DNA of 44,589 bases, from assembly GCF_000732535.1 (NCBI RefSeq), contig NZ_APNK01000029.1, positions 1 to 44,589 on the forward strand, written 5' to 3'. Each line of letters opens with the position of its first letter. Positions within the stretch are counted from its first letter, which is position 1. The notes beneath the pieces were generated by a model. The model saw nothing but the letters and a program-made list of their open reading frames with translations. It was not told the origin of the DNA and searched no databases. The translations under genes and the position numbers were made by a program. Below, one piece after another: positions 1 through 44,589 of the stretch. The stretch is from Salinisphaera hydrothermalis C41B8 (lineage in GTDB: Bacteria > Pseudomonadota > Gammaproteobacteria > Nevskiales > Salinisphaeraceae).

Positions 1-93
1 GTAGAACAACTACGCCACGTTCGCTACGCCTCGTCTTGCCGCAAAACAGCGCTTGGCGCGGACTCGCACGAAACCTCAACACGCCCTGGGCTA

Positions 94-1098
94 ATGGCCG
101 TGATCAGCGGATTCGTGCAGTCCTACGATCAGTTGTTGACCGTACGTTTTCTGCTGGGGGTGGCCGAGGGCGGCATCTGGCCGGCGATTCTGGTGATGAT
201 CGGGCACTGGTTCCCGGCCGAGGAACGGGCCCAGGCGTTTGGCGTGTGGATCATCAATATCCCGATCGCGTCCATCATCACGTCGCCGTTGTCGGGCTGG
301 ATTCTCTCGTTCTCCGATTGGCGCACGCTGTTCGTCATCGAAGGCATCTTTCCTTTTTTGATCGCCGCGCCGCTGTGGTGGTGGCTGGCGGCGGATCGTC
401 CGTCGGACGCGCGCTGGGTCTCGCCGGAAGAGCGTGACTATATCGAGGCGGCCATCGCCGAGGAACAGCGCAACGCGCCGGAAGCGAAGGGCTATCGCGA
501 TGTGTTCAAAAGCGCGACGGTCTGGAAGCTGGTGCTGGTGTACTTCCTTATTCAGATTGGTTTCTATGGCCTGAATCTGTGGATGCCGACCCTGATTCAG
601 ACGCTTACGCAGCGCGGTTTCGCCGCCGTGGGCCTCATTGCCGCGCTGCCCTACGTCGCGGCGGGCTTCGGGCTGTGGTTCAACGGCTGGCTGGCCGATC
701 GAAGCGGACGCTATGCGTGGCATGTGTTCGCCGCCATGCTCGTGGCCTCGGTGTCGTTGGTGGCCTCGGTGCTGGTTGGTCACGCGTTTCTGGGTGTCTC
801 CATCCTGCTGATCTGCCTGGCCATGGGCGGGGCGCTGGCCTACGACGGGCCATTCTGGGCGGCGGCCTCGACCACCATGCCCGCCGCCGTGCTGGGCGGT
901 GCGTTGGGATTGATCAACGCCCTCGGCAATCTCGGCGGGTTCGTCGGGCCGTATGTCGGCGGTTATCTGCAGGACGCGAGCGGCGGCAGCTTTCTGAGCA
1001 CGGCCGTCTTCCTGGCCGCCATGCTGCTACTGGCCGGTCTCGTCATGTTCAGCGTGAAGGCCGATCGACGCATCGATCGGGGCGGCCACCGCGGCTGA
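94..1098 (+). CDS. MFS transporter, anion:cation symporter (ACS) type, 5'-truncated
   Basis: The 334 residues from ATG 94 read as the C-terminal three-quarters of a 12-helix major facilitator permease. The stretch RFLLGVAEGGIWPA matches the helix-4 region of the ACS branch (phthalate, glucarate and tartrate-type organic anion transporters). WLADRSGRYAWH is the motif A-like loop of the second half. Family members are usually about 430 residues, so the first two to three helices are missing. The frame stays open to base 1, but residues encoded by 1-93 are polar and unlike an MFS N-terminus. Either the gene is broken by a rearrangement near base 90, or the window starts at an assembly junction. 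The substrate is unknown. Family confidence is high; whether the gene is functional is doubtful. Confidence 0.75.
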   Translation: MAVISGFVQSYDQLLTVRFLLGVAEGGIWPAILVMIGHWFPAEERAQAFGVWIINIPIASIITSPLSGWILSFSDWRTLFVIEGIFPFLIAAPLWWWLAADRPSDARWVSPEERDYIEAAIAEEQRNAPEAKGYRDVFKSATVWKLVLVYFLIQIGFYGLNLWMPTLIQTLTQRGFAAVGLIAALPYVAAGFGLWFNGWLADRSGRYAWHVFAAMLVASVSLVASVLVGHAFLGVSILLICLAMGGALAYDGPFWAAASTTMPAAVLGGALGLINALGNLGGFVGPYVGGYLQDASGGSFLSTAVFLAAMLLLAGLVMFSVKADRRIDRGGHRG

Positions 1099-1186
1099 GC
1101 ACATGCGCATGCCTCGGCCTGCGTTCGGTCGGCCGGGGCGCACGCGCTATCATGGCGCGCTCATTCGAAGGCCCGACGCCGACGCC

Positions 1187-1558
1187 ATGCCCGCGATACG
1201 TCAATCCAATCTCGTGACCTGGATCTGCGAAGGCGCCGGCCTGGCCGGCATGGCGGCGACGTTGGTGGCCTGTGCCCTGGCTTACAACGACACCTCGCAG
1301 CTGGGTTTCTGGAGCGCGGTCGCCGTCGCGTTCGCCGCCAATCTGATCTACATCACTCATGTGTTCGCCCGCCGTGCCACGGGCAACAGCGCGCTCACGT
1401 GGCGCGAACTGATTCTGGCCACGCTGGTGCCGACCGTCGCGCTTATCGTGACGGTGGTCATCGCCGGCCAGGTCGGGGGCTGGTTTCAGCTGCCATTTGC
1501 GGGGGCGGCCAATGGCCCGGAAAAACACGTGATCACGATTCCGCCCAAGCAGGGTTAG
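1187..1558 (+). CDS. Small integral membrane protein, unknown function
   Basis: This is a 123-residue protein with three or four hydrophobic stretches: LVTWICEGAGLAGMAATLVA, FWSAVAVAFAANLIYITHVF and ELILATLVPTVALIVTVVIA. It ends in a short soluble tail. I chose ATG 1187 because the residues before it (from an in-frame ATG at 1103) are arginine- and proline-rich with no membrane character. No clear ribosome binding site precedes either start. It lies 88 nt after the MFS gene on the same strand and could be co-transcribed. I do not recognise the family. Coding status is supported by consistent hydrophobic periodicity and G/C-rich third codon positions. Confidence 0.55.
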   Translation: MPAIRQSNLVTWICEGAGLAGMAATLVACALAYNDTSQLGFWSAVAVAFAANLIYITHVFARRATGNSALTWRELILATLVPTVALIVTVVIAGQVGGWFQLPFAGAANGPEKHVITIPPKQG

Positions 1559-1976
1559 AGACTTCCCCCACGGTTATCTGCGGGAGAGTAGCTAAGCTAG
1601 GCGCTTTCGCACGCCGGTAAGTTCGGCCAGCCCAGTCGACGCAGGCTTGCGGGTGTCGTAGACCGGATGCGGGCGAAGACCGCATTGAAATTCGTTGACG
1701 AGATCCGTGGCGGTTGAGCTCGGATTAATTGCTGGCTGCACATCGCCGTACTGCACGTCCGGGCGCGATGTTCGACTTGTATCCGAAATATGATGCCCGT
1801 GGTGTGGGCTCCGTCGGCCGCAGGAGCAGGTTTTCGCGTTGAGGGGGATGAGCCGCGTTGTAATTCGACGCACAAAAAAGTTGTGTGCAACCATTAAGCT
1901 GAAAATGATTCTGTCGTTATTGATCACAGACCAATAACTTTCGGGTGCCCCAGAAGGCGCCTGTTTCAGGAGACAG
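1559..1976. other. Intergenic stretch without a recognised gene
   Basis: These 418 bp are less G+C-rich than their surroundings, and no frame on either strand resembles a protein family. The last 100 bp hold the presumed promoter and ribosome binding site (AGGAG at about 1968) of the chemoreceptor gene. I see nothing else here. Confidence 0.5.
1894..1920 (+). promoter_or_regulatory. Weak sigma-28 (FliA)-like promoter candidate
   Basis: TTAAGCTG (1894-1901) and GTCGTTAT (1913-1920) are 11 nt apart. Each matches 5 of 8 positions of the flagellar sigma-28 consensus TAAAGTTT-N11-GCCGATAA. Its place upstream of a chemotaxis operon is what makes it worth listing; the match alone is weak. Confidence 0.2.
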
Positions 1977-3725
1977 ATGATGTCGCATAGTCCTGCCCGG
2001 CGCGAAGAAATGGATAGCAGTCAGCGGGCGGATGTGCTCGATGCCCTGGATCGATCGCTGGCCATCATAGAATTTGCCCCGGATGGACATATTCTGGAGG
2101 CCAACGACAACTTTCTGAATTTAATGGGTTATACCCGGCAGGAGGTGGTGGGCGCGCATCATCGGCTATTCTGCACGGCCGAGGACGCAGCCGACCGCGC
2201 CTACCTGGCGTTCTGGCACAAGCTCGGCGACAAGGGCGAGTACGACAGCAACGAATACCGCCGTATTGCCAAAGATGGGCGGTCGGTGTGGCTGCGTGCC
2301 ACCTATAACCCGATTCTCGGCGACGACGGTCGCGTGCGGAAGGTGGTCAAATTCGCCACGGACATTACCGAAGACAAGCTGCGCAATGCGGAGTTCGAGA
2401 GCAAGCTCGACGCGATCGACCGCTCGCAGGCGATGGCCGAGTTCGATCTCGACGGCATCGTGTTGACCGCCAACGATCATTTTCTGGCCACGATGGGGTA
2501 TCCGCTCGATCAGATCGTCGGCCGTCACCATCGCATGTTTTGTGATCCGGACTACGCACGTAGCGATGCCTATGGTGAGTTCTGGGCCCGCTTGAAGAGC
2601 GGCGAGTTCATGCTCGGCGAGTATCGACGGCTGGCTCGCGACGGCAGCGAGGTCTGGATTCAGGCCAGCTACAATCCGGTGCTCGATGCCGCCGGGCAGC
2701 CGTATAAGGTGGTCAAGTTCGCCACCGATGTCACCGAGTCCCGGGCTCGCAACATCGAGTTTCAGGGCAAAGTGAATGCCATCGAGCGGTCGCAGGCGGT
2801 GGTGGAGTTCGACCTGTCCGGCAGCATTCTGGCCGCCAACGACAATTTTCTGGCGTTAATGGGCTACCGCCGGGACGAGCTGCTCGGTCAGCATCATCGG
2901 GTGCTGTGTGATCCCGCATTTGTGACCAGTGCCGCCTACCGCGATTTCTGGAACGCGCTCGCTCGCGGCAAGTTCTTCATCGACCGCTTCATGCGGATCG
3001 GGCGCCATGGGCAGAAGGTCTGGATCCAGGGATCGTACAACCCGGTGCTGGATGCCGACGGCAACCCCTATAAAGTGGTGAAATTCGCCACCGATATCAC
3101 GGCGGAAGTCGAACGCGAGGCGCATATCGCCGAGCAGGCCAATGCCATGGCGGCCGCTATTCGCCAGCTGGATGGCAGCATCCGTTCGGTGGTCGACAAC
3201 ACCCGCGATGCCAAGGGGCAGGCGCAAACCACCCGCGGCGAGGCGGAAAGCGGCACGCGGGCGATCGGCGACTCCACCGAGGCGATGCAGGCGATTCGCA
3301 AATCCTCGGAGGACATCGCCGAAATCGTCGGTGTGATCGGCGAGATTGCCTCGCAGACCAACCTGCTGGCCTTCAATGCCGCGATCGAGGCCGCGCGGGC
3401 CGGTGAGCATGGATTGGGGTTTTCGGTAGTGGCGGATGAAGTGCGCAAGCTGGCCGAAAAATCGGCCGACGCGACGCGCCAGATCAATCGCCTGATCGTC
3501 GAGTCGCAGCGCCGCATCGACAGCGGGGCGCAGGTCGCCGACAAGGCCCGCGAGGCCTTCGGCCGGATCAGCGAGGGCGTGGTTTCGACCACCCGCGCGG
3601 TCGAGGATATCGCCAGCGCCACCGAGTCGCAGCTCGATACCGCGCAACACGTGGTCGGGCTCATCAGCGCGCTCACCGATAGCGCCAGCGCCCGGCGCGA
3701 AGCGCAGGTGGCGGCCTCGCAATGA
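1977..3725 (+). CDS. Soluble methyl-accepting chemotaxis protein with three tandem PAS domains
   Basis: A 582-residue signalling protein. Three near-identical PAS/PAC repeats lie at about residues 20-131, 141-253 and 263-375. Each starts with a DRS(L/Q)A segment, contains NDNFL..MGY and HHR, and closes with KVVKFATD. Residues 385-582 form a methyl-accepting signalling domain whose hairpin tip (455-485) carries [20 protein letters not shown]. No transmembrane segment is visible, so the receptor should sense a cytoplasmic or membrane-associated cue through PAS-bound ligand; energy or redox sensing is an inference. The signalling domain is short for the family, about 200 residues. ATG 1977 and ATG 1980 are adjacent, and 1980 is better spaced from AGGAG at 1968. 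The stop overlaps the next start (ATGA). Confidence 0.93.
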
Positions 3726-5194
3726 CCACGGTGAGTCTGGCCACTCTGGTTCTGGCCGACACCGAGGTCGCGTTCGAGAGCAACGCCCTGCAGGAGGTCG
3801 TCCCGTTGCCGGAACAACTGGCCCCGGCGCCGCAGGCACCGGCCTGGTCGCTCGGCAGCTTCGTGCTGCGGGGCGTACCGGTGCCGGTGGTTGATTTCGC
3901 GCAGCTGCTGGGCCTCGGCGGCGATCGGCCGTCGGCCCGGCGCCTGGTGGCGATCGTCGCCCGCGACAACGAGTTGTTCGGTTTTGCCGTCGACGCAGTT
4001 GGCCATGTGCTACGCGTTGCGGTCGCCGACTGCCACAGCGTGACCCAGTCGCATGGTGGGTTGGTGCCGCGCATGTTCGCGCGTGACGACGGCGAGGCGG
4101 TGTATGTGCTGGACCTGGACGCGGTGTTCGCGCTCGACAATCTGCTGCGGGTGCGCCCAGCGCGCGCTGGCGGCAACGACGGGCCAAAGACGCGGGCGCT
4201 GGCTCGGGAGGCCAGCGGGGCGACGCGGGCGCTGGCCGTGCGTTGCGGCGAGCTGCGTGTGGCACTGGCGTTATCGGTGGTGCACGAAATCATTCCCCGC
4301 GGCACGGTGATCAAACCGGCCATTGGCGCGCGCGCCTATGCCGGCCATGTCGACTGGCGAGGGCGGCGCCTGGCCCTGCTTGATCTCGCCGCCCTGGTCG
4401 GCCGCCCGCGGCCATCCGCCGATGCCGCCCTGATTCTCGTGGTCGAGCTGGATTGTGGTTGGTTGGCGCTGGTGGTCGACGAGGCACTGGGCATCGTGGC
4501 CTGTGACGAGACCCGGCGACTGGCTGCCGCTGCATCGGACCGCGCCGAAAATCACGTCGCGGCGCTCATCGAGGATGCGGCGCTGGGCCAGTTGCTATTG
4601 CTCGACCACGCGCAACTCGCGGCCGATACCGAAATCGGCGCCTACGCCGCGCTCGCCCAGGGCACGCCGGCGCGCGCCAAGGCCTCGGCTGGCGACGACG
4701 CCGGTGCCGAGGAAGTCGCCTGGACACGCTTTGCCTATATGCATTTTACCGCCGCGGGGCGGTTGTCGGTGGCGGTGGACGACATCGACGCGGTGACCGC
4801 TTATCCCCAGGACACCATGCCCTGCCCGGCGGGCGGCCCATTTCAGGCACGCTTCGTACACGGCGGTCGCACGGTGATGCTGGCCGATTTACGGGCCTTG
4901 TTGTGGCGCGGTACCGCGGTGGCGGCCGAGCGGGTGCTGATCGTCACCGTCGATGCCGGGTCCGTCGGGTTTGCCGTGGACAGCGTCGAGGCGATCGCCT
5001 ATATCGAGGCGCCGGCGGCTTCTTACCACGAGCACCACGCCGGACCGCGCCCCGACGGCGATGGCCTGCCGAGTTGCAAACGCCTGGTCCGACTCGGGGC
5101 CGCGGCGCGACAGCAGTTTCTGTCGGTGCTCCGGCTGCGCGATCTGGCCGCCATGCTGCTGGCCGAGCCGTCGCGGTTATCGGCCGCCGGCTAA
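3722..5194 (+). CDS. Triple CheW-domain coupling protein
   Basis: A 490-residue protein made of three divergent CheW-like SH3 modules, at about residues 1-150, 165-315 and 330-480. Each module keeps the core pattern of a short strand, then a (V/L)P(V/L)(V/L)D or LALLDL element, then a FAVD(A/S)V or LALVVDEA strand. Single-domain CheW couples chemoreceptors to the CheA kinase and is about 160 residues, so this is a tandem fusion. No histidine kinase or response regulator domain is present, and no cheA lies in the window. The gene overlaps the triple-PAS receptor by 4 nt, so the two are probably translated together and act in one array. It may be a scaffold binding several receptor or kinase tips; that is inference. 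Confidence 0.82.
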
Positions 5195-5223
5195 CCGAGG
5201 GTCTCGAGCCGCGATTCGAACGA

Positions 5224-5243
5224 CCCGCCGTGCGCGCGGCGGG
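5224..5243. terminator. Hairpin between convergent genes
   Basis: CCCGCCG (5224-5230) pairs with CGGCGGG (5237-5243) around a 6-nt loop. It sits in the 59-bp gap between the convergent ends of the CheW gene and metH. No T-run follows on either strand, so it is only a probable bidirectional terminator. Confidence 0.45.
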
Positions 5244-5253
5244 CCGGCAATCC

Positions 5254-7971
<2,718 letters not shown>

Positions 7972-7974
7972 AGG

Positions 7975-7980
7975 CAAAAA
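7975..7980. repeat. Possible target-site duplication, left copy (CAAAAA)
   Basis: CAAAAA here and at 8451-8456 directly flank the inverted-repeat unit. Six A-rich bases can match by chance, so this is only suggestive. Removing the unit plus one copy leaves the two metH parts in one frame (see findings). Confidence 0.3.
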
Positions 7981-7985
7981 CTTTG

Positions 7986-8020
7986 TTTATCCGCAGATGG
8001 ACGCCGATGGCCGCAGATTC
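7986..8020 (+). repeat. CCGCAGAT-type terminal repeat, left end of GxxExxY unit
   Basis: CCGCAGATGG, ACGCCGATGG and CCGCAGATTC follow one another as three successive 10-bp blocks (7991-8020). In each block GAT falls at the same place. A fourth block, ATACGGATGA, continues the phase to 8030 inside the gene's last codons. Confidence 0.75.
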
Positions 8021-8432
8021 ATACGGATGAAGATGAATGATTTAAGCGAGACCGGACTAGGCGTTTGTACTGCAGCCGCGTCTGCCCGAAATTAATCAGG
8101 AGCGCGCGTTCCAGCCCCGTCGCTTTCAAATAGTTCAGTACTTGTGCTTCTTCGATTGTGCTGAGTCGGTCGATCGCTTTGGTTTCAACGATGATCTCGT
8201 CGTAGCAGATGAAGTCGGCGCGATAGCGACATTCGAGTGTCTTTCCCTTGTACGCGATCGGCAGAGCCGGCTCGCGTGTAAAGGTAATGTCACGGTCACC
8301 GAATTCACGAGCCAGAGCTTCCTGATAGACCGGCTCGAGAAATCCGGTGCCGAGAATGCCGTGAACTTCCATTGCTGCGCCGATGACCTGATATGTCTGC
8401 GGATCGCGATCCGTTGTTTTATCTGTGGTCAT
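8019..8432 (-). CDS. GxxExxY protein (PD-(D/E)XK nuclease-like, PF13366/TIGR04256 type)
   Basis: A 137-residue protein. It carries the family signature GFLEPVY (Gly30, Glu33, Tyr36). It also has a PD-(D/E)XK-like arrangement: Asp73 in YRADF, Glu83-x-Lys85 in VETKA, and Gln97 in the helix AQVLNYLK. The fold is related to nucleases, but as far as I know no activity is established for the family. Full-length members are about 125-140 residues, so this copy looks intact. It sits alone on the metH strand between the two metH genes, embedded in an inverted-repeat unit that supplies its start codon region. The serine-rich tail (NHSSSSV) is encoded by the edge of the left repeat. In the pre-insertion order it separates genes that would otherwise be adjacent. 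Confidence 0.88.
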   Translation of the reverse strand: MTTDKTTDRDPQTYQVIGAAMEVHGILGTGFLEPVYQEALAREFGDRDITFTREPALPIAYKGKTLECRYRADFICYDEIIVETKAIDRLSTIEEAQVLNYLKATGLERALLINFGQTRLQYKRLVRSRLNHSSSSV

Positions 8433-8450
8433 CGGCGTTCATCTGCGGAT
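8418..8450 (-). repeat. CCGCAGAT-type terminal repeat, right end of GxxExxY unit
   Basis: This is the inverted partner of 7986-8020. Read on the minus strand it begins ATCCGCAGATGAACGCCGAT. The three ATC triplets at 8421, 8431 and 8441 (plus strand) are exactly 10 bp apart. It contains the start codon and first five codons of the GxxExxY gene. Confidence 0.75.
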
Positions 8451-8456
8451 CAAAAA
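8451..8456. repeat. Possible target-site duplication, right copy (CAAAAA)
   Basis: This partner of 7975-7980 lies directly between the inverted repeat and the metH N-terminal gene's stop codon (8457-8459). It could be a chance match. Confidence 0.3.
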
Positions 8457-9509
8457 TCAAGCAGAAGCCGTGAATGGCTCCAGGCCCGATAGACGCATGG
8501 CACGCTGGATATCGGGTCGCTGGCGTGGGGCCTTGCCGGCGACGGCCTGGGCGATGGCACCGATGTGCTCGGGCGTGGAGCCGCAGCAGCCCCCGGCCAT
8601 GTTGAGCAGGCCCGACTCGGCCCATTCGCCGATGTGTTCGGCCATTTCGTCCGGCGTCAGATCGTATTCGCCGAATTCGTTGGGCAGGCCGGCGTTCGGA
8701 TAGGCATGCACGTAGCACGGCGCGATCCGCGACATTTCGGCGACGTACTGGCGCAGCGCATCCGGGCCCAGCGCGCAATTCAGGCCCACGGTCAGCGGCC
8801 GGGCGTGGGAGATGGAGTTATAGAAGGCCTCGGTCGTCTGGCCCGACAGGGTACGGCCGGAGGCATCGGTGATCGTGCCCGAAATCATCAACGGGATATC
8901 CACACCCCGCTCGCGCATCAGCTTGCGCACCGCATAGATCGCGGCCTTGGCATTGAGCGTGTCGAAGATGGTCTCCATCAGGAGGATATCGACGCCCCCT
9001 TCCAGCAGGGCTTCGGCCGCCTGGCCATAGGCACCGGCCAGCTCCATGAAATCGGTGTTGCGCTTGCCCGGGTCGTTGACGTCTGGCGAAATCGAGGCGG
9101 TCTTGTTGGTCGGGCCGATCACCCCGGCGACGTAGCGCGGGTTTTCGGCGCTATCGAATTCCTCGGCCACTTCGCGGGCGAGCTTGGCCGCCGCCACGTT
9201 CAGCTCGTGGGCCAGATCTTCCATGTGGTAGTCGGCCTGGGCGATCGTGGTCGAGGAGAAGGTATTGGTGGTGATGATGTGCGCGCCGGCCTCGGCATAT
9301 TGCCGATGGATGCCCTTGATGAGCTCCGGTGAGGTCAGCGTCAGCAGGTCGTTGTTGCCCTTGAGATCGGAGGCCCAGTCGGCGAAGCGCTCGCCCCGAT
9401 AGTCTTCCTCGGACGGGTCGTGATTCTGGATCATCGTGCCCATGGCCCCGTCGATCACCAGGATCCGTTCGGACAAAACGCTCTCGATGGCCTGTCGCGT
9501 GTCGCTCAT
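8457..9509 (-). CDS. metH: Methionine synthase, homocysteine-binding half
   Basis: This 350-residue protein corresponds to the N-terminal homocysteine S-methyltransferase barrel of MetH. The zinc ligands are all present: Cys245 in GLNCALG and Cys308/Cys309 in GGCCGS, close to Escherichia coli Cys247, Cys310 and Cys311. [13 protein letters not shown] marks the N-terminus. The protein ends [12 protein letters not shown], exactly at the linker that in one-piece MetH joins the homocysteine domain to the folate domain. It binds and activates homocysteine, and the methyl group must come from the cobalamin half encoded downstream at 5254-7971. Start is ATG 9509. Split metH genes are known in some Proteobacteria, for example Xanthomonadaceae (from memory), so the arrangement is not necessarily degenerate. 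Confidence 0.96.
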
Positions 9510-9553
9510 GTCGCGTAATCCATACTGCCGGCGAATAGGAGCGGGAGTATATC

Positions 9554-9571
9554 CGCTTATCCGGATAAGCG
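9554..9571. promoter_or_regulatory. Perfect 18-bp palindrome in the metH leader
   Basis: CGCTTATCCGGATAAGCG is self-complementary and lies 45 bp upstream of the metH start, in the space shared with the riboswitch leader. It could be an operator for a dimeric repressor or a stem in the mRNA leader. It does not fit the MetJ or MetR consensus. Confidence 0.4.
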
Positions 9572-9680
9572 AAAAATCGTTCAGCCCTTATGTGGCGCGG
9601 GCTTTGGCCGTGTCCAACCCCTGTGCGCCGAAAACGCTGTCTTGACGGCGATTCGGGGCCCGCCTAGCATCGAGGCCAAC

Positions 9681-9880
9681 TCAGGTGTCGCATCCACGGA
9701 TGCGGTGAAACGGGAAGTCGGTGCGCATGCTGCGGTATGCCAAGCCGACACTGCCCCCGCAACGGTAGGCCGCACGACGATTTTTCGTCGTGGTCGCTGC
9801 TCGAGCCACTGACGCGATGCGTCGGGAAGGCCAGCGCGCGGATTTAGCGATCCGTCGGCGAGTCCGGAGACCGGCCTGGG
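9681..9880 (+). ncRNA. Cobalamin riboswitch
   Basis: The conserved landmarks appear in order. AGGTGTCGCATCC opens the element (9683). GGTGAAACGGGAAGTCGGTG (from 9704) is the core. GCCGACACTGCCCCCGCAAC (from about 9750) is the complementary strand of the core. CCACTG and GGGAAGGCC follow. The B12-box-like TCCGGAGACCGGCCTG closes it near 9878. It binds adenosylcobalamin or related corrinoids and normally represses expression when they are plentiful. It is followed by about 130 nt of leader before btuB and probably controls btuB and the co-directional genes after it. Edges are approximate to 10 nt. Confidence 0.92.
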
Positions 9881-10009
9881 TCAGGGGAGGCCGTTGCTAC
9901 CCGCGATGCGCGCTTTCGAGCCCGAGGGTTCGTCGCGCTCGTCCTGCCATGCGACGGCTGCCGATTTCGGTACGCGGACGGGCGTGCCGCCAATCGAGAT
10001 AGAACACTA

Positions 10010-11902
10010 ATGCAGCGATATGTCCGGCGGCCCGTGTTGGCTGCCACGTTAGGGGCATGGTCCGCGCTGGCGATGGCACAGCCCGCGACGACCACCGATC
10101 TCAAGAATGTCGTGGTGACTGCGACGCGCACGCCGCAGTCGGCGGCGGATACGCTGGCCGCGACCACGGTCATTACGCGTGCCGATATCGAACGCACCCA
10201 GGCCCAGAGTCTGGCCGAACTGCTGGGCGATACGCCCAGTCTGTCGATCGCCAACAACGGCGGCCCGGGCAAGGCGACCGCGATCCATCTCCGGGGTACG
10301 GACGCCAACCAGGTGCTGGTGCTGGTCGACGGCGTGCGTTGGGGCTCGGCCACCAGCGGCCAGGCTGCTATCCAGGATTTTCCGGTCTCCCAGATCCAGC
10401 GCATCGAGATCGTACGCGGCCCGCGTTCCTCGCTGTACGGCGCCGATGCGGTCGGCGGGGTGATCCAGATCTTCACCCGCAACGGCGAGGGCGCCAAAGG
10501 CCGGGGTCCGACGCCGTATTTCTCGGTCACCGGCGGCAGCTACGATACCTGGAAAGGTCAGGCCGGCGTGTCCGGCGCAACGAAGCGCCTGCATTACAAC
10601 TTCAGTGTATCCGGCGACTACACGAGCGGCTTCAACGCCTGTACCGGCCGGCCGTTTTCGTCGCCCAAGGGCGGCGCGGGCTGCTATGCCAACCAGCCGG
10701 ATCATGACGGTTATCACCGCGAGGACGGATCCGCCAACGTCGGCTATACCTTCGACAACGGCTGGTCGATCAACGGCCACTATCTGCGGTCCGACGGCAA
10801 CACCCAGTACGACGGCAGCACCACCGACAGTTCGCATTCGGTGCAGGAAATCTATGGCCTGAGCGTGGACGCGCCGCTGACCGAATTCTGGCGCTCGAAG
10901 CTGTCGTTGTCGCGCAGCCGCGATCTGTCGAAAAATTATCTCCACGGCGACTATGTCAGCCGCTTCGATACCCGGCGCGACAGCGTGAGCTGGCAGAACG
11001 ACTTCGTGCTCGCCAAGCGTCAGAGCGCCACGCTTGGCGTCGATCATCGCCAGGATGCCGTCACCAGTTCGGCCGATTACAAGCAGAACAAACGCGACAA
11101 CACCGGCGTGTTCGGCGAATACCAGGGCCGCTTCGGTGCTCACGAGATCGATCTGGCCGCCCGCGGCGACGACAATCAGGCCTACGGCGAACATGCCACC
11201 GGCTCGGTCACCTACGGCTACCACCTGAACCAGACCTATACGCTGACCGCGTCCTACGGCAATGCCTTCAACGCGCCGACCTTCAACGATCTCTATTACC
11301 CGGACACGCCGGGCTACCCGCCGGCCTCGAACCCGGATCTGAAACCCGAGAAATCGCGCACGGGCGAAATCGGCATTAAGGCCACGCCTGGTTGGGGCCA
11401 TTGGGCCATTCATGCCTATCAGACCGATATCGACGACGAGATCACGCTGGACGCCAACTACACGCCGCAGAACGTGAATTCGGCGCGTATCCGCGGCATC
11501 GAAGGCGAAGCGACGGCGTATCTCGGGCGCTGGCGCATCGGCGCCAATGCCGACTGGCTGAAGGCCGAAAACCGGGAGCACGGTGCGAATTTTGGTAATG
11601 ATCTGGCGCGTCGGCCGGATTATTCGGCGTCGCTGCAGATCGACCGCGACCTGTTCTCGCGCTTCTCGGCGGGCGCTAGCGCCAAGCTGGTGGGCTCCAG
11701 TTACAACGATCTGGCCAATACCGACAAGCTCGGCGGCTATGCCCTGTTCGGCCTGCGCGGCGAGATGCGGGTCACCTCGGCCTGGAAAATCCAGGCCAAG
11801 CTATCGAATCTGTTCGATCGTCATTATCAGACGGTCGATTTCTACAACCAGCCGGGCCGGGCCGTGTACGTCACGGTGCGCTACTCGCCCGGCCAGATCT
11901 GA
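10010..11902 (+). CDS. btuB: TonB-dependent vitamin B12 outer membrane receptor
   Basis: A 630-residue outer membrane receptor. It has a signal peptide (residues 1-23, ending ALAMA), a TonB-box-like segment LKNVVVTATRTP, and a plug domain with IHLRGTDANQVLVLVDGVR and RIEIVRGPRSSLYG. A 22-strand type barrel follows to the C-terminus, ending YVTVRYSPGQI. It brings cobalamin and other corrinoids into the periplasm using TonB energy. Assignment to BtuB rather than a siderophore receptor rests on the cobalamin riboswitch just upstream and the corrinoid genes behind it. Start is ATG 10010. The C-terminus lacks the usual final aromatic residue. Confidence 0.93.
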   Translation: MQRYVRRPVLAATLGAWSALAMAQPATTTDLKNVVVTATRTPQSAADTLAATTVITRADIERTQAQSLAELLGDTPSLSIANNGGPGKATAIHLRGTDANQVLVLVDGVRWGSATSGQAAIQDFPVSQIQRIEIVRGPRSSLYGADAVGGVIQIFTRNGEGAKGRGPTPYFSVTGGSYDTWKGQAGVSGATKRLHYNFSVSGDYTSGFNACTGRPFSSPKGGAGCYANQPDHDGYHREDGSANVGYTFDNGWSINGHYLRSDGNTQYDGSTTDSSHSVQEIYGLSVDAPLTEFWRSKLSLSRSRDLSKNYLHGDYVSRFDTRRDSVSWQNDFVLAKRQSATLGVDHRQDAVTSSADYKQNKRDNTGVFGEYQGRFGAHEIDLAARGDDNQAYGEHATGSVTYGYHLNQTYTLTASYGNAFNAPTFNDLYYPDTPGYPPASNPDLKPEKSRTGEIGIKATPGWGHWAIHAYQTDIDDEITLDANYTPQNVNSARIRGIEGEATAYLGRWRIGANADWLKAENREHGANFGNDLARRPDYSASLQIDRDLFSRFSAGASAKLVGSSYNDLANTDKLGGYALFGLRGEMRVTSAWKIQAKLSNLFDRHYQTVDFYNQPGRAVYVTVRYSPGQI

Positions 11903-11917
11903 TCCACGGAGCGCCCC

Positions 11918-12526
11918 ATGAGCGAATCCAAGAGCGATGCCCGCCACAAGGCGGCGATGGAAAAACAGAAAACCAAGGTGGACGCGGCGATCGAGGCCGC
12001 CGACACCGAACGCGGCGTATTCGTATTCATCACCGGCAAGGGCAAGGGGAAATCGTCCTCGGCTTTCGGCATGGTGATGCGCGCGCTCGGCCACGGCCAG
12101 AAAGTCGGGGTGGTGCAGTTCATCAAGGGCGTGCAGCTCTCCGGCGAGGAGATCTATCTGCGCGATCACTGTCCACAGGTGACTTTCTATCAGATGGGCA
12201 CGGGATTCACGTGGAACACCCAGGATCGCTCGGGCGACATCGAAGCCGCCGAGCGCACCTGGGCTCAGGTCGAGCCGATGTTGCGGGACCCGTCGTACGA
12301 CCTGGTCGTGATCGACGAGCTGACCTATATGCTCGGCTACAAGTATCTGGACGAGCAGCGCGTGCTGGATGCCATCGCCAACCGGCCCGTCGAACAATCG
12401 GTAGTCGTGACCGGTCGCGGCGGCGGTTCGGGCCTGCGCGAACTGGCTGATACGGTCTCCGAAGTCGATAACGTCAAGCACGCGTTCACGGCCGGCATCA
12501 AGGCCCGCGCCGGGGTGGACTACTGA
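11918..12526 (+). CDS. cobO: Corrinoid (cob(I)yrinic acid a,c-diamide) adenosyltransferase
   Basis: A 202-residue CobO/BtuR/CobA-type ATP:corrinoid adenosyltransferase. The P-loop GKGKGKSSS is at residues 40-48 after a charged helical N-terminus, and DLVVIDELTYML is the Walker-B-like segment. It transfers the 5'-deoxyadenosyl group of ATP to reduced cobalt in the cytoplasm and accepts cobinamide and cobalamin as well as early intermediates. It lies 15 nt after btuB, so incoming corrinoids would be adenosylated at once. The length matches the family. Confidence 0.95.
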   Translation: MSESKSDARHKAAMEKQKTKVDAAIEAADTERGVFVFITGKGKGKSSSAFGMVMRALGHGQKVGVVQFIKGVQLSGEEIYLRDHCPQVTFYQMGTGFTWNTQDRSGDIEAAERTWAQVEPMLRDPSYDLVVIDELTYMLGYKYLDEQRVLDAIANRPVEQSVVVTGRGGGSGLRELADTVSEVDNVKHAFTAGIKARAGVDY

Positions 12527-12636
12527 TCGACACGCCGCTCGCCAACTGCTGGGCGCCGCCGGACGCCACCGCGGTCGCGCTGCCCGACGCGAGTCTGCCG
12601 CCGGGCTGGCGCGGCGAAGTCACGCCCGAGGGCGCG

Positions 12637-13281
12637 GTGCTGGTCGCCGATGCGGCGCGGCGAGTGTTGTCCTCGGCCTCGCTCGGCGGCGGCCTGGGGC
12701 GAGCCTCGGCCTGGTACAACGCGCATGTCCGTCACGATGCGCCGCTCGACCCGGCCGGCCCGGCTGCGGTGCTGGCGCGTCGTGCCGCCGAACGCGGCCT
12801 GGCCTGCGATACGGTCGCCATGATGACCGGGGCCGCCATGACGTCGCTACGGTTGGCGACGGCCGAGATCGAAGCCGCGCGATTCACGCTGGTGCTGACC
12901 GCCGGGCTGGCCAACGCCCGAACGGCCGGCGATACGGCCGAAATGCGCAGCTTGCGGGCATCGCCGGGGCCCGCCGGCACGATCAACGTGGCGCTGATTG
13001 CCGACGTGGCGCTGACCGATGCCGCGCTGGTCGAAACGGTGGCCACGATCGCCGAAGCCAAGGCGGCGGCGCTGCAACAGGCCGGGATCAAGAGCCCGGT
13101 CTCCGGCCGACCGGCCACCGGCACCGGCACCGACGCCACGGCGGTGTTTGCTCGCGCCGACGGCGCGCCCATCGAATATAGCGGCAAGCACACGCTCGTT
13201 GGCGAAACCATCGCTCGCCTGGTCATGACCGCGTTGGCATCGTCGATCGCCGGGGCCGAGGAGGCACGGCGTGCCGGCTAG
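12637..13281 (+). CDS. cbiZ: Adenosylcobinamide amidohydrolase (CbiZ family)
   Basis: At least 214 residues. Features are [19 protein letters not shown], the alanine-rich core with MMTGAAM, the TINVALIAD segment, and the conserved C-terminal region [16 protein letters not shown]. CbiZ removes the aminopropanol arm of adenosylcobinamide to give adenosylcobyric acid, letting the cell rebuild cobamides with its own lower ligand. The start is unsure. GTG 12637 is the first ordinary start codon, with a weak GAGG upstream. The frame is open and protein-like back to CTG 12523, which overlaps the cobO stop and would add 38 residues. The 3' end overlaps the next gene (GTG 13271). Confidence 0.88.
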
Positions 13282-14716
13282 GACAGGCTCTAAAACGCTG
13301 ATGATCCAGGGCACGACCTCGGATGCCGGCAAGTCGACGCTGGTGGCTGGGCTGGCCCGCGCCTGGGCCCGGCGCGGCGTGGCGGTGGCGCCGTTCAAGC
13401 CCCAGAACATGGCGCTCAATAGCGCGGTGACCGTCGACGGCGGCGAGATCGGGCGCTCCCAGTATCTCCAGGCTCAGGCCGCCGGCATCGCGCCGACCAC
13501 CGATCTCAATCCGGTGCTGTTGAAGCCGTCGAGCGACGTTGGCGCCCAGGTGATCGTGCACGGCCGGGCCGTGGCTGCGATGAACGCGGGCGATTATCAC
13601 CAGTACAAGAAACAGGCGCTGGCGGCCGTGCTGGCCTCGCATGCGCGTCTGGCGGCGAGCTACGCGCGGGTTGTGGTCGAAGGTGCCGGCAGCCCGGCCG
13701 AAATCAATCTGCGCGAGGGCGATATCGCCAATATGGGTTTTGCCGAGGCGGTCGACTGCCCGGTGATTCTGGTGGCCGATATCGACAGGGGCGGCGTATT
13801 CGCCCAGCTGGTCGGTACCTTGGAGTTGCTCTCCGAATCGGAACGGGCGCGGGTGGCTGGTTTCGTCATCAATCGCTTTCGCGGCGATATCGCGCTGCTG
13901 CAGCCCGGCCTGGATTGGCTGGAGGCCCGCACCGGCAAGCCGGTGTTCGGCGTGCTTGAGTATCTGCACGGGCTGCATCTGGACGCCGAGGACGCCATCG
14001 ATACGCAGCAGACCACGGCCGACGATGCCCTGATCGTCCAGGTGCCGGTCACGCCGCGCATCAGCAACCACACCGATTTCGATGCACTGCGCGCTCATCC
14101 GCGTGTCGATCTGCGGTTCGTCGGCCCGGGTGAAATACCGGAGCCGGCCGATCTGATCGTGCTGGCGGGTTCAAAAAATACGCGGGCCGACTGCGAATGG
14201 CTGAAGGCCGCCGGCTGGGGCGATCGTCTCAAGCGTCATCTGCGCTATGGCGGCAAGGTGCTCGGCATCTGTGGTGGCTATCAGATGCTCGGCCAGGAGA
14301 TCGCCGATCCCGACGGCATCGAGGATTCGCCCGGCACTACGGCGGGCTTCGGCCTGTTCGATCTGGCCACCCGGCTGGACCGGGCCAAGCATCTGCAGAA
14401 CGTGACCGGAGCAATGGCGGCCGGCGGCGCGGTCGCCGGCTATCGCATCCACTGTGGGGTGACCACCGGCGCCGATCGGGCGCGGCCTTTTTTGTACCTC
14501 GAAGACGGCCCGGACGGCGCGCTGTCGGCCGACGGCCAGATCGCCGGCACCTATCTGCACGGTCTGTTCGATACCGCGGCCGGCTGTGACGCCATCCTCG
14601 CCTGGGCCGGCCTGGCCGATGCCGGTTCGGGCGATCAGAGCGAGCGCCGCGAGGCCAGCCTGGAGCGGCTGGCCGACGCCGTCGAGGCGGCTATCGATCT
14701 GGAGGCGTTGCCGTGA
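13271..14716 (+). CDS. cobQ: Adenosylcobyric acid synthase (glutamine-hydrolysing)
   Basis: This 481-residue CobQ/CbiP protein amidates adenosylcobyrinic acid a,c-diamide at positions b, d, e and g. The N-terminal ATPase domain has [10 protein letters not shown] (residues 14-23), [10 protein letters not shown] and [12 protein letters not shown]. The C-terminal class I glutamine amidotransferase domain has Cys334 in LGICGGYQM and His430 in GTYLHGLFD. It starts at GTG 13271, inside the cbiZ end, and its stop overlaps btuC (GTGA). The enzyme normally serves the late de novo route. No ring-building genes are in this window, so it either completes a pathway encoded elsewhere or upgrades imported incompletely amidated corrinoids. 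Confidence 0.95.
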
Positions 14717-15720
14717 GGCCGGCTGCGTTGATCGGGCTGCTGATGGTTCTGACCGTTTTGGCGTTCCTGGCCGAGCTCGTTTTCGGCGCGGTGCGGCTGC
14801 CCGTGGGCGGCGTGTTTGCAGCGCTGAGCCATGTCGGCACCGCGGCCGATCAGACGGCCCTCATCGTCAACCAAATCCGCCTGCCGCGGGCTATTCTCAC
14901 GGCGCTGGTGGGCGCGATTCTGGCGATCTCCGGCGCGGCCATGCAGGGCCTGTTTCGTAATCCACTGGCCGACCCGTCGCTGATCGGCGTCACCGCCGGG
15001 GCCTCGGCCGGTGCCAGTCTGGCCATCGTGTTCGGCGGGGCGTTGGCCGGGTTGGCCGGTCTGTCGGCGATCGCCCTGGCGGCGTTTGCTGGCGGTGCCG
15101 CGGCTGTGCTGCTGGTGTACACACTGGCCACGCGTGCCAGCGGCACCTCGGTGGCGACCATGCTGCTGGCCGGGATCGCGATCTCGGCGCTGGCGGGCTC
15201 GCTGACCTCGCTGCTCGAGTTCTATGCCTCGAACGACATGCTGCGCCGGATCAGCCTGTGGCAGATGGGCGGGCTGGAAGGCGCGAACTGGCCGCGCGTG
15301 GCCTTGATGGGCGGCATCGCGGTGGTCGTGCTCGCCGGGCTGCCGCGGCTGGCCACGGCGCTGAATGCGCTGCTGCTGGGCGAGTCCGAGGCGCGTCATC
15401 TCGGCTTTGCCGTGGACCGGACCAAGACCGTGCTGATCACACTGGTTGCGCTCGGCGTTGGCGTCTCCGTGGCTTTGGCTGGAGCGATTGCCTTCGTCGG
15501 GCTGGTGGTGCCGCATATCGTGCGCCTGGCGATTGGCCCGGATCATCGCGCGCTGCTGCCGGCATCAGCTTTGGCCGGCGCGGTGCTGTTGCTGGCCGCC
15601 GATACCGTGGCTCGGGTCGCGGTTGCGCCCACCGAACTGCCGGTGGGTCTGCTTACGGCCCTGCTCGGCGCGCCGTTTTTCATTGTGCTGCTGCGCGGCA
15701 CGCGGGATTACGCGCTGTGA
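14713..15720 (+). CDS. btuC: Corrinoid ABC transporter permease (FecCD/BtuC family)
   Basis: A 335-residue polytopic permease with about ten hydrophobic helices. It carries the family signatures [40 protein letters not shown] and [16 protein letters not shown]. It forms the inner membrane channel with the ATPase encoded next and receives ligand from the BtuF-like protein at 22055-22990. Iron-siderophore and heme permeases share these motifs. The corrinoid assignment comes from position inside the riboswitch-led block. GTG 14713 overlaps the cobQ stop. Confidence 0.9.
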
Positions 15721-16493
15721 CGCTGCAAGCGGAAGCAATCACGGTTCGACGCGGCGAACGCGCGCTGGTGGCCGGCGTGTCGTTGCATGTCGAGCCCGGC
15801 GAGATGCTGGCCGTGATCGGGGCCAACGGCGCCGGCAAATCGACCCTGCTGCATGCCCTGGTCGGCGATCTGCCGCCTTCCGCCGGGCGCGTATCGTTCG
15901 ATGGTCGGTCGCTGGCCACCTACGACCGCCTCGAGCGCGCGCGGCGTATCGCGTTTCTCGCCCAGGCCAGCCCGTTGGCGTTTCCGTTCACCGTGCGTGA
16001 TGTCATCGCGCTCGGTCGCAGCCCGCACGCTACCGGCCGGATACGCGACGCCGAGATCGTGGACGCGGTGGCCACGACCACCGATATCGCGCATTTGCTG
16101 GACCGGACCTATACCCGGTTATCGGGCGGCGAAAAACAGCGCGTGCAGCTGGCCCGCGTGCTGGCGCAGGTCTGGCGGGCCGAGGATGCCGGCGACCGGC
16201 TGCTACTGCTCGACGAGCCGGTGGCGTCGCTGGATATCGGCCATCAGAGCCTGATCATGCGCGGCCTGCGCCGGGTGGCGGCCACCGGTGTGGCGATCGT
16301 GTTCGTGGCCCACGACGTTTCTCTGGCCGCGGCCCATGCCGACGGCATGCTGGCCCTGGCCGATGGCGGGCCCGTCGCCAGCGGCCCACCTTCTCAGGTC
16401 GTCACCGAGGCCACGCTGGAACGGGTTTTCGATGCCGATACCCATGTCATCGCGCATCCGGTGACCGGAACGCCCGTGGTGTTGCATGACTGA
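15717..16493 (+). CDS. btuD: Corrinoid ABC transporter ATP-binding protein
   Basis: A 258-residue ABC ATPase: Walker A GANGAGKST, Q-loop region AFLAQASPLAFPF, signature LSGGEKQR, Walker B LLLLDEP and switch histidine VAHD. The insert after the signature (VWRAEDAGDR) recalls heme HmuV-type subunits, but neighbours point to corrinoid import with the adjacent BtuC. The start is GTG 15717, overlapping the permease stop as GTGA. The frame is open further upstream, but that region belongs to btuC. The 3' end overlaps cobU by 8 nt. Confidence 0.9.
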   Translation: MTLQAEAITVRRGERALVAGVSLHVEPGEMLAVIGANGAGKSTLLHALVGDLPPSAGRVSFDGRSLATYDRLERARRIAFLAQASPLAFPFTVRDVIALGRSPHATGRIRDAEIVDAVATTTDIAHLLDRTYTRLSGGEKQRVQLARVLAQVWRAEDAGDRLLLLDEPVASLDIGHQSLIMRGLRRVAATGVAIVFVAHDVSLAAAHADGMLALADGGPVASGPPSQVVTEATLERVFDADTHVIAHPVTGTPVVLHD

Positions 16494-17028
16494 TTACGAT
16501 CGCCCCCATCATCTGATTCTCGGCGGCGCTCGCAGCGGCAAGAGTGCCTTCGCCGAGCGCGAGGCCCTGGCCACGTCGGGCGCCGCGGAACGCTTCATCT
16601 ATATCGCCACCGCCGAGGCGCATGACGACGCCATGGCCGCGCGTATTGCCCATCATCGCGCCCATCGCGATGCCCGCTGGCAGACCGTCGAAGCGCCGCT
16701 CCAACTGGGCGCGACGCTCGTCCAGCACGACGCGCCGGATACCGTGATTCTGGTCGACTGCCTCTCGCTCTGGCTGAGCAATGCGCTGGCCGCGGATTGT
16801 TGGGAGGCCGAGCGCGCCGGGCTGATCGAGGCGTTGTCGGCCTGCCGGGGCCGTGTGCTGCTGGTGTCCAACGAAGTCGGCTCGGGCGTGGTGCCGTTGG
16901 GTGAGTTGTCGCGTGTGTTCGTGGACGAAGCCGGGCGGTTGCACCAGGCGTTGGCGGGGCTTTGTGCGCGGGTCAGTCTCGTGGTGGCCGGGCTGCCGCT
17001 GGATTTGAAGTCATCGGCGCCGTCATGA
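16486..17028 (+). CDS. cobU: Adenosylcobinamide kinase / adenosylcobinamide-phosphate guanylyltransferase
   Basis: A 180-residue CobU/CobP bifunctional enzyme. It phosphorylates the aminopropanol of adenosylcobinamide and then adds GMP, giving the activated AdoCbi-GDP. The P-loop LILGGARSGKS (to residue 20) is followed by YIATAEAHDD, the histidine-rich HHRAHR segment that carries the guanylylated His in relatives, and LVDCLSLWLSN. It starts at ATG 16486 inside the btuD end. Repeat DNA begins soon after its stop and separates it from cobT. Confidence 0.94.
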   Translation: MTDYDRPHHLILGGARSGKSAFAEREALATSGAAERFIYIATAEAHDDAMAARIAHHRAHRDARWQTVEAPLQLGATLVQHDAPDTVILVDCLSLWLSNALAADCWEAERAGLIEALSACRGRVLLVSNEVGSGVVPLGELSRVFVDEAGRLHQALAGLCARVSLVVAGLPLDLKSSAPS

Positions 17029-17111
17029 GTTGCTTTCGTTCGCAGTCGGCGGGAGATTGGGGCTTCGTGGGTGCGCGTGCCCCTTCCGTTTGTTTGTTCA
17101 AACGACAGGGG

Positions 17112-17210
17112 GTAGGTCGGATTAGCGCGCAGCGCGTAATCCGACGTTCAATCGGCGAGTTCCGAAACTTGGCTGTCGGATTAAGGTGCCAGCACCTAAT
17201 CCGACCTACG
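17112..17210. repeat. GTAGGTCGGATTA palindromic unit, copy 1
   Basis: This 99-bp unit has two hairpins. The left one pairs GTCGGATTA with TAATCCGAC around an inner GCGCG(C/T)AGCGCG stem. The right one pairs TCGGATTA with TAATCCGA and has an inner GGTGC/GCACC stem. The outer ends GTAGGTCGG and CCGACCTAC are also complementary, so the whole unit is an inverted repeat. Copies 2 and 3 lie at 44005 and 44347. The layout is REP/BIME-like. Confidence 0.85.
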
Positions 17211-17674
17211 TCACTGATTCGCTCACGGGGCGGACATGGCGCCGGTTTCGCGCTGCAACGCGAGTCACTTTCGTTTGCTTGTCCAAGCGAAAGTAACCCA
17301 AGGAAAAGACACCCTCATAGCCGCCCGCTTCGCGGGTCCACTCCGATGCTCGGTCCCGGAGGATGCGGCAAAAACTCAGTCCGCTTTGGCGGCCTCCACT
17401 GCTCGGTGCTGCGCTCAAGGGGACCCGAATACAGACACGGCCCGCGAAGGTTGGGCGTTCGCGTCTGTATTCGAGCCCGTCTGAGGCGCCGGAGACGAGC
17501 AGCGGCGACGGGTATCCGGCGCCGTTGCAGGCGCTCTTTTCTTGGTTGGCGCGTCAGCGCGAAACCAGAGTTCAACTCGCCCGGTGGTGCAACCCCATCC
17601 TCGATTCATCGTCCAACGCCGTCAATCCTGTTTTCGAACGGCGTGGATCGCTGGCCCCGAAAGGACTTTTTGCC
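17211..17674. repeat. Hairpin-rich intergenic repeat sequence, type not assigned
   Basis: The stem ACTTTCG..CTTG / CAAGCGAAAGT (17267-17294) is followed by AACCCAAGGAAAAG. Further on, CGAATACAGAC (17426-17436) pairs perfectly with GTCTGTATTCG (17463-17473). From memory, sequences with this AAAGTAACC..GAAAAG core are scattered between genes in many Proteobacteria, but I cannot confirm that here and know of no function. Confidence 0.45.
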
Positions 17675-18736
17675 ATGACTGATATGCACTGGCTGTTCGA
17701 ACAAGTCGCTGCACCCGACGAGACCGCCCGCGCGGCCGCGGTCGCACGCCAGAACGAGCTGACCAAGCCGCCGGGTTCGCTCGGCCGGCTGGAGACGATC
17801 GCCACCGATTTCGCGGCCTGGCAGGGCGACGCCAAGCCGGAGCTTGCACGCATCGGGCTGGCGGTGTTCGCCGCCGATCACGGCGTGGCGGCGCGGGGTG
17901 TGTCGGCATTTCCCCAGGCCGTGACCGCCCAGATGGTGGCCAACTTCGCGGCCGGCGGTGCCGCCGTGGCGGTACTGGCGCGCGAGGCCGGGGCCGAAAT
18001 GACGGTGGTTAATCTCGGCACGGTGGCGCCGACCGACACGGTGCCCGGCGTGCTCAATCATCATCTCGGGCCGGGGACGGCCGACTTTACTCAGGCGTCG
18101 GCGATGGATCGCGCCACGCTGGCGGACGCGCTGTCGACGGGCGCCGCGCAGGTGGACGCTGGGTTGTCGCTATTCATCGGCGGCGAGATGGGCATTGCCA
18201 ACACCACCAGCGCGGCGGCCGTGTTCGCCGCGCTCGCGGGCCTGGACGGGGCAGCGACCGTCGGGCGCGGAACGGGCGTGGATGATGCCGGGCTGGCCAA
18301 TAAACAGGCGGCGGTCGATGCCGGGCTGGCGCGCCATGGCGCGCGCTGGCAGGACGCCCCGCCGCCGGAGGCGGCCCTGGCGGCTCTGGAATGCGTCGGC
18401 GGGTTCGAAATCGCCGCACTCACCGGTGCGTTCGTCGCCGCGGCACAGCGCGGGGTGCCGGTTCTGGTCGACGGCTTCATCAGCAGCGTGGCCGCGCTGG
18501 CCGCGGTCCGACTCAATCCCGGGGTGGCCGACTGGCTGATGTTTGGCCATCGGTCGGCCGAGGCTGGCCATGCGCGGGTGCTCGATGCCCTGGGCGCGAC
18601 GCCGATTCTGGATCTCGATATGCGCCTGGGCGAGGGCAGCGGGGCGATGACGGCGGTGGCCACGATTCGCGCCGCGCTCGCGGTTCACGCGAAAATGGCG
18701 ACTTTTACCGATGCGGGAGTCGCCAACAGTGCCTGA
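17675..18736 (+). CDS. cobT: Nicotinate-nucleotide:dimethylbenzimidazole phosphoribosyltransferase
   Basis: A 353-residue CobT. It makes alpha-ribazole phosphate from nicotinate mononucleotide and the lower-ligand base. Key segments are LTKPPGSLGRLE near the start, the phosphate-binding FAADHGVAARGVSAFPQ, GGEMGIANTTSAAA, and the catalytic-Glu segment LDLDMRLGEGSGA close to the C-terminus. The start is ATG 17675, with AAGGAC about 10 nt upstream. The frame is open for 310 nt further, but that sequence is repeat DNA. The end overlaps the following phosphatase gene. Confidence 0.95.
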   Translation: MTDMHWLFEQVAAPDETARAAAVARQNELTKPPGSLGRLETIATDFAAWQGDAKPELARIGLAVFAADHGVAARGVSAFPQAVTAQMVANFAAGGAAVAVLAREAGAEMTVVNLGTVAPTDTVPGVLNHHLGPGTADFTQASAMDRATLADALSTGAAQVDAGLSLFIGGEMGIANTTSAAAVFAALAGLDGAATVGRGTGVDDAGLANKQAAVDAGLARHGARWQDAPPPEAALAALECVGGFEIAALTGAFVAAAQRGVPVLVDGFISSVAALAAVRLNPGVADWLMFGHRSAEAGHARVLDALGATPILDLDMRLGEGSGAMTAVATIRAALAVHAKMATFTDAGVANSA

Positions 18737-19349
18737 TTTCGATATGACCACGACCACGGTCGACATCCTGCGCCACGCCGAATGCGAGGGCGGGTCCATT
18801 TTCCGCGGCTCGACCGACGTGCCGTTGTCCGACGAGGGCTGGGCCCGGCTGCGCCGTGTGACCGAGCCGCTCGACGGCTGGGATGCGATCGTGACGTCGC
18901 CGATGCGGCGGTGTCGGGAGTTCGCTACCGAGCTGTCGACGGCGCGTGATGTGCCGCTGACGGTCGACGAGCGCTTCCGCGAAATGCACTTCGGTGACTG
19001 GGAAGGCGTGCTGATCTCCGATGTCTGGGCGGGCCAGCCCGAGGCTGCGCGTGCCTGGTATGTCGATCCGGAAAACCATACCCCGCCCAATGCCGAGCCG
19101 CTGACCTCGACCCGTGGCCGCGTGGCCGAGGGCTGGGCCGAGTTGGTCGCCGTGAACCGGGGCGGTCATGTGCTGCTGGTGGCCCACGGCGGGGTGATCC
19201 GTAATCTGGTGTCGCATGTGCTGGACCTGCCGCTGGTGGCGACCAATCGTTTCGGCATGCCCTATGGCTGCCGGGCGCGCATCGAGATCACCCACGACGG
19301 CGAATCGGCCATGCCGCGGCTGATGGGCTATAACCTCGATCAGGCATGA
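18729..19349 (+). CDS. cobC: Alpha-ribazole phosphatase-type histidine phosphatase
   Basis: A histidine phosphatase of about 206 residues. The catalytic motif reads LRHAE (usually RHG in this branch), followed by FRGSTDVPLSDEGW, SPMRRCREFA, FREMHFGDWEG and the second catalytic His in LLVAHGG. In this setting it would remove the phosphate from alpha-ribazole-5'-phosphate or adenosylcobalamin-5'-phosphate. GTG 18729 is preferred (GGGAG 10 nt upstream, overlap with the cobT stop), but ATG 18711 and ATG 18744 are also in frame. The symbol follows Salmonella usage; cobC also names an unrelated decarboxylase. Confidence 0.85.
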   Translation: MPDFDMTTTTVDILRHAECEGGSIFRGSTDVPLSDEGWARLRRVTEPLDGWDAIVTSPMRRCREFATELSTARDVPLTVDERFREMHFGDWEGVLISDVWAGQPEAARAWYVDPENHTPPNAEPLTSTRGRVAEGWAELVAVNRGGHVLLVAHGGVIRNLVSHVLDLPLVATNRFGMPYGCRARIEITHDGESAMPRLMGYNLDQA

Positions 19350-20116
19350 GGCGCATCACCACGCCGCTGCTGCTGGCGCTGTCGTTGTTGACAACGCTGC
19401 CGGTCGGCCATCGTCTGCCGGTGCGTATCCGGGCGGTCGACCAGGGGCGTTCCGTGATCTGCTATCCGCTCGTGGGGCTGATCATCGGCGTGGTGCTGGT
19501 GGTTGCCGAGGCGCTATTTCGTGGCGCGACGCCGCTGCTGGCAGCCGCGTTGCTGTTGACCGTCTGGGTGGCGGTAACCGGTGCTCTGCATCTCGATGGG
19601 CTGGCCGATTGTGTCGACGCTGGCTTCGTCGGCCACCGCGACGCCACGCGGATTCTGACGGTGATGAAGGATCCCGCCGCCGGCCCGGTGGCGGTGGTCG
19701 CCATCGCGATCGTCCTGTTGCTGAAGTTTACGGCGCTGGCCACGTTGCTGGCGCACGGCGGCGCGCTGGTCGGTCTGTTGCTGGTCGTGCCGATGCTGGC
19801 GCGGGCCGCGACCGCGGTGCTGATGGCGACCACGGCGTATCGGCGCGAGCAGGGCATTGCCCGCGATCAGGCTGCGACCCGCCCCCGCGTTGCGATCGCG
19901 CTGGTCTCGCTGGCGGTGGTGATCGCAGCCGGCTTGGCCCTGCCACTGCGCCTCGCGGTGCTGCTGGTGTTGCTGACGGCGGTGATCGTCTGGGTATGGC
20001 GTCGTGTCTGGCAGATGCGCATCGGCGGTTATACCGGCGACGTGGCCGGTGCCTTGATCGAGTTGGTCGAAACCGCGGCGCTGGTCGCCGCCGCCTGGCC
20101 TCCACTGTGGCATTGA
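19346..20116 (+). CDS. cobS: Adenosylcobinamide-GDP ribazoletransferase (cobalamin synthase)
   Basis: A 256-residue integral membrane enzyme with about six to seven helices. It joins AdoCbi-GDP to alpha-ribazole (phosphate), the last assembly step, at the inner membrane. The conserved acidic segment is GALHLDGLADCVDAG, with Asp residues for metal binding, followed by RILTVMKDPAAGP. The near-C-terminal QMRIGGYTGDVAGA is also typical. The start codon overlaps the upstream stop (ATGA). Confidence 0.94.
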   Translation: MRRITTPLLLALSLLTTLPVGHRLPVRIRAVDQGRSVICYPLVGLIIGVVLVVAEALFRGATPLLAAALLLTVWVAVTGALHLDGLADCVDAGFVGHRDATRILTVMKDPAAGPVAVVAIAIVLLLKFTALATLLAHGGALVGLLLVVPMLARAATAVLMATTAYRREQGIARDQAATRPRVAIALVSLAVVIAAGLALPLRLAVLLVLLTAVIVWVWRRVWQMRIGGYTGDVAGALIELVETAALVAAAWPPLWH

Positions 20117-21048
20117 GCCTGGCGCTGGTGGCGGCGCTGGCCGTCGATGCCGTGCTGGGCGAGCCACGCCGGGGCCATCCGCTGGCCCTTTTCGGCCGCT
20201 GTGCCGAACGTCTCGAGGCGCGTGCGAACCGGGGCCGTCGCCGCGACGGATGGGTCGCGATGCTGTGCCTTGTTGTGCCACCGGTGTTGATTGTGGGCGC
20301 GATCGCTGCCGTTTTGCCGCCCGTCCTCGCCTGGGGTGTGGCCGCGATAATGCTGACGTTCGCCGTCGGCCGTGCCGGTCTGATCGAACACGCCGAAGCG
20401 GTTGCGCGGCCGCTGGTGGCGGGCGATCTCGAACAGGCGCGACGACGCGTGGCCTGGCTCGTCAGCCGCGATGCCACGCGCCTCGATGCCAGCGGCGTAC
20501 GGGTGGCCCTGCTCGAATCCGTGCTGGAAAACGCCAGCGATGCAGTCTTTGCCTCGCTGTTCTGGTTTGTGGCCGGCGGCGTCGTCGCTGGCCCGGCGGG
20601 GGCGGCCGCGGCCGTGATCGCCCATCGTCTGGTCAATACGCTGGATGCCATGTGGGGGTATCGGACGCCGCGTTTTGCCCGGTTCGGCTGGGCCGCGGCG
20701 CGTCTGGACGACGGCCTCAATTGGCCGGCGGCCCGCTTGACCGCGGCGCTGTTCGCGCTGGTTGGCGATACGCGCGCGGCGCTGGCCTGCTGGCGGGCGC
20801 AGGCGAGCCAGTGGTCCAGCCCGAACGCCGGCCCGGTGATGGCCGCCGGCGCTGGCGCGCTCGGCATCCGGCTGGGCGGCGGCGCCTGGTATCACGGGGC
20901 CTGGTGCGAGCGTCCGATTCTGGGCGGGCGGCGCTCGCCCGATGATGTTGATGTCGTCCGGGCGCTGGCGCTGGCCGATCGCGCGCTTGCGGTACTCGTG
21001 GTGGGCGTGCTGGTCTTGGCGCGGGTGAGTGAAGCGAGTTATCCATGA
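20107..21048 (+). CDS. cbiB: Adenosylcobinamide-phosphate synthase
   Basis: This 313-residue CbiB/CobD membrane protein attaches (R)-1-amino-2-propanol (phosphate) to adenosylcobyric acid. Marks are LAVDAVLGEPRRGHPL at the N-terminus, VSRDATRLDASGV, ALLESVLENASDAVFASLF, RLVNTLDAMWGY and the WSSPNAGPVMAAGAGAL region. GTG 20107 overlaps the cobS end by 10 nt; TTG 20113 is an alternative. In Pseudomonas nomenclature this is CobD. It supplies the step just after cobyric acid and uses the product of the next gene. Confidence 0.93.
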   Translation: MALSLALVAALAVDAVLGEPRRGHPLALFGRCAERLEARANRGRRRDGWVAMLCLVVPPVLIVGAIAAVLPPVLAWGVAAIMLTFAVGRAGLIEHAEAVARPLVAGDLEQARRRVAWLVSRDATRLDASGVRVALLESVLENASDAVFASLFWFVAGGVVAGPAGAAAAVIAHRLVNTLDAMWGYRTPRFARFGWAAARLDDGLNWPAARLTAALFALVGDTRAALACWRAQASQWSSPNAGPVMAAGAGALGIRLGGGAWYHGAWCERPILGGRRSPDDVDVVRALALADRALAVLVVGVLVLARVSEASYP

Positions 21049-22058
21049 TTCACGGTGGGCGTCTACGGGCCGCGGCCAATCGCTATGGCATCGCCGAACC
21101 GGATTGGCTGGACCTGTCGACCGGGATCGCGCCGTGGTCCTGGCCGGTGCCGCCATTGCCGGCAGCGGTCTGGGCGCGGCTGCCGGAGGCCGACGATGGC
21201 TTGATAGCTGCCGCGGCTGATTACTACGGCGTGCCGCCCGAGCGTCTCGTGGCATTGCCGGGCAGCCAGTTCGCGATTCGTGAATTGCCGCGGCTGTTCG
21301 CGCCTTGCACGGTCGCCGTGCCCGCGATCGGTTATACCGAACACGCGGCGGCGTGGCGCGCGGCGGGGCATCGCTTGATGTGGTATGCGGATCTCGACGC
21401 GCTCGATGCGATGTGTTCCGAGCTCGATCGGGCCGTGGTGCTCGATCCGAACAACCCGACCGGCGAGCGGGCTGCGCCCGAACGACTAGGGCGATTGGCC
21501 GCCGCGCTCGGGCCGGGCCGGCTGATCGTGGACGCGGCGTTTGCCGATTGTTCGGATGGCTTGTCCTTCGACCCGCTGGACAGCGATGCCGTCGTCCTAC
21601 GCTCTGTGGGCAAGTTTTTTGGTCTGGCCGGTATGCGGCTGGGGTTTGCCTTTGGCCATGCGGCGACCGTCGACACGCTTCGGCCGGCCGTGGAACCCTG
21701 GGGCGTGGCGCATCCGGCGCGCTGGATCGGCACGCGGGCGCTGGCCGATACCGACTGGCAGCGCGGGCAACGCGCCCGGATCGACGATACGGAGACCTGG
21801 CTGCGGGCTTGCCTGACGGACGCATTCCCCGGCCGGGCGATCGCAACCGGCGGCCTGTTCGTGACCGTTTTTTTTCAGGGTGAGGCCGAGGCGGGCGCCC
21901 TACATGATGCGCTGGCCCGGCGCGGCGTGCTGACCCGGCTCGGTGATAACGGTCATTGGCTGCGGTTCGGCCTGCCCGCCGAGACCCAGCGCGAGCGGCT
22001 GTCGTGTGCGTTGTGCGACATGCATGCCCATGCGGGATCGAGCGGAGCCAGTCGATGA
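21045..22058 (+). CDS. L-threonine-O-3-phosphate decarboxylase-type aminotransferase
   Basis: This 337-residue class I/II PLP-dependent enzyme matches Salmonella CobD / Pseudomonas CobC, which make (R)-1-amino-2-propanol phosphate from threonine phosphate. It starts MIHGGRL and has the DLSTGIAPW segment, VLDPNNPTGE, the acidic DAAFAD pocket, and the PLP lysine in RSVGKFFGLAGMRLGF. It overlaps cbiB by 4 nt (ATGA) and its stop lies within the next start (ATGATGC). I leave the symbol empty because cobC and cobD are used in opposite ways for this and neighbouring genes. Confidence 0.9.
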   Translation: MIHGGRLRAAANRYGIAEPDWLDLSTGIAPWSWPVPPLPAAVWARLPEADDGLIAAAADYYGVPPERLVALPGSQFAIRELPRLFAPCTVAVPAIGYTEHAAAWRAAGHRLMWYADLDALDAMCSELDRAVVLDPNNPTGERAAPERLGRLAAALGPGRLIVDAAFADCSDGLSFDPLDSDAVVLRSVGKFFGLAGMRLGFAFGHAATVDTLRPAVEPWGVAHPARWIGTRALADTDWQRGQRARIDDTETWLRACLTDAFPGRAIATGGLFVTVFFQGEAEAGALHDALARRGVLTRLGDNGHWLRFGLPAETQRERLSCALCDMHAHAGSSGASR

Positions 22059-22990
22059 TGCGGCGCTGGGCGGGAGGCGGACCACGAGCGCTGCGCAACG
22101 CCGGCCGGCTCGGTCTGCTCGTGATGCTATGCGTGTGGGCCGGCTCGCCGGCGCTGGCCGCACCCGTCTCGGTCACCGATTTCACCGGGCATCGCGTCCG
22201 GCTCGATCATCCGGCCCGACGCATCGTCGCGCTGACGCCGCATCTGGTGGAAAACCTGTTCTCGGCGGGCCTGGGCGATCGCGTGGTCGGGGCCGTGCGA
22301 TATTCGAACTATCCGCCCGCGGCCAAGAATATTCCACGCGTCGGGGGCTACAACAGCCTGAGCCTGGAAGCGATCGTCGCGCGCAAGCCGGATCTGGTGG
22401 TGGCGTGGGCCGAAGGCGGCTCGCCCGATATCATCAAGCGGTTGCGCGCCCTCGGTATTGCCGTCTATGTCGACGACCCGCGCCGGCTCGCCGGTATCGC
22501 GCGCACCATTCGCGATCTCGGGGTGCTCGGGCATACCGAGGGCACCGCCGATCGCGCGGCGACGGCGTTCGAACACCGGATCGCCGGACTCCGGAAGCGC
22601 TATGCGCATCGCCGGCCGGTGTCGTTGTTCTGGGAAGTCTGGTCCGATCCGCTGCGCACGTTATCCGATGCTGGCATGACCGGCGCGGTGATCAAGCTAT
22701 GCGGCGGGCGCAACGTATTCGGCCACGCGCCGATCCTGGCGCCGCAGGTGAGCATCGAATCGGTTATTGCCCGCGACCCCCAGGCCATCGTCGCCTCGGG
22801 CGTGGCTGAAACCAAGCCGCACTGGAAAGCCTACTGGCAGCAATGGCCGACGATTCCGGCGGTGGCGCATCATCATTTCGTGGCCGTAGATCCGGATCTG
22901 ATCAGCCGGCCGACGGTGCGGCTGGCCGATGGAGCGGCGGAACTCTGCCGGGGGCTGGATCGCGTTCGTAAGGATCTGAAAGCGCGATAA
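22055..22990 (+). CDS. btuF: Corrinoid-binding periplasmic protein
   Basis: A 311-residue ABC substrate-binding protein. It has a long signal peptide (two Arg after the start, a hydrophobic core LLVMLCVWAGSPALA, then AAPVSVTDFTG). Two binding lobes follow, with RIVALTPHLVENLFSAG, VGGYNSLSLEAIVARKPDLV and DPQAIVASG. It would deliver cobalamin or cobinamide to the BtuCD complex encoded 6 kb upstream in the same block. ATG 22055 overlaps the previous stop, with GGAG about 12 nt upstream. It is the last gene before a strand switch. Confidence 0.9.
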   Translation: MMRRWAGGGPRALRNAGRLGLLVMLCVWAGSPALAAPVSVTDFTGHRVRLDHPARRIVALTPHLVENLFSAGLGDRVVGAVRYSNYPPAAKNIPRVGGYNSLSLEAIVARKPDLVVAWAEGGSPDIIKRLRALGIAVYVDDPRRLAGIARTIRDLGVLGHTEGTADRAATAFEHRIAGLRKRYAHRRPVSLFWEVWSDPLRTLSDAGMTGAVIKLCGGRNVFGHAPILAPQVSIESVIARDPQAIVASGVAETKPHWKAYWQQWPTIPAVAHHHFVAVDPDLISRPTVRLADGAAELCRGLDRVRKDLKAR

Positions 22991-23039
22991 CCGGAAGTCG
23001 GCCACGCCCGCCGGTCGATCGGGCGCATGCCCGGATGCG

Positions 23040-23660
23040 TCAATCCAGCGCCAGCCAGATGCCCACGCCGATGATCAGCGTGCCGGCGACGCGGTTCATC
23101 AGCCGCACGTTGGAGCGCTTGGCCAGCAGCGCGCGGGCGGCGGAGCCGCCGGTGGCATAGAGCGCCAGACAGGTCAGCTCCATGGTCAGGATCATCGATA
23201 GTAGCAGCATCAACTGCGGCGCGAGCGCTTGCTGGAAATCCAGGAATGGCGGCAGCAGGGCGATGAAGAACGCCCAGCCCTTGGGATTGGCGATGGCGGT
23301 GACCAGTCCCTGGCCGGCGAGCTGGGCTCGTGGCGGCGCTGGTGCGTCGTCGTCGATTTCGGGAATCGCCAGATTGCCACGAGAGCGCCACATCTCGATG
23401 CCGAGCCAGATCAGATACGCGCCGCCGACCCATTTGAATACTGTGAATACCGCGGGATAGCGCAACAGCACCGTGGCCACGCCGATCACCGAGGCGACCG
23501 CCACCGTGGCCACGCCCACCAGTTCGCCGATCCACATCCAGGCGGTGCGGCGCACGCCGACCGTCATCCCCAGGCTCAACGACAGCGTCATGCACAGGCC
23601 CGGCGTGAGCGATACGAGAAAGAAGGTCGGCACGAATACCGAGAGGGTAGAAAGCGTCAT
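23040..23660 (-). CDS. LysE/RhtB family amino acid exporter
   Basis: A 206-residue inner membrane protein with about six helices. The N-terminal signature FFLVSLTPGLCMTLSLSLG, the ANPKGWAFFIALLPPFL segment and the terminal helix GTLIIGVGIWLALD fit the LysE/RhtB translocators, which export amino acids or related small molecules. It is convergent with btuF, with only 49 bp between them and no strong terminator. No substrate can be inferred, and the neighbours give no biosynthetic clue. Confidence 0.9.
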   Translation of the reverse strand: MTLSTLSVFVPTFFLVSLTPGLCMTLSLSLGMTVGVRRTAWMWIGELVGVATVAVASVIGVATVLLRYPAVFTVFKWVGGAYLIWLGIEMWRSRGNLAIPEIDDDAPAPPRAQLAGQGLVTAIANPKGWAFFIALLPPFLDFQQALAPQLMLLLSMILTMELTCLALYATGGSAARALLAKRSNVRLMNRVAGTLIIGVGIWLALD

Positions 23661-23813
23661 GGACCTGAATGCGCGCGATCGGGGGCGCTCACTATAAGAC
23701 GCGCGAGCGGCTAGACCAACGCCACCTCGCTCTCATCCATAAGTCGAACAGCGCGATTGCGCTCAATTTCATTGTGTATGGTGAATCCATGCGTTTTTTT
23801 AATTGAGTGATTC

Positions 23814-24407
23814 ATGGATTCGATCAGTTTCGCCGCGTCTCCCTATGCGCCGATCGCGCTCGGCTTTTTCGGCCTGGGCACCGGCTATCTCATTCTCGGC
23901 CCCCAGGAGTTGTTCGGCTGGCCGTCGGGCGACAAGTCGCTGGCCCGTTCCAACGGCGTCTGGGGCTTTTTCATGCCCGGCCTGTGTCAGGCGCTGGTCG
24001 GGTTCTATCTGTTCATCGGGCTGACGTGGTTTCACGTCTTCCACGAGGCGGCACTTTACGCAGCGGCGACCGCGTTCTCGGTGTTCGGTATTCACTGGCT
24101 GGCGATGGGCATCATCAAGTTCGTCGAGGGCGATGCGCGGCCCAATGGCTTCATGTCGGTCGCGTTCTTTCTGGTCTCGATTCTGGGCGCGCTATCGATG
24201 GGGCTGAATGGTGATATGCCGGTCGCTATCCTGTTTATTGGCCTGTGCGCGGTCTATTTCTTCGAGTTCTTTGCCAGCTTTGGGCTGGGCGCACCGGCCA
24301 CCGAGCGCCTGTTGGGCCTGGCCCATGTCGTGACCGGGCTGTGGTTGATGTATCTGACCTATGCGGCGGTGCTGAATCTCGCCAACGGCATGCATCTCTG
24401 GTTGTAA
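23814..24407 (+). CDS. Six-helix membrane protein, probably GPR1/FUN34/YaaH-type transporter
   Basis: A 197-residue protein with six hydrophobic helices and very short termini. The opening YAPIALGFFGLGTGYLI, the GFFMPGLCQALVGFYLF segment and the helix with TAFSVFGIHW follow the pattern of the acetate/succinate channel family (YaaH/SatP), although the usual NPAPLG motif reads SPYAPIALG. AmiS/UreI-type amide channels are an alternative of similar size. GAGTG lies 5-9 nt before the ATG. An A+T-rich stretch (23765-23805) upstream likely holds the promoter. Confidence 0.55.
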   Translation: MDSISFAASPYAPIALGFFGLGTGYLILGPQELFGWPSGDKSLARSNGVWGFFMPGLCQALVGFYLFIGLTWFHVFHEAALYAAATAFSVFGIHWLAMGIIKFVEGDARPNGFMSVAFFLVSILGALSMGLNGDMPVAILFIGLCAVYFFEFFASFGLGAPATERLLGLAHVVTGLWLMYLTYAAVLNLANGMHLWL

Positions 24408-24422
24408 GGCCACCCTCTGAGC

Positions 24423-24453
24423 ATCGCGGCCCGGGCAGGCCCCGGGCCGCGAT
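24423..24453. terminator. Strong bidirectional hairpin terminator
   Basis: ATCGCGGCCCGGG (24423-24435) pairs perfectly over 13 bp with CCCGGGCCGCGAT (24441-24453) around a 5-nt loop. It lies midway between the convergent stops at 24407 and 24460. No T-run follows. Confidence 0.75.
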
Positions 24454-24459
24454 TCGACT

Positions 24460-25395
<936 letters not shown>

Positions 25396-25398
25396 CCG

Positions 25399-25776
25399 CT
25401 AGCTCCGCTGCAACGCCACGATGCGATCGACCAGGTTCGCCTGCGCCGGATGGGCCGGATAGAGCGCGCCGTAATGGCGCTGCATCCAGTGGCCGAAGGC
25501 CTGATTGTCGGTTGCGCCCAGAAGGTCGGCCAGCGCGTTCAGGTTCTCGCCGCCACCCGACGCCGCTTCGCGCCGCAGCGCCACGCGCTGGCTGTGGGCG
25601 AACTTGTGCGCGGCGGCGAAATCGTCGTCGTTGTGCTTGCCGACGATGTAGGCCGTGGTACCCGCGGTACTGGCCGTCGTGGTGAAGTCGTGGCTGTTGT
25701 AGGCCATGGCCGGCGCGGCGACAAACCCGCCGAGGATGGCCATCGCAGCGATGGCCGAATAGCGTATGCGGATCAT
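25399..25776 (-). CDS. Small secreted protein, DUF3015-like
   Basis: A 125-residue protein with a clear Sec signal peptide (IRYSAIAAMAILGGFVAAPAMA) and a mature part of about 100 residues. The segment GGGENLNALADLLGATDNQAF followed by a YPAHP-type tail weakly recalls DUF3015 proteins of Pseudomonas (RGQGEYL..LA.L). The resemblance is from memory and partial. It is presumed periplasmic. It is transcribed toward the HDAC-family gene 3 nt away; a functional link is not obvious. Confidence 0.6.
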   Translation of the reverse strand: MIRIRYSAIAAMAILGGFVAAPAMAYNSHDFTTTASTAGTTAYIVGKHNDDDFAAAHKFAHSQRVALRREAASGGGENLNALADLLGATDNQAFGHWMQRHYGALYPAHPAQANLVDRIVALQRS

Positions 25777-25844
25777 GCGGACGTCTCCTCGGTGTTGTTC
25801 GTATCGATTATCGGCCGCTCGAGCTTAACGGTCACCCTGCGTGC

Positions 25845-27776
<1,932 letters not shown>

Positions 27777-27805
27777 TCAAGAAAACAGGCCGGATCGGCG
27801 CGAGT

Positions 27806-28432
27806 TTAGCCCTGCGCGACCAGCGCGGTGCTATTCACGCATTCGGCGCCAGCCGCTCGCATGGCCTGAATCGCGGCCTCGGTATCGCCCTCGTGCATGT
27901 CGACCCCGCGCACGCCGTCCACGATCAACGTCACCGCGAAGCCTTCGGCCAGCGCGTCCATGACGGTGAATTTCACGCAGACATCGGCCGCCAGGCCCAT
28001 CACGAACAGTCGATCCGTACCCAGCCGGCGCAGGATATCGGTCAGGTCCGTCTGGTGGCGATGATCGTTGTCGTAGAACGCCGAGTAGCTGTCGATGCGC
28101 GGGTTTTCGCCCTTGCGCACCACGTAGTCGATGCGCGCGATATCCAGTGCCGAGGCAAAGCTCGCGCCGGGGCTGCCCTGTACGCAGTGCGCCGGCCACA
28201 GGATCTGTTCCAGCCCGTCCACTTCGGTAACCTGAAACGGTTTGAAGCCGGCGTGCTGGTCGACGAACGACAGATGATCGGCCGGATGCCAATCCTGGCT
28301 CGCCACGACGCTGGAGAACAGCGGCATCAGGCGGTTGGCGACCGGTACCACGGCATCGCCGTCGGCCACCGCGAGCGCGCCGCCCGGCAGGAAATCGTTC
28401 TGGATATCGACCAGCAGTAAGGTATCGGTCAT
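27806..28432 (-). CDS. pncA: Nicotinamidase
   Basis: A 208-residue nicotinamidase/isochorismatase-fold enzyme that converts nicotinamide to nicotinate. It has the catalytic Asp in LLVDIQNDFLPGGALAV, metal ligands in SQDWHPADHLSF, the Lys in VVRKGENP and the nucleophile in GLAADVCVKFT. It overlaps the pncB stop by 4 nt (ATGA), so nicotinamide deamination and nicotinate phosphoribosylation are translationally linked. The length matches the family. Confidence 0.96.
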   Translation of the reverse strand: MTDTLLLVDIQNDFLPGGALAVADGDAVVPVANRLMPLFSSVVASQDWHPADHLSFVDQHAGFKPFQVTEVDGLEQILWPAHCVQGSPGASFASALDIARIDYVVRKGENPRIDSYSAFYDNDHRHQTDLTDILRRLGTDRLFVMGLAADVCVKFTVMDALAEGFAVTLIVDGVRGVDMHEGDTEAAIQAMRAAGAECVNSTALVAQG

Positions 28433-29898
28433 GACGAACCCTCCGATTGACGGCCGTCGTTGTGACGCTGGGCGAGCCAGTCGCGCAGAGCGTCGGTCGA
28501 CTCGTCCAGATAATGATCAATCAGCGCCGGGTAGTTCGGCCGGTCGGCGAAATAGGCGAACTGGGCCATGGCATATTCGCGAATCTCGCCGAGCTCGGGC
28601 GAGGTGTCCACCCGTGCTCCTTCCTCGATGACCGGCCGCAGCAATTCGATATGCGGCGCGTCGGCCTTGAAACGATGCTCGTACTCGGCCACGCCGCCGG
28701 CCCAGGCGGTCGACCACGACGCTTCATCGTAGAGCAGATCGGCCACCGGGTCTTGGTCGGCGTCGACGAAACGACGCACTTGCTGCACGCCGGGACGCGT
28801 CAGTTTGCCGGGGGTATCGCTCATCTTCATGCGATACGACCAGCGCCCGGAATCCTCGCGAATGGCGCCGAGCTTGTACACGCCGTCGAGCGCGGCATCG
28901 GGCTGGGCCGTGGTCAGGCGCGTGCCCACGCCCCAGAGCGCGATCGGTGCGCCGCGCGACTTCAGATCCGCGATCACGCGTTCGTCCAGGCTCGAACTGG
29001 CCGCGATCTTGGTATGCGGAAAACCGGCGGCATCCAGTCGGCGGCGGGCGCGCCGCGCCAGCTGCGCCAGATCACCCGAGTCCAGGCGGATACCGGCCAT
29101 CTCGTACCCGTGCTCGCGCAGCTTCTCGCCGGCACGAATGGCGTTTTCGATGCCTTCCAGCGAATTGTAGGTATCGACCAGGAACACACAGTTGTTGGGC
29201 AGCGCGCGGGCATAGGCATCGAAGGCATCGATTTCATGATCGAAGGCCATGACCCAGCCGTGCGCATGCGTGCCGGAGACCGGAATGCCGAACAGCTGCC
29301 CGGCCAGCACGTTGGACGTGCCGGCACAGCCGCCGATATAAGCCGCGCGGGCCGCCGACACGCCGCCGTCGATGCCCTGGGCCTTGCGCAGGCCGAAGTC
29401 GAGCACGCGGTCGCCCTCGGCGGCGTGCGCGATGCGCGCGGCCTTGGTGGCGACCAGGGTGGGGAAGTTCATCAGATTGAGCAGCGCCGTCTCGAGCAGC
29501 TGCGCTTCGATGATCGGTCCGGTGACCCGCAGCATCGGCTGGTGCGGGAACACGGCCGTGCCCTCGGGGACGGCATCGACCCGGCCGGTGAAGCGGAAAT
29601 CGCGTAAGTAGTCGAGGAAGCCCTCGGCGAACAGCGGCTCGCCGGCGTTGTCCACGAGCGTGCGGAGGTAGGTGATGTCCTCCTCGGTAAAGCGCAGGGC
29701 GCAGACATAATCGATGGCGGTCTCGATCCCGCAGGCCAGCGCGAACCCGTTGTCGAACGGCGCCTGGCGATAGAACAGATGAAAGACCGCCTCGCGCTGG
29801 CCGGTGCCATTGAACCAGTGGGCATAGGCCATGGTCAGCTGGTACAGATCGGTCAGCAGCGCGGGCGCGCGGCCGTAGAGTTTCTCGATTGCGGACAT
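28429..29898 (-). CDS. pncB: Nicotinate phosphoribosyltransferase
   Basis: A 489-residue enzyme from ATG 29898. It starts MSAIEKLYGRAPALLTDLYQ, a typical opening with the LLTDLYQLTMA motif. It also carries FGLRKAQGIDGGVSAARAAY, GTHAHGWVMAFDHE (phosphorylated-His region) and GIRLDSGDLAQLARRAR. It couples nicotinate and PRPP to nicotinate mononucleotide in the NAD salvage (Preiss-Handler) pathway. Thirty-two upstream in-frame residues are not conserved and were excluded. Its nicotinate mononucleotide product is also the co-substrate of CobT encoded elsewhere in the window. Confidence 0.96.
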   Translation of the reverse strand: MSAIEKLYGRAPALLTDLYQLTMAYAHWFNGTGQREAVFHLFYRQAPFDNGFALACGIETAIDYVCALRFTEEDITYLRTLVDNAGEPLFAEGFLDYLRDFRFTGRVDAVPEGTAVFPHQPMLRVTGPIIEAQLLETALLNLMNFPTLVATKAARIAHAAEGDRVLDFGLRKAQGIDGGVSAARAAYIGGCAGTSNVLAGQLFGIPVSGTHAHGWVMAFDHEIDAFDAYARALPNNCVFLVDTYNSLEGIENAIRAGEKLREHGYEMAGIRLDSGDLAQLARRARRRLDAAGFPHTKIAASSSLDERVIADLKSRGAPIALWGVGTRLTTAQPDAALDGVYKLGAIREDSGRWSYRMKMSDTPGKLTRPGVQQVRRFVDADQDPVADLLYDEASWSTAWAGGVAEYEHRFKADAPHIELLRPVIEEGARVDTSPELGEIREYAMAQFAYFADRPNYPALIDHYLDESTDALRDWLAQRHNDGRQSEGSS

Positions 29899-30057
29899 CG
29901 CGTCGTTCGTTGAGGCGACCACGCCGGCTCTTGTCCGGAGCGATCGGTTAGGCTGTGTGGCGAAAACCCGGGCGGTATGCCGCCAGACGGTCATAGCCCC
30001 GATACGTGCGGGGCCAGTTTACCGACATCCGCGGCTTCCAACATGAGGCACGAGCCG

Positions 30058-30771
30058 ATGAGTGAATCGCGCCAGCACCAGCAGAAAACCGGGCGGACGC
30101 CATTGTCCCCCCGGCAGCGCCTGCTGATCGCGGTCGCCGCGCCGGTGTTGCGGTTGCTGGCGCGCGCGCTGCTCGGAACCTGCCGCCTTGCCAGCGTACG
30201 CGGCGTGCATCATCTGGATGCTTTGATCGAGAGCCAGCGCTCGGCGCTGCTGTGTTGCTGGCATCAACGCCTGCCGTATTGTGTCGGCTGGCTGCTGTCG
30301 GCGCGATCGCGCGGCTTGGTGCCGGGGTTTCTGGTTTCGCCGTCGCGCGACGGCGAGTTGATCGCCGCCGTGGTCGGTGGCCTCGGCGCCAGCGTAATAC
30401 GGGGGTCGGCCAACCGGACCGGCGCGCGTGCGTTCCGCGATATGTATGCCACGCTCAAGGCAGGCGTATCACCGATTATTGCCGCCGACGGTCCGCATGG
30501 GCCGGCCTCTCATGCCAAACCCGGCACGCCGATGCTCGCGCAGATGACCAAGGCCCCGATGCTGCCGGTGAGTTTTGCCGCCGATCGCTACTGGCAGCTC
30601 AAATCCTGGGATCGGATGATCATCCCCAAGCCGTTCGCGCGCGTGTGGATGGTCATCGGCGAGCCGCTGGTCTGCGAACGCGGTGACACGCCGGACGCCG
30701 TCGCCACCACGCTCGGCGAACGCCTGGATGCCATCACGGCCGAGGCGGATGCACATTGCGCGGGGCGCTGA
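30058..30771 (+). CDS. DUF374 lysophospholipid acyltransferase-like protein
   Basis: A protein of about 237 residues. The core SALLCCWHQRLPY, PSRDGELIAAVVGGLG, VIRGSANRTGARAFRDM, AADGPHGP and GTPMLAQMTKAPMLPVSF define the DUF374 (PF04028) branch of the LPLAT acyltransferases. The WH..R motif replaces the usual H-x4-D box. These proteins are thought to acylate lipid A or phospholipid-like acceptors at the inner membrane. ATG 30058 has GAGG about 10 nt upstream; ATG 30043 is an alternative. It is divergent from pncB. Confidence 0.88.
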   Translation: MSESRQHQQKTGRTPLSPRQRLLIAVAAPVLRLLARALLGTCRLASVRGVHHLDALIESQRSALLCCWHQRLPYCVGWLLSARSRGLVPGFLVSPSRDGELIAAVVGGLGASVIRGSANRTGARAFRDMYATLKAGVSPIIAADGPHGPASHAKPGTPMLAQMTKAPMLPVSFAADRYWQLKSWDRMIIPKPFARVWMVIGEPLVCERGDTPDAVATTLGERLDAITAEADAHCAGR

Positions 30772-30847
30772 TCGGGGCGCGGCTCGTGTCGTTCGGCACT
30801 CGGGCTACACTGCGCGCCATGAACTCCATGGATCGGCCTTGCCCCCG

Positions 30848-31612
30848 ATGAACGCTCTCGATCGCCGTCAGCGCATACTCGAATGGCTGCGCCTGAAGCG
30901 CCGGGTCACCGTGGCCTGGTTGGCGGAGCAGACCGGCGCGTCACTGGAGACGATCCGGCGCGATCTCGCCGGGCTCGCCAGTGAAGGTCTGGTCGAGAAA
31001 TTCCATGGCGGTGCCGCTATACCGGGCAACCCGGCCTACGAGAATGCGTTCGCGACCCGGATGTACGAACAGGTCGAAGCCAAGACGGCGGTCGCCGAGA
31101 CCGCGGCGGCGCTGTTCGCGCCCGGCGACAGCCTGTTCGTCGATACCGGCACCACCACGCTGCTGTTCGCGCGGGCGCTGGCCGGCCAGCGCGGGCTGAC
31201 CGTGATTACCAACTGCGTGCGGATCGCGCAGGCGCTCGGCGAGTCCGAGAATCGGGTATTCCTTATCGGCGGCGAATACGAGCCGGACGCCCAGGAGGCC
31301 GTCGGCACCTTTGCCCAGGATCAGATCGCCCGGTTCAATGCGGCGCATGTGGTGATCACCGCCGGCGCGCTGGATGTGGGCGGCGTAATGGATTTCTCGC
31401 TCGCCGAAGCCGACGTGGCGCGCGCGATGATCGCCCAGGCCGACACCGTCACCGTGCTGGCCGATGCCAGTAAGCTGGGCCGGCGAGCGTTATTCAAGGT
31501 GATGCCGTTGGCACGCATCGACCGACTCGTGGTCGATGCCGAGCCCGACGCCGAGCTGCGCGAGGCGCTCGATGAAGCGGGCGTGGCGCTCTACATCGCC
31601 GGCGCGGCGTAG
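30848..31612 (+). CDS. DeoR/GlpR family transcriptional repressor
   Basis: A 254-residue regulator. The N-terminal winged helix-turn-helix (DRRQRILEWL, VAWLAEQTGASLETIRRDL, residues 20-40) is followed by the hinge VEKFHGG and a sugar-phosphate isomerase-like effector domain with VDTGTTTLLFARAL, GGEYEPDAQEA and ADASKLGRRALFKV. DeoR-type repressors sense a phosphorylated sugar or polyol. The next genes encode a GlpA-like dehydrogenase and an FGGY kinase, so glycerol-3-phosphate or a related phosphate is the likely inducer. It is followed by 226 bp holding probable operator and promoter elements for the operon. Confidence 0.92.
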   Translation: MNALDRRQRILEWLRLKRRVTVAWLAEQTGASLETIRRDLAGLASEGLVEKFHGGAAIPGNPAYENAFATRMYEQVEAKTAVAETAAALFAPGDSLFVDTGTTTLLFARALAGQRGLTVITNCVRIAQALGESENRVFLIGGEYEPDAQEAVGTFAQDQIARFNAAHVVITAGALDVGGVMDFSLAEADVARAMIAQADTVTVLADASKLGRRALFKVMPLARIDRLVVDAEPDAELREALDEAGVALYIAGAA

Positions 31613-31789
31613 CCCGAGCCCGCTCGCCCGAGGGTCGTCATTCGACGATCTTGCTCTACTGCCCTGATTCGAAAGGAATCGCCCGCCCCAGGCGTGCCCG
31701 ATGGCGGGCGGCTGCGTTGCGTCTATTTCCGTGCAGCGCGTGGCGCATGAGCCGCATTTGCGCTTTTTATGTGGTTTTTATGTTTACTC

Positions 31790-31817
31790 GGTGACCGAAT
31801 TGTGAAATAACGGTCAC
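31790..31817 (+). promoter_or_regulatory. Candidate operator upstream of the FAD dehydrogenase operon
   Basis: GGTGACCG (31790-31797) and CGGTCAC (31811-31817) form an inverted pair, and TGTGA/TCACA arms (31801-31818) are nested inside it. They lie 20-50 bp before the start at 31839, in a locally A+T-rich stretch. This would suit a dimeric repressor such as the adjacent DeoR-type protein. Binding is inference. Confidence 0.3.
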
Positions 31818-31838
31818 AAGAGCCACATTGGTTGATGA

Positions 31839-33251
31839 GTGATCGTGGAATCCCGGGGTGAGCGCAGCGAAGGCCTATACGATGTCGCCGTGATCGGCGG
31901 CGGCGTGGTCGGCTGTGCGGTGGCCCGGCGCTTCACGCTCGAAGGCGCCCGCGTCGTCCTGCTCGAAAAAGCGCCCGATATCCTCGCCGGCGCCAGCAAG
32001 GGCAACAGCGCGATCCTGCATACCGGTTTCGACGCGCCCGAGGGCAGTCTGGAGCTGGCCTGCATGCAGGCGGGCTATACCGAATACCGCGCGATTCACG
32101 AATCCCTGAACCTGCCGTTACTGACCACCGGCGCCATTGTGGCGGCCTGGAACGAGCACGACGAAGCCGAGCTCGATGCCATCGTGGCGCGGGCGCATGC
32201 CAACGGCGTGGACAACGTCCGGCGCATCGATCGCGCTGAAGTGCTGGCGCGTGAGCCGCAGCTCAATCCGGCGGTGCGCGGCGGCGTGCTGGTGCCCGAC
32301 GAGCACGTGATCGATCCGTGGTCGGCCCCGTTGGCGTATCTCACTCAGGCCATGGCCAACGGTGCCGAGGTACGGCGCGACTGCGAGGTCACCGGCGGCG
32401 CATTCGACGGCGCGGCCTGGCAGCTCGACACTAGCCGCGGCCGGATCGCCGCGGCGCAAGTCATCAACTGTGCCGGGCTGTATGGCGATGTGGTCGAACA
32501 ACGCCTGCTGGGCGAGGCGCATATGCAGATCCGGCCGCGCAAGGGCCAGTTCGTGGTCTTCGACAAGGCCGCGGCGGCGCTGGTCGATCATATTCTGTTG
32601 CCCGTCCCGCAGCCGCGCACCAAGGGCGTGGTGGTCACGCGTACGGCCTACGGTAACGTCCTGGTCGGCCCGACCGCCGAGGAGCAGGACGATCGCGAGC
32701 ATGCCCGGGTCGATCACGACACCCTCGAGGCGCTGATCGCGGCCGGCGCCGAGCGTCTGCCGGCGCTGGCCGATATGCCGGTGACCGCGGTTTATGCCGG
32801 GCTGCGGCCGGCGACGGAAGACAAGGAATATCGCATTCGTCACGAGCCGGCGCGCCACTGGCTCACGCTCGGCGGCGTTCGCTCGACCGGGCTGACTGCC
32901 GCACTCGGCATTGCCGCCCACGCCTACGCGCTCTATCGCGAGTACGTCGAACACCAGCCGCTGGCATCGCCGGTGACGCCGTGGGTCCCGAACATCGCCG
33001 AGCATCGACCGCGCGACTGGCAGGCCGCCGGTTACGGCGAGATCGTCTGCCACTGTGAACTGGTGACCCGGCGCGAGATCGAGGCCGCGCTGGCTTCGTC
33101 TCTCCCGCCGGGCGATATCGGCGGCCTCAAGCGGCGTACGCGCGCCTGCATGGGGCGCTGCCAGGGTTTCTACTGCGGCGCCCGCGTGGCCCAGATCGCC
33201 GGCGATGCGCTGGCCACGCCGTTGTCGACGGGAGCGGCGCATGAGCACTGA
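31839..33251 (+). CDS. GlpA-like FAD-dependent dehydrogenase with BFD-type iron-sulfur domain
   Basis: A 470-residue flavoprotein. The FAD-binding YDVAVIGGGVVGCAVARRF starts near residue 14, and the DAO-type fold continues through VINCAGLYGDVV and LGGVRSTGLTAALGIA. A C-terminal cysteine module, CHCE (Cys404, Cys406) and MGRCQGFYC (Cys441, Cys446), matches the [2Fe-2S] BFD-like domain of anaerobic glycerol-3-phosphate dehydrogenase subunit A. It probably oxidises glycerol-3-phosphate or a related phosphate. No GlpC-like membrane subunit is nearby. The start is GTG 31839 or GTG 31845; no in-frame ATG precedes the FAD motif. It overlaps the next gene by 11 nt. Confidence 0.85.
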   Translation: MIVESRGERSEGLYDVAVIGGGVVGCAVARRFTLEGARVVLLEKAPDILAGASKGNSAILHTGFDAPEGSLELACMQAGYTEYRAIHESLNLPLLTTGAIVAAWNEHDEAELDAIVARAHANGVDNVRRIDRAEVLAREPQLNPAVRGGVLVPDEHVIDPWSAPLAYLTQAMANGAEVRRDCEVTGGAFDGAAWQLDTSRGRIAAAQVINCAGLYGDVVEQRLLGEAHMQIRPRKGQFVVFDKAAAALVDHILLPVPQPRTKGVVVTRTAYGNVLVGPTAEEQDDREHARVDHDTLEALIAAGAERLPALADMPVTAVYAGLRPATEDKEYRIRHEPARHWLTLGGVRSTGLTAALGIAAHAYALYREYVEHQPLASPVTPWVPNIAEHRPRDWQAAGYGEIVCHCELVTRREIEAALASSLPPGDIGGLKRRTRACMGRCQGFYCGARVAQIAGDALATPLSTGAAHEH

Positions 33252-34476
33252 ACTCGATTGCGACGTGGCGGTGATCGGTGCCGGCCCGGCGGGCCTGGCC
33301 GCGGCCACCGCGTTGCGCCAAGCGGGCGTGAATCGCGTGCTCGTGTTTGAACGCGAGCCCGAAGCCGGCGGCATCCCGCGCCACTGCGCGCACCCCCCGT
33401 ACGGCGTGCGCGAATACGGTCGGCTGATGACCGGGCCGCGTTATGCCCGACGCAACGTCGCGGCGGCCGAAGCCGCCGGGGTGGATATCCGTACGCGACA
33501 TACGGTGGTCGCGCTGCATCCTGGCGGCGGACTCGATCTGGCCACGCCCGACGGCGCGCTGCGCGTCACCGCCCGGCGCGTGCTGCTGACCACCGGCGCG
33601 CGCGAGACGCCGCGCTCGGCCCGGTTGATCTCCGGCGATCGCCCGGTGGGCGTGATCAATACCGCGACTTTGCAATCGGCGCTGTATCTCGAGCATTTCA
33701 AGCCGTTCGAGGCGCCGGTGATCGTCGGTACCGAGCTGGTGAGTCTGTCGGCGGTGATGAGCTGCCGGCGGGCCGGCATTCGTCCGGTCGCGGTGATCGA
33801 GCCCAACCCGCGCCCGACGGCGCGTTGGCCTCTGACGTTGTTTCCGCGCCTGTGCGGTATTCCCGTGCACTTGAATACGACACTCGCCGGCATCGCGGGC
33901 CGCCAGCGCGTCGAAGGCGTCCAACTGGCCGGGCCCGACGGCAGCCTCTCGACGCTCGCCTGCGACGGCGTACTGCTGACCGGCCGCTTCACCAGCGAAT
34001 CGAGCCTGGCGCGGCTGGCGCCGCATCTGGCGGTGGACACTGCGAGCTCGGGGCCCGTCGTGGATCAATACGGGCGCTGCAGCGATCCCGCCTACTACGC
34101 CGCCGGTAATGTTCTGAGGCCGATCGAAACCGCCGGCTGGTCATGGCGCGAAGGGCGGGCCGTGGCTGGCTTCATCGCCGCCGATCTGGCCTATGACTTA
34201 CCGGGGCCCGACGAACTCGTGCCCGTGCGCGTGGCGTCGCCCGTGAAGTACTGCGTGCCGCAACGCCTGGTGCGCAGCGCGCGCCCCGGGCTGGCCGAGT
34301 TGCAGCTGCGGGTGACCGAACCGGTCCGCGGCACGCTGACGGTCTCCGATGGCACCCGGCCGTTATGGCGGGCTTCGGGGGCATTCCTGCCCGAGCGGCG
34401 CATCCGCATACCGCTCGGTGATCCGGCTTTTCTACGCGCGCCGGCGCTCGATATCGGTTTCGAGAGTCCGCCGTAG
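33241..34476 (+). CDS. FAD-dependent pyridine-nucleotide-disulfide-type oxidoreductase
   Basis: A 411-residue flavoprotein. CDVAVIGAGPAGLAAATALR is the FAD site, VIVGTELVSLSAVMSCRRAG the second nucleotide-binding fold, and GRCSDPAYYAAGNVLRP the C-terminal FAD contact. It resembles the partner subunits found beside GlpA/GlpO-like proteins and in HcnB or sarcosine-oxidase-alpha-like complexes, which take electrons from the first flavoprotein. The terminal 90 residues are a divergent small domain without the Cys pairs of DUF1667. The overlap with the preceding gene suggests a heteromeric dehydrogenase. Confidence 0.8.
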   Translation: MSTELDCDVAVIGAGPAGLAAATALRQAGVNRVLVFEREPEAGGIPRHCAHPPYGVREYGRLMTGPRYARRNVAAAEAAGVDIRTRHTVVALHPGGGLDLATPDGALRVTARRVLLTTGARETPRSARLISGDRPVGVINTATLQSALYLEHFKPFEAPVIVGTELVSLSAVMSCRRAGIRPVAVIEPNPRPTARWPLTLFPRLCGIPVHLNTTLAGIAGRQRVEGVQLAGPDGSLSTLACDGVLLTGRFTSESSLARLAPHLAVDTASSGPVVDQYGRCSDPAYYAAGNVLRPIETAGWSWREGRAVAGFIAADLAYDLPGPDELVPVRVASPVKYCVPQRLVRSARPGLAELQLRVTEPVRGTLTVSDGTRPLWRASGAFLPERRIRIPLGDPAFLRAPALDIGFESPP

Positions 34477-34516
34477 CCAGGGCGTTTTCCTTACCTAAAA
34501 TTGCCAGGGGGCAACC

Positions 34517-36040
34517 ATGACCGATCAGAGAGTTTCGAGAGGTTCTGCCGGACCGGGCGCCGACGTCGCCGAATTCGGTTATACCCAGGCCATGCGACGC
34601 GGCACGCGATCCTTTGCTTCGTTCGCGGTCGCCTTTGCTTTCGTGTCCATCGCCACCGGCATTTTTACCACCTACGGGGCGGTACTCCAGTCCTCCGGGC
34701 CGGCCGGCATCTGGACCTGGCCGGTGGCGGTGGTCGGCCAGCTGATGGTCGCGCTGCTGTTCGGTTCGCTCGCCGCGCGTATTCCGGTGACCGGCTATTC
34801 CTATCAATGGGTGTCGCGTCTGGCCAATCCGGTGCTCGGCTGGATCATGGGCTGGATCTCGTTCACCTTCCTGGCGATCGTAGTGGTCGCGGTCGACTAC
34901 ACCATCGCCTCCACCGTGCTGCCGGTGTTGTTGAACTACACCGGCACGCCGGGCAACGCCTGGTGGATCACCGCCGTCGTGCTGGCCGGTCAGGCGCTGC
35001 TGGTGGCGTTCTCGACCCGCTGGACCGAACGGGTGAACAATGTCGCGGTGACCGCCGAGCTGGTCGGCATGCTGTTGCTGGTGGTGCTGTTGCTGGTCGT
35101 GGGGGCGATCATGCGCGGGCTGGATTTCTCGAATCTGGTATCCACCGGATCGATCAGCCACGAGGGGTATTTCAGCTTCGGTAGCCTGCTCCATGTCGGT
35201 CCCTGGATGATGGGCACGCTGCTCGGCTCGTTCACCATCGTGGGTTTCGAGTCGGCCGCCAATCTGGCCGAAGAGACCGAGCAGCCGGCGCGGGTGGTGC
35301 CGCGAGCCATGGCGCAGGCGGTGATTGCCTCGGGTGTACTGGGCTTTGCCTTCCTGGTCGCGGTCACGCTGCTGGCGGGCGATCCGGTGGCGCTGGCCCA
35401 GTCGGCCACGCCGATCGCGGACGTGATCGCGCGCGTGCTCGGCCCGGTCGTCGGCACCGCGCTGCTGATCATGGTGGTGGTGGCCATCTTTGCTTGTGGC
35501 ATGGTGATTCTCATGACCGGTGTGCGCCTGGTCTGGGCGATGTCGCGCGACGCCCGGTTCCCGGGCCATGCCTTGTGGTCGCGCATCTCGCCGCGCTTCG
35601 GCACGCCGTTGGCGGCCACCGGGCTGGTGTTCGTGCTCGGCGAACTGCTGCTGGCGATCTTTGCGTTCCAGACCGATGCGCTGTTCGCGTTGTTCTCGGC
35701 GGCCACGCTGCTGCCGTCGGTGATTTATGCGGCCACCGTGCTGCTGTATATCGTCAAGCGCCGCGATCTGCCGCCCAGCAAAGGGTTTACGCTCGGGCGC
35801 TTCGAGGTGCCGGTGATCGTGCTGGCTTCGATCTGGTTGGTCTTCGAACTGCTCATCTTCCGGGATGTCGTCTTTTTGAGCTCCTGGGTGTATGTCGCGA
35901 TCATGGTGGCCATCGGCGCGGTGTATCTCGGCTGGCTGCTGGCGCGCCGCGGTGGCACGGCCGGCCTGGCCATGCCGGATATGCATTCCGTGGACGCCGA
36001 GCTGGAGGCCGATGCCGCCAAGGCCGGGGCCGGGGTATGA
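34517..36040 (+). CDS. APC superfamily amino acid/polyamine permease
   Basis: A 507-residue permease with about 12 helices. The N-terminal AVAFAFVSIATGIFTTYG and the segments ARIPVTGYSYQWVSRLANP, IVGFESAANLAEETEQPARV and VRLVWAMSRDARFPG are typical of the amino acid permease family (proton or exchange coupled). The acidic C-terminus (SVDAELEADAAKAG) is cytoplasmic. AGGGGG precedes the ATG by about 6 nt. It overlaps the kinase gene (ATGA), so it should import the operon's substrate. That is odd, since glycerol kinases usually pair with facilitators or sugar transporters. Confidence 0.9.
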   Translation: MTDQRVSRGSAGPGADVAEFGYTQAMRRGTRSFASFAVAFAFVSIATGIFTTYGAVLQSSGPAGIWTWPVAVVGQLMVALLFGSLAARIPVTGYSYQWVSRLANPVLGWIMGWISFTFLAIVVVAVDYTIASTVLPVLLNYTGTPGNAWWITAVVLAGQALLVAFSTRWTERVNNVAVTAELVGMLLLVVLLLVVGAIMRGLDFSNLVSTGSISHEGYFSFGSLLHVGPWMMGTLLGSFTIVGFESAANLAEETEQPARVVPRAMAQAVIASGVLGFAFLVAVTLLAGDPVALAQSATPIADVIARVLGPVVGTALLIMVVVAIFACGMVILMTGVRLVWAMSRDARFPGHALWSRISPRFGTPLAATGLVFVLGELLLAIFAFQTDALFALFSAATLLPSVIYAATVLLYIVKRRDLPPSKGFTLGRFEVPVIVLASIWLVFELLIFRDVVFLSSWVYVAIMVAIGAVYLGWLLARRGGTAGLAMPDMHSVDAELEADAAKAGAGV

Positions 36041-37449
36041 CGCGGGTTCTCGCCATCGATCAGGGCACCTCCGGCACCAAGGCGGTCGTTGTCGACGACG
36101 ACGGCCGGATCTGCGGGTTGGCCGAACAGCCGGTCACGCCCGATTATCGTGCCGAGGGCATAGTGGAGCAGGATCCGCAGGCCCTGCTGGATTCGGTACT
36201 CGCGGCCGGTCGGGCCGCTCTGGCCGAGGCCGGTGTCGACGTCGATATCGTCACGCTGGCCAACCAGGGCGAGACGGTTCTGGCCTGGGACCCGGATACC
36301 GGTGCGCCGCTGTCGAAGATGATCGTCTGGCAGGATCGACGCGCCGAGGACATCTGTCGCGAGCTGGCCGCTCACGCCGAGCGGCTGGCCGACAAGACCG
36401 GGCTGGTGCTCGATCCTTATTTCTCGGCGCCGAAGATGGCCTGGCTGCGGCGACACGTGACCCGCGAGGGCGTGGTCACGACCTCCGACAGCTGGCTGAT
36501 TCATCAGCTCACGGGCGCGTTCGTCACCGACGTCACCACGGCCAGCCGATCGGCGATCTGTGGTCTGGACGATCTGGCCTGGGATCGCGAACTGCTGGAC
36601 CGGTTCGGTCTGGCCGATGAACGCTTGCCGGAAATCGTGGCCTGCGACGAAATCGTGGGCCTGACCCATGCCTTCGGAGGGTCGGTGCCGGTCGGTGGCC
36701 TGGTGGTGGACCAGCAGGCCGCGCTCGTCGGCGAGAACTGCCTGGTGCCGGGCGAGGCCAAATGCACGTTCGGCACCGGCGCCTTCGTGCTCGCCAATAT
36801 CGGTGAGACACCGACGCGGTCGACGCGCGGGCTGACGACATCGGCCGCCTGGCGCGTACGTGATCGCAACCAGTACTGCGTGGACGGCCAGGTCTATACC
36901 GCGGCCTCGGCCGTTCGCTGGCTCGCGGAACTGGGCTGGATCGATACGGCCGCGGACCTGGATCAAGCCGCGGCCGAAACTTCGCAGGGCGCGTTCTGCG
37001 TGCCAGCCTTCGCCGGTCTGGCCGCGCCCTGGTGGCGGCCCGAAGCGCGCGCCCGGTTCACGGGCATGAGCCTCGCCACCAAGCCGGGTCATCTGGTGCT
37101 GGCGGTACTGGAAGGCATCGCGGCTCAGGTCGCCGAGCTGACCGATCTCATCGGCACGGATGCAGGCCAACCCCTCGAGCGGTTACGGGTCGACGGCGGG
37201 CTCACCCAGTCGCAGCGGCTCATGCAGGCGGTAGCGGATCTCACCCAGATACCGCTCGACGTGTATCCGCACGCCCACGCAACGCCGATGGGCGCGGCCG
37301 CGCTGGCGCGTATGGCGCTCGACCCGCACGACGAAACACGGCTGGTCGATACCGTCATCGACTGGCAGCCGAGCGCGGTATACGAGCCGGGCTGGTCGGC
37401 CGATCGCGCCGCCGCGTTCCGCGACGACTGGCGGGCGCAAATCGGCTGA
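36037..37449 (+). CDS. FGGY family carbohydrate kinase, glycerol kinase-like
   Basis: A 470-residue kinase. The ATP-grip MTRVLAIDQGTSGTKAVVVD opens the protein, followed by LANQGETVLAW, IVWQDRRAEDIC, FSAPKMAWL, TFGTGAFVLANIG, the FAGLAAPWWRPEAR loop, and LRVDGGLTQSQ with the catalytic Asp region. These are glycerol-kinase-like, but the protein is shorter than GlpK (about 500 residues). GlpK residues that contact glycerol are only partly visible, so another polyol or amino-alcohol is possible. ATG 36037 overlaps the permease stop. Convergent with the acyl-AMP ligase, 21 bp apart. Confidence 0.88.
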   Translation: MTRVLAIDQGTSGTKAVVVDDDGRICGLAEQPVTPDYRAEGIVEQDPQALLDSVLAAGRAALAEAGVDVDIVTLANQGETVLAWDPDTGAPLSKMIVWQDRRAEDICRELAAHAERLADKTGLVLDPYFSAPKMAWLRRHVTREGVVTTSDSWLIHQLTGAFVTDVTTASRSAICGLDDLAWDRELLDRFGLADERLPEIVACDEIVGLTHAFGGSVPVGGLVVDQQAALVGENCLVPGEAKCTFGTGAFVLANIGETPTRSTRGLTTSAAWRVRDRNQYCVDGQVYTAASAVRWLAELGWIDTAADLDQAAAETSQGAFCVPAFAGLAAPWWRPEARARFTGMSLATKPGHLVLAVLEGIAAQVAELTDLIGTDAGQPLERLRVDGGLTQSQRLMQAVADLTQIPLDVYPHAHATPMGAAALARMALDPHDETRLVDTVIDWQPSAVYEPGWSADRAAAFRDDWRAQIG

Positions 37450-37470
37450 TCCCGCCCGCCGCCATGGGCC

Positions 37471-39435
37471 TCAGGCAGCCGTTTCGCTCTCCAGGAAAGC
37501 GGCCAGATCGTTGATCGTCGGGTAGTCGAATAGATCGTTGATTTCGATGGTGTCCGGCCAGCGGGCTTCGATGCCTTCGTGGATCTGGGCTAGTTCCAGC
37601 GACGACAGGCCGATCTCGAACAGATCGTCGTCCACGCCGATTTTCTTGTCCGGGGCGACCTCGTCGCAGATCGCCTTGAGTTCATCGGCGATTCCGGCGT
37701 TGGTTGTGGCGGTCGGGGCTGCGTCGGCCGGGCGCATCAGCGCGGCCAACTCGGCGATCACGTCGTCGAACGCGCCGGCAGCGTAATCGCGGGCCAGGGC
37801 GGCGCGCTGCAGCTTGCCACTGGTGGTCTTGGGAATCTGGCGCACCGGCACGACGTGATCCACCGCCAGCCCTGTGCCCTGGTTCACACGATGCGCGACA
37901 TCGCGCGCGATGGGCACGAAATCCTCGGTATGGCCGCGAAAGACGACGAAGAACACCAGTTCGTCGGCATCGGCGCCGGGCGCGCGCACGCCGGCGGCCG
38001 CGATCTTGTTCAGATCCACGCCCTCGGCGGCCTGGGCCACGGCCTCCAGGTCCTGCGGATAATGATTGGCGCCGTTGATGAAGATGATGTCCTTCGCGCG
38101 CCCGGCAATGAACAGATCGCCGTCGTGGACAAAGCCGAGGTCGCCGGTGTCCAGCCAGCCGTCGCCGACCTGCGCGGCCGCGTTGGCGTCGTCGTTGGCG
38201 TAGTAGCCGGCGGTGACGTTGGGCCCCTTGATCCAGACTCGGCCGACCGTGTCCTCGCCCAGCGCCTGGCCGTCGCCGTCGGCGATGCGCAGATCGGCAC
38301 CGGCCACCGGCGAACCCAGGTCGACCAGTTCGATGGCGTTATCCGAATCGTCGAATCGGACCGGATCGCCGATGCCCAGTTCGCCGCGGGCGACGCGGAT
38401 GGTCGACAGACCCGCGCCGGCGGGCGGGAAGGTCGCGGCCAGACTGGCCTCGGCCAGGCCGTAGACACAGAACATGACGTTCGGCGACAGGCCGACCGGC
38501 GCCAGGGTTTCCAGGAATTCACGTGCCAGCGGCGCGGCGATCGGCTCGGCGCCGTTGTAGATCAGGCGCACGCGCGACAGATCGATGTCCGGCAGGCCCT
38601 TGGCGCCGATCGCGCGCAGCGTGTGGCGATAGCCGAAGTTGGGCGAACACAGCAGCGTCGCGTTCTTTTCAGCCGCCTTGTCCAGCCACAGCATCGGGCG
38701 CCGGGCGAACAGATCGGTGGCCATCAGGTGATGGTTGAAGGCGTGGGTGAGCAGCGTCAGATGGAAGCCGATCAGCCCCATGTCGTGGGTCAGCGGCATC
38801 CACGACAACGCGATTTCGTGCGCGCCGAACCGCGAGCCTTCCGTGATGGCCGCGATGTTGGCCAACACGTTGGCATGCGTGAGCACCACGCCTTTCGGGT
38901 CGCCCGTCGAGCCGGAGGAAAACTGGATGAAAGCGGTCTGATCGGGCGTGATCGCGGCGCGCTCGGCGGCCTGCTCCACGGCCGGCGGCTCGTCCGATAG
39001 CGCGTTTTCGGCCAGGCGTTCGCCGGCGGCGGCTTCGTTGCTGTGCTCGAAATAGCCGAGGATGCGTTCCATGTGGCGTGCGTCGGTGACCACGCGCGGC
39101 TCGCCCATATGCGCCCAGACTTTCGCCAGCTTGGCCAGATGCGCGTCGGTCGCGCCCGCAGCGACCGGCACCGGCGTCAGGCCGCCGTAGATCGCGGCCC
39201 AGTAGAACTGCAGGAAGCGCAGGTTGTCCGGGATGTAGAGCAACAGGGCATCGCCCGGTTGCGCGCCCTCGGCCTGCAGTACCGCCAGCATGCGCAGCGC
39301 GGCGCGCTTGAGCAGCCGATAGCTCAGGCGGCGCTCGTCGTTGGCGCCGTCGATGAAGCCGATCTCGCCGTCGGTCTCGGCCGCGGCGTCGAGCGCGTCG
39401 GCCAGCGTGTTGAACGAAGTCATAACGTTGGTCAT
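37471..39435 (-). CDS. Fatty acyl-AMP ligase with C-terminal acyl carrier domain
   Basis: A 654-residue protein. The adenylating domain runs from about residue 15 to 560, with the ATP motif FIQFSSGSTGDPKGVVLTH, SWMPLTHDMGLIGFHL, YGLAEASLAATFPPAG, DTGDLGFV and the late Lys motif KTTSGKLQR. The carrier domain has the phosphopantetheine Ser612 in FEIGLSSLELAQ, near the C-terminus. The SWMPLTHDMGLIG stretch resembles fatty acyl-AMP ligases that load carrier proteins rather than CoA. It probably activates a fatty acid and transfers it to its own carrier. M1 and M5 are both possible starts. The P450 gene lies 25 nt upstream, so the two likely form an operon. Confidence 0.88.
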   Translation of the reverse strand: MTNVMTSFNTLADALDAAAETDGEIGFIDGANDERRLSYRLLKRAALRMLAVLQAEGAQPGDALLLYIPDNLRFLQFYWAAIYGGLTPVPVAAGATDAHLAKLAKVWAHMGEPRVVTDARHMERILGYFEHSNEAAAGERLAENALSDEPPAVEQAAERAAITPDQTAFIQFSSGSTGDPKGVVLTHANVLANIAAITEGSRFGAHEIALSWMPLTHDMGLIGFHLTLLTHAFNHHLMATDLFARRPMLWLDKAAEKNATLLCSPNFGYRHTLRAIGAKGLPDIDLSRVRLIYNGAEPIAAPLAREFLETLAPVGLSPNVMFCVYGLAEASLAATFPPAGAGLSTIRVARGELGIGDPVRFDDSDNAIELVDLGSPVAGADLRIADGDGQALGEDTVGRVWIKGPNVTAGYYANDDANAAAQVGDGWLDTGDLGFVHDGDLFIAGRAKDIIFINGANHYPQDLEAVAQAAEGVDLNKIAAAGVRAPGADADELVFFVVFRGHTEDFVPIARDVAHRVNQGTGLAVDHVVPVRQIPKTTSGKLQRAALARDYAAGAFDDVIAELAALMRPADAAPTATTNAGIADELKAICDEVAPDKKIGVDDDLFEIGLSSLELAQIHEGIEARWPDTIEINDLFDYPTINDLAAFLESETAA

Positions 39436-39460
39436 TCGCGTCGCGGGAGCGACGATTGGG

Positions 39461-40795
39461 TTAGCGGGCGGTCAATTGTAAATAAATTCCGTCCGCCGGC
39501 CTTAGATTGATGGCCGATTCGATCGCTGGTTCGCCCTTGCCGAGCCAGGTGGGCGTGAAGCGACGCAGGAGTATCGCCAGATGCAGGCGCATCTCGGTGG
39601 CCGCCAGATGTTCGCCCACGCAATGCCGCGGGCCGGCCGCGAACGGCATATAGGCCAGACGATGGCCGGGCTCGTTGGTGTGCGTGAAGCGGTCCGGATC
39701 GAAGCGCTCGGGCTGGTGCCAGTAGCCGGCATGACGCTGGAGGAGATAGGGGCTGATGAAAACCTGGGTGCCGGCGGCGATCGTATGCTCGCCCAGGGGC
39801 TGGTCGACGAGCGCGCGGCGCGACAATAGCCAGCCCGGCGGGTACAGCCGCAGTACTTCGGCGATCACGCGATCGGTATAAGCCAGCGTTTCACGGTCGT
39901 TGCCGCCGCTGGCGCGCAGCGTGGCCTCGTCGAGCGCGTCGACCTCGGCCTGGATCGTCGCGCAAACGTCGGGATGGGCCGCGATCAGATACCAGGCGAA
40001 GGCCAGCGCGCTGGCCGTGGTTTCGTGCCCGGCGACGATCAATGTCATCACCTCGTCAATCAGCGCCGCCCGGCTCATGGGTTGGTCATCGCGGTCGCGC
40101 GCAGTCAGGAGGTGGCCGAGGAAATCGAAGGCACGCTCGCCGTTATCGGCCAGCCGGCGTTCGATGATGTCGCCCACGGTCTTTTTCAGGCGATGGAAAC
40201 GGGCCGCGAAGCGCAGATTGCGCTCGGGTTCTTCGGTGAGCAGCGCGAACGGGTTCTCGCCGTCGGCCACCAGGCGATCGTAGTCGGCGCCGAAGATGGA
40301 TTTGAGCACGATCACCAGCGTCAGCTCGCTGGTGCCGGCTTCGGCCTCCACCGGTGCGCCGTCTGCCGCGGGCTGCGCCCAGCGCTCGGCGAGCGCGCGA
40401 TTCTCTTCGAAGATCATGGCGTTGAAATCGGCCAGGCTGCGCGGCCGGAACGCCGGCTGCATCATGCGCCGCTGGCGGGCCCAGAAATCGCCTTCGCTGA
40501 CCATGATGCCGTTGCCAAGCAGAATCTTGACCCGATCCAGGCCCATGCCCTTGGTATAACCCTGGGCGCGGCGTACGAGTATCTGCTGGGCCAGGGCCGG
40601 GTCGTTGACCACCCAGTGCGCCGGGCCGCGATCGGACGGGACGGCAAACAGATCCCCATAGTCGCGCTGCCAGGCCAGGAGCTGGTGGCGCGTGGCATCG
40701 TTGGGCGCGATCTCGAAAGGCGCCGCCGGGCCGGGCAGCGTACGCACCGTGGCATGATTTCCGGATCGTCCGGCGGGCTCAGGCATCGAAGTCAT
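39461..40795 (-). CDS. Cytochrome P450
   Basis: A 444-residue soluble P450. The I-helix oxygen-activation motif AGHETTA is near residue 255, ExxR (EVLR) near 313, the PERF segment follows, and the heme-thiolate loop FAAGPRHCVGEHLA has Cys392. No transmembrane anchor is present. Substrate class is not fixed by sequence. Sitting directly upstream of an acyl-AMP ligase with its own carrier, it may oxidise a free or carrier-bound fatty acyl chain. No ferredoxin or reductase partner is in the window. ATG 40795 or 40786 is the likely start; a TTG at 40837 is less plausible. Confidence 0.93.
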   Translation of the reverse strand: MTSMPEPAGRSGNHATVRTLPGPAAPFEIAPNDATRHQLLAWQRDYGDLFAVPSDRGPAHWVVNDPALAQQILVRRAQGYTKGMGLDRVKILLGNGIMVSEGDFWARQRRMMQPAFRPRSLADFNAMIFEENRALAERWAQPAADGAPVEAEAGTSELTLVIVLKSIFGADYDRLVADGENPFALLTEEPERNLRFAARFHRLKKTVGDIIERRLADNGERAFDFLGHLLTARDRDDQPMSRAALIDEVMTLIVAGHETTASALAFAWYLIAAHPDVCATIQAEVDALDEATLRASGGNDRETLAYTDRVIAEVLRLYPPGWLLSRRALVDQPLGEHTIAAGTQVFISPYLLQRHAGYWHQPERFDPDRFTHTNEPGHRLAYMPFAAGPRHCVGEHLAATEMRLHLAILLRRFTPTWLGKGEPAIESAINLRPADGIYLQLTAR

Positions 40796-40866
40796 GCCGG
40801 GCGTGGCGGTCTTGCACGGTCGCGATAACCACAACAAAACATCGGAATGGCGTTAAAGAATCGTTT

Positions 40867-41493
40867 ATGCTTGTAGTGTACATCGTTCTCGACGAAGCGC
40901 GCGAGGCGCTTTTTGCCGAACGCCCGGCGGCATGGGCGCCGGCGGCGTATCGCGCGCGTCTGGACGCCATGCGCAGCCGCGAAGCGCGGGCACGGACGAT
41001 GGCCGGTCTATGGCTGCTGGAACAAGGGCTGGGGATGCTCGGGCATGCGCCGGATCATCTTGACGGCCTGGGCTTCGCCGCTGGCGGCCGGCCGCGATTC
41101 GCCGAAGGGCCCGGGTTCAGCATTTCGCACAGCGGGCAGCTGGTCGCTTGTGCGCTGGATGAAGCCGATGTGGTGGGGCTCGATGTGGAACAGCGTCGCG
41201 AGGGGATTTCGCCGCGACTGCAGCAATGGGTGGCCGCCGACGGCGATTTCTTCGACCGCTGGTGCGCCCGCGAGGCCACCGTGAAGGCCAGCGGGCACGT
41301 CGGCCTGGCCCGTATCCGTGCGGTTGTGGTCGACGACGCGATCGCCCGCCTGGACGATCGCGACTGGCATCTGACGTGGTTGTCGCTGGTGCCGGGCTAT
41401 GCCGCCTGCGTGGCCGGCCCGCGTCAATCGCAGCCGGCAGCGATCGAGACGACAAACTGTGAGGCCCTGATTAACCGCGCTCGCGTCGAATGA
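40867..41493 (+). CDS. Sfp-type 4'-phosphopantetheinyl transferase
   Basis: A 208-residue protein with the Sfp/AcpT pattern: FSISHSGQLVACAL, VGLDVEQRR (metal-binding Asp) and FFDRWCAREATVKASG (the W-x3-(K/R)EA-x2-K box). It moves the phosphopantetheine arm of CoA onto a carrier-protein serine. It is divergent from the P450/acyl-AMP ligase operon with a gap of 71 bp, so it is the natural candidate to activate Ser612 of that ligase's carrier domain. The 3' end overlaps the convergent NUDIX gene by 23 nt. Confidence 0.85.
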   Translation: MLVVYIVLDEAREALFAERPAAWAPAAYRARLDAMRSREARARTMAGLWLLEQGLGMLGHAPDHLDGLGFAAGGRPRFAEGPGFSISHSGQLVACALDEADVVGLDVEQRREGISPRLQQWVAADGDFFDRWCAREATVKASGHVGLARIRAVVVDDAIARLDDRDWHLTWLSLVPGYAACVAGPRQSQPAAIETTNCEALINRARVE

Positions 41494-41998
41494 AGTACAA
41501 CCCGGTGTAGATCTTGGGGTCGACCGGCAGGCCCTCGGCCTCGCGGGCGGCCAGCCAGGCATCGACATCGTTCAGGGCGATCGCGTGCACCGTGATGTCC
41601 TCGCTGTCATCGCCGCCGCCGTCGCCGACGCGTTCCAGCTCGTAGGCGCGATAGAACCACAGGGTTTCGCCGGAAAGCCCGGCGCTCGGCGGCCCGCCGG
41701 TCATGTATTCGAGCCGGGCCGGCCGGAATCCGGTTTCCTCTTCGAGTTCGCGGGCGGCAGCCACGGCCAGAGCCTCGTCCTCCTCGCCCGCGATATCGCC
41801 GACCAGGCCGGCGGGCAGTTCCAATACCGGGCCGTTCAGCGCCGGGCGTGGCTGCTCGACCATGAGCAGTTCATCGTCTGGCGTGACGGCGACGATCACC
41901 ACCGCGCCGCGGGCGTTGACTCGTTCGACAAATTCCCAGGTATCAACGCATTGCAGGCGCAAATAATCGCCTTCGTAGAGAGTATGATGATCGGCCAT
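41471..41998 (-). CDS. NUDIX hydrolase, ADP-sugar pyrophosphatase-like
   Basis: A 175-residue protein. The Nudix box reads GEEDEALAVAAARELEEETG, matching GX5EX7REUXEEXGU with one extra residue near its start. LELPAGLVGD before it and ETLWFYRAYELE after it resemble ADP-ribose pyrophosphatase-type enzymes. It likely cleaves a nucleoside diphosphate linked to another moiety. ATG 41998 is preferred over an upstream TTG. It is divergent from purD and convergent, with a short overlap, with the phosphopantetheinyl transferase. Confidence 0.9.
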   Translation of the reverse strand: MADHHTLYEGDYLRLQCVDTWEFVERVNARGAVVIVAVTPDDELLMVEQPRPALNGPVLELPAGLVGDIAGEEDEALAVAAARELEEETGFRPARLEYMTGGPPSAGLSGETLWFYRAYELERVGDGGGDDSEDITVHAIALNDVDAWLAAREAEGLPVDPKIYTGLYFIRRERG

Positions 41999-42193
41999 TG
42001 CGCGCTTCAAATGTAATCGGACGCGCTAGTTTAGAGCTTGTGCGAGACTGCGGCGAGCGTTGCGCTGGGCAGCTTTGCCGTATGTTCTGCTCCGCACGTA
42101 GCGCGCTGCCTTTGCTAAGCTTGCGCCGCGCCGGCGCGCCCGATGGAGCGGGCGGTCGCGGTTCCGATAGCAATCCTCTGGGCCCAACGCATC

Positions 42194-43504
42194 ATGAGCA
42201 ACGCACGACATCGTATTCTCATCGTCGGCGGCGGTGGCCGCGAGCACGCGCTGGCGTGGAAACTGGCCGCATCGCCGCGGGTCGATCATGTGTATGTGGC
42301 GCCCGGCAATGCGGGGACGGCCACCATGGCCGATGTCAGCAATGTCGCCATCGGGGTCGACGAGCTCGATGCGCTGCGCGATTTTGCGCTCGATAACGCC
42401 GTGAGCCTGACCGTGGTCGGGCCCGAGGCGCCGCTGGCCATCGGCATCGTCGATGTATTCGAAGCCGCTGGTCTGGCTTGTTTCGGGCCCAAACAGGCCG
42501 CGGCCGAACTCGAGGCCAGCAAGGCATTCTCGAAGGATTTTCTGGCGCGCCATGCGATCCCGACCGCGGAATACGCCACGTTTGCCGATTATGACGCCGC
42601 AGCGGCTTATATCGAGTCACGCGGCGCGCCGATCGTGATCAAGGCCGACGGTCTGGCGGCCGGCAAGGGCGTCACACTCGCGCATACCGTCGACGAGGCG
42701 CTGGCGTCGGCGCGCGACATGCTCGAGGACAATGCCTTCGGCGATGCCGGCGCGCGTATCGTGGTCGAGGAATTTCTGGTGGGTGAGGAGGCCAGCTTCA
42801 TCGCCATGGTCGACGGCGAGCATATCCTGCCGCTGGCCAGCTCCCAGGACCACAAGGCCGCCTACGACGGCGATACCGGCCCGAATACCGGCGGCATGGG
42901 CGCCTATTCGCCGGCCCCGGTGGTTACCGACGATATCGCTCAGCGGGTGATGAACGAAGTCATGCGCCCGACCGTGGCCGGGCTGGCCGACGACGGTCGG
43001 CCGTTCTCCGGCTTTCTGTACGCCGGGCTGATGATCGACGAGCACGGCGCGCCGCGGGTGCTGGAATTCAACGTCCGCATGGGCGATCCGGAGACCCAGC
43101 CGATCATGATGCGGCTGGAATCGGACCTGGTGGATCTGCTTGAAGCCGCCATCGCCGGGCGGCTGGACACCGTCGAGGCGCGCTGGCGCGAGGACGTCGC
43201 GCTTGGCGTGGTCATGGCAGCGGGCGGCTATCCGGGCGCGTATGCCAAGGGCGACGTGATCGAAGGGCTCGACCGTGCCGTGGCCGAAGATGTCGAAGTC
43301 TTCCACGCCGGTACCGCGCTCGATGACGAGGGCCGGGTGGTGACCAGTGGCGGGCGCGTGTTGTGTGTTTGTGCACTCGGGCGCGACGTGTCCGAGGCCC
43401 AGGAAAAAGCCTATCGCGGCGTCGCCGGCATTCAATGGCCGAACGTCAGCTATCGCCGGGATATCGGTCATCGCGCCATCAATCGGGACAACCCCGCTCG
43501 CTAA
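42194..43504 (+). CDS. purD: Phosphoribosylamine-glycine ligase
   Basis: This 436-residue GAR synthetase carries out the second step of purine synthesis. It has the N-terminal ILIVGGGGREHALAWKLA, ATP-grasp segments VIKADGLAAGKGV and DHKAAYDGDTGPNTGGMGAY, FNVRMGDPETQ and the C-terminal VSYRRDIGHRAI. The full length agrees with the family (about 430). Start is ATG 42194; 17 upstream in-frame residues are not conserved. It is monocistronic here: purH is not adjacent, and a repeat array follows. Confidence 0.97.
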   Translation: MSNARHRILIVGGGGREHALAWKLAASPRVDHVYVAPGNAGTATMADVSNVAIGVDELDALRDFALDNAVSLTVVGPEAPLAIGIVDVFEAAGLACFGPKQAAAELEASKAFSKDFLARHAIPTAEYATFADYDAAAAYIESRGAPIVIKADGLAAGKGVTLAHTVDEALASARDMLEDNAFGDAGARIVVEEFLVGEEASFIAMVDGEHILPLASSQDHKAAYDGDTGPNTGGMGAYSPAPVVTDDIAQRVMNEVMRPTVAGLADDGRPFSGFLYAGLMIDEHGAPRVLEFNVRMGDPETQPIMMRLESDLVDLLEAAIAGRLDTVEARWREDVALGVVMAAGGYPGAYAKGDVIEGLDRAVAEDVEVFHAGTALDDEGRVVTSGGRVLCVCALGRDVSEAQEKAYRGVAGIQWPNVSYRRDIGHRAINRDNPAR

Positions 43505-43573
43505 ACCTTCGGCCGCCTCGCGGTGTCGTGTGGCTTTATCTCTTCGGTCCTCATGACGACACGCCCTAAAGCA

Positions 43574-43675
43574 TTTATCCGCAGATGACGCGGATTGCAC
43601 AGATGGCGGTTAGCCGTTGCAGGCGCGAGTTCGATCGGGGCGCGAACGGCTGTACAGGCTTCGTTTCTTAAGACG
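43574..43675 (+). repeat. CCGCAGAT-type unit, truncated copy A
   Basis: Only the left half is present. It begins TTTATCCGCAGATGACGC, contains CAGATGGCGGTTAGC, and keeps TCGGGGCGCGAACGGCTGTA. It runs straight into the left end of copy B. Confidence 0.65.
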
Positions 43676-43888
43676 CTTATCCGCAGATCGACGCAGATCC
43701 AAGCAGATGGCGGTTAATCGCTGGAGGTGTGAGTGCGATCGGGGCGCGAACTGTTGTGGACGCTTCGCTTCCCAACGAATCCTGCGAATTAGAGCTTTGT
43801 CCGACCCGGTCGCCGGTTAGTGCCCAGAATCCGCTACGCCACGAAAGCACAACCGCATCGGCGTGAATCGGTGCTGATCTGCGGACAG
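43676..43888 (+). repeat. CCGCAGAT-type gene-less unit, copy B
   Basis: This 213-bp unit has a left end CTTATCCGCAGATCGACGC and an inverted right end AATCGGTGCTGATCTGCGGA. The interior aligns along its length with copy C; a shared stretch is CGAAAGCACAACCGCATC. It is MITE-like in size and shape, with the same kind of ends as the GxxExxY unit at 7981-8450. Confidence 0.65.
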
Positions 43889-44004
43889 GTGTTTTGCCGA
43901 ACGAAGCCCGAAAAGCATGATGGCGCCCCGCGTCGTCTAGGTCGAAATATCGGTCCGCTATTCGCGTCATTCGTGTTCATTGGCGGACTGGATTCGTAGC
44001 AGCA

Positions 44005-44103
44005 GTAGGTCGGATTAGCGCGTAGCGCGTAATCCGACGCTCAATCCGCGGGTTTGAAGGCTCGGCTGTCGGATTACGGTGCAAGCACCTAATCCGACCT
44101 ACG
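44005..44103. repeat. GTAGGTCGGATTA palindromic unit, copy 2
   Basis: A 99-bp two-hairpin unit, almost identical to copy 3 (44347) and more diverged from copy 1 (17112), especially in the spacer between the hairpins. It is flanked by GCAGCA on the left and CAACT on the right, as copy 3 is. Confidence 0.85.
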
Positions 44104-44115
44104 CAACTTAAAGCA

Positions 44116-44327
44116 TTCATCCGCAGATGACGCGGATTGCGCAGATGGCGGTTAGCCGTCACAGGCGCGCGTTCGAGCGGGGCGCGAATGGCTGTATGGG
44201 CTTCGTTCCTGATCGGCTCCGCCGACTCGCAAGCTTCATTCGACGCCGCCGCTGGTTAGCGCCTCGAGTCCGCTATGCCGCGAAAGCACAACCGCATCTG
44301 TTTGAATTTGTGTTGATCTGCGGACAG
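44116..44327 (+). repeat. CCGCAGAT-type gene-less unit, copy C
   Basis: This 212-bp unit has a left end TTCATCCGCAGATGACGCGG and an inverted right end AATTTGTGTTGATCTGCGGA. It is homologous to copy B over its whole length, with scattered substitutions and small indels. Confidence 0.65.
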
Positions 44328-44346
44328 ATTTTTTTGCCCAGCAGCA

Positions 44347-44445
44347 GTAGGTCGGATTAGCGCGTAGCGCGTAATCCGACGCTCAACCCGCGGGTTTGAA
44401 GGCTCGGCTGTCGGATTACGGTGCAAGCACCTAATCCGACCTACG
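44347..44445. repeat. GTAGGTCGGATTA palindromic unit, copy 3
   Basis: Starts 342 bp after copy 2 and is nearly identical to it, which suggests a recent segmental duplication of palindromic unit plus CCGCAGAT unit. Confidence 0.85.
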
Positions 44446-44474
44446 CAACTGTATGGGCTTCGTTCCTTAAGACA

Positions 44475-44517
44475 TTTATCCGCAGATAGACGCAGATTGC
44501 GCCGATGGCGGTTAGTC
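44475..44517 (+). repeat. CCGCAGAT-type left end, copy D
   Basis: TTTATCCGCAGATAGACGC is followed by GCCGATGGCGGTTAGTC. Only the left end is recognisable before the sequence diverges near the window edge. Confidence 0.6.
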
Positions 44518-44589
44518 ACCGGGGCACTAGGTGTGTAAACCCACCACATTGTTCACGTTGAGCCGCAGTCGGCTGATCGGTGGTTGATG

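What the first reader, a model, noticed from the sequence alone, without database searches (positions are those of the whole stretch)
7981..8450. GxxExxY nuclease-like gene packaged between inverted CCGCAGAT repeats, with gene-less relatives elsewhere in the window
Seen directly: a 137-codon gene with a plausible PD-(D/E)XK triad (Asp73, Glu83, Lys85) exactly fills a 470-bp unit. The unit's ends are imperfect inverted repeats of about 30 bp starting ATCCGCAGAT, and the start codon lies inside one repeat. Two gene-less units of 213 and 212 bp (43676-43888, 44116-44327) have the same inverted ends. Known: GxxExxY proteins belong to a PD-(D/E)XK-like family of undetermined role. Inference: this is a minimal element family in which the protein recognises or nicks the repeat ends, and the short units are non-autonomous copies.
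Basis: partly seen in the sequence, partly recalled or inferred. Interest (0 to 1): 0.85.

Follow-up and report, generated by a model that had tools for sequence, protein, structure and literature searches.

The report
Iteron-flanked nuclease element splitting metH
A tiny DNA element, one nuclease gene between two inverted sets of three short repeats, sits where the methionine synthase gene is split in two, and the same design turns up in many bacterial phyla and an archaeon, which suggests an undescribed kind of self-spreading DNA.

Summary
The GxxExxY gene (8019-8432, -) lies between two inverted arms, each of three 7-bp iterons (CRCNNAK, period 8-11). The same plan recurs: 49 of 62 Pseudomonadota units and 61 of 78 units from a scan of many phyla have matching arms, against 4 of 354 and 6 of 416 control windows. 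Iteron sequence and spacing agree between the two arms of a unit and follow the protein tree across phyla. The window's unit sits exactly where methionine synthase is split (MetH residues 354|355); 59 of 70 other MetH genes in a class survey are unsplit, so the unit was most likely inserted. Gene-less arms are numerous and mostly, not always, in gene-bearing genomes; G015 has 69 sites and no gene. The predicted fold resembles lambda exonuclease/Cas4. Best reading: a self-contained element whose nuclease recognises its own iteron ends, working like a RAYT/REP system but built on an unrelated enzyme. Binding, cutting and mobilisation are inferred, not shown. No description was found in the held library.

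The parts
8019..8432 (-). GxxExxY (PDDEXK_3) gene, 137 aa; predicted nuclease with E33, D73, E83-x-K85, Q97xxxY101
8421..8452 (-). left arm (gene's 5' side): three iterons CGCAGAT / CGCCGAT / CACAGAT, period 10; start codon overlaps the middle iteron
   Evidence: triple array found by script
7987..8018 (+). right arm (gene's 3' side), inverted: TTATC + CGCAGAT / CGCCGAT / CGCAGAT, period 10; abuts the stop codon
8457..9509 (-). MetH part 1 (matches residues 6-354 of the 1234-residue model); host gene split by the unit
5254..7971 (-). MetH part 2 (matches residues 355-1233); host gene split by the unit
43676..43888 (.). gene-less unit bounded by inverted CGCAGAT arms; part of a repeat of about 335 bp (about 43659-43994)
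44116..44327 (.). second gene-less unit with the same kind of arms and related interior
43574..43604 (+). left-type arm with no partner of its own, followed by a left half-unit
   Evidence: exact site
44475..44506 (+). left-type arm near the contig end; a partner, if any, lies beyond the contig
   Evidence: exact site

Best explanation
The unit 7987-8452 is a minimal mobile (or formerly mobile) element: one gene for a small PD-(D/E)XK nuclease of lambda-exonuclease/Cas4-like fold, bounded by two inverted arms of three iterons. The protein binds the iterons of both arms (inferred), nicks or cuts at or near the ends (inferred), and so drives rare copying or relocation of the unit, and in trans of arm pairs without a gene, into junctions where the host tolerates it; insertion probably uses host replication or repair, since no target-site duplication was detected (inferred). 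Shown here: unit structure, its recurrence across phyla, agreement of the two arms with each other and with the protein lineage, position at the split of metH, and enrichment of gene-less arms in gene-bearing genomes. Between moves the unit is passed on vertically at fixed places and is often lost, leaving arm scars.
For: (1) Arms: 49 of 62 and 61 of 78 units score at least 13.5 (largest of the shuffles) against 4 of 354 and 6 of 416 control windows. (2) Arms match each other: spacing pattern equal in 76 of 89 units, 85% against a permuted mean of 19%; chance-corrected agreement at variable iteron positions 0.60-0.83, spacers 0.36; identity falls to background about 6 bp outside and directly inside the arms. 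(3) Iteron follows protein: last base 4 changes on the tree against a shuffled minimum of 14; r = 0.52 over 888 cross-phylum pairs, permuted maximum 0.285. (4) At the hslV locus of one genus, iterons end in AG in four units and nearly all in CG in three others, in both arms. (5) metH: unit between residues 354 and 355; 59 of 70 MetH frames of other genomes in the class are unsplit; a sister family (G493) is split with its own unit at the same point. (6) Gene-less triple arrays: 41 of 65 gene-bearing against 12 of 333 other genomes. (7) Fold and conserved residues; dN below dS in all nine pairs computed.
Against: No binding, cutting or movement was observed. G015 has 69 exact sites and no gene. 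Enrichment of gene-less arms rests mainly on one family, f40 (39 of 45 against 9 of 29); outside it only 2 of 20 against 3 of 304. No target-site duplication signal. 13 of 62 and 17 of 78 units fell under the arm threshold. 86 of 287 close pairs share a flanking gene, so much of the history is vertical. Linkage alone could make arms follow the gene tree. Gene-less copies in the window's genome include flanking sequence beyond the arms. Fold matches are modest (TM below 0.51).
Confidence: 0.62

Rival explanations
1. The arms are operator or autoregulatory binding sites of a resident regulatory nuclease; nothing moves. The gene-less arms are regulatory sites or decoys.
For: The start codon overlaps an iteron in the window's unit and the nearest in-frame start lies within 12 bp of the inner end of the left arm in 43 of 85 units. 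Positions are conserved within genera and families.
Against: An operator does not need a matching inverted copy after the stop codon (median gap 8 bp). The unit interrupts metH, which is unsplit in 59 of 70 other genomes. Gene-less arms pair head to head, 21 '+-' and 0 '-+'.
Confidence: 0.13
2. A nuclease gene homed into pre-existing inverted repeats; the gene-less pairs are its empty target sites.
For: Gene-less pairs without related interior exist; in L155 a left-arm copy with its flank stands alone beside the full unit.
Against: At metH the unsplit relatives whose linker was read (L293, L294, L296) code straight through it, without arms, so gene and arms are new there together. Iteron types follow the gene's tree, not the phylum.
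Confidence: 0.1
3. The repeats are spread by another, unseen factor, and GxxExxY is a passenger or a tamed guard of such repeats.
For: G015: 69 sites, no gene. 12 of 333 genomes without the gene have triple arrays; two of them (G259, G306) show only same-direction arrays in the one locus viewed of each and may be chance.
Against: The gene itself lies between cognate arms in most loci of two surveys, and protein and iteron types correlate across phyla.
Confidence: 0.1
4. It is a defence, toxin or phage gene and the repeats are incidental.
For: Small nuclease, patchy distribution (65 of 398 genomes).
Against: PADLOC: no family for the two proteins scanned. PHROGs: only E 0.19 for one of them. 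tblastn with one homologue: no match in 50,697 phage records; with two queries: 8 of 72,556 plasmid records each. Arm statistics as above.
Confidence: 0.05

Closest known systems
REPtron: RAYT (TnpA-REP) with REP/REPIN/BIME repeats (PMC2817692, PMC3116915, PMC8266576; abstracts and section lists seen)
   Same: One gene flanked by two inverted cognate repeats; repeats and protein co-vary; many gene-less copies, often as inverted pairs, enriched where the gene is present; mostly vertical inheritance.
   Different: RAYT is a HuH tyrosine transposase acting on palindromic single-stranded REP; here the protein is a PD-(D/E)XK nuclease and the ends are non-palindromic triple iterons, period 8-11.
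lambda exonuclease / Cas4 / RecB-AddB-RecE nucleases
   Same: Closest solved folds (4ic1, 3syy, 3slp, 4ceh, 3h4r); E-D-ExK-QxxxY pattern (the link of QxxxY to this group is recalled).
   Different: About 130 residues, no helicase or partner domain seen, carried between its own inverted iteron arms; no sequence match in PDB at E <= 1.
MITEs and their DDE transposases
   Same: Autonomous unit and short non-autonomous units sharing ends.
   Different: No target-site duplication signal; no DDE transposase in the unit; ends are iteron arrays.
Free-standing homing endonucleases
   Same: Single small nuclease gene at fixed insertion points in conserved genes.
   Different: Inverted arms travel with the gene, and gene-less arm pairs are multiplied in the genome.

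Membership tests
GxxExxY / PDDEXK_3 protein family | Match above the curated cut-off of TIGR04256 and PF13366 | tested here: met
   143.9 bits against 35; 134.8 against 22
PD-(D/E)XK nuclease superfamily | Core fold with D and ExK | tested here: met
   D73 and K85 invariant and E83 nearly invariant in 40 sequences; model pLDDT 89.2; Foldseek hits are PD-(D/E)XK nucleases but TM below 0.51. Activity itself was not testable.
REPtron (RAYT/REP) | Gene flanked by two inverted cognate repeats | tested here: met
REPtron (RAYT/REP) | Repeats co-vary with the protein | tested here: met
REPtron (RAYT/REP) | Abundance of gene-less repeats correlates with presence of the gene | tested here: inconclusive
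   41 of 65 against 12 of 333 overall, but driven by family f40, and G015 is an exception
REPtron (RAYT/REP) | HuH tyrosine transposase | tested here: not met
   The protein matches TIGR04256 and PF13366 alone and folds as a PD-(D/E)XK nuclease
REPtron (RAYT/REP) | Each repeat is a palindrome | tested here: not met
   Arms are direct triple iterons; only the pair is inverted
IS / MITE with DDE transposase | Target-site duplication | tested here: not met
   No excess at any fixed offset for 4 bp or more in 87 units; direct repeats of score 9 or more in 2 of 86. Old insertions could have lost them.
Known anti-phage defence | Match to a PADLOC model | tested here: not met
   0 families for the 2 proteins scanned

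The most novel reading that the evidence does not exclude
GxxExxY units are a separate class of autonomous mobile element in bacteria and archaea: a single small lambda-exonuclease/Cas4-like nuclease that reads triple-iteron ends, mobilises itself and gene-less arm pairs without target-site duplication, evolves new end specificities in step with all six to eight iterons, and can split host genes at domain linkers, here giving a two-piece methionine synthase.
Probability: 0.45. Interest if true: 0.92.

Novelty: categorically new. Interest (0 to 1): 0.85.

Why it matters
If right, a very common but unassigned protein family gets a role, a large set of short dispersed repeats in environmental genomes gets an explanation, and there is a second, independent solution to the REPtron idea with a different enzyme. 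The strict protein-iteron pairing makes specificity directly testable, and the metH case shows a small element splitting an essential-pathway enzyme at a domain boundary.

Tried and rejected
Target-site duplication: no consistent signal. Two single cases: L132 has an 11-of-12 direct repeat near both ends, L155 a perfect 27-bp direct repeat that on inspection continues into a second left arm, so it looks like a partial tandem copy. Plasmid and phage relatives for empty sites: 8 of 72,556 plasmid records for each of two queries, no phage record for one query, so strain-level empty sites were not available. RNA-stem role of the arms: not modelled; stronger agreement of iterons than of spacers argues for a protein reading DNA, but a spacer kappa of 0.36 is not zero. 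Defence reading: no PADLOC match. Residues that may set specificity: position 100 tracks the last iteron base, position 13 the fifth, but this is confounded by ancestry and is only a lead. Gene-less units as plain deletion copies of the gene unit: rejected for the window's two. Literature: searches gave no account of the repeats or the unit; one search (split MetH) returned only unrelated papers because the terms matched other words. The library lacks most subscription journals and preprints.

The direct iteron-search pattern covers only AG-type iterons with a first period of 9. Of 59 hslV matches only 30 loci were viewed. Some control windows above threshold belong to L205, which has a second unit nearby. 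The class survey of MetH took the open-frame length as the sign of a split; the 11 short frames other than G493 were not opened, and some may be contig ends.

Full report
OBSERVATION. The 137-aa ORF at 8019-8432 (-) is a GxxExxY protein. Read, it lies between 7987-8018 and 8421-8452, two inverted arms of three 7-bp iterons each at period 10. One arm touches the stop codon and the start codon overlaps the middle iteron of the other. ATCCGCAGAT within one mismatch occurs 15 times in the window against a shuffled mean of 4.26. Exact TATCCGCAGAT occurs 41 times in the genome and the reversed control not at all.

THE PLAN IS GENERAL. In the family (17 genomes) 9 genomes hold 15 such genes, at three kinds of place: between metH parts, between carA and carB, and one elsewhere. 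Most of them have visible arms; L038 and L039 have one degraded arm, and L041 and L045 lie at contig ends. The metH-type iteron is CGCAGAT, the carAB type CGCAAAT/CGCGAAT, the third CGCAAAG. In a draw of 398 Pseudomonadota genomes 65 have the gene. Best inverted match between flanks: 49 of 62 units reach 13.5, the largest score of 186 shuffled pairs; 4 of 354 windows placed elsewhere in the same loci do. For the 80 best loci of the genome-contig scan, 61 of 78 tested units reach it, against 6 of 416 control windows. Units with clear triples that could be named come from 11 phyla, one archaeal.

THE ARMS BELONG TOGETHER AND TO THE PROTEIN. Of 146 units, 89 have clear triples in both arms. Periods are 9 (151 times), 8 (118), 10 (75) and 11 (12). 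The pair of periods is equal in both arms in 76 of 89, 85%, permuted mean 19% and maximum 31%. In those 76, left-right identity is 0.92 at iteron positions, 0.62 in spacers, 0.95-0.99 at the two bases outside, and near background beyond six bases outside or just inside. Chance-corrected agreement is 0.60-0.83 at variable iteron positions and 0.36 in spacers; iterons are as alike between arms (6.37 of 7) as within an arm (6.39). On a tree of 88 proteins (few columns, many forks unresolved) the last iteron base changes 4 times against a shuffled minimum of 14, the whole 7-mer 42 against 55, the spacing 25 against 39; position 4 taken alone is within the shuffled range (26, shuffled minimum 25). 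Phylum labels change 24 times against a shuffled minimum of 25. Over 888 cross-phylum pairs protein identity and iteron identity correlate at 0.52, permuted maximum 0.285. Linkage by common descent explains part of this. A closer case is the hslV locus in one genus: four units (L263, L265, L273, L285) have iterons ending in AG in both arms and three (L268, L269, L274) have iterons ending in CG in both arms, 23 of 24 by my count of the printed arms.

INSERTION. NCBIfam places the ORF upstream of the unit at MetH residues 6-354 and the ORF downstream at 355-1233 of one 1234-residue model. In a class survey, 77 of 114 genomes match the start of the second part; of 70 strong matches outside the window's genome, 59 have an open frame of at least 1196 aa. 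In the three unsplit relatives opened (L293, L294, L296) the linker reads straight through. In the window's family the 15 genomes with MetH part 2 are all split: 8 have the gene at the junction, 3 have traces (G013 degenerate gene with right arm, G016 right arm, G001 an arm-like piece), G005, G006 and G014 show no trace, and G015 holds other ORFs. A sister family of the same order, G493, is split at the same point and has its own GxxExxY gene with CGCAGAT arms there. The simplest account is insertion of the unit into the linker before these families parted, with later losses. At carA|carB, five of 17 genomes have the gene and two of another genus show remnants. At hslV, of 30 loci viewed, five have the unit right after hslV, one a truncated gene, two a unit further downstream, and L267 only a piece of right arm.

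GENE-LESS ARMS. In the family, at least five exact TATCCGCAGAT sites occur in 7 of 8 genomes with the metH-type gene and 1 of 9 others, the exception being G015 with 69. G015 has no TIGR04256 match even at E <= 10. In 398 genomes a triple-array pattern is present in 41 of 65 with the gene and 12 of 333 without; reversed control 0 throughout; within family f40 39 of 45 against 9 of 29; outside it 2 of 20 against 3 of 304. Copy numbers reach 156 sites (G140, two gene matches). Some pairs are only 64-70 bp long, near-hairpins. Adjacent exact sites in three genomes are 21 '+-', 12 '++', 10 '--', 0 '-+'. The window's two gene-less units belong to a diverged repeat of about 335 bp; others, here and in G015, have unrelated interiors of 72-224 bp.

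PROTEIN. In 40 sequences G28, G30, E33, Y36, D73, K85, Q97 and Y101 are invariant and E83 nearly so. AlphaFold2 gives pLDDT 89.2 and pTM 0.81. Best PDB folds are Cas4 SSO0001 (E 1.8e-4), LHK-Exo (2.4e-4), lambda exonuclease, AddAB and RecE, all with TM below 0.51. That QxxxY marks the RecB/Cas4 group is recalled. No PDB sequence match at E <= 1. dN was below dS in all nine pairs computed; dS was saturated in four. Plasmid hits are 8 of 72,556 records for each of two queries and phage hits none for one query.

MECHANISM. Shown: unit, arms, their agreement, insertion at metH, enrichment of gene-less arms. Inferred: the protein reads the iterons, cuts at the ends, and copies or moves units using host repair, since no target-site duplication was found. 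Comparison: it works like the RAYT/REP system as described in the abstracts of PMC2817692, PMC3116915 and PMC8266576, but it is not a member: the enzyme and the repeat form differ. In the held library no paper describing the unit or its repeats was found. Confidence in the main reading is 0.62, lowered by the lack of any activity data, by G015, and by the weight of one family in the enrichment.

Noticed in passing
window 5254-9509: Methionine synthase is in two pieces, split at residues 354|355 of the model; both pieces look intact.
   Followed up: yes
window 9666-9893: Cobalamin riboswitch on the + strand (100.2 bits), ahead of a 630-aa ORF at 10010-11902 and not ahead of the minus-strand metH.
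   Followed up: no
window 44008-44108, 44344-44447 and 17112-17215: A second palindromic repeat beginning GTAGGTCGGATTA, about 90% identical between places; it looks like a GTAG-type REP (recalled).
   Followed up: no
L056 (G015), metH junction: In the genome with 69 sites and no gene, the junction between the metH parts holds two small ORFs that look like a DinJ-YafQ type toxin-antitoxin pair (recalled likeness, no family search).
   Followed up: no
L155:2906-3480: A 27-bp direct repeat plus left arm stands on both sides of the unit, so a left arm without its gene follows the full unit: a partial tandem copy.
   Followed up: partly
L041 and L045 (G011): Two different GxxExxY genes at two contig ends, one after metH part 1 and one before metH part 2; perhaps tandem units at the same junction.
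   Followed up: no
L107, L092 and neighbours (family f40): Units with shared flanking genes whose edges suggest a junction in a biosynthetic operon (trp genes by recall).
   Followed up: no
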